Of a stretch of 34,841 bases of DNA, positions 1 to 34,841 are shown in pieces. Under the pieces are notes generated by a model that was given only the letters and a program-made list of their open reading frames with translations, did not search any database and was not told the DNA's origin. How positions within the stretch are numbered: the stretch's first letter is position 1; every line of letters starts with the position of its first letter. The position numbers and the translations under genes were made by a program. Source of the DNA: Pseudoxanthomonas sp. (lineage in GTDB: Bacteria; Pseudomonadota; Gammaproteobacteria; Xanthomonadales; Xanthomonadaceae). Location of the stretch: positions 82,574-117,414 of the forward strand of contig JAGHZW010000088.1 in the NCBI GenBank assembly GCA_017745195.1, given 5' to 3'.

Positions 1-606
1 CAGCTCGTGCCAGGCCGTCTCCGGCATGCGCTCGGTGAAGCGCCGGAAGCAGCAGATCACGCTGGCCGAGTAGTGCATGTAGTTCGGCATGGCCAGGTTG
101 AAGGTCGGGTTGTAGATGCGCACTTCCAGGTTCTCGTGCACGCCTGACAGCGCCGCCAGGATCTGCAGGTCGGCGATCGCCGACAGCTGGTCGATCAGCA
201 CGCGGACCTTGACCCCGCGCCGGGCCGCGGCGAGCAGTTCGTCGAGCACCAGCCGCGCGCTGTCGTCCTTGTCGAAGATGTAGGTCTGCAGGTCGATCCG
301 GCGCGTGGCGCTGCGGATCAGGTTGATCCGCGCCAGCAGCGCGTCGCCGCCCTTGTCCAGGATCAGCGCGTAATGGTGCGGGTTGCCGGGCGCCTCGGCC
401 GAACGGGCGAAGGCCACTCCGGCCAGCGCGCGCAGCTCCGATGGCATCGCGCAGTGGTCCGGCCGGTCGCAGTCGAGCGTGTCGTCGCGCGCGGCCACGG
501 CCACGCCTTCGGCGCGCGCGCGCTGGCGTTCGCCGAGCGTGCCGCAGGCGGTGGTGGACAGCAGCAACAGGACCAGCAATGCCCGCAGTGCAACCTTCGG
601 TTTCAC
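1..606 (-). CDS. phospholipase D-like lipoprotein (partial, 3' end outside window)
   Basis: This is the first 202 codons of a PLD-superfamily protein of the cardiolipin synthase/phosphatidyltransferase-like type; the rest lies beyond position 1. The start is a GTG at 606 that overlaps the stop of the upstream yceI gene in a GTGA junction, which supports translational coupling. The N-terminus reads as a lipoprotein signal: a basic start, a run of leucines, then a lipobox ending S-T-T-A-C around residue 19. The segment with INLIRSATRRIDLQTYIFD, followed by LVLDELLAAARRGVKVRVLID, is the characteristic first strand-helix-strand unit of PLD domains. The region RIYNP precedes where the first HxKxxxxD motif is normally found, and that motif is not yet reached. 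The likely role is phospholipid or phosphodiester cleavage or transfer at the envelope. Family assignment is good; substrate is unknown. Confidence 0.8.
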   Translation of the reverse strand, partial: MKPKVALRALLVLLLLSTTACGTLGERQRARAEGVAVAARDDTLDCDRPDHCAMPSELRALAGVAFARSAEAPGNPHHYALILDKGGDALLARINLIRSATRRIDLQTYIFDKDDSARLVLDELLAAARRGVKVRVLIDQLSAIADLQILAALSGVHENLEVRIYNPTFNLAMPNYMHYSASVICCFRRFTERMPETAWHEL

Positions 607-1220
607 GGCGCGGCCTCGCGCAGGCGCACGCGCACCTCCAGGCGCACGTCGTCGGCCAGCGCGAACTGCCAGTCGCGCATGCCGTAGTTGGCGCGCTCGA
701 TCAGGCCCACGACCTGGATGTCGCAGTCCAGTCCGGGGCGCGCGCAGGTGGCGGGGGCCACGGTCAGCTCTTCGTCGCGGGCGACCCCGCGCAGGTCCAG
801 CCGTCCCTTCAGCGGGCCGCCGTCGCGCAGCAGCTCCGGCGAGTACGGTTCGGAGACGAACACCATCCACGGATGGCGGATCGCATCGAAGAAGCTCTGG
901 CTGCGCATCCAGGCGGTATAGCGCGGCCGGTCGGGGATGACCGCCTCGGTGGTGGCCACGCGCAGGCGCACCCGGTGGCGGCCATCGGGCAGGTATTCGA
1001 CCAGGCCTTCATAGCGCGGGAATTCGCCGGCCATGCGCTGGCCGAAACGGGTGCGGACCTCGAACCCCAGCCAGCTGCCGGCGGTGTCGAACGCTACCGT
1101 GACCGGTGCGGGCGTGACAGCCGTTGGCGGTGCCGGGACCGGCGCCTGTGCCCGGCCGGGCGTCGCGGCAATGAAGAGGGCCGCGCAAAGCAGCCTCGCA
1201 TATCCCTCGGATTTCCACAT
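603..1220 (-). CDS. YceI family periplasmic protein
   Basis: A 205-residue exported protein of the YceI family, whose members have a lipocalin-like barrel that binds long isoprenoid or amphiphilic lipids in the periplasm. The ATG at 1220 is chosen because it gives a clean signal peptide (basic start, LLCAALFIAA core, cleavage near GRA-QA) and avoids overlap with sixA; an upstream TTG at 1256 would run into sixA. Family hallmarks are the opening VAFDTAGSWLGFEVRTRFGQRMAGEF, the central SQSFFDAIRHPWMVF segment (the usual FfDvekyP-x-i-f position), and the late LKGRLDLRGV strand. It lies four bases after sixA and overlaps the phospholipase D-like gene, so the four genes parA, sixA, yceI and pld probably form one transcript. 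The ligand is not predictable. Confidence 0.85.
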   Translation of the reverse strand: MWKSEGYARLLCAALFIAATPGRAQAPVPAPPTAVTPAPVTVAFDTAGSWLGFEVRTRFGQRMAGEFPRYEGLVEYLPDGRHRVRLRVATTEAVIPDRPRYTAWMRSQSFFDAIRHPWMVFVSEPYSPELLRDGGPLKGRLDLRGVARDEELTVAPATCARPGLDCDIQVVGLIERANYGMRDWQFALADDVRLEVRVRLREAAP

Positions 1221-1224
1221 CGGC

Positions 1225-1710
1225 TCAGGGCCACCAGAATGCCGTAAGCCGGCCAAGGCCCGGTTCGATCGGATCCACGGCCGGAAGTTCCGGCAGTGCC
1301 AGCACCGCCACGCCGGCCGGCGGCATGCCGCGGTAGTCGCTGGTCTGGCCGCTGTCGAGCAGCGCCACCAGCCGCTCCAGGCCGGGGTTGTGCCCGACCA
1401 GCAGCAGGCGCTCGACCTCGCTCTGGTCCTGCAGCAGGCCCATCAGGGTGCCTGGCGTGGCCTCGTAGATGGCCTGCTCCAGGCGCTGTTCGGCGTAGCC
1501 GGTCACCGCCAGCACCGCCTCCAGGGTTTCCCGGGTGCGCCGGGCCGGCGAGCACAGCACGCGGTCGGGCTGCAGGCCCTGCCCGGCGAGCCAGCGGCCG
1601 GCGGCCTCGGCTTCGGCCAGGCCCACGGGCGAGAGCGGACGGTCCAGGTCGGCCTGCCCGGCGGAAGCGGGCTCGGCATGCGCATGGCGCAGCAGGATTA
1701 CTTGTCGCAT
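1225..1710 (-). CDS. sixA: SixA-type phosphohistidine phosphatase
   Basis: A 161-residue cytoplasmic protein of the histidine phosphatase superfamily, SixA branch, which removes phosphate from phosphohistidine domains of phosphorelay or PTS proteins. It starts at the ATG at 1710, preceded by an AAGGA ribosome site, 20 bases after the parA stop. The RH catalytic pair is in VILLRHAHAEP (R8, H9; the usual RHG is RHA here, as in several SixA proteins). The second conserved block is LCSPARRTRETLEAV, and the late catalytic histidine lies in LLLVGHNPGLERLV. Length is typical for SixA. An earlier in-frame extension up to 2490 overlaps parA and is rejected. Without its partner histidine kinase or phosphotransfer protein, the physiological target cannot be named. 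Confidence 0.88.
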   Translation of the reverse strand: MRQVILLRHAHAEPASAGQADLDRPLSPVGLAEAEAAGRWLAGQGLQPDRVLCSPARRTRETLEAVLAVTGYAEQRLEQAIYEATPGTLMGLLQDQSEVERLLLVGHNPGLERLVALLDSGQTSDYRGMPPAGVAVLALPELPAVDPIEPGLGRLTAFWWP

Positions 1711-1730
1711 CGATGGTTCCTTGGTTCCGC

Positions 1731-2366
1731 TCAGGCCTTGTCCAGCCACTTCAGCAGCGGCTCCCAGTCGGCCTGGTGGTCGCGCACCTGGGCGGAGTGG
1801 TAGTCGAACAGGCTGCGGCCCAGTCCGACCAGGACCACGTAGGCCTGGGTGTCGCGCAGCTGCGCGACTACCGGGTAGGGCCAGGACTGCAGCATCGCCA
1901 GCGCCTGCTGGCTGGCGTTGGTCCACGGCTTGGTTCGGTTGAGCACCAGCCCCACCGGCAGCTTCTGCTTCTTGACCCGCTTCACCTTTGCCAGGGTGTT
2001 GAGGAAGTTGACCGTGGCCTCGATGTCCAGCGCCGACGGCTGCACCGGCACCACCACCGCATCGGCATGGTCGATGAAGACCTCCAGATCCTCGGCCAGG
2101 GCGCCGGCCGGGGCATCGATCACCACCTGCTCGGCATCGTCCGGGAGCCAGTCGCGCCAGGTCGCGCGGCGGCGGCTGGCATCGACCGGCAGGACCGCGC
2201 TGTCCAGTTCGGCGCGGCGCTCGGCCCAGCGCGTGGCCGAATGCTGCGGATCCGCGTCGGCCAGCACGGTGCGCCGGCCCTGCAGCGCCGAATACGCCGC
2301 CAGGTGCGTGGCGATGGTGGTCTTGCCCACTCCCCCCTTGGAACCGGCCACCAGAATCGTCTTCAT
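1731..2366 (-). CDS. orphan ParA/MinD-family P-loop ATPase
   Basis: A 211-residue ParA-like ATPase. It begins at an ATG at 2366 behind a GGAGG ribosome site and opens directly with the deviant Walker A motif [22 protein letters not shown], in which both signature lysines are present ([10 protein letters not shown]). The A' motif is [17 protein letters not shown], and the Walker B-like strand is VVIDAPAGA. The C-terminal half contains the [12 protein letters not shown] strand typical of ParA nucleotide-base binding. No N-terminal HTH and no adjacent parB gene or parS-like sites were seen, so this is not a plasmid/chromosome partition pair. Such orphan ParAs usually position protein complexes or poles. 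It heads the parA-sixA-yceI-pld run. Confidence 0.85.
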
Positions 2367-2553
2367 GCGTCGCCTGCCTCCGGATTGGCTGCCAGCAGGG
2401 TACACCGGGCCCCGTGGAGGCGGTAGGAAGCGATGCCTTCTGCGACCATCGTGGCGCGCCCTTGCCACGGACGCGCCCTCGACCGGCCATGACGACCGGG
2501 CCGCCCCGGCCGGCTTGCCCCGCGCTATCGCAGGAACCGCCCGGGCGCGGGAC

Positions 2554-3729
2554 TCAGCCGCCGGTCGCAGGTGACGGCGCCACCGGGTTGCGCGACACCA
2601 AATCGCGCAGGCGCGGATCCCCAGGCAACCAGCCGGATGGCGGCGCAATGGCGATGCCGTTAGCCTGCAGCGCCATCTGCAGGGCCGGAAGCTCGCCCTG
2701 CTCAAGGAAGCGCTGCAGGTAGTCCGGCGGCAACGGTGTTCCCGCGGCGCCGCTGAGCAGGCGCTGCGCCTGCTCCTGGAGCCAGGCGATCCGGCGCAGC
2801 CGTTCGCGCGCCGGGACCGCAGCCTCGCCCTGGCCAGCCAGGCGCACGCTGCGCGCGGCGCCGATCAGCGCCTCGATCAGCACGGGGCTGTCGGCCAGGC
2901 GTTCCATCACCCGCACGCAATCGTCGCGCTGCGCCGACGGCGCCGCCGCCTCGGCCTCGCACATCCGGCTCAACACCCCGTAGGCCGGCAACGGCTGAGC
3001 CACCCATACCCCCACGGCGAGAATGCCGGCGTGGTCAGCCAGCGTCGCCGGGCGACCGAGCTGGTACTGGCGTCCGAGGGCTGCGGCGACCTGCGCATCC
3101 GGTGGCGGCGCCTGGACCCCGGCGGTGGATGCCACGAACAGGCGGCCCAGATCGAGCAACGGCATCGAGCGGTGCGGCGCCTGCGCCGCCGCGTGCAGGT
3201 GGGCGGTGGCGGCAGCGGCATCGCCCCGACGCTGCGCGGCGTCGACCGCGAGCAACTGCACGGTCATGTCGTCCGGCGCGGATTCGAGCAGGTACGCGAG
3301 GGCACCCTCGGCATCGCAACCCGCCCAGTCCGGCCGGCATCCCGCCGCTTCCCGCCACGCGACCAGCGGATCGCGCGGCCTCGCCGTCGCCGCCGTGTGG
3401 AACCACTCACCGGTGGGACGAGCCCCGGCCGGGTCGCCGTCGCCACCGTCGTCGATCGCCGGCCACAGCAACGCTGCTGCGAGCAGCTCGCGGGTGTCGC
3501 CATCGGTGGCGCGCTCACGCAGGTGCGCCTCCAGGGCGCGCGTATACGCCGCGCGCCAGGCCAGCACGGCGTCATGCGCCGGATCGGTGGCGGCGGCAGA
3601 CTTCGCCGCGGCGCGATCCACCGGCGACTGCGCGGACACCGGAGGCGCCACGGCCAGCCACAGACCGGCGATGCCGAAAAAAAGCGCGATCCGGCCTGCC
3701 GGACCACGTGCTGCGAAATCCGTTCCCAT
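2554..3729 (-). CDS. secreted alpha-helical hypothetical protein
   Basis: A 391-residue protein of unknown function. The start at 3729 gives a signal peptide (basic start, hydrophobic core [15 protein letters not shown], likely cleavage after VSA-Q); an upstream in-frame extension to 3801 is not signal-like. The rest is rich in alanine, leucine and arginine with helical repeats such as [24 protein letters not shown], which look like tetratricopeptide or Sel1-like helix pairs without clear consensus. Cysteines occur in pairs ([24 protein letters not shown]), consistent with periplasmic disulfides. The 187 bases to parA hold no other gene. I do not recognise a specific family. Coding status is supported by the uninterrupted frame, signal peptide and GC-rich third codon positions. 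Confidence 0.7.
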
Positions 3730-3804
3730 GCTCCGTTTCCCCCGATGCCGTCCGCAAGGACCGGCGGCAACATAGCATCGCCGGACGCACCGAGGCGGCA
3801 ACCG

Positions 3805-4725
3805 TCAGGCGACGATCCGCTGCAGCAGCCAGGCCCAGGCCGGCAGGGTCAGCAGGCACAGCACGATGCCGTAACCGACCAGCGCGGCGGCCAGGCGCGG
3901 CGCCAGTCCGTGCGCCATCGCCAGCGCGGCGGCGGAGATCATGGTCGGCATCGCCGACTCGAGCACGTTGGCGCGCAGCATCGGGTCGGGCATGCCGAAG
4001 GCCAGCGACAGCGGCAGTGCGATCGCCGGCATCACCAGCAGCTTGAGTACCAGCCCGGTCACCAGCGGCCGCACCTCGTCGCGCGGCAGGCGCAGCCGGA
4101 TCGAAAGTCCGACCGCCAGCATCACCAGCGGCAGCATCGCTTCGGACAGGCGGCGCAGGCCCGAGGCGATCCACTCCGGCGGCTGTTCCGGCATCAGGGT
4201 CAATCCGAACAGCAGTGCCCATGCCGGCGGGAAGCCGGCCACGCGCAACAGGATCGCGCGCGCGCCCGGCGCCGCATCGCCGCTGTAGCGGGCGACGATG
4301 TACAGGCCGACCGTGGACAGCAGGATGAAGGTGCCGAACTGGTCGTAGACCACCGCGTACTGCACCGCGTGCTCGCCCAGCAGCGCACGCACCATCGGGT
4401 AGCCGATGAAGCTGGAGTTGCACAGGCCCACGCACAGCAGCAGCACCGCGTATTCGTCGCGGCCGAAGCGCCACAGCCGTGCCGCCAGCGTCACCAGCAC
4501 CCAGGTGGCACCCATCAGGATCCACGGAGTGAGCGCCACGCCCAGCAGCGACCACTGCATGTGCAGGTGCGGCACGTACAGCAGCACCGCCGCCGGCAAG
4601 CATACGTACAGCACCACCAGGTTCAGCGTTTCCGACGCGTTGGACGGCAGCAGGGTGGTCCGGCCCAGGGCCATGCCCAGGCCGAGCATGGCCAGGATCA
4701 GGGCGAAGGCATCCCAGGCGATCAT
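3805..4725 (-). CDS. AEC family transporter (auxin efflux carrier-like permease)
   Basis: A 306-residue inner-membrane permease of the AEC family, which exports or exchanges organic anions. It starts at the ATG at 4725, 13 bases after the stop of the 2OG oxygenase, with AAGGA upstream. The protein is almost entirely hydrophobic segments in two groups separated by a central basic loop (LRLPRDEVRPLVTG), the usual AEC arrangement. Family features include the LNLVVLYVCLPAAVLLYV block near residues 36-53, the GLCNSSFIGYPMVRALLGE segment near residues 100-120 (the conserved N-x-x-F-x-G-x-P signature), and the late ESAMPTMISAAALA block. Substrate is unknown. Its probable co-transcription with the oxygenase is suggested only by spacing and direction. 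Confidence 0.88.
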   Translation of the reverse strand: MIAWDAFALILAMLGLGMALGRTTLLPSNASETLNLVVLYVCLPAAVLLYVPHLHMQWSLLGVALTPWILMGATWVLVTLAARLWRFGRDEYAVLLLCVGLCNSSFIGYPMVRALLGEHAVQYAVVYDQFGTFILLSTVGLYIVARYSGDAAPGARAILLRVAGFPPAWALLFGLTLMPEQPPEWIASGLRRLSEAMLPLVMLAVGLSIRLRLPRDEVRPLVTGLVLKLLVMPAIALPLSLAFGMPDPMLRANVLESAMPTMISAAALAMAHGLAPRLAAALVGYGIVLCLLTLPAWAWLLQRIVA

Positions 4726-4738
4726 CGGTCCTTGCGCC

Positions 4739-5443
4739 TCAGCCGCGACGGAACCACCCGGTGATGCTGTAGCGCGGCGAACCGGCCCACGGCGCCACCA
4801 GGCTGACCACGTGCGGCTGCGGCACGCGGAACAGGCTCAGCGAATTCCACAGCGGGGTGAACGTGTCGACCACGCGGCGCTCGGCCGGATCGAGGAACTG
4901 CAGCAGGCCGCCCCAGTCCGGCAGCCAGTCGCGGCTGAGGTTGATCACATAGGCGAACGCACGATCCTCGTTGCCGGCATGGTCGTTGTGCGAACGCAGG
5001 AAGTGGCCGTGGCGGTAGCGCACCGCGATCGCACTGACCATGCGGATCGCAGGATCACCGGTCAGGTGGCGGGCGAAATCGAGAAACGGCGGACTGTTGA
5101 GGAAATCGACCACCGCATGCAGCACCAGTTCCGGGTCCAGGCTGTCGCGCCTGGCCTCGATCATCCGGTAGCGGTCGAAGTAGAACTCGAAGCCTTCGCG
5201 CGCACGCGCGGTGGCCGCCTGCAGCAGCGCCGCGTCTTCCGCGCTGCCGGGGCTGGCGCTTTGTGGCAGGCCGGGTGCCAGTCCAGCGTCGGTACGCTGC
5301 GCGGTTTCCCAGCGGACTTCGTCGCGCAGGCAATCGTGCAGGCGCGTGGCCGCGTTTTCCTGCAGGAAGCCGGGAACCTGCACCCGTCCCTGCGCACGCA
5401 ACCGCGCCCGGAACGGTTCGACCTCGAGTTCGTTGCTGATCAT
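4739..5443 (-). CDS. 2-oxoglutarate/Fe(II)-dependent oxygenase (P4Hc-type)
   Basis: A 234-residue cytoplasmic dioxygenase of the prolyl 4-hydroxylase-like 2OG-Fe(II) family. The ATG at 5443 gives the natural N-terminus MISNELEVEPFRARL; further upstream codons read into the hairpin before it. The metal ligands are visible: the H-x-D pair at H152 and D154 (in FLRSHNDHAGN) and the distal histidine H211 (in VPQPHVVSLV), followed by an arginine in SPRYSITGWFRR that is well placed to bind 2-oxoglutarate. The YVINLSRDWLPDWGG segment is the usual strand before the GG-x-L turn. Relatives hydroxylate prolyl or other residues of proteins, and the substrate here is unknown. It lies between a secreted TPR-like protein and an AEC permease. 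Confidence 0.85.
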   Translation of the reverse strand: MISNELEVEPFRARLRAQGRVQVPGFLQENAATRLHDCLRDEVRWETAQRTDAGLAPGLPQSASPGSAEDAALLQAATARAREGFEFYFDRYRMIEARRDSLDPELVLHAVVDFLNSPPFLDFARHLTGDPAIRMVSAIAVRYRHGHFLRSHNDHAGNEDRAFAYVINLSRDWLPDWGGLLQFLDPAERRVVDTFTPLWNSLSLFRVPQPHVVSLVAPWAGSPRYSITGWFRRG

Positions 5444-5469
5444 GGCCGCGGCGGAAACGGCGCCGGCGT

Positions 5470-5499
5470 GGCGCCGCGTGCATTTTCGCACGCGGCGCC
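5470..5499 (-). terminator. strong hairpin between TPR-like gene and 2OG oxygenase
   Basis: A perfect 12-base inverted repeat (5470-5481 and 5488-5499, arm GGCGCCGCGTGC on minus sense) with a six-base loop lies 12 bases after the TAA of the upstream gene. No clear U-run follows on the minus strand, so it may be a weak terminator or an mRNA 3'-end stabiliser setting different expression of the flanking genes. Confidence 0.6.
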
Positions 5500-5510
5500 C
5501 GGACCGCAGC

Positions 5511-6143
5511 TTACGGCCAGGCCGGTGGACTGGCCCGCCAGGCGGCGTGCACTTCGGCCAGCGTGCTGCGTTCGTCGTCGCGCCAGTCCGGCAGCTGCTG
5601 CGCATAGCTGGTCGCGTCGGTCCACTGCTGCGGCTCGGTGCGCACGGCGGCCGCGTACCAGGCCACCGCTTCGGCCTTGTAGCCGAGCTTCCACAACGCC
5701 AGCGCCAGGGTCGGCGGTTGCCAGCCCGGCGTGCTCGGCCAGCCGCCGAGCAGCTTCAGCCACTGCTCCAGCGCGCGCTGCGGCTCGCCGGCGCGGTACA
5801 GGTCCCAGCCGTAGTTCCAGGTCACCGCGCGCGACAGGCGCTGGTTGCTCCCGGCATTCTTCTGCGCGGCGCGGTACAGCTCGTCGCCCAGCTCCGCCCG
5901 TCCGGTCTTCATTGCGATATGGGCCAGCTGCACGCGCGACTCGACGTCGCCCGGCTTGCGCGCGACGCTGGCGGCGAGCTGGTCGACCACCGCATCGTCC
6001 TCGCCCGGGATCACGACGATCGCGCGCGTGGTCTGCGGGTCTGCCTCGAAATAGAACTCCTTCGGCGCCGGCACCGATTGCGCCCGGGCCAGCAGCGAGC
6101 AAAACGCCAACCCGAAGGCGAGCGGAATACGCAGGTTTTTCAC
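5511..6143 (-). CDS. secreted tetratricopeptide-like protein
   Basis: A 210-residue exported protein. It starts with GTG at 6143 behind an AGGGGG ribosome site and has a clear signal peptide (MKNLRIPLAFGLAFCSLLARAQS). After a short beta-type segment (EFYFEADPQTTRAIVVIPG), the rest is helical pairs with TPR-like spacing: VDQLAASVARKPGDVESRVQLAHIAMKTGRAELGDELYRAAQ, then WNYGWDLYRAGEPQRALEQWLKLLGG, then LALALWKLGYKAEAVAWYAAAVRTEP. Known relatives are annotated only as tetratricopeptide-repeat proteins, and a scaffold or envelope-assembly role is a guess. It is transcribed divergently from the large indolepyruvate oxidoreductase gene, with a 145-base shared upstream region. Confidence 0.8.
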   Translation of the reverse strand: MKNLRIPLAFGLAFCSLLARAQSVPAPKEFYFEADPQTTRAIVVIPGEDDAVVDQLAASVARKPGDVESRVQLAHIAMKTGRAELGDELYRAAQKNAGSNQRLSRAVTWNYGWDLYRAGEPQRALEQWLKLLGGWPSTPGWQPPTLALALWKLGYKAEAVAWYAAAVRTEPQQWTDATSYAQQLPDWRDDERSTLAEVHAAWRASPPAWP

Positions 6144-6233
6144 GTGGTTCCCCCTGGCAACAGCCTCCCACCGGCATCGTAACCGCAGTGGCGCACATTC
6201 GGGGAGTGGGGGTGATCACAGAATCGCGCTTGA

Positions 6234-6239
6234 TATCAT
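6234..6239 (+). promoter_or_regulatory. possible -10 box upstream of indolepyruvate oxidoreductase
   Basis: TATCAT sits about 50 bases before the ATG at 6289, in the locally AT-richest part of the intergenic region, next to two short palindromes (GTGATCAC and TGATATCA). No convincing -35 box was found at 16-18 bases. The call is tentative. Confidence 0.3.
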
Positions 6240-6288
6240 TCGCCACCGGGCCGGCGAGGCCCGGCTCCGCCAGCACCAGGGCCCGCCG

Positions 6289-9200
6289 ATGACCAGTACC
6301 GCCGAACTGACCTCGCCCGATTCCGCCAACCAGCCGGGGCTGGGGACGTTCGACCGCGACTACACGCTGGAACACAAGTACACCCGCCGCGACGGCCGCA
6401 TCTACCTCAGCGGCGTGCAGGCGCTGGTGCGCCTGCCACTGATGCAGCAGCTGCGCGACGCGGCCGCGGGATTGGACACCGCCGGCTTCATCAGCGGTTA
6501 CCGCGGCAGCCCGCTGGGCGGCTTCGACCTGGAACTGTGGCGCGCGCGCAAGCACCTGGAGGCGGCCAAGGTGCGCTTCCAGCCCGGTCTGAACGAAGAC
6601 CTGGGCGCGACCATGGTCTGGGGCACCCAGCAGACCAACCTGTTTCCCGGCGCGAAGGTCGATGGCGTCTACGCCATGTGGTACGGCAAGGGCCCGGGCG
6701 TGGACCGCTGCGGCGACGTGTTCAAGCACGGCAACGCCGCCGGCACCTCGAAGCACGGCGGCGTGCTGGCACTGGCCGCCGACGACCATGCCTGCCGCAG
6801 CTCGACCCTGCCGCACGGCAGCGAAGACGAGTTCGTCAGCGCGATGATGCCGGTGCTCAACCCGGCCGGCGTGCAGGACATCCTCGACCTGGGCCTGGTC
6901 GGCTGGGCGATGAGCCGCTACACCGGCCGCTGGATCGGCTTCAAGACGATCGCCGAGACGGTCGAATCCTCGGCGTCGGTGCAGGTCGATCCGTTCGCAC
7001 GCCGGATCGTGCTGCCGGAGGATTTCGAGCTGCCGCCGGGCGGGCTCAACATCCGCTGGCCCGATCCGCCGCTGGACCAGGAGATGCGCCTGCACCGCTA
7101 CGCCGTGCGCGCGGCGCAGGCCTTCGCCCGCGCCAACGGTGTCGACCGCATCGTGATGGACGCGCCGAACGCACGGCTCGGCATCGTCACCACCGGCAAG
7201 AGCTACCTCGACGTGCTGCAGGCGCTGGAATACCTCGGCCTGGACGAGCGCGCCTGCCGCGACATCGGCATCCGCGTCTACAAGGTCGGCATGACCTGGC
7301 CACTGGAGCCCGAGGGCATCGCCCGCTTCGCCCGCGGCCTGGAAGACATCGTCGTGGTCGAGGAGAAGCGCGCGTTCCTCGAGCGGCAGATGAAGGAACA
7401 GTTCTACAACTGGCCGGCCGACTGGGGCCGCCGGCCGAGCATCGTCGGCAAGTACGACGAGGCCGGCGAATGGATCCTGCCGTCCACCGGCGAACTGACC
7501 CCGCCGACCATCGCCGGGGTGATCGGCCGGCGCATCCAGCGGTTCTTTACGACCGAATCGATCGAGCAGCGGCTGCGCTGGATGGATGCGAAGGAGGCGG
7601 AGATGGCGCTGCCGCGCGCCAACTTCCCGCGCGTGCCGCACTACTGCTCCGGCTGTCCGCACAACACCTCCACGGTGGTGCCCGACGGCTCGCGCGCGCT
7701 GGGCGGGATCGGCTGCCACTACATGGTCACGTGGATGGACCGCTCCACCGACACCTTCACCCACATGGGCGGCGAAGGCGTCACCTGGGCCGGGCAGGCG
7801 CCATTCACCGACACGCCGCACGTGTTCCAGAACCTGGGCGACGGCACCTACTTCCACAGCGGTTCGCTGGCGATCCGCCAGTCGATCGCGGCCAAGGTCA
7901 ACATCACCTACAAGATCCTCTACAACGACGCCGTCGCCATGACCGGCGGCCAGCCGGTGGACGGCCAGCTGAGCGTGCCGGACATCGCCTGGCAGATGCG
8001 CAGCGAGGGCGTGGACACGATCGTGCTGGTCAGCGACGACATCGCGAAGTGGTCGAAGCACGAGCTGTTCCCGTCGGGCGTCGAGTTCCACGACCGCGCC
8101 GAACTGGACGCGGTGCAGAAGCGCCTGCGCGAGGTGAAGGGCACCAGCATCCTGATCTACGACCAGACCTGCGCCACCGAGAAGCGGCGCCGGCGCAAGC
8201 GAGGCAAGCTCGAGGACCCGCAGAAGCGGGTGATGGTCAACACCCTGGTCTGCGAAGGCTGCGGCGACTGCGGGCAGAAGAGCTTCTGCGTGTCGGTGCT
8301 GCCGAAGGAGACCGAGTTCGGGCGCAAGCGCGAGATCGACCAGTCCAACTGCAACAAGGACTACTCGTGCGTGTCGGGCTTCTGCCCGAGCTTCGTCACC
8401 GTGCACGGCGGCAAGCCGCGCAAGGGCCGCAAGGCCGAAGCCGCCGCGCGCCTGGCCGAACTGCCCGAGCCGCAGTTCCGTTCCGCGCTCGAGCAGCCCT
8501 GGAACATCCTGATCACCGGCGTCGGCGGCACCGGCGTGGTCACCATCGGCGCCCTGCTGGGCATGGCCGGTCATCTGGAGGGCAAGGGCGCGACCGTGCT
8601 CGACCAGACCGGGCTGGCGCAGAAGGGTGGCGCGGTCACCACCCACATCCGCATCGCGCGCACGCCCGAGGACATCCACGCCGTGCGCATTGCCGCCGGC
8701 GAGGCCGACCTGGTGCTGGGCTGCGACATGGTCGTGGTCAACGACTACTGGGCGCTGTCGAAGGTCCGCGGCGAGCGCTCGGAAGTGGTGCTCAACACCT
8801 ACGAGGCGATGCCCGGCACGTTCACCATGCGCCCGGACCTGCACTTCCCGGCCGCCGACATCATCGCCGGGGTGAAGCTGGCGCTGGGCGGACGCGAGCC
8901 GCGCCTGCTCGACGCCACCCAGCTGGCCACCGCGCTGCTCGGCGACGCGATCGCCACCAACCTGTTCATGCTCGGCTACGCCTGGCAGCTGGGCCTGGTG
9001 CCGGTCTCGCACAGCGCGCTGATGCGCGCGATCGAACTCAACGGCGCCGCGGTGGAGATGAACCAGCAGGCGTTCGCCTGGGGCCGCCTGGCCGCGGTCG
9101 ATCCGCAGGCGGTGGCGGCGGCCGCCGGGCTGGTCTCCAACCCGGTCACCGCCGACGAGCGCGAGCCCGACGGCCTGCACCAGCTGCCGCCGGGCGACTG

Positions 9201-10029
9201 GGAAGGCAGCGAATGGGGCAGCACCAGCGCGCCGCGGCCGGTGCGCGGCGAGCGCGAGTGGCGCGGCCTGCCGGCGCACGGCTCGGGCAACGGGACGGCG
9301 ACCGGCTCGCCGCTGGACGTGGCCACCGGCGACATCGCCGCGCTTCCGCTGGACGACCTGCGCCTGTCGCGCAGCCTCGACGAACTGATCGCGCGTCGTG
9401 CGGCGTTCCTCGCCGAGTACCAGAATGCCGCCTACGCGCGCCGCTACACCGGCCTGGTGACGAAGGTGCGCGAGGCCGAATCGGCGAAGGCGCCGGGCAG
9501 CACCGCACTGGCCGAGGCCGTGGCCCGCTACGCGTTCAAGCTGATGGCCTACAAGGACGAATACGAGGTCGCACGGCTTTACACCAGCGGCGAGTTCCAG
9601 CGCCGCCTGCAGCAGCAGTTCGAGGGCGACTACAGCCTGCGTTTCCACCTGGCGCCCCCGCTGCTGGCGAAGAAGGACGAGCAGGGCCGCCTGCTCAAGC
9701 GCGAATACGGACCGTGGGTGTTCACCGCGTTCCGCTGGCTGGCGAAGTTGAAGTTCCTGCGTGGCACTGCGCTCGATCCGTTCGGCCGCACCGCCGAGCG
9801 GCGCATGGAACGGCAACTGGTCGCCGACTACTTCGCCACCATCGAAGGCCTGCTGCCGGGACTCGACGCCGGCAGGCTGGCGCTGGCCGCGCAGATCGCC
9901 AGCGTTCCCGAACACATCCGCGGCTACGGCCACGTCAAGGACGCGCACCTGCACAAGGCCAAGGCGCGCGAGGCCGACCTGCTGCGCGAATGGGACAACC
10001 CGCTGCGGGTGGTGGTGCGCGCGGCTTGA
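6289..10029 (+). CDS. indolepyruvate ferredoxin oxidoreductase, single-chain
   Basis: A 1246-residue fusion of the alpha and gamma parts of indolepyruvate:ferredoxin oxidoreductase, which oxidatively decarboxylates aryl-2-oxoacids from aromatic amino acids to aryl-CoA with thiamine diphosphate, CoA and iron-sulfur centres. Domains in order: an N-terminal pyrimidine-binding-type domain (ISGYRGSPLGGFD near residue 65), a thiamine-diphosphate domain near residues 440-620 (HYCSGCPHNTSTVVP, GGIGCHYM, MGGEGVTWAGQAPF), a cysteine-rich linker from C655 (CEGCGDCGQKSFC and later C-N-K-D-Y-S-C..GFC) able to hold an Fe-S cluster, a gamma domain starting GVGGTG at 744-749 and including LDQTGLAQKGGAVTTHIRIA, and a C-terminal DUF6537-type helical domain. 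The start ATG follows the divergent promoter region. No ferredoxin or Lrp-type regulator gene is adjacent. The long antisense frame opposite it is a GC artefact. Confidence 0.93.
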   Translation: MTSTAELTSPDSANQPGLGTFDRDYTLEHKYTRRDGRIYLSGVQALVRLPLMQQLRDAAAGLDTAGFISGYRGSPLGGFDLELWRARKHLEAAKVRFQPGLNEDLGATMVWGTQQTNLFPGAKVDGVYAMWYGKGPGVDRCGDVFKHGNAAGTSKHGGVLALAADDHACRSSTLPHGSEDEFVSAMMPVLNPAGVQDILDLGLVGWAMSRYTGRWIGFKTIAETVESSASVQVDPFARRIVLPEDFELPPGGLNIRWPDPPLDQEMRLHRYAVRAAQAFARANGVDRIVMDAPNARLGIVTTGKSYLDVLQALEYLGLDERACRDIGIRVYKVGMTWPLEPEGIARFARGLEDIVVVEEKRAFLERQMKEQFYNWPADWGRRPSIVGKYDEAGEWILPSTGELTPPTIAGVIGRRIQRFFTTESIEQRLRWMDAKEAEMALPRANFPRVPHYCSGCPHNTSTVVPDGSRALGGIGCHYMVTWMDRSTDTFTHMGGEGVTWAGQAPFTDTPHVFQNLGDGTYFHSGSLAIRQSIAAKVNITYKILYNDAVAMTGGQPVDGQLSVPDIAWQMRSEGVDTIVLVSDDIAKWSKHELFPSGVEFHDRAELDAVQKRLREVKGTSILIYDQTCATEKRRRRKRGKLEDPQKRVMVNTLVCEGCGDCGQKSFCVSVLPKETEFGRKREIDQSNCNKDYSCVSGFCPSFVTVHGGKPRKGRKAEAAARLAELPEPQFRSALEQPWNILITGVGGTGVVTIGALLGMAGHLEGKGATVLDQTGLAQKGGAVTTHIRIARTPEDIHAVRIAAGEADLVLGCDMVVVNDYWALSKVRGERSEVVLNTYEAMPGTFTMRPDLHFPAADIIAGVKLALGGREPRLLDATQLATALLGDAIATNLFMLGYAWQLGLVPVSHSALMRAIELNGAAVEMNQQAFAWGRLAAVDPQAVAAAAGLVSNPVTADEREPDGLHQLPPGDWEGSEWGSTSAPRPVRGEREWRGLPAHGSGNGTATGSPLDVATGDIAALPLDDLRLSRSLDELIARRAAFLAEYQNAAYARRYTGLVTKVREAESAKAPGSTALAEAVARYAFKLMAYKDEYEVARLYTSGEFQRRLQQQFEGDYSLRFHLAPPLLAKKDEQGRLLKREYGPWVFTAFRWLAKLKFLRGTALDPFGRTAERRMERQLVADYFATIEGLLPGLDAGRLALAAQIASVPEHIRGYGHVKDAHLHKAKAREADLLREWDNPLRVVVRAA

Positions 10030-10085
10030 TCGCTTCATATTCAGGAGCCCCTCCACCCGCTGCAGGTCGTACTGGAGTCCGGCAC

Positions 10086-11450
10086 ATGCCCAGATGCTGT
10101 TGGCTGGCACTCCTTATTTTCGCCATCCCCTCCTTTGATGCGGATGCCATCGATCGACTGGAAATCCGGGTCAATCGACTCCAGGGGGTACTCGACCTGG
10201 CCATCTCCTACTGTGGTGGCCAAGGCGAGTCCGTCGCACTTCAGAAGCTGCTCGAGTCTGCTGGATACAGAAGCGGCGACCCGCCCGGGGTGATGCTCCG
10301 CTTCTGCACGGTCGACATCGGCCAGAATGCCGTCGGCTATCCCGGTCGGCCATTGGCGTACAACACAGGGTGGTCGTCTCCCTGGCAACGCGTCCTCAAC
10401 GCCAGCGTTGCCAGTTCCGACATGGCCGAATTCCAGGACAGGATTGCCGGCGCATTCACCTTTCCCGAGCAGCAGGCGATCGTGGATGGCCTGCGCTACA
10501 TGGAGCCGATATACGAGCGGCTGGTCGAAACCGCCATCGGCAGTCGCGGCAAGGAAATGGCTGCCTCGGTTTCCGCGCACATGGACAGGAAGAACGTCCC
10601 AGGCTTGATGCGGTCCATCAGCAACCTGTACGCGACACCCTGGCCGGACGACATGCCACTGTGGATCGGACTGTCCCCGATACCTCCCGGGTCCGGAGGA
10701 TTCTCGGCGACAGCGAACGGGAATGTCGTCCGGAGCTTCATGCCCGTGGATTTCGACAGACCAGACGTCTATGCCAGCGTGATCGCACATGAGTTTTGCC
10801 ATGTCCTGTACTCGAACATGCCGCTGGATCGGATCGAAGCAATCCAGCATGCATTCTCGGCCTCGGCGTCGCCGAATCGACGCCTGGCCGAAATATGGAT
10901 GAACGAGGCGCTGGCAACCGCTGCGGGAAACGGCTGGGTCTATCGAGAGCTGACAGGCTCCGAAGACAAGGAGGCCTGGTACGACGATCCGGTTATCGAT
11001 CCGTATGCGAAGGCGATAGCGCCCGTTGTCTATCGCGCCTTGGATTCCGGAAAGGCACTGGATGCTTCAATGGCGGCGCAGTTCATTGTGGAATTCGATC
11101 GAATCCATCCTGACGCATTGAGAAATCCGGCAGTCCTGCTGCCCCATGCGACCATCGTCTCCAATACGGACGCCACTTCGTTGGCATCCATGCGATCGAC
11201 TTTCGGGCAACAGATCGGCATCCGGCGTCTGGATGCCTTGGCACCGGACGTCGCCGGGAACGCGGAATTGGCGCCGGCCGTCATTCACGTCGACATTTCA
11301 GAGACAGATGGCGTTGAGATGAAATGGAGACGAAACCTGCGTGCGGATGGACGGATCGATTTCTCGATCCGGCTCCGCAGCCCGGCCGCATTCGGCGGTG
11401 CACTCGCGGCACTGATCACGCGCATCCGCGACAACGAATGGCCCGAGTAG
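10086..11450 (+). CDS. secreted HExxH metallopeptidase-like protein (unrecognised family)
   Basis: A 454-residue protein beginning at the ATG at 10086, chosen because it opens a signal peptide (MPRCCWLALLIFAIPSFDADA). The frame stays open far upstream, but only as the shadow of the preceding gene. Residues 235-239 are H-E-F-C-H, the zinc-binding HExxH motif. They are followed 35 residues later by E274 in M-N-E-A-L-A, the position and NEALA context expected for the third ligand of gluzincin peptidases. The N-terminal 230 residues (YCGGQGES, CTVDIGQNAVGYPG, GLRYMEPIYERL) and the C-terminal 150 match no family I recognise. The gene has noticeably lower GC and uses codons such as AGA, TTG and AAT that are rare in neighbouring genes, suggesting acquisition. 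It converges with the beta-barrel gene, with 137 bases between them. A protease role is inferred from the motif only. Confidence 0.75.
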   Translation: MPRCCWLALLIFAIPSFDADAIDRLEIRVNRLQGVLDLAISYCGGQGESVALQKLLESAGYRSGDPPGVMLRFCTVDIGQNAVGYPGRPLAYNTGWSSPWQRVLNASVASSDMAEFQDRIAGAFTFPEQQAIVDGLRYMEPIYERLVETAIGSRGKEMAASVSAHMDRKNVPGLMRSISNLYATPWPDDMPLWIGLSPIPPGSGGFSATANGNVVRSFMPVDFDRPDVYASVIAHEFCHVLYSNMPLDRIEAIQHAFSASASPNRRLAEIWMNEALATAAGNGWVYRELTGSEDKEAWYDDPVIDPYAKAIAPVVYRALDSGKALDASMAAQFIVEFDRIHPDALRNPAVLLPHATIVSNTDATSLASMRSTFGQQIGIRRLDALAPDVAGNAELAPAVIHVDISETDGVEMKWRRNLRADGRIDFSIRLRSPAAFGGALAALITRIRDNEWPE

Positions 11451-11587
11451 GGCAGTACTTGGTCAACGCCTACAAATGGAAAGGCGAGCTCTTCTGGCAC
11501 TACCGAGCGATATCGGGAGCAGTGGCTGATCGCTGGCTATCTCGTCCCTCCGACACTTCAGCCCGGTGAAAGCGAACGTCGATCCGC

Positions 11588-12976
11588 CTAGAACGTGATC
11601 GGAACGCGCGTGGTGAAGGTCAGGTCCGGCGTGTCGCGGGTCACGCCCGCACCCAGCGCGACGTTCAACGACACCTTGTCGTTGAACCGATAGGTGCCAC
11701 CCAGCAGCAGCGTACCCAGCGTCGTGCGCACCGAGCCGGGCACGTCCTCGCCGTTCTGCGTGGTCTTGCCGACCATGCTCTGGTCGTAGCCCAGGCTGAT
11801 GGAGGCCTTCTCGTTCAGGGCCAGGCCCAGGCCGAGGTTGAAGCCCCAGATGTCGCCCGCCTTCACGTCGCCGAGCGGTTCCTCCTGCCCGCCGAGCACG
11901 GTCCGCGAGACGTTCTTGCGCTCGAAGTTGTACAGGTAACTGAAGCTGCCGAAGAATACGACCGGGTCGGAGGGATACAGCCAGGTGACGCCCGGCTGCA
12001 GCGCATTGAAGCCGCTGCCCATCGGCAGTTCCAGCGGCAGGCCGGTGCCGGTCGCGTTGGCCACGCAACGGGTCACGCAATCGGTGACCACCTCGAAGAT
12101 GTCGGTTCCGGTCCGGCTTTTGTAGCGCAGCCATCCCACGTAGAACGCCTTGTCCGGGCCACCGCGGTTGAACTGGTAGCGCGCGGTCATCTCGACGTCG
12201 CCCAGGCCGCGTCCATCGGCGTTGAACACACGGTCAAACGCCGAACCGGTGAAGATCTCGCGGCTGACCGTATCGCCGCTGGCGTAGCCGTAGGGCACCT
12301 TGAGTTCCAGTTCGGCGCGGTTGCTCAGTCCGTAACGACCGGTCAGAGTGGCGACCGCGGTAGTCGTCTTGACCTGGCGCACGTCGATCAGCCCGATCAG
12401 GATCGCCGGGATGACGGTGTAGCCGACCAGCACGACGCGGTCGTTGGCGGTGTAGCCATACTGGAGGGAGGGTTCCAGCACGAACTTGCCCGCCGGCGTG
12501 AGCGCGCCGGGCTGGTCGAAAATCTGCGCCACTTCCGGGGGACGCGACTGCGAGCCGGGCGCCTGGCCCACGGGCTCGGGCTCTGCGGTCGACGCGGACG
12601 GCTGCGGTGGCGCCTGCGCGACCTGCTCCGCACGCGGGCTCTCCTGCGGCTGCGCGTGGGCCACGCCCAGGCTCAGCGACGGCACCAGCGCCGGCACGGG
12701 CGCACCGCGCGCGCGCGCGTTGGCCAGTATTTCCTCGTTCAAGGCGGCCTGCAGTTGCGCCAGGCCCTGGGTCTGTTCGCCCAGGTCACGGCGCAGCTCG
12801 TCGATTCTCTGGGTCTGCCGGTTGATCTGGCGCTGCAGCGCATCGAGCCGGGTTTCCGGCGTACTCGCGGCGGCGTCCGGCGCGGCATCCTGCGCCCGGA
12901 CCTGGCCGCAGGCGAACAGCCCCACCACGACCGCCAGGGTCAGCGGCGTGGCGGCATCGGGCGACTTCCGTTTCAT
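11588..12976 (-). CDS. outer-membrane beta-barrel protein with N-terminal coiled coil (FapF-like architecture)
   Basis: A 462-residue exported protein starting at the ATG at 12976 behind AAGGAG. Layout: signal peptide (to about residue 28), a heptad coiled coil at about 40-85 (RLDALQRQINRQTQRIDELR and the following heptads), a Pro/Ala/Gln-rich linker to about 145, a short IFDQPGALTP plug-like segment, then about 310 residues of alternating amphipathic strands ending in the aromatic ...TTRVPITF. A terminal phenylalanine is the usual outer-membrane barrel signal. Strand pairs such as KFVLEPSLQYGYTANDRVVLV resemble the phenol_MetA_deg/transporter-type barrels. The combination of coiled coil, linker, plug and barrel is that of FapF, the pore exporting Pseudomonas Fap amyloid. 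As the last gene after a C39 peptidase, it is the likely exporter of this locus. FapF homology is inferred from architecture, not alignment. Confidence 0.8.
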   Translation of the reverse strand: MKRKSPDAATPLTLAVVVGLFACGQVRAQDAAPDAAASTPETRLDALQRQINRQTQRIDELRRDLGEQTQGLAQLQAALNEEILANARARGAPVPALVPSLSLGVAHAQPQESPRAEQVAQAPPQPSASTAEPEPVGQAPGSQSRPPEVAQIFDQPGALTPAGKFVLEPSLQYGYTANDRVVLVGYTVIPAILIGLIDVRQVKTTTAVATLTGRYGLSNRAELELKVPYGYASGDTVSREIFTGSAFDRVFNADGRGLGDVEMTARYQFNRGGPDKAFYVGWLRYKSRTGTDIFEVVTDCVTRCVANATGTGLPLELPMGSGFNALQPGVTWLYPSDPVVFFGSFSYLYNFERKNVSRTVLGGQEEPLGDVKAGDIWGFNLGLGLALNEKASISLGYDQSMVGKTTQNGEDVPGSVRTTLGTLLLGGTYRFNDKVSLNVALGAGVTRDTPDLTFTTRVPITF

Positions 12977-13017
12977 GTCGTTCTCCTTGGCGGCGCGGGT
13001 TCGCGGGGAGGTCGGCG

Positions 13018-13527
13018 TCAGGGCGAACCGGGCATGCGCGTCAACACGTCGCCAAGCGCGCCGTAGGAATTGATCGCCTGGAACACGCCCAACGCGCCGT
13101 TGCCCACCTCGACGTTGGTGACCGTGCGGATGTTCTGGTTGTCGAGCGAGTTCTGTATCGCCACGCCACCGGCCACCCGGGCCGGATCGAAGTGATTGTG
13201 TTCACCCACCTGGACCACGATGCCCTTGTTGAAATCGGCCAGCGCCTGCGCCTGTCCGGGATCGATATCCGCCACGTCGGGCAGCCGCACCGACACGCGG
13301 GCGACGAGCACGTCGTTGACGTAGACGACGCGCTCGATGCCGAACGAGAGCATCTGTCCGGATGGCGTCTGGAAACCGCCGCGCATCGCGTCCAGGCGCG
13401 CGGGATCGATCGGTTTCCACTCCCCGCCCAGCGGAATGGAACCGCCGTCCGCAGCCTGCGCCTGCAGCGACGCGGCCGCGCATGCGACCAGCGATGCCAG
13501 CAGCAGCCAGCGGCGGGTGCGGTCCAT
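13018..13527 (-). CDS. secreted protein with double-glycine motif, C39-locus component
   Basis: A 169-residue exported protein beginning at the ATG at 13527, four bases after the C39 peptidase stop. The signal peptide is MDRTRRWLLLASLVACAAASLQAQA. A double-glycine motif, DPARLDAMRGG, ends at G51; hydrophobic residues stand at -12 (I40), -7 (L45) and -4 (M48), exactly as in C39-processed leader peptides. After it comes LSFGIERVVYVNDVLVARVSV, a conserved-looking beta segment, then acidic and Asn-rich sequence with AIQNSLDNQNIRTVTNVEV, which resembles the strand motifs of the two other secreted proteins in the locus. Processing would leave a 118-residue mature protein. The role may be a chaperone, minor subunit or nucleator (position comparable to fapE); I cannot assign a family. 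Confidence 0.75.
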   Translation of the reverse strand: MDRTRRWLLLASLVACAAASLQAQAADGGSIPLGGEWKPIDPARLDAMRGGFQTPSGQMLSFGIERVVYVNDVLVARVSVRLPDVADIDPGQAQALADFNKGIVVQVGEHNHFDPARVAGGVAIQNSLDNQNIRTVTNVEVGNGALGVFQAINSYGALGDVLTRMPGSP

Positions 13528-13531
13528 GGCC

Positions 13532-14230
13532 TCAGATATCCCGGGGACCGCGCCTGGGCGCGGTGATGTTGTACAGCCCGTCGCGCTGGATGCCCATGTC
13601 GAGCGGTGCCGGAGGCGCGGTGCGCCAGTCCTCGGGACTATTGAAGCTGGCCTGCTCGCGCCGGTTGTGCACCACGAACAGCACCCGGTTGTCCCACAGC
13701 GCCTCGAAGCGCGAACGCGGCATCGCACGCGTGCCCCGCGCCGGATCGCCCAGCAGCACGCGGCCGTTGCGCAAGCCCTTGATCACCACGAAGTGCCGGT
13801 AGCCGCGGTCGTTCAGCAGCACGATGGCCGGAACGCCTTCCGCTTCCAGCTTCTCCAGCGGCAGTTCGAAACCGTCCGCCTGGAACCCCTTCGAATCCAG
13901 GTAGCGGCGCATGTCCAGCAGCGAGAATCCCTCCTTGCGGATCTTCGCCTGGTCGCCGTTCCGGTACATCTGCATGAAGACGTCGGTCTCGCTGACCGGA
14001 TGGCGGTACTGGTAGGTCAACAGCGTCGCCGTGGCCGCCGAACCGCAGCTGAAATCGTACTGCTGGGGAACCGTGGTCCGGAAGCGCGCCTCCTTGAGGC
14101 TGACCACGTGCACGGTGTAGCTGCCGCCGCCCTGCGGCACGCGGATGTCGGCCTTGGTGGCCCGCGCGCCATCCACGCACGCGAATGCGCACACCAACGC
14201 GCCCCACCATGCCAGGCGATCGACGTTCAT
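13532..14230 (-). CDS. stand-alone C39-family cysteine peptidase
   Basis: A 232-residue exported peptidase of the C39 (bacteriocin-processing) family without the ABC transporter parts. It starts at the ATG at 14230, overlapping the preceding gene's stop in an ATGA junction. A short signal peptide (LAWWGALVCAFACVDGARA) directs it to the periplasm. The catalytic set is visible: the oxyanion glutamine Q57 and nucleophile C62 in VPQQYDFSCGSAATATLL, H146 in DRGYRHFVVIKGL, and D162 in LLGDPARG. The EGFSLLDMRRYLDSKGFQADGF block is the usual C39 helix-strand element. The same arrangement, a secreted peptidase next to a coiled-coil barrel and repetitive subunits, is known for FapD in Pseudomonas. Its likely substrates are the flanking secreted proteins, which carry GG cleavage motifs. 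Confidence 0.9.
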   Translation of the reverse strand: MNVDRLAWWGALVCAFACVDGARATKADIRVPQGGGSYTVHVVSLKEARFRTTVPQQYDFSCGSAATATLLTYQYRHPVSETDVFMQMYRNGDQAKIRKEGFSLLDMRRYLDSKGFQADGFELPLEKLEAEGVPAIVLLNDRGYRHFVVIKGLRNGRVLLGDPARGTRAMPRSRFEALWDNRVLFVVHNRREQASFNSPEDWRTAPPAPLDMGIQRDGLYNITAPRRGPRDI

Positions 14231-14670
14231 TGGCCTGGATTGGCGAAGATAACCTGGATGCTCATGCCGTTCTGGATCAGCACGTTGCTTCCGCTGTTCT
14301 GGATGACCGTGTTGAGTCCGCTGGCATTGGCGAACGCGCCGTCGTTGATGGAGTTGGAACCGCTGACGACGTGGTCGGCCGTGTTGTCGTGGACGCTTCC
14401 GTCCACGGAGGTGTTGCTCTCGTTCGTGTCCTGGCCACCGCGCATGGCCGCCAACCGCCCGAGGTCGACCGGCGTGCCGCCGCCGAGGGTCGATGTGGAT
14501 GCCAGCAGCGGATGGGCGCGCGCGAGCGCGAGCAACTGCGGCGGCGCCGTGGCCGATGGCGTTGCCGGATCGACGGCGGACGACGGCGCCGCGAGCGCCG
14601 GATCGGCGGCGGCGAAGCACGCCAGCACCACCGTCGCGATGCAACGTGAAAGCGATCGGTACGAATGCAT
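14227..14670 (-). CDS. small secreted protein with double-glycine motif; candidate minor fibre subunit
   Basis: A 147-residue exported protein. The ATG at 14670 is fixed by a good AAGGAG site and by the signal peptide (MHSYRSLSRCIATVVLACFAAADPALA); an upstream in-frame extension runs through a hairpin and is not signal-like. After a Pro/Ala-rich propeptide comes PVDLGRLAAMRGG ending at G79, with V68, L73 and M76 at -12, -7 and -4, matching C39 leader rules. The remaining 68 residues are Asn/Ser/Gly-rich with no cysteine and end in IQNSGSNVLIQNGMSIQVIF. This aligns with the C-terminus of the large Gly-rich protein upstream (QNSG..LIQ.G....Q). A small subunit paired with a large one suggests a nucleator/major subunit relation. 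This is inference. Confidence 0.75.
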   Translation of the reverse strand: MHSYRSLSRCIATVVLACFAAADPALAAPSSAVDPATPSATAPPQLLALARAHPLLASTSTLGGGTPVDLGRLAAMRGGQDTNESNTSVDGSVHDNTADHVVSGSNSINDGAFANASGLNTVIQNSGSNVLIQNGMSIQVIFANPGQ

Positions 14671-14757
14671 GTCACACGCTCCTTCCCGGGCGCGTTCCGG
14701 TCGACACGGGCAGGGCGTCCTGCCGTGACGACGGGACGTTTCCTGCTCGTGCGGGAT

Positions 14758-14787
14758 GTGCATCGGGGTCTCCGGGCCCCGATGCAC
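14758..14787 (-). other. intercistronic hairpin after the Gly-rich subunit gene
   Basis: A perfect 11-base inverted repeat (14758-14768 and 14777-14787, arm GTGCATCGGGG) with an eight-base loop lies about 30 bases after the stop of the Gly-rich gene and before the next gene of the same strand. No U-run follows. It could act as a partial terminator or mRNA stabiliser, giving more of the first gene product than of those downstream. Confidence 0.6.
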
Positions 14788-14816
14788 GTCGGAACGCCTG
14801 TGGGCCCGTGGCTTGT

Positions 14817-16220
14817 CTACGGGCCTACGGTCAGGTTGGCCTGCACCGTGACGCCCTGCTGGATCAGCGAAGCGAAGCCGCTGTTCTGCGCGGTCACCAT
14901 GATGCCTGCCGCCGCCTGTCCAACACTGCTCATGCTGTTGGACATGTCGAAGCTGCCTGCGTTGTTGGCCACCGAGCCACCGGCGCCGGCCGCGCCGCCC
15001 GCACCACCGGTGCCGTCGCCACCGGTGTTGGTGCCACCAGTGCCTGCGCCACCAGTACCGGCCGCGGCAACACCATCGCCGCCCGCACCACCGGCACCAC
15101 CCGCTCCGCCTGCGCCGCCATCGGCGCCGTTGCCGGCGGTGGAGTCGCCATTGGACGCGGTGGACGTGGCACTGCCATTGGTGGCGTCGCCATTGGTCGC
15201 GGCACCGCCATCACCACCCGTGCCCGCGGTCGCGGTCAGGCTGCCACCGGCACCACCGGTGCCCGTGCCGGCACCACCGGTGCCGCTGCCGTCGCCCGCG
15301 GTGCTCGTGCCGGCACCGCCCGTGCCGGTGCCATCGCCCGCGGTACCCGCGCCACCGGTCGAACTGCTGGCACCACCGGTTGCGCTTGCGCCGCCGGACG
15401 TGCCGTTGCCGGCGGTTGCAGATCCTGCACCACCGGTGGCGTCGCCGGCGCCGCGGTCGCGCGCGCGGCCGCCGTTGGCACTGGCGTTGCCGCCGCTTGC
15501 ACCGTTGTCCTGCGCAGCCGTGGCGCCGCCCACCGAGCCGCTGAGGCCACCAAGTGCCCCACTCGCGCCCCAGCCATCGCCGCCATCGGCACCGGCGTCG
15601 CCACCGTTGCCGCTGCCACCGGCGCCACTGCCGTTGCCGTCGGCACCATTGGCGCCGCGGTTGCGATTGGCATCGCCGCCGCTGCCGCCTCTTCCTGCGT
15701 ACGCATCAGCGACCCAGGCGTCGCCGACGCTGGTCGGTCCGGCCTGCACATCGCCGTTGTTCGCAGTACCGCCACTGCCACCACTGCCACCGCTACCGCC
15801 GCTGGCCCCCCTGGCGCCGGCACCACCCCTGCCGTCACCGCCATCGCCGTCGCCGCCCTTGCCATTGGCGCCGAGGGCCAGGCCGCCGTAACCGGCGCCG
15901 CCCTTGCCGCCGTTGCCGCCATCGGCACTGCCGTTGTTGGTCGCGACGTTGCCGATGCCATACACGCTCAGTCCCGACACGCTTCCTTCAAGCCGGGTCG
16001 TCGCCACGGCCGAGCTGCTGTTGAAGGAGTTCGAGAACGTGGCCGTCGCCGTACCGCCATTGTTGGCCGCCGCCGTACCCTGGCCGTCCGCGTACGCGCT
16101 GTAGTCCTCGCTCGATGCTGGCGATTCCTCCTCGGGAGGACTTTCTTGTGCGAAGACCTGCCCCGACAGGCCCAGTCCAAGTACCACGGCTGATGCAATC
16201 AAAGTCTTGTTGATGCGCAT
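14817..16220 (-). CDS. Gly/Ala/Asn-rich secreted repeat protein; candidate major fibre/adhesin subunit
   Basis: A 467-residue exported protein. The ATG at 16220 is chosen because AGGAGG lies six bases upstream; a GTG at 16226 would fall inside that ribosome site. The signal peptide is MRINKTLIASAVVLGLGLSGQVFA, followed by an acidic Pro/Glu/Ser stretch. Residues of about 40-85 form a more ordered segment (FSNSFNSSSAVATTRLEGSV, SGLSVYGIGNVATNN). The next roughly 320 residues are low complexity, mostly Gly with Ala, Thr, Asn, Ser and Asp, in GGxG-type repeats. A final ordered segment ends in AQNSGFASLIQQGVTVQANL. No cysteine is seen, unlike the CxC of Pseudomonas FapC. It heads the five-gene C39/barrel locus and is probably its main exported product: a surface fibre, functional amyloid or adhesin. 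Some databases label similar proteins as heme utilisation or adhesion proteins without evidence. Confidence 0.8.
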   Translation of the reverse strand: MRINKTLIASAVVLGLGLSGQVFAQESPPEEESPASSEDYSAYADGQGTAAANNGGTATATFSNSFNSSSAVATTRLEGSVSGLSVYGIGNVATNNGSADGGNGGKGGAGYGGLALGANGKGGDGDGGDGRGGAGARGASGGSGGSGGSGGTANNGDVQAGPTSVGDAWVADAYAGRGGSGGDANRNRGANGADGNGSGAGGSGNGGDAGADGGDGWGASGALGGLSGSVGGATAAQDNGASGGNASANGGRARDRGAGDATGGAGSATAGNGTSGGASATGGASSSTGGAGTAGDGTGTGGAGTSTAGDGSGTGGAGTGTGGAGGSLTATAGTGGDGGAATNGDATNGSATSTASNGDSTAGNGADGGAGGAGGAGGAGGDGVAAAGTGGAGTGGTNTGGDGTGGAGGAAGAGGSVANNAGSFDMSNSMSSVGQAAAGIMVTAQNSGFASLIQQGVTVQANLTVGP

Positions 16221-16226
16221 GTCCAC

Positions 16227-16696
16227 CTCCTAGACGCCACTCCAGGGCTCAAGGGGGGCCCCGAATAAAGTGACGTGGGTCGCATTTTCCTCGCCGATAG
16301 TTAAGTGCTCCTAACGTTGGCGGTTAGCTTTTGGTGAATTCGGAGGCCGCTCAAGTATTCAGTGATGCGAGGATCCGCGCGCTGGCCGGCGGTTCGCACG
16401 CCTGCCGTTTTTGCCGCGGTGCGACTGCTGTTCAAGCGGCGGATTGCGACATTCTGGAACTGTTTTTTTTACTGGATTGGACAGCGCGTCCGCGCGCACG
16501 GCATGCGTTGACGAATCGAACCGCCGCGACGCGACTCCGTGTTCGTCGAACCATGCAAACCGCTCGCGAACGCCACCAGGCGCGTCAATGGCCAGGCCGT
16601 CGACGCGCGCCGCACGCACGCCGGCCGTACACGACTGCGCGAACGCGGCGACCGCCGCCGGTGATTGCGCACCGCCGCGGCGATGCGGTGCGGTGG
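16227..16696. other. 470-base intergenic region between Gly-rich gene and lacI-type gene
   Basis: No gene could be supported here. The part next to the Gly-rich gene (16260-16330) is locally AT-richer and must contain its promoter. It holds a short inverted repeat, CTAAC-N7-GTTAG (16311-16327), that could be a regulator site, but no convincing -35/-10 pair was found. A run of eight T lies near 16461-16468. Open frames in 16330-16690 on both strands are arginine-rich shadows without a ribosome site. A 7-base hairpin (16669-16675 with 16685-16691) just after the lacI-type stop may end that transcript. Confidence 0.5.
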
Positions 16697-17710
16697 TCAC
16701 GCCCCGGGCGGGACCGGGCCGGTCGACTGCCGCAGCTGCAGTGCGTAGGGCATGCGCACCATGCGTCCGGCGCTGCGGTCGCGGATGACGTTGAGCAGCT
16801 GCACGGTGGCGACCTGGCCCATGTCGCGGGTCGGCTGCTGCACGGTGGTCAGCGCCGGGAAGATCTGCTGCGAGATCGGCGTGTTGTCGAAGCCGCACAC
16901 CGACACGTCGCGCGGCACGCTCAGGCCGAGCTCGCTGGCCGCGCGCATCACTCCGGCGGCCATGTCGTCGTTGGCGGCGAAGATCGCGGTCGGCCGCTCG
17001 TCCAGGCCGAGCAGGTGGCGCCCGGCGGCCAGGCCCGAATCGAACGAGAACTCGCCATCGGCTACCAGCGCCGGGTCGTAGCGCAGGCCGGCGCGGCGCA
17101 GCGCGCTGCGGTAGCCCGCCATGCGCCATTCGCTGGCGCCATGGTCGGGATGGCCACGCACGTGGGCGATGCGGCGATGGCCCAGGTCGATCAGGTGCGC
17201 CATCAGCTCGCCCACCGCCTCGTGCTCGTCCAGGGTCACGCCGATGCGACCTTCGCGACCCCGCGGCGAAATGCACGAGAACGGAATGCCGCGCTGGTCC
17301 AGGCGGTCGAGCAGCACGTCGCTGTCGGTCAGCGGCGGGGTCAGGATCAGGCCGTCCAGGCGCGAGGACACGACCAGCGCGTCGACCGCATCGAGGAAAT
17401 CCGCGCTGCTGTAGCTGACCGGCTGCATCACCATGCCGTAGTGGTGGCTTTCGCAGGCCTCCACCACGCCGGTGAGGATCTCCATCAGGTAGTTCGGCGA
17501 CGGGTTGTCGTACAGCAGCGCGACCAGGTAGGAACGGTTGCCGGCCAGGCTGCGCGCGGACGGATCGGGCCGGTAGTTCAGCGCGGCCACGGTCTCGAGG
17601 ACACGGTCGCGCGTGGCCTCGCGCACGCCCGGCTCGTTGTTGAGCACGCGTGACACGGTCTTCATGGATACGCCGGCCTGTTCGGCGACGTCCTCGATCC
17701 TGACCCGCAT
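16697..17710 (-). CDS. LacI-family transcriptional regulator
   Basis: A 337-residue regulator. It starts at the ATG at 17710 behind GAGGAG, 40 bases after the symporter stop. The N-terminal LacI helix-turn-helix and hinge are textbook: IEDVAEQAGVSMKTVSRVLN at residues 5-24, then VREATRDRVLETVAALNYRPDPSARSL to residue 55. The remainder is a periplasmic-binding-protein-like ligand domain (VALLYDNPSPNYLMEILTG, GLILTPPL, HRRIAHVRGHP, ERPTAIFAANDDMAAGV, VSVCGFDNTPISQQIFPALTTV). It is the last gene of the GH3-symporter-regulator run. A LacI-type palindrome sits upstream of the GH3 gene, so it most likely represses its own operon and is released by a sugar, probably glucose, cellobiose or a beta-glucan fragment. 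Confidence 0.93.
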   Translation of the reverse strand: MRVRIEDVAEQAGVSMKTVSRVLNNEPGVREATRDRVLETVAALNYRPDPSARSLAGNRSYLVALLYDNPSPNYLMEILTGVVEACESHHYGMVMQPVSYSSADFLDAVDALVVSSRLDGLILTPPLTDSDVLLDRLDQRGIPFSCISPRGREGRIGVTLDEHEAVGELMAHLIDLGHRRIAHVRGHPDHGASEWRMAGYRSALRRAGLRYDPALVADGEFSFDSGLAAGRHLLGLDERPTAIFAANDDMAAGVMRAASELGLSVPRDVSVCGFDNTPISQQIFPALTTVQQPTRDMGQVATVQLLNVIRDRSAGRMVRMPYALQLRQSTGPVPPGA

Positions 17711-17750
17711 CAGCTCCTCGCCTGCCGCCTGGGATGGATGGCCCGACTGC

Positions 17751-19325
17751 TCACCAGAAAACCGCGTACAGCGCGACCAGGATCGCCACCACGCCGAGCG
17801 CGGCGACGTTGAAGCCGGCCGAAGTCGCGTATTCCACGTCGTCGGTGCGGATCAGGTCGCTGCCAGCCTTCTGCGGCCGCGTCGCCAGCGACACGATCGC
17901 GGCGAGGGCCAGCGCCAGCAGGAACACCAGGCCGACCCGGTCGATGAACGGCAGCGACGGCCAGGCCAGCTTGAGCACCACCGACAGCACGAACGAACCG
18001 ATCGCCGCGGCCAATGCGCCGGCTTCGTTGGCGCGCTTCCAGAACAGGCCGAGCACGAAGATCACCACGATGCCCGGGGTGAAGAAGCCGGTGTATTCCT
18101 GGATGTACTGGAAGGCCTGGTCGAAGCTGCCCAGCAGCGGCCGCGCGGTCAGGATCGCCAGCACCACCGCCATCACCGCGGCGATGCGACCCACGCGCAC
18201 CAGGTGCGGCTGGTCGGCCTGCGGCCGCGACTTGGCATAGAAGTCCAGGGTGAAGATCGTGCCGATCGAATTGATCTTGGATGCCAGCGAGGCGACGATC
18301 GCCGCGACCAGCGCGGCGAACACCAGGCCGAGGATGCCGCTCGGCAACAGCCGCATCATCGTCGGATAGGCCTGGTCGGGCTTGGCCAGCTCCGGCGCCA
18401 GCACCACCGCCGCGATACCCGGCACCACCACCACCAGCGGCATCAGCAGCTTCAGGAACGCGGCGAACACCACGCCCTTCTGCGCCTCGCGGATGTCCTT
18501 GGCCGCCAGCGCGCGCTGGATGATGTACTGGTTGAAGCCCCAGTAGCTGATGTTCATGATCCACATGCCGCCGATCAGCACGCTGATGCCCGGCAGGTCT
18601 TTGTAGAACGGGTTGTCCTTGCTGAGGATCATCTCGAAGTGCCCGGGATGGGCGTTCCACAGCTGCGAGAAGCCGGCCGAAATGCTGCCGCCGCCGATCT
18701 GGCCCAGGGTGATCGCAGTGACCATCAGGCCACCCATCACCAGCAGGGTGACCTGGACGATGTCGGTCAGCGCGACCGCCTTCAGTCCGCCGTACAGCTG
18801 GTAGCCCAACGCGAACACGCCCAGCAGCACCAGCGCCAGCATCTGGTCCATGCCGGTGACCTGGGCTACGGCGATCGAACCCAGCCACATGATCGAGGTC
18901 AGGTTCACGAACACGTACAGTCCCAGCCAGAACACGGCCATCAGTGTGCGGATGCGCGTGCCGTAACGTTCCTCGAGGAACTGCGGCATCGTGTAGATGC
19001 GGTTGCGCAGGAAGATCGGCAGGAAGAACTTGCCGACGATCAGCAGCGTGGCCGCGGCCATCCATTCGTACGAGGCGATCGCCAGGCCGATCGCATAGCC
19101 CGAGCCGGACATGCCGATGATCTGCTCGGCGGAGATGTTCGCGGCGATCAGCGAGGCGCCGATCGCCCACCACGGCAGTGACTTGCTGGCCAGGAAGTAG
19201 TCGCTGGCTGACTTCTGGTGGCCGGCCTTCTCGCGCGAGACCCATTGGGCCAGGGTGAAGATGCCGGCCAGGTAGGCGAGCACGATCACCACATCCAGTG
19301 TTGCCAGCTGTGTTGCCTGTTGCAT
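17751..19325 (-). CDS. SSS-family sodium/sugar symporter
   Basis: A 524-residue inner-membrane transporter of the sodium:solute symporter family, close in type to Vibrio vSGLT and human SGLT. It starts at the ATG at 19325 behind GGGAG. Hydrophobic helices cover nearly the whole chain. Diagnostic segments are SDYFLASKSLPWWAIGASLIAANISAEQIIGMSGSGYA (residues about 40-75), YQLYGGLKAVALTDIVQ, and IMNISYWGFNQYIIQRALAAKDI, the SGLT sugar-binding helix with N and Q residues. A late ASKINSIGTIFTLDFY segment carries the S-x-x-N sodium-site region. Lying between a secreted GH3 enzyme and a LacI regulator, it probably imports the released monosaccharide, most likely glucose. Confidence 0.92.
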   Translation of the reverse strand: MQQATQLATLDVVIVLAYLAGIFTLAQWVSREKAGHQKSASDYFLASKSLPWWAIGASLIAANISAEQIIGMSGSGYAIGLAIASYEWMAAATLLIVGKFFLPIFLRNRIYTMPQFLEERYGTRIRTLMAVFWLGLYVFVNLTSIMWLGSIAVAQVTGMDQMLALVLLGVFALGYQLYGGLKAVALTDIVQVTLLVMGGLMVTAITLGQIGGGSISAGFSQLWNAHPGHFEMILSKDNPFYKDLPGISVLIGGMWIMNISYWGFNQYIIQRALAAKDIREAQKGVVFAAFLKLLMPLVVVVPGIAAVVLAPELAKPDQAYPTMMRLLPSGILGLVFAALVAAIVASLASKINSIGTIFTLDFYAKSRPQADQPHLVRVGRIAAVMAVVLAILTARPLLGSFDQAFQYIQEYTGFFTPGIVVIFVLGLFWKRANEAGALAAAIGSFVLSVVLKLAWPSLPFIDRVGLVFLLALALAAIVSLATRPQKAGSDLIRTDDVEYATSAGFNVAALGVVAILVALYAVFW

Positions 19326-19415
19326 CTATCCACTCCCCCGTCGCCAACCGTCGCCATGGGGAGGGCGCGGCCCGCCGCGCGCGCCGCGGGGCGCACGCTA
19401 CGGTCCACTGTCCGC

Positions 19416-19447
19416 TCCGCGCCGCCACCCTCCCGGGGCGGCGCGGA
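19416..19447 (-). other. intercistronic hairpin between GH3 and symporter genes
   Basis: An 11-base perfect inverted repeat (19416-19426 and 19437-19447, core arm CCGCGCCGCC/GGCGGCGCGG) with a ten-base loop sits in the 142-base gap. No U-tract follows on the minus strand. It probably limits read-through or stabilises the GH3 mRNA, so that the hydrolase is made in excess of the transporter. Confidence 0.55.
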
Positions 19448-19467
19448 TCGTGCGCGTGCTGCGCCGC

Positions 19468-22065
19468 TTACTGCGCCGCGGTCGGGCAGGCCAAGGTGTG
19501 TTCGGCCTCGCTCACTGCACCGATCGCCACGCGCGAGACCGACAACGTCGCCGCCGCGTCGCTGCGCAGGTTCAGCAGCGTGTCGAGCTTGGCGGTATCG
19601 GCGCCCGATGCGGCCAGGCACTTCAGCGGGATGCCCAGCGTGGTCCACTTGCCGGCAGGCAGCGCGGCGAGCGTGTCGCGCAGTGGCAGCGGCTTGCCGG
19701 CACCGGCGCTGGCGCTGATCGAACCGCTGGCCGGCACCGCGTCCGGACGCAGGGTCAGCACCAGCAGCAGGTCGCCGTTGGTTTCGCGGGCCAGTTCCAG
19801 CGGCGGCTCGGCGTGGATCGCGGCAGTAGCCGGCTGCGCACCCGACCAGGTCAGGCGGCGCGCATCTTCCTGCCGCTCGTGGTCGACCGCGGTCACCGCC
19901 AGGCTGTTGTCGGCCAGCGCCACCGGCACGGTGGTGACGGCGGTGGCCGCGCCCGCGCCTTCCAGCTTCAGCGACAGGCCCGGGGCGAGCTGGCCGCGGG
20001 CGAAGTACACGCCGGCCGGTGCGGCCAGGCCGACGATGCCGGAGTCTTCCGGCAGCGGCGCCAGGTCGCCCTTGTCGGCGTAGGTCAGGCCGTAACCGAA
20101 GGCGAACAGCGGATCGTGGCCCGGCTTGTTGACCGCCGCGTCGATCGCATTGCGCGGCCAGGAGAAGCTGAGCTTGCCCTTGAAGTCGTGGTTGACGCTG
20201 CCGTCGGCCTTGCGCAGCAGCACGTCGGCCACGCCGGCGCCTTCGGAACCCGGCAGCCACGCGGCGACGAAGGCGTCGGCGGCGTTGATCTCGCGGTTCA
20301 TCCACAGCGGGCGGCCGCTGAGGAACACGGCCACCACCGGAATGCCGTCGGCCTTGAGCTTGCGGATCAGCTCCAGGTCGCTGTCGTTGCCCGGCTTGAA
20401 CAGCAGGTTCTGGATGTCGCCCTGGAACTCGGCGTAGGGCTCCTCGCCGAACACCACCACGGCCACGTCCGGCTTGGCCTTGTACTTGCCGTCGGCGGCC
20501 AGTTCCGCCTTGCCGCCGGCGTCCTTGATCGCACCGGACAGGCCTTCCCAGATCGTGGTCGCATTCGGGAAGTCGGCACGGGTGGTGCCGGTGCCCTGCC
20601 AGGTCAGGCTCCAGCCACCGACCTGCTTGCTCATGTTGTCGGCGCCGTCGCCGGCGACCAGCACGCGCTGGTTGGCGCGCAGCGGCAGGATCGCGCCCTG
20701 GTTCTTCAGCAGCACCAGCGATTCGCGCACCGCCTCGCGGGCGACTTCGCGATGCTCCGGCGCGCCGAGCAGCTCGAACTTGCCACCGAGCGCGCGCTGC
20801 GACGGCTTGGGCGCGTCGAACAGCTTCATCTGGAACTTGACCCGCAGGATCCGGCGCACGGCGTCGTCCAGGCGCGCCATCGACAGGGTGCCGTCCCTGG
20901 CCGCGGCCAGGGTGGTCTCGTACATGCCCTTCCAGCTGTCCGGCGCCATCGCCATGTCCAGGCCGGCGACGAAGGTCGCGGGGCAGTTGTCCTTGGTGCA
21001 GCCCGGGATCTGGCCGTGGCCGTTCCAGTCGCCGACGACGAAGCCGCCGAAGTTCATCCGGTCCTTCAGCACGTCGGTCAGCAGCGGCTTGTTGCCGTGC
21101 ATCTTGACGCCGTGGAAGCTGTTGAACGAGGCCATCACCGACTGCGCGCCGGCCTCGATCGCGGTCTTGTAGCCGGCCGCGTGCACGTCGCGCAGCTCGG
21201 CCTCGCTGACCACGGTGTCGCCCTGGTCGCGGCCGTTGGTGGTGCCGCCGTCGCCGACGAAGTGCTTGACCGACACCATCACGTGGTGGTCGTCGAGGAA
21301 TTCCGGCGAGCCGACCTTGCCCTGCAGGCCTTCGACCATGGCCTTGGCGAAATCGGCCACCACCTGCGGGTTCTCCGAGTAACCCTCGTAGGCGCGGCCC
21401 CAGCGCACGTCCTGCGGCACCGCCACGGTCGGCGCGAACGCCCACTCCATGCCGGTGGTGCGGGTCTCCAGCGCGGTGATCTCGCCGATCTTGCGCAGCA
21501 GCTCGGGGTTGCGGGTGGCGCCGAGGCCGACGTTGTGCGGGAACAGAGTTGCGCCCACGACATTGCTCTGGCCGTGCATCGCGTCGATGCCCCAGATCAC
21601 CGGGATCGCCTTGCCGCCGCCGGAGGTGTCCATCGACGCCTCCCAGAACGCGTCGGACACGGCCAGCCATTGCGCCGGGGTCGCGTTGTACTTGCCGCCC
21701 GGGTCGGAACTGCCGCCGGCCAGGATCGAGCCGAGCCGGTACTTGCGCACGTCGTCCGGGGTGATCGAGGCGATGTCGCCCTGGATGATCTGGCCGACCT
21801 TCTCTTCGAGGGTCATGCTCGCGAGCAGCTCGTCGATGCGCTTTTCCAGCGCCGGATCGGCGGGCAGCGGCCAGTTCAGTTCCGGCCACTGGTCCGGATG
21901 GATGGTGCCGTCGGCCGCCGCGGTGGCGGCGGTCGCCGGCGCGGCCGGTGCATCGGCCGGTGCCGGCGCGCGGTTGCAGGCGGCCAGCACGGCCACGGCC
22001 AGCGACGCGGCCAGCAGGTTGCGGATGCGAACGGCGGGCGCGGGTGCGCCGGCATGGATGCTCAT
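19468..22065 (-). CDS. GH3 beta-glucosidase/exo-beta-glucanase lipoprotein (ExoP-like)
   Basis: An 865-residue glycoside hydrolase family 3 enzyme that removes glucose from beta-glucan or cello-oligosaccharide ends. The ATG at 22065 follows GGAGGG by seven bases, and the next in-frame upstream start lacks this. The lipoprotein signal ends LAAC (residue about 30). The (alpha/beta)8 domain begins ELLASMTLEEKVGQIIQGDI; GTTNGRDQGDT and VKHFVGDGGT are typical substrate-pocket segments. The nucleophile is D346 in GFVVGDWNGHG. The second domain runs from VLLKNQGAILPL to LFAFGYGLTYAD. A C-terminal extension (ELARETNGDLLLVLTLRPD to SVSRVAIGAVSE) matches the ExoP C-terminal jelly-roll domain, making the protein longer than BglX. 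It is the first gene of an operon with the symporter and LacI regulator. No TonB-dependent receptor lies nearby. Confidence 0.93.
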   Translation of the reverse strand: MSIHAGAPAPAVRIRNLLAASLAVAVLAACNRAPAPADAPAAPATAATAAADGTIHPDQWPELNWPLPADPALEKRIDELLASMTLEEKVGQIIQGDIASITPDDVRKYRLGSILAGGSSDPGGKYNATPAQWLAVSDAFWEASMDTSGGGKAIPVIWGIDAMHGQSNVVGATLFPHNVGLGATRNPELLRKIGEITALETRTTGMEWAFAPTVAVPQDVRWGRAYEGYSENPQVVADFAKAMVEGLQGKVGSPEFLDDHHVMVSVKHFVGDGGTTNGRDQGDTVVSEAELRDVHAAGYKTAIEAGAQSVMASFNSFHGVKMHGNKPLLTDVLKDRMNFGGFVVGDWNGHGQIPGCTKDNCPATFVAGLDMAMAPDSWKGMYETTLAAARDGTLSMARLDDAVRRILRVKFQMKLFDAPKPSQRALGGKFELLGAPEHREVAREAVRESLVLLKNQGAILPLRANQRVLVAGDGADNMSKQVGGWSLTWQGTGTTRADFPNATTIWEGLSGAIKDAGGKAELAADGKYKAKPDVAVVVFGEEPYAEFQGDIQNLLFKPGNDSDLELIRKLKADGIPVVAVFLSGRPLWMNREINAADAFVAAWLPGSEGAGVADVLLRKADGSVNHDFKGKLSFSWPRNAIDAAVNKPGHDPLFAFGYGLTYADKGDLAPLPEDSGIVGLAAPAGVYFARGQLAPGLSLKLEGAGAATAVTTVPVALADNSLAVTAVDHERQEDARRLTWSGAQPATAAIHAEPPLELARETNGDLLLVLTLRPDAVPASGSISASAGAGKPLPLRDTLAALPAGKWTTLGIPLKCLAASGADTAKLDTLLNLRSDAAATLSVSRVAIGAVSEAEHTLACPTAAQ

Positions 22066-22148
22066 CGGTATTCCCTCCGGTGGGTCTGGAGCGCCCACAT
22101 CCCCGGGGCGCCGTGCGACAGTGACGGGCGCAGAGGCTTGGTCAGGAA

Positions 22149-22163
22149 TGGCAGCGCTGTCAA
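22149..22163 (-). promoter_or_regulatory. LacI-type operator overlapping a TTGACA -35 box
   Basis: The near-perfect palindrome TGGCAGCGCTGTCA (22149-22162, central CG, one mismatched pair) has the classic form of LacI-family operators such as those bound by CebR-type regulators. On the minus strand it is TGACAGCGCTGCCA, and one base further upstream completes TTGACA (22158-22163), a consensus -35 hexamer. It lies about 85 bases before the GH3 start. No good -10 box is seen at 16-18 bases, so the promoter may be activator-assisted. The cognate regulator is most likely the LacI protein at the end of this operon. Confidence 0.6.
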
Positions 22164-22484
22164 CCGAAGGCCGCCGGAAAGGCGCCTTCGATCCTCACCC
22201 CGACGTCGCCTCGCCGTCCAGCCGGCAACAGCCGGGCACCGCAAAACCGCGCTGCGGCAGTCGATTGCCCGGTCCGGCCCGCCGCGGCGACGGGGCCAGA
22301 CGCCGGCGCGGGCCGGGGCCGAAGCTGCTGCATCGCAACAGCTGATTTGCGGCGCAGGGATCGGCTCCGGCAGCAACCGGAAGGCGACCACCGCCCGGCT
22401 GATCGCCGCCCCCGGCCGGACCATCGGCACGGCGCCGCCGCGGCCGGCCTTCCGGTCCGGCCGGCTTCCGAACCTGCGCCGTCC
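22164..22484. other. intergenic region upstream of GH3 and cytochrome genes
   Basis: About 320 bases of GC-rich sequence separate the GH3 promoter from the cytochrome promoter. Open frames are present but have shadow-like, arginine-rich composition and no signal peptide or ribosome site. Short GGCCGG inverted repeats occur near 22440-22466. Nothing else was recognised. Confidence 0.4.
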
Positions 22485-22489
22485 CTCTC

Positions 22490-22495
22490 TATAAT
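22490..22495 (+). promoter_or_regulatory. -10 box of the cytochrome c gene
   Basis: A perfect TATAAT in otherwise very GC-rich DNA lies 46 bases before the GTG start at 22541. A TTCCGA at 18 bases upstream is only a weak -35 match. Position and composition make this the likely promoter of the cytochrome gene, with transcription starting near 22502. Confidence 0.55.
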
Positions 22496-22540
22496 CGACG
22501 CCCGCTGTGGCCGGCCGCGCCACTCGCCATAGGATGCGAT

Positions 22541-23056
22541 GTGCGTAACTACGACCTGGAATTCCTGAAGCGCTTTTCGATGGTGATCGGCCTGTTGGCC
22601 CTGGTCACCCTGGGCCTGATCCTGCTGGCCAGGCACCTGCATAACCGCCTGCCCCCCGAGATCTCGCCGACCGCGGTCCGGCGCACGGCCGAGCGCATCC
22701 ACCCGGCCGGCGCGGTCTATGCCGGCAGCACCGGCGCCGCCGCCCAGGCCGCCGCGGCCGCGGCGGCCGCCGCCAAGGCTTCCGCGCAGGTCGCCTACGG
22801 CGGCACCACCGATGGCTCGGTGGTCTTCCAGAACCTGTGCAGCGCCTGCCACGGCAGTGGCGTCGGCGGCGCGCCGACCCTGGACCACTCGCATTGGGAT
22901 GCGCGCATCGCCCAGGGCACCGAGACCCTGCACAAGCACGCCATCGAGGGCTTCACCGGCACCGCCGGGGTGATGCCGCCGAAGGGCGGCAACCCGGCGC
23001 TGACCGACGAACAGGTCAAGGCGACGGTCGACTGGATGATCGCCAACCTGAAGTAA
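22541..23056 (+). CDS. membrane-anchored class I cytochrome c (c5-like)
   Basis: A 171-residue cytochrome c. It starts with GTG at 22541, preceded by AGGA. It has an uncleaved-looking N-terminal membrane anchor (FSMVIGLLALVTLGLILLA, residues about 12-31), then a periplasmic linker with a nine-alanine run. The haem c domain has the C-x-x-C-H site at C100-S-A-C103-H104 (NLCSACHGSG) and the likely axial methionine M145 in GVMPPKGGNPALTDEQVKATVDWMI, the usual c5/c552 C-terminal helix. Such proteins shuttle electrons to terminal oxidases. No oxidase genes are nearby; an intrinsic terminator follows, so it is probably a single-gene transcript. Confidence 0.92.
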   Translation: MRNYDLEFLKRFSMVIGLLALVTLGLILLARHLHNRLPPEISPTAVRRTAERIHPAGAVYAGSTGAAAQAAAAAAAAAKASAQVAYGGTTDGSVVFQNLCSACHGSGVGGAPTLDHSHWDARIAQGTETLHKHAIEGFTGTAGVMPPKGGNPALTDEQVKATVDWMIANLK

Positions 23057-23074
23057 GGCGCCTCAGCACCGTGC

Positions 23075-23098
23075 CAACGCCGCCTCCGGGCGGCGTTG
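23075..23098 (+). terminator. intrinsic terminator after cytochrome c gene
   Basis: A 10-base perfect stem (arm CAACGCCGCC, 23075-23084, with 23089-23098) and a TCCG tetraloop lie 18 bases after the cytochrome stop, followed by TCGTTTCC. The compact GC stem with a short T-rich tail fits a Rho-independent terminator. Confidence 0.75.
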
Positions 23099-23136
23099 TC
23101 GTTTCCACCCTCCGTTCCTCCCATCGAAAGACTGCC

Positions 23137-24879
23137 ATGCACCGCCGTACCCCTGCGCGCGTCCTCCTCGCCCTGCTGCTCGCCGCCACGCCGCTCCTGG
23201 CCGTCGCCGAGGCAGGACCCCGGCTGGCGATCGGGCAGGTGCGGGGACCCGGGCCTTCCAGCCCGATGCTGGGCAAGGCGGTCGTGGTCGAGGGCATCGT
23301 CACCGCCGACTTCCGCGAGGGCCTGGGCGGCTTCTTCCTGCAGGACGACGGCGATGGCGATCCGGCCACCCCTGACGCGATCTTCGTCCAGCTGGCGGCC
23401 GATCCGGCGCCCGAAGACAGCGATCCGGTGCGCGTCGGCAGCCGCGTGCGCATCGAAGGCACGGTCGCCCAGGATGGCGAGCGCGACGACGCCCGCAGCG
23501 TGCTGGTCCCGTCGGCGATCGAACTGAAGCGGCGCGAAGACCTGGAGCGCATCACCCGGCCACGGCTCGCCGCGGCCCCGGCCGACTGGCAGCCGCTGGA
23601 CGGCATGCGCGTGCGCATCGACGCACCGCTGACCGTCACCGGCAGCGACGCGCTCGGCCGCTATGGCGAACTGGCCGTGTCCTTCGATGGCCGCCAGTGG
23701 CAGCCCAGCGAACTGGCGCGTCCGGGCACGGCCGGACACGCCGCGCTGGCCGCCGCGAACGCACGGCAGCGGCTGCTGCTGGACGACGGCAGCGCGCAGC
23801 GCGATCCGGCGCAGGTCGGCTACCTCGCCGGCGCCCCCACCCCGCGCGTCGGCAGCGTGGTCCACGGCGCCGAAGGCATCGTCGAGCGGCGCCACGGCGG
23901 CTGGCGCCTGCAGCTGGTCGCCGCGCCGCGGATCGAGGCCGCGACCCGCCCGTCCGCGCCGCAGGTGCCGGGCAACGTACGCGTGGCTGCGTTCAACCTC
24001 GAGAACCTGTTCGACGGCGACGGCCACGGCGGCGGCTTCCCGACCGAGCGCGGGGCGAAGACGCCGCAGGCGCTGGCGGCGCAGCTGGCCAAGCTGGTCG
24101 CCACCATCCGCGGCCTGGACCCGGACGTGGCCGCGCTGATGGAGCTGGAGAACGACGGCTACGGCGAGGACTCCAGCCTGGCCCTGCTGGTGCGCGAGCT
24201 CAACGCCGACGGCGCGCACTGGCGCTACGTCGACGCCGGCCGCGGGCCGGGCACGGACACGATCCGGGTCGGCATCATCTACCGCGACGAGCGGCTGGTC
24301 GCGCGCGGCAAGCCGGCGGTGCTGGAAGGCGGCCCGTTTGGCGAGCGCAGCCGCGTGCCGCTGGCACAGGCGTTCAAGCGCCGCGGCGGCGGCGAGGAGT
24401 TCGTGGTCGTCGCCAACCACCTCAAGTCCAAGGGCTGCAGCGAAGCCGAAGGTGCCGACCTCGACCGCAAGGACGGCCAGGGCTGCTGGAACGCGCTGCG
24501 CCTGGATTCGGCGCAGCGGCTGCATGCGTGGCTCACGTCCGCGCCGCTGGGCAAGGGCCGCGAACGCATGGTCATCCTCGGCGACTTCAACGCCTACGCG
24601 ATGGAAGACCCGGTGCGCTGGCTGCGCGAGGAAGGCGGCTGGACCGATGCGTTCGTCGCCGCCGGCGTCGAGCGGCCCTACAGCTACGTCTATTCGGGCC
24701 AGAGCGGGCGCCTGGACCACGCGCTGCTGAGCCCGGCGCTGGTGCCGCACCTGCGCGGCGCGGCCGAATGGCACGTCAACGCCGACGAGCCCGACGACGC
24801 CGGTTATGCCGGCCGCAACGTGCCCGGCCCGTGGCGCAGCTCCGACCACGATCCGCTGCTGCTGGGCTTCGACCTGTAA
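23137..24879 (+). CDS. ExeM/NucH-type extracellular endonuclease
   Basis: A 580-residue secreted nuclease. The ATG at 23137 opens a signal peptide (MHRRTPARVLLALLLAATPLLAVAEA); longer in-frame extensions only shadow the cytochrome gene. The first 270 residues include the OB-like GKAVVVEGIVTADF...GGFFLQDD segment found in ExeM and NucH nucleases. From residue about 280 the endonuclease/exonuclease/phosphatase fold appears: VAAFNLENLF (N287 region), VAALMELEND with the metal-binding glutamate, VVVANHLKSKG, MVILGDFNAYAMEDPV (D-x-N), GRLDHALLSPAL and the final SSDHDPLLLGFDL. A conserved cysteine pair flanks KGCSEAEGADLDRKDGQGCWN. These enzymes degrade extracellular DNA for nutrient use or biofilm remodelling. 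Confidence 0.93.
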   Translation: MHRRTPARVLLALLLAATPLLAVAEAGPRLAIGQVRGPGPSSPMLGKAVVVEGIVTADFREGLGGFFLQDDGDGDPATPDAIFVQLAADPAPEDSDPVRVGSRVRIEGTVAQDGERDDARSVLVPSAIELKRREDLERITRPRLAAAPADWQPLDGMRVRIDAPLTVTGSDALGRYGELAVSFDGRQWQPSELARPGTAGHAALAAANARQRLLLDDGSAQRDPAQVGYLAGAPTPRVGSVVHGAEGIVERRHGGWRLQLVAAPRIEAATRPSAPQVPGNVRVAAFNLENLFDGDGHGGGFPTERGAKTPQALAAQLAKLVATIRGLDPDVAALMELENDGYGEDSSLALLVRELNADGAHWRYVDAGRGPGTDTIRVGIIYRDERLVARGKPAVLEGGPFGERSRVPLAQAFKRRGGGEEFVVVANHLKSKGCSEAEGADLDRKDGQGCWNALRLDSAQRLHAWLTSAPLGKGRERMVILGDFNAYAMEDPVRWLREEGGWTDAFVAAGVERPYSYVYSGQSGRLDHALLSPALVPHLRGAAEWHVNADEPDDAGYAGRNVPGPWRSSDHDPLLLGFDL

Positions 24880-24954
24880 GCGGCGGCGCGCCCGGAGATC
24901 GTGGCGCGCGCGCCGGCATCGCTCGCAACCGGCACCGGTGTCTCCACGCCGCCC

Positions 24955-25112
24955 TCGTCCCGGCGCAGGCCTGGACCCGGCATCTTCCGATCAGGCATCA
25001 ACCCTCGCGAATGCGCGGGCCATAAAGCGCCGGATCCGACCGGCGTGGACGTCGCGTGCATCGATGCAGCACGCCATGGCGGGACACCGGGTCCCGGCCT
25101 GCACCGGGACGA
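24955..25112. repeat. REP/MITE-like element bounded by inverted repeats
   Basis: Two 30-base arms (24955-24984 and, inverted, 25083-25112) match at 26 of 30 positions; each begins TCGTCCCGG and contains GCAGGCC then GGACCCGG. The right arm is itself a hairpin, with GTCCCGG and CCGGGAC around CCTGCA. The element fills the gap between the convergent nuclease and amidohydrolase genes. Similar CCCGG-GCAGGCC-CCGGG extragenic repeats are widespread in xanthomonads and other proteobacteria. It may also work as a two-way terminator. Confidence 0.65.
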
Positions 25113-25166
25113 CGGCGGTGAATAGGATCCGCGGAAGAGCCGGGTGCGGACGCACGCGCGTCGCAG

Positions 25167-26510
25167 TCAGCCCGCGCCGCCGTGCAGGTAGTCGAGGCTG
25201 ACCTGCAACAGCGCGCGCAGGCCGACGTCCAGCGACTTCTCGTCGAGCAGGAACTCCGGCGAGTGGTTGCCCGGCGCGGTGGCCGGATCGATCCCCGGCG
25301 TGGTCGAGCCGACGAAGAAGAACATCGCTGGCGCCTTCTGCCCGTACAGCGAGAAGTCTTCCGAGCCCATCTGCAGCGGTGGCTCGAACACGTTGTCCGC
25401 GCCGACCACCGCCTGCAGGCTGGGCAGCATCTTCGCGGTCAACGCCGGATCGTTGATGGTGACCGGGTTGCCCTCGCTGTCGGGAACCTTGGCCTCGACC
25501 CTGGCGCCGTGCGCGGCGGCCACGTGTTCGGACACGTTGCGAAGGTCGGCGAAGATCTTCTCGCGCATGCCCTCGTCGAAGGTGCGGATGGTGCCGATCA
25601 GCTCGACGTCGTCGGGGATGATGTTGTAGCGGATGCCGCCCTTGATCGCGCCGAAGGTCACCACCGCCGGCAGCTTGGCCAGGTCGGTGCGGCGGCTGAC
25701 AATCGTCTGCGCGGTGCCGACCAGGTCGGCGGCGGCGACGATCGGATCGATCCCGCCCCACGGCCGCGAGCCGTGCGTCTGCCGGCCGATGACCTTGATG
25801 CTGAAGCGGTCGGAGGCGGCCATCAGCGGGCCACCGCGCACCGCGATCTGACCGGCCGGCACGCTCGAGAACACGTGCAGGCCGAACACCGCATCCGGCC
25901 TGAAGCCGTCGAACAGGCCCTGCGCCAGCATCATCGACGCGCCGCCGTCCTCGTCGGCCGGCGGGCCTTCCTCGGCCGGCTGGAACACCAGCATCACCTC
26001 GCCAGGCAGGGTGTCGCGCATTGCCACCAGCGCCTTGGCCACGCCGAGCAGGATGCCGGTATGTGCGTCATGGCCGCAGGCGTGCATCACCCCGACCGTC
26101 TCGCCGCGGAACTGCGCGGTGGCCTTCGACGCGAACGGCAGGCCGGTGCGCTCGGCCACCGGCAGCGCGTCCATGTCGGCGCGCAGCGCGATCCTCGGTC
26201 CCGGCTTGCCGCCCTTGATGACCGCAACCACGCCGTGGTGGGCGATGCCGGTCTTCGGCTGCAGGCCCATCTTCCGCAGCTCGTCGGCGACCACCTTCGC
26301 GGTGCGCTCCTCGCGGTTGGACAGCTCCGGGTGCTGGTGGAAGTCGCGGCGCCAGTCGATCACCTGCTGCTGCAGCTGCCTGGCCGCGGCCACCACCTCG
26401 GGGCGTTGCGCGGTGTCGGCACGCGCGGGTCCGGCCAGGTCGAGGGCCAGGGCGCAAGCCAGCAGGGACATGCGCGACAGGGGCATGCGGGAACGGACGG
26501 CCAATGACAT
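25167..26510 (-). CDS. secreted M20-family amidohydrolase
   Basis: A 447-residue dizinc amidohydrolase/carboxypeptidase of the M20D type (hippurate hydrolase, IAA-amino acid hydrolase relatives). It starts at the ATG at 26510 behind AGGAG, with a signal peptide (PLSRMSLLACALALDLAGPARA) indicating a periplasmic or secreted enzyme, unlike many cytoplasmic relatives. Catalytic and metal segments: WRRDFHQHPELSNREERTAKVV, RADMDALPV, GVMHACGHDAHTGILLG (C-G-H-D-A-H), FQPAEEGPPADEDGG with the general-base Glu pair, and QMGSEDFSLYG near the C-terminus. The middle lid domain contains VIGRQTHGSRPWGGIDPI with the catalytic histidine. It cleaves N-acyl amino acids or similar amides; the exact substrate is not predictable. 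Confidence 0.92.
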   Translation of the reverse strand: MSLAVRSRMPLSRMSLLACALALDLAGPARADTAQRPEVVAAARQLQQQVIDWRRDFHQHPELSNREERTAKVVADELRKMGLQPKTGIAHHGVVAVIKGGKPGPRIALRADMDALPVAERTGLPFASKATAQFRGETVGVMHACGHDAHTGILLGVAKALVAMRDTLPGEVMLVFQPAEEGPPADEDGGASMMLAQGLFDGFRPDAVFGLHVFSSVPAGQIAVRGGPLMAASDRFSIKVIGRQTHGSRPWGGIDPIVAAADLVGTAQTIVSRRTDLAKLPAVVTFGAIKGGIRYNIIPDDVELIGTIRTFDEGMREKIFADLRNVSEHVAAAHGARVEAKVPDSEGNPVTINDPALTAKMLPSLQAVVGADNVFEPPLQMGSEDFSLYGQKAPAMFFFVGSTTPGIDPATAPGNHSPEFLLDEKSLDVGLRALLQVSLDYLHGGAG

Positions 26511-26576
26511 CGCGCGACTCCTGGGAATGGTGCGTCGATGCTAACGGTTGCGACGCGCGCTGCGGCGGCCGTCCCC

Positions 26577-26582
26577 TAGAAT
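26577..26582 (+). promoter_or_regulatory. possible -10 box of the TauE/SafE gene
   Basis: TAGAAT lies 53 bases before the ATG at 26636 in the divergent gap. No clear -35 box is visible, so this is a weak call. Confidence 0.3.
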
Positions 26583-26635
26583 GGCCGGGCACGCCCCGTG
26601 TTTCGCGCCGGCGTTGTCTTCCTTGCCGGTGTCCG

Positions 26636-27421
26636 ATGCACGATCTCGCCCTGCAGCTGATGCTGCTGCTGTTCCTCGCCGCGCTGCTGGCCGGTTTCAT
26701 CGATTCGATCGCCGGCGGCGGCGGCATGATCACCCTGCCGGCGATGCTGATCGCGGGCATCCCGCCGCTGCAGGCGCTGGGCACGAACAAGCTGCAGTCG
26801 CTGTTCGGCTCGGCCTCGGCCAGCTGGTCGTATGCGCGGCATGGCCATGTCGACCTGCGCGCGCAGTTGCCGATGGCGCTCACCGCCGCGGCCGGCGCGG
26901 TGGCCGGGGCGCTCGCCGCCACCGTCGTCCCCGGCAGCTGGCTGCGCGGGGGGCTGCCGTTCCTGCTGGTCGGCATCGCCCTGTATTTCGCGCTCAAGCC
27001 GGACATCGGCGCGGTCGAGCGCCACCACCGGATCAGTCCGCGCGTGTTCGGCCTGACCTTCGTCCCGGCGATCGGCTTCTACGACGGCGTGTTCGGCCCG
27101 GGCACCGGTTCGTTCCTGATGCTCGGCTTCGTCGGCCTGGCCGGCTTCGGCCTGCTCAAGGCCACCGCGCACACCAAGTTCCTCAACTTCGGCTCGAACG
27201 TGGGCGCGTTCGCCGTGTTCCTGGCCGGCGGTGTAGTCCTGTGGAAGGTCGGCCTGGTGATGGGCGCCGGCCAGTTCCTCGGCGCGCAGGCCGGCTCGCG
27301 CTTCGCGATGCGCCATGGCACCCGGGTGATCAAGCCGCTGCTGGTGACGGTCTCGCTGCTGCTGGCGCTGAAACTGCTCGCCGATCCGGCGCATCCACTG
27401 CGGCAGTGGCTGGGGCTGTGA
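26636..27421 (+). CDS. TauE/SafE family permease
   Basis: A 261-residue inner-membrane protein of the TauE/SafE (DUF81) family of sulfite/sulfonate or small organic anion exporters. The ATG at 26636 is chosen because it begins directly before the first hydrophobic helix; a longer frame overlaps the amidohydrolase start. The signature first repeat is FLAALLAGFIDSIAGGGGMITLPAMLIAGIPPLQALGTNKLQS, and its second copy is FVPAIGFYDGVFGPGTGSFLMLGFV followed by KATAHTKFLNFGSN, showing the internal two-fold repeat. The gene converges with the aldo/keto reductase, with 34 bases between. Substrate unknown. Confidence 0.9.
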   Translation: MHDLALQLMLLLFLAALLAGFIDSIAGGGGMITLPAMLIAGIPPLQALGTNKLQSLFGSASASWSYARHGHVDLRAQLPMALTAAAGAVAGALAATVVPGSWLRGGLPFLLVGIALYFALKPDIGAVERHHRISPRVFGLTFVPAIGFYDGVFGPGTGSFLMLGFVGLAGFGLLKATAHTKFLNFGSNVGAFAVFLAGGVVLWKVGLVMGAGQFLGAQAGSRFAMRHGTRVIKPLLVTVSLLLALKLLADPAHPLRQWLGL

Positions 27422-27455
27422 TCGCCCCGCCACCACCTGCGCCCATCAACGCGGG

Positions 27456-28454
<999 letters not shown>

Positions 28455-28479
28455 GGCGGGCTCCTGTCCGGGGAAAGAA

Positions 28480-28497
28480 GAGGCGCCAGCGCGCCTC
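28480..28497 (-). terminator. terminator overlapping the purU stop codon
   Basis: On the minus strand GAGGCGC and GCGCCTC form a 7-base stem with a four-base loop, followed by TTCTTTCC. The hairpin begins inside the purU stop codon, an economical Rho-independent terminator placed just ahead of the aldo/keto reductase ribosome site. Confidence 0.6.
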
Positions 28498-29347
28498 AGC
28501 GGAACACGACGGTCTTGTGTCCGTTGAGCAGGATACGGTGCTCTACATGACGGCGGACTGCACGCGCCAGCACCTGCGACTCGATGTCGCTGCCGACCCG
28601 GACCAGGTCGCGCGGGGTCATCGCATGGTCAACGCGGGCGATGTCCTGCTCGATGATCGGACCTTCGTCCAGGTCCGGGGTCACGTAGTGCGCGGTGGCG
28701 CCGATGATCTTGACCCCGCGCGCGTGCGCCTGGTGGTACGGCTGGGCGCCCTTGAAGCTGGGCAGGAAGCTGTGGTGGATGTTGATCGCGCGCCCGGCCA
28801 GCGCCTCGCACAGGCGCGGCGAGAGGATCTGCATGTAGCGCGCCAGCACCACCAGGTCGACCCGCTCGCGCCGGATCAGGTCGATCAGCGCCTGCTCCTG
28901 CTCGTCCCGGTTGGCCGCGTCCACCGGCACGTGGTGGAACGGCACGCCGTAGGACCGCGACAGCGCGGCATAGTCGGTGTGGTTGGACGCGACCGCGGCG
29001 ATGTCCACCCGCAGCTGGCCGCTGTGCGCGCGGAACAGCAGGTCGTTGAGGCAGTGGCCCTGCTTGCTGACCAGCACCAGCAGGCGCGCGCGGCGGCGCG
29101 CGTCGTGGATCTTCCACTCCATTTCGAACTCGCCGGCCAGCTGGCCGAAGCGCTCGAGCAGCGCCGGCAACGCGTCGGCCGCCGGCAGCTCGAAATGCAC
29201 GCGCAGGAAGAAGCGGCCGGTCTCTTCGTCGCCGTACTGCTGGGCGTCGACGATGTTGCAGCCTTCGCCGAACAGCAGTGCGGAAACGCGGTAGACGATC
29301 CCGGTGCGGTCCGGGCAGGAAAGGGCGAGGATGTGGTCGTGGCGCAT
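28496..29347 (-). CDS. purU: formyltetrahydrofolate deformylase
   Basis: A 283-residue PurU, which hydrolyses 10-formyl-tetrahydrofolate to formate and tetrahydrofolate, balancing one-carbon pools and supplying formate for purine synthesis. The ATG at 29347 gives the normal N-terminal ACT domain ([35 protein letters not shown], residues 3-80). The formyltransferase-like hydrolase domain follows: [55 protein letters not shown], and the catalytic N/H/D region [46 protein letters not shown]. Length agrees with E. coli PurU. The frame extends upstream without support. Confidence 0.95.
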
Positions 29348-29432
29348 AGGTGCGCCATGGTAGGCGAGCCCGCCCGCGCGCGCAGGCACGGTTGCAGCTG
29401 ATACGGCCACGCGCTCGGCGCCGGGTGGTGTC

Positions 29433-30530
29433 CTATCGGGCGAACACGCCGCGTGCGGCCTGCGGTTCGCAGCGCAGGAACTGCGGCGCCGGCACCAGCG
29501 TGGCGCCCAGCTCGGCCGCCGCGTGCCACGGCCAGCGCGGGTCATAGAGGATGCCGCGGGCCAGCGCGATCGCATCGGCGCGCCCTTCGGCCAGCACCGC
29601 CTCGGCCTGCCGCGGCTGGGTGATCAGGCCGACCGCGATCACCGGCATCGCCACCTGGGCCTTGATCGCCTCGGCGAACGGCACCTGGTAGCCGGGCACC
29701 GCGTCGATCTTCTGCCTCGGATCCAGGCCGCCGCTGGACACGTGGATGAACTGGCAGCCGCGCGCGTCCAGCGCGCGCGCCAGGGCGATGCTCTGGCCGA
29801 TGTCCCAGCCGCCGTCGACCCAGTCGCTGGCCGAGATCCGCACGCCGACCGCGATCTTCTCCGGCACCGCGGCACGCACCGCGTCGAACACGCGCAGTAC
29901 CAGCCGCATGCGGTTCTCCAGCGAACCGCCATATTCGTCGTCGCGCACATTGCTCAGCGGCGACAGGAACTGGTGCAGCAGGTAGCCATGCGCGGCGTGG
30001 ATCTCGATCAGGTCCAGGCCCACGCGCACGGCGCGGCGTGCGGACTCGGCGAATTCGGCGACCAGCGCGTCGATCCCGGCCGCGTCCAGCGCCTGCGGCA
30101 TGCCGTAGCCGGCATCGAACGGCAATGCCGAAGCCGAGACCGTGGTCCAGCCGTCGGGCTGGTCGGCAGGGATCGCGCCACCGCCTTCCCACGGCCGCGG
30201 CGTGGACGCCTTGCGCCCGGCATGGGCCAGCTGGATGCCCAGCGGCATCGGCGACCAGCGCCGCACGCTGGTCACCAGCGCCTTCAGCGCCGCCTCCTGG
30301 TCGTCGTTCCACAGGCCCAGGTCGGCATGGCTGATCCGCCCGCGCGGCTCGACCGCGGTCGCTTCCAGGATCAGCAGGCCGGCGCCGGACAGGGCGAGGT
30401 TGCCGAGGTGGATGTGGTGCCAATCGGTCACGCAGCCGTCGTGCGCCGAGTACTGGCACATCGGGGCGATGACAATCCGGTTGGACAGCTCGAGCGGACC
30501 GAGCGACAGCGGCGAGAACAGCAGGCTCAT
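29433..30530 (-). CDS. Old Yellow Enzyme-family NADH:flavin oxidoreductase (YqjM-like)
   Basis: A 365-residue FMN-dependent ene-reductase. The start at 30530 (MSLLFSPLSLG) suits the family; a GTG four codons earlier is possible, and neither has a strong ribosome site. Hallmarks of the YqjM subclass are the N-terminal LSNRIVIAPMCQYSAHDGCVTDWHHIH with the flavin-tuning cysteine, IQLAHAGRKAST, the substrate-binding pair in IEIHAAHGYLLHQFLSPLSNVRDDEYGGSLENRMR, VGVRISASDWVDGG, and the C-terminal phosphate-binding loop around ADAIALARGILYDPRWPWHAA. It reduces activated C=C bonds; the native substrate is unknown, often oxidative-stress electrophiles. It lies between purU and sir2 on the same strand. 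Confidence 0.93.
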   Translation of the reverse strand: MSLLFSPLSLGPLELSNRIVIAPMCQYSAHDGCVTDWHHIHLGNLALSGAGLLILEATAVEPRGRISHADLGLWNDDQEAALKALVTSVRRWSPMPLGIQLAHAGRKASTPRPWEGGGAIPADQPDGWTTVSASALPFDAGYGMPQALDAAGIDALVAEFAESARRAVRVGLDLIEIHAAHGYLLHQFLSPLSNVRDDEYGGSLENRMRLVLRVFDAVRAAVPEKIAVGVRISASDWVDGGWDIGQSIALARALDARGCQFIHVSSGGLDPRQKIDAVPGYQVPFAEAIKAQVAMPVIAVGLITQPRQAEAVLAEGRADAIALARGILYDPRWPWHAAAELGATLVPAPQFLRCEPQAARGVFAR

Positions 30531-30599
30531 GGGGACGTGCACCGGTGCAAAGAAGGCATTGCAGCGCGCGCGGCGGCGCGCATCAACACTGCCGCTGGA

Positions 30600-31463
30600 T
30601 CACTGCGTCGTGGCGTGCCCGTGCAGTCCGGCGAGCGCCTTCACGCAATCGGCTTCGATCTTCAGCGACAGCAGGCCATCGGCACGGGTCCGGCCGAGAT
30701 TGAGCGCGGCCAGCGGCAGCCCGGCCTCGGCCGCCATCCGCGCGAAGCGGAAGCCCGACCAGACCATCAGCGAGGAACCGACCACCAGCATCGCGTCGCT
30801 GCGCCGCAGGTGCGCCATCGCCGCCTCGACCCGCGCGCGCGGCACGCTCTCGCCATAGAACACCACGTCCGGCTTGAGCATCCCGCCGCAGGCCTCGCAC
30901 GCGGGCACGTCGAAGCCGGAGAAATCCACGCCGTCCAGGTCGGCGTCGCCGTCCGGCGCGACCGCGGCCACGTGCCGCTCCCAGCCCGGATTGCGCGCAA
31001 GCAGCACCTGCTGCAGCTGGGCGCGCGGGGTCCGCGCCCCGCAGCCCAGGCACGCCACCTGGTCGAGGCGGCCGTGCAGGTCGATCACCCGCGTGCTGCC
31101 GGCCTGCTGATGCAGGCCGTCGACGTTCTGGGTGACCAGCGCCTCGATCCGGCCGTCCGCTTCCAGCGTCGCCAGCGCGCGATGGGCCGGATTGGCGCGC
31201 GCGGCGGCGAAGCGCGGCCAGCCGGCAAGGCTGCGCGCCCAGTAGCGGCGGCGGGTCGCCGCCTCGCCGGTGAAGGCCTGGAACGTGACCGGCTGCGCCC
31301 GTTTCCAGCCGCCTTCGGCGTCGCGGTAGTCGGGGATGCCGGAGGACGTGCTGCAGCCGGCGCCGGTGAGCACGAACAGGCGGCGATGGCGCGCGACGAA
31401 GTCGCGCAACGCCGCCACCGGAGCGGCGCCGGTGGGGAACGCGGCAGATGAGGCGATATCCAT
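30600..31463 (-). CDS. Sir2-family NAD-dependent protein deacylase (class II-like)
   Basis: A 287-residue sirtuin. The NAD loop is LFVLTGAGCSTSSGIPDYRD, the catalytic histidine is in VIDLHGRLDQVACLGC, and TQNVDGLHQQAG is the usual NAD/ribose motif. Four zinc cysteines are present in CLGCGARTPR and PACEACGGMLKPDVVFYGESVP. The long zinc loop with DGDADLDGVDFSGFDVPAC and the KPDVVFYGE block resemble class II (SIRT4-like) sirtuins. The start is uncertain: the ATG at 31463 has GAGG too close, and the ATG at 31484 has no clear ribosome site. The stop is 69 bases upstream of the OYE start. Targets are unknown. Confidence 0.92.
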   Translation of the reverse strand: MDIASSAAFPTGAAPVAALRDFVARHRRLFVLTGAGCSTSSGIPDYRDAEGGWKRAQPVTFQAFTGEAATRRRYWARSLAGWPRFAAARANPAHRALATLEADGRIEALVTQNVDGLHQQAGSTRVIDLHGRLDQVACLGCGARTPRAQLQQVLLARNPGWERHVAAVAPDGDADLDGVDFSGFDVPACEACGGMLKPDVVFYGESVPRARVEAAMAHLRRSDAMLVVGSSLMVWSGFRFARMAAEAGLPLAALNLGRTRADGLLSLKIEADCVKALAGLHGHATTQ

Positions 31464-31611
31464 AGCCTCATTGCATGGGGCCATGCAACGCGTGCGCAAG
31501 TGCCGGCGTGCGTGGCCCGCCGCGTCCGCTGACAGCGTTGTCTGATATCGCCGTCACCGGGCGCGCGCTACCATCGCGGCCCATCTGCCCATCGCACAGG
31601 AAGCTTCCATC

Positions 31612-32505
31612 GTGTCGATCAACCAGGAACAGAAGGACCGCATCGCCTCCGGACAGGGTTTCATCGCCGCGCTCGACCAGAGCGGCGGCAGTACGCCCAA
31701 GGCGCTCAAGCTGTACGGCATCGACGAATCCGAATATTCCGGCGACGCGGAGATGTTCGCGCTGGTGCACGCGATGCGCGCGCGCATCGTCACCAGCCCG
31801 GCATTCACCGGCGATCGCGTGCTCGGCGCGATCCTGTTCGAGCGCACCCTCGACGACAGCTTCGGCGGCCAGGACGCGGCCCGCTACCTGTGGGAGACCA
31901 AACGCGTCGTCCCGTTCCTGAAGATCGACAAGGGCCTGGCCGACGAGGCCGATGGCGTGCAGATGCTCAAGCCGATCCCCGGCCTGGCCGAACTGCTTGC
32001 GCGGGCCAAGGCCAAGGGCGTGTTCGGCACCAAGGAGCGCTCGGTGATCAAGGCCAACAACCCGGGCGGTATTGCTTCCGTGCTCGACCAGCAGTTCGCG
32101 TTGGGCCGGCAGGTGCTCGACGCCGGGCTGGTGCCGATCATCGAGCCGGAAGTGGACATCAAGGCGCCGGACAAGGCCGCCATCGAGGTCGAACTGAAGA
32201 AGGGACTGCTGGCCAGGCTGGACACGATCGACCCGGCCACGCCGGTGATGCTCAAGCTGACCCTGCCGAGCGTGGACGGCTACTTCCGCGAGCTGGTGGA
32301 GCATCCGTCGGTGCTCAAGGTGGTGGCGCTGTCGGGCGGCTACAGCCGCGACGAGGCCAATGCGAAACTGGCCCGCAACCCCGGCGTGATCGCCAGCTTC
32401 AGCCGCGCCCTGACCGAAGGGCTGAGCGCGCAGCAGAGCGACGCGCAGTTCGACCAGGCGCTCGACGCGGCGATCGAGTCGATCTACCGCGCTTCGATCG
32501 CCTGA
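31612..32505 (+). CDS. class I fructose-bisphosphate aldolase
   Basis: A 297-residue class I aldolase (bacterial Fda type, about 296 residues), which cleaves fructose 1,6-bisphosphate into triose phosphates in glycolysis and reverses the step in gluconeogenesis. It starts with GTG at 31612, with AGGAAG upstream that lies inside a GGAAGCTTCC palindrome. Characteristic segments: GFIAALDQSGGSTPKALKLYGI, ILFERTLDD, VVPFLKIDKGL, GLVPIIEPEVDI, and the Schiff-base lysine region TPVMLKLTLPSV with K215. The LSGGYSRDEAN turn is the phosphate-binding loop. It is metal-independent, unlike class II enzymes. A perfect hairpin follows. Confidence 0.94.
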   Translation: MSINQEQKDRIASGQGFIAALDQSGGSTPKALKLYGIDESEYSGDAEMFALVHAMRARIVTSPAFTGDRVLGAILFERTLDDSFGGQDAARYLWETKRVVPFLKIDKGLADEADGVQMLKPIPGLAELLARAKAKGVFGTKERSVIKANNPGGIASVLDQQFALGRQVLDAGLVPIIEPEVDIKAPDKAAIEVELKKGLLARLDTIDPATPVMLKLTLPSVDGYFRELVEHPSVLKVVALSGGYSRDEANAKLARNPGVIASFSRALTEGLSAQQSDAQFDQALDAAIESIYRASIA

Positions 32506-32521
32506 GCACGCGCGGTCGCGC

Positions 32522-32545
32522 ATGCCGGTGCACCCGCACCGGCAT
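32522..32545 (+). terminator. hairpin after the aldolase gene
   Basis: A perfect 10-base stem (ATGCCGGTGC with GCACCGGCAT) and four-base loop lie 16 bases after the aldolase stop. Only a weak T content follows. It probably terminates or partly terminates transcription before the nicotinamidase gene. Confidence 0.65.
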
Positions 32546-32583
32546 TCATGGTCGAATTGGCGCATCCGCGAACGGAACCTGCG

Positions 32584-33213
32584 ATGCCCACCTTTCCCGA
32601 CACCACCGCGCTGGTCGTGGTCGACGTGCAGCCCGACTTCATGCCCGGCGGCTCGCTGGCCTGCCACGAAGGCGATGCCGTCGTTCCCGGTATCGACGCG
32701 CTACTGCGCGCACGCCGCTACCGCACCGTGGTCGCCACCCAGGACTGGCATCCGGCCGGCCACGCCTCCTTCGCCAGCACCCATCCGGGGCGGCGGCCGT
32801 TCGAGTCGATCGAGCTGCACGGCCATCCGCAGACGCTGTGGCCGGACCATTGCGTGCAGGGCACGCCCGGCGCGGCGCTGGACCCGCGCGTGGACTGGAC
32901 CGCGCTCGACCTGGTGTTGCGCAAGGGCAGCAACCCGCAGGTCGACTCCTACAGCGGTTTCCGCGAGAACTTCGGCCCCGGCGGTATCCGCCCGCCGACC
33001 GGCCTGGCCGGCTGGCTGCGCGAGCGCGGCATCGGCGAAGTCCACGTCTGCGGCCTGGCCCGCGACTACTGCGTGCTGTGGACCGCGCAGGACGCGGCGG
33101 CGGCCGGTTTCGGCGTCCGCTTCCTCTGGGAGCTGACCCGCCCGGTCACGCCGGCCGGTGACGCGCCCACCCGCGAAGCGCTGCTGGCCGCCGGCGTCGC
33201 CATCGACGCCTGA
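32584..33213 (+). CDS. pncA: nicotinamidase
   Basis: A 209-residue cysteine hydrolase of the isochorismatase superfamily that deamidates nicotinamide to nicotinic acid in NAD salvage. The ATG at 32584 (MPTFPDTTALVVVDVQPDF) gives the standard N-terminus. The catalytic triad is D14 in VVVDVQPDFMPGGSL, K114 in LVLRKGSNPQVDSYSGF, and C163 in VCGLARDYCVLWTAQDA. The metal-binding block ATQDWHPAGHASFA supplies D and H ligands. All nicotinamidase hallmarks are present. Proximity to the NAD-consuming Sir2 protein is suggestive, since the product of Sir2 is nicotinamide, but the two are on opposite strands with aldolase between. Confidence 0.93.
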   Translation: MPTFPDTTALVVVDVQPDFMPGGSLACHEGDAVVPGIDALLRARRYRTVVATQDWHPAGHASFASTHPGRRPFESIELHGHPQTLWPDHCVQGTPGAALDPRVDWTALDLVLRKGSNPQVDSYSGFRENFGPGGIRPPTGLAGWLRERGIGEVHVCGLARDYCVLWTAQDAAAAGFGVRFLWELTRPVTPAGDAPTREALLAAGVAIDA

Positions 33214-33232
33214 GTCCGGGGCCGGCGTCCGG

Positions 33233-33258
33233 GCAGCGGCCGCTCAGCAGGCCGCTGC
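33233..33258 (+). terminator. hairpin after pncA
   Basis: A perfect 9-base stem (GCAGCGGCC, 33233-33241, with GGCCGCTGC, 33250-33258) and eight-base loop lie 20 bases after the pncA stop. There is no T-run, so terminator strength is uncertain. Confidence 0.5.
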
Positions 33259-33273
33259 TAGGCTGGTCGGATC

Positions 33274-33468
33274 ATGAGTACCGAGCACGCTCCCCTGCCG
33301 TCGGTGATCGCCGACGATCCGCCGCCCGTCCCGCCCGAGCCGCCGTTGCCCAGCGACTGCTGCGAAAGCGGCTGCCCGATCTGCGTGCACGACCTGTACG
33401 CGCAGGAACTCGACGCTTACCGCCAGGCGCTGGCCGACTGGCTGCGCCGCCACCCCGGCGCCAGCTGA
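33274..33468 (+). CDS. small oxidoreductase-like domain protein (PF09791-type)
   Basis: A 64-residue protein. A proline-rich start (DPPPVPPEPPLPS) leads into the signature D-C-C-E-S-G-C-P-I-C-V-H-D-L-Y at residues about 35-49, followed by LDAYRQALADWLRRHP. This is the complete oxidoreductase-like domain found at the N-terminus of some fungal and plant proteins and as tiny stand-alone proteins in proteobacteria. The four cysteines (CC..C..C) could bind a metal or Fe-S cluster. Biochemical function is not established. The start is the ATG at 33274. Confidence 0.8.
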   Translation: MSTEHAPLPSVIADDPPPVPPEPPLPSDCCESGCPICVHDLYAQELDAYRQALADWLRRHPGAS

Positions 33469-33503
33469 GGTGCCCGTCGCGGGCCGATGTCGGCCCGGTG
33501 ACG

Positions 33504-33935
33504 TCAGGCCGGTGGCGTTGCCGCCGGTGCCGCGCTCGCCGGCAGCGGCGGCACCGGCGTCGGCCGGCCCAGCGGATCGAGCGCGATCATCACGAAGTGG
33601 CCGCGCGTGCACAGCTTGCGCTCGCCGGTGAGCAGGTTCTCGGTGATCACCTCGACGTCCACGCTCATCGAGCTGCGCCCGACCTTGACCAGTTGCGCCA
33701 CCACCTCGACCAGGTCGCCCTTGTGGATCGGCTGGTTGAAGTCGACCTGCTCGGAACGCGCGGTGACGACTGTGCTGCGCGCGTAGCGCGATGCGGCGAT
33801 GAACGAGGCCATGTCCATCCACGCCAGCGCCTGGCCACCGAACAGCGTGCCGAGGTGGTTGGTGTGGTCGGGGAAGACCATGTGCAGCAGCCGCGCCTCG
33901 GTCGGACGGGTCTCGATGTTGGGGACTTCGGACAT
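33504..33935 (-). CDS. hotdog-fold acyl-CoA thioesterase (YciA/ACOT-like)
   Basis: A 143-residue cytoplasmic thioesterase. The ATG at 33935 follows AGGAG with six bases spacing, fixing the start; an upstream GTG/ATG extension is not needed. The hotdog signature is HMVFPDHTNHLGTLFGGQALAWMDMASFIAASRYAR, with the N-H-x-G-T-x-F-G-G loop and the acidic residue of WMDMAS typical of YciA/ACOT-type acyl-CoA hydrolases. The central strand SEQVDFNQPIHKGDLVEVVAQLVKVGRSSMSVDVEV is also standard. The C-terminal Pro/Ala tail is variable. It hydrolyses acyl-CoA thioesters, probably with broad specificity. Confidence 0.92.
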   Translation of the reverse strand: MSEVPNIETRPTEARLLHMVFPDHTNHLGTLFGGQALAWMDMASFIAASRYARSTVVTARSEQVDFNQPIHKGDLVEVVAQLVKVGRSSMSVDVEVITENLLTGERKLCTRGHFVMIALDPLGRPTPVPPLPASAAPAATPPA

Positions 33936-34034
33936 GGCGCGCTCCTGCATGCGTGGTACCTCCCGCCGGCAGCGTAGCGCATGCGCTTCACCGGGGGCGC
34001 GTACGCACGTGCCATCCGTCGCTGCGCGCCGGGC

Positions 34035-34841
34035 TCAGACGTCGAACGCGAGCAGGTCCAGCCCGGTCGCCGCACGCACCACGCGGCGATACAGCACGTT
34101 GCCGTTGGCGGCATTGGTCGACACCACGATCGCGCGCTGCCGCGCGACGTCGCCCAGCGCGAAACTCTTGAAGATGCCGCCGTTGCTGCCGGAATGGTAG
34201 AACACCGGGCCGCGGGGTGTCCGTTCCAGATTCCAGCCCAGACCCTTGTCGGTCCAGCGGCCGGGCACGTCGATCTGCCTCGTCAACATCGCCGCGCGCG
34301 TGGCCGGGCGCAGCTCCCACTCGGCGGGCACAGCATGCACCACCAGCGCCATGAAGCGCGAATAGTCCTGCACGGTGCAGCGCAGGCTGGCCGCGGCGTT
34401 GGCGAGGATGTCGGCGGGCCAGGCGACCAGTCCGGGTGGCGCAATGGCCTGCACCGCGGGCAGCGCACGCGCCGCATCCACATAGCGCCAGGCCGACAGC
34501 GCGGTGCCGGAGCGATCGGCCACGACCTGCGCCGCACTCCACTGCTCGCGCAGCATCTGCGGCGGCATGCCCGCGCTTTCAGTCGGATCCACCGTGGCGT
34601 CCGGAGCACGATGTCCGTACACCGAGCGCTCCGCCATCTGCGGGCTCCACGCGTAGCTGCTGTCGCGCATCCCCGCCGGCCCGAACAGCAGGCGCTGCAT
34701 GGTCTGGTCCAGACTTTCGCCGGTGACCATCTCGACCACCCGCTGCAGCCAGAAGAAAGCTTCGCCGGAATAGTCGATGCGCGTACCCGGCGCCACCGCC
34801 GGCGCGAGCTTGTCGTGCGCCGGATCCTTGCGCCAGTCCGG
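34035..34841 (-). CDS. beta-lactamase-family serine hydrolase (partial, N-terminus outside window)
   Basis: The C-terminal 268 residues of a class C beta-lactamase/esterase-like serine hydrolase; the frame stays open to the window edge, so the Ser-x-x-Lys nucleophile lies beyond it. The visible part starts PDWRKDPAHDKLAPAVAPGTRIDYSGEAFFWLQRVVEMVTG, the usual helix after the Y-x-N motif (here Y-S-G, so the Asn is not conserved). QTMQRLLFGPAGMRDSSYAW, ILANAAASLRCTVQDYSRFMALV and the third-box HSGSNGGIFKSF (H-x-G) follow. Such proteins are often esterases or D-aminopeptidases, not true beta-lactamases. Function is uncertain. Confidence 0.85.
   Translation of the reverse strand, partial: PDWRKDPAHDKLAPAVAPGTRIDYSGEAFFWLQRVVEMVTGESLDQTMQRLLFGPAGMRDSSYAWSPQMAERSVYGHRAPDATVDPTESAGMPPQMLREQWSAAQVVADRSGTALSAWRYVDAARALPAVQAIAPPGLVAWPADILANAAASLRCTVQDYSRFMALVVHAVPAEWELRPATRAAMLTRQIDVPGRWTDKGLGWNLERTPRGPVFYHSGSNGGIFKSFALGDVARQRAIVVSTNAANGNVLYRRVVRAATGLDLLAFDV

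Follow-up and report, generated by a model that had tools for sequence, protein, structure and literature searches.

A Fap-related locus of Pseudoxanthomonas with canonical double-glycine motifs in two predicted secreted proteins next to a stand-alone C39 peptidase

What does a C39 peptidase cut when it is encoded apart from any ABC transporter, among genes for predicted secreted proteins? This question is raised by five consecutive minus-strand genes found in a 34,841-nucleotide stretch of Pseudoxanthomonas sp. DNA (hereafter the window), which encode a Gly-rich 469-aa protein, a 147-aa protein (A147), the peptidase, a 169-aa protein (B169) and a 462-aa barrel. The original prediction, made from the letters alone, was that A147 and B169 carry double-glycine leaders of the bacteriocin type behind Sec signals, and would be matured in two steps.

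A similar question has been asked of FapD, on whose activity amyloid export in Pseudomonas depends: the protein carries a Sec signal, and its C38A substitution abolishes FapC secretion (Rouse et al. 2017, PMC5557850). The sections of that paper dealing with FapD leave its target unclear, the Fap proteins being described as devoid of a canonical C39 sequence; they point out GG and GA motifs, found in FapE and close to the FapF linker, and report FapE as the only Fap protein with no peptides from its first ~70 residues in whole-cell mass spectrometry. In its passage on FapD, a 2018 review still gives the substrate as undetermined, and mentions fapD-fapF pairs in five further phyla (PMC6173800). 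More recently, FapC was presented as the FapD target in the relevant part of a 2023 paper (PMC10638192), while in 2025 the target was said to be thought to include the FapE N-terminus, in a passage that gives no site (PMC12822426). Suspicion of FapE is hence already in print; in the open-access papers searched (reference lists and supplements aside), neither a named cleavage site in FapE, nor a named GG leader in a Fap-like locus, nor a canonical double-glycine member of the family was encountered. The locus described here offers canonical sites in two proteins, of which the B169 site aligns with a conserved element of Pseudomonas FapE, and turns the substrate question into a single-residue experiment.

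Gene content and kinship with the Fap system

The central gene (13532..14230, minus strand), whose start overlaps the A147 stop through ATGA, encodes the 232-aa peptidase, the only one of the five products to pass a Pfam cut-off (Peptidase_C39, PF03412, 73.7 bits against a cut-off of 22, E 1.6e-20). As originally noted, no ABC transporter is fused to it; its N-terminus is, by eye, of the Sec type. Its nearest NCBIfam relative is FapD (NF058616, 139.4 bits, E 1e-40), with a score below the equivalog cut-off of 330 bits that makes it a relative and not an equivalog, and FilB is also matched under cut-off (E 2.7e-35). An alignment of 28 homologues from three groups shows no change at Q56, C62, H146 and D162, which correspond to the oxyanion Gln and the catalytic Cys, His and Asp of C39 enzymes, respectively. 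Among the best Foldseek matches of the structure predicted for it (mean pLDDT 81, above 90 in the core) are ComA, PCAT1 and 6mpz; the last, a double-glycine protease whose structure was determined with a leader peptide, also comes first in a sequence search. Foldseek scores papain-like and contact-dependent-inhibition toxin domains just as highly (ranks 1 and 3), so the fold alone is no proof of leader specificity. The fold, the catalytic residues and the leader spacing discussed below are shared with PCAT1, ComA and 6mpz, whereas the enzyme of the window is without an ABC or transmembrane part; its predicted place of action is the periplasm, and its predicted substrates are exported by Sec.

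Downstream of the peptidase gene, B169 (13018..13527, minus strand) occupies the fapE place and is followed by an outer-membrane beta-barrel with an N-terminal coiled-coil-like region (11588..12976, minus strand). The barrel is nearest to FapF (NCBIfam NF058560, 146 bits, E 1.3e-42, positions 22-420 of 420), while falling short of the 700-bit equivalog cut-off, and also matches FilC under cut-off (NCBIfam, E 3.9e-8). Convergent with the barrel gene, the plus strand encodes at 10086-11450 a protein of 454 aa whose N-terminus is signal-like and which carries an HEFCH metallopeptidase-like motif. On its own, B169 has no match to the FapE model (NCBIfam NF058559, E up to 1), and the one FapA match among the five products, likewise of B169, is not a clear one (E 0.015); the FapB and FapC models of NCBIfam match none of the five. 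Fap relatives are found here in the order D, E, F, to be read beside the published criterion that a Fap operon should hold four or more fap homologues, as worded in the corresponding passage of the 2018 review (PMC6173800).

Since the peptidase is nearest FapD and FilB and the barrel nearest FapF and FilC, the locus reads as Fap-like and not as a bacteriocin cluster. By homology, it is a relative of the Pseudomonas functional-amyloid (Fap) export system, in which the peptidase is related to FapD, the barrel to FapF and, as detailed below, B169 to FapE. It shares with fapABCDEF a stand-alone Sec-type C39 peptidase, a gene at the FapE position and a FapF-like pore, in the same order. It differs in that its presumed major subunit is Gly-rich with one terminal repeat, that the A147 gene adjoins the peptidase gene, and that its products score under every Fap equivalog cut-off. 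Likeness to Fil (FilA-F), a putative pilus system of Acinetobacter, comes from models only, the peptidase resembling FilB and the barrel FilC with scores under the cut-offs, whereas A147, B169 and the Gly-rich protein are without a Fil model match.

The double-glycine motif and its conservation

In A147 (14227..14670, minus strand), a Sec-type signal and a variable propeptide precede the motif VDLGRLAAMRGG, which spans residues 68-79 (14434..14469, minus strand) and leaves 68 residues after the predicted recognition and cleavage site. In B169, IDPARLDAMRGG spans residues 40-51 (13375..13410, minus strand), behind a propeptide of ~25 residues (signal end judged by eye), and leaves 118. The motifs and their place downstream of a Sec signal in both proteins were thus correctly called by the original prediction; the span of 13375-14460 given for them cuts through both genes. 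Hydrophobic residues at -12, -7 and -4 followed by GG make up the spacing of C39 leaders. When this is written as a strict pattern (V/I/L/M/F/W/Y at -12, -7 and -4, plus GG), A147 and B169 have one match each, and the peptidase, the barrel and the Gly-rich protein, its 42 GG pairs notwithstanding, have none.

At least one match also occurs in 308 of 20000 composition-preserving shuffles of A147 and in 1227 of 20000 of B169, so the pattern match alone is suggestive only, and these figures are not to be multiplied as independent because the two proteins look paralogous. They are probably paralogues indeed, as a profile comparison relates them at 91.9% (E 7e-7), and treating the motifs as two independent chance events was given up on this ground. 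With a mean pLDDT of 55, the AlphaFold model of B169 is of low confidence; it gives no information about the leader and was set aside.

Conservation is the test that counts here, and was examined in a C39 search over 299 genomes of the order, of which 86 matched. In 54 of them (clade 1), the best match is a close orthologue with 55-100% identity, and the surroundings of the 53 clade-1 loci besides the window were fetched, 12 kb each (two, L036 and L086, are shorter); these rows are kin, and some are near-copies, such as L036 and L038. Counting AVILMFWY as hydrophobic, the 54 aligned A147 rows have Leu at -7 and Gly at -2 without exception, Gly at -1 in 53 (Ser in L081), and a hydrophobic residue at -4 in 46 and at -12 in 45. 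The 53 B169 rows are stricter: Leu at -7, Arg at -3, Gly at -2, Gly at -1 and a hydrophobic residue at -12 are each found in 53/53, and -4 is hydrophobic in 48/53. The alignment that had been proposed as a check thereby bears out the pattern within the clade, less strictly at -4 and -12 than at -7 and GG, and the propeptide around both motifs is mostly variable. Both families show the features taken to define a C39 double-glycine leader, namely hydrophobic residues at -12, -7 and -4, GG, GA or GS at -2/-1, and conservation in orthologues. Of note, the relatives of B169 in L049, L055, L060, L074 and L084 are longer than the protein of the window, and B169 matches are split in several genomes, as if a stretch had been inserted before the terminal repeat.

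Gene order follows the same lines. A147 lies directly upstream of the peptidase in all 54 clade-1 rows, and B169 and the barrel lie downstream in 53, the exception (L086) being cut off. An A147 profile finds the family in 54 of the 299 genomes, exactly those with a clade-1 peptidase, and always beside it; no copy away from the peptidase was reported among the best candidates (up to 17 per genome) that were scored in these 299 genomes. The B169 profile recovers the same 54 genomes and a single weak match in another one, G230 (E 7e-4), which covers positions 5-35, i.e., the motif stretch only, and adjoins the more distant peptidase of that genome.

Correspondence with FapE and the residue at -1

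Although B169 alone escapes the FapE model, a profile-profile comparison relates 20 clade-1 B169 sequences to 15 of FapE (from Pseudomonas, Halomonas, Marinobacterium and others) with a probability of 94.9% (E 4.5e-8) over 61 columns. These columns are N-terminal, comprising the signal region and the motif, with none reported beyond, and they put the two motifs in register, RLDAMRGGF of B169 falling on ELATLRGRY of FapE. Within the FapE alignment of 15 sequences, L33, R37, G38 and R39 are invariant, and both B169 and FapE also conserve an aromatic residue at +1 and the residues next to it. The B169 leader would then correspond by homology to a conserved L..[LM]RG[R/K] element in the FapE of Fap proper, and because of this correspondence FapE appears as the likeliest substrate of FapD generally. 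In a FapE of P. fluorescens (L196), the RGR element ends at residue 39; trypsin should itself cut there, at R37 and R39, and tryptic data therefore cannot place the FapE bond.

The motif was followed in 180 peptidase loci: the 54 of clade 1, 47 others from genomes of the order (20 + 30 minus 3 duplicates) and 79 from a scan of named genomes (the best 80 of 517 were kept and 79 used). A profile of the region after the motif finds the FapE-position gene in 166 of the 180 loci, all with the motif, and a pattern search adds 11, giving 177 motif loci, Pseudomonas and Halomonas included; the remaining three are cut off or broken. In these 177 genes, -2 is always Gly and -3 is Arg, except for Ser in L091 and L094, and it should be borne in mind that the position-reading pattern itself demands some of these letters, which the profile-anchored listing does not. 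Residue -1 is Gly in 66, Arg in 92 and Lys in 19. The Gly rows are 53 of clade 1 and 13 of a sister clade (L123-L135), and Fap proper has Arg or Lys, so that GG at -2/-1 in the window stands against GR or GK there. The two states are separated by one change on a FastTree peptidase tree, which is quick and unrooted and has few strongly supported branches (33 of 172). Differences between the peptidases of the Gly and Arg/Lys groups are visible in the alignment and were considered as candidate C39 specificity residues; this comparison was dropped, since groups parted by one tree change offer no independent test. The contrast is also seen within the window's own genome, where a different contig (G000:C213:30000-44000, L087) carries a further Fap operon, of more typical make-up. 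This operon matches FapA, FapB, FapC, FapE and FapD, all under cut-offs, and has a FapE that reads MRGR where B169 has MRGG.

The A147 side is more variable in the sister clade. There, the gene before the peptidase is A147-like with a related end, mostly VIQNSGNNVIIQN-like. By eye, GG is present in only one of the 13 A147 relatives (L128) and a clear motif is missing in three (L123, L133 and L134). The other leaders read LxxxR[G/A]x, the forms seen in the clade being LGHQRGT, LGNQRGM, LNHSRGR, LEDQRAM, LDHERAK, LGDNRAK, LDALRGM, LESTRGQ and LDTQRAK. As the sister-clade leaders mostly take this shape, the stable core would be L(-7)..R(-3)-[G/A](-2), that is, Leu, Arg and a small residue, with GG as the clade-1 form of the motif and not a universal element. 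Low-complexity genes with similar ends occur in sister-clade loci, most of which encode a low-complexity Gly-, Asn- or Ser-rich protein upstream, and the FapE-position protein carries RGG. Further afield, a search for GG leaders among the genes that precede the peptidase gene covered the window and L087-L215 (with a filter for amyloid-like ends); in Fap proper it gave scattered matches, mostly in Gly-rich stretches, at no conserved place.

Predicted maturation, alternatives and the major subunit

The observed order of the genes, their homology, the conservation of the motif, the intact catalytic residues and the strict co-occurrence lead us to infer a Fap-related amyloid export operon in which Sec export is followed by periplasmic C39 cleavage of A147 and B169 after GG, a reading that we consider likely. 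All five products, from their N-termini as judged by eye, would reach the periplasm through Sec. There, the stand-alone peptidase would recognise a leader element made of a hydrophobic residue at -12, Leu at -7, a mostly hydrophobic -4, Arg, Ser or Thr at -3, and GG, and would cut after GG, giving mature chains of ~68 (A147) and ~118 residues (B169). These may then cross the FapF-like pore and serve to nucleate, cap or anchor the fibre. The major Gly-rich subunit, which has no leader, would stay unprocessed. For A147, the predicted mature chain of 68 residues carries a VIQNSGxNVLIQN motif, and a part in the fibre is suggested by this motif and by the place of the gene; as a FapC homologue it was rejected, the profile comparison giving no significant match (0.3%) and the likeness of its repeat to Fap repeats being by eye only. 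If correct, the scheme would amount to a periplasmic double-glycine pathway separate from ABC exporters. Of what was originally predicted, the C39 chemistry remains the best reading, given the conserved pattern and the intact catalytic residues; the bacteriocin framing does not hold for a Fap-like locus.

The main rival, which we regard as unlikely, is that the motif only docks. A FapD-type C39 protein would then act as a secretion chaperone that binds L..[hydrophobic]RG[x], in the manner of the degenerate C39-like domains found in certain type 1 systems, and would cut nothing, or cut elsewhere, e.g., in FapF. Cleavage of FapF has been proposed, in the part of the 2017 paper concerned with it (PMC5557850), and the position following the conserved Gly or Ala varies freely across the family (G, R, K, M, T or Q), as expected if binding and not P1 chemistry were selected. 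However, the catalytic Q, C, H and D are invariant in the 28 homologues, secretion is lost in FapD C38A as described in the same source (PMC5557850), the strict motif is absent from the FapF-like barrel of the window, and GG is kept in 106 of the 107 A147 and B169 rows of its clade.

What does weigh against a strict GG rule is that -1 of FapE is Arg or Lys outside clade 1 and its sister, in addition to the non-hydrophobic residues found at -4 in 8/54 A147 and 5/53 B169 rows and at -12 in 9/54 A147 rows. C39 enzymes cut at GG and sometimes at GA, according to the relevant lines of Rouse et al. (PMC5557850); with Arg or Lys at -1 in Fap proper, either the site is read differently there, or the motif there only docks. 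A broader proposal, which we put forward tentatively and with clearly less conviction than periplasmic cleavage in the window, is that one periplasmic C39 step is common to all Fap-type systems, acting at L..[LMIV]R[G/A]-x of FapE and, where there is one, of the A147-type partner. FapD-type enzymes would then form a C39 class needing not Gly-Gly but one small residue and then an unconstrained one (Gly in clade 1, Arg or Lys in Pseudomonas), and the FapE bond next to RGR would be the FapD target.

A second alternative holds that the GG motif is conserved for folding or export, for instance as a pore-targeting signal or as a turn with which the mature domain begins, and has nothing to do with the peptidase. 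Conservation does run past the presumed bond, into the +1 aromatic residue and its followers in B169 and FapE, as such a role would have it. Yet the pattern and spacing fit C39 leaders in two proteins whose genes flank that of the peptidase, A147 tracks the clade-1 enzyme in 54/54 genomes with no stray copy reported among the candidates scored, and the type of residue at -1 changes once on the C39 tree, which leaves this alternative rather improbable. Least credible of all is the view that the C39 peptidase matures A147 and B169 into bacteriocins or microcins, for which the adjoining short proteins with GG leaders would speak, and which was rejected on gene content: the N-termini are of the Sec type, the peptidase has no ABC transporter, FapE- and FapF-type genes follow it in 53/54 clade-1 rows, and the short proteins have VIQNSG repeats instead of toxin-like cores.

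The probable major fibre subunit is the Gly-rich protein encoded first in the series (14817..16226, minus strand), with a GTG start, a Sec-type N-terminus and the C-terminus AQNSGFASLIQQGVTVQANL. A search with a C-terminal pattern finds a similar gene upstream in 52 of the 54 clade-1 rows, and with this same pattern none in L039 and L046. A scan of sigma-70 promoters and terminators gave nothing above chance. The intergenic stretch between the Gly-rich and A147 genes (14671..14816, minus strand) holds an 11-bp perfect GC-rich stem. Of 52 clade-1 rows, 42 have a perfect stem of at least 9 bp within 140 bases past the stop of the Gly-rich gene, mostly with different letters, whereas letter shuffles yield one in 3 of 260 cases; the stem is perhaps an mRNA stabiliser or an attenuator that sets the dosage of the major subunit.
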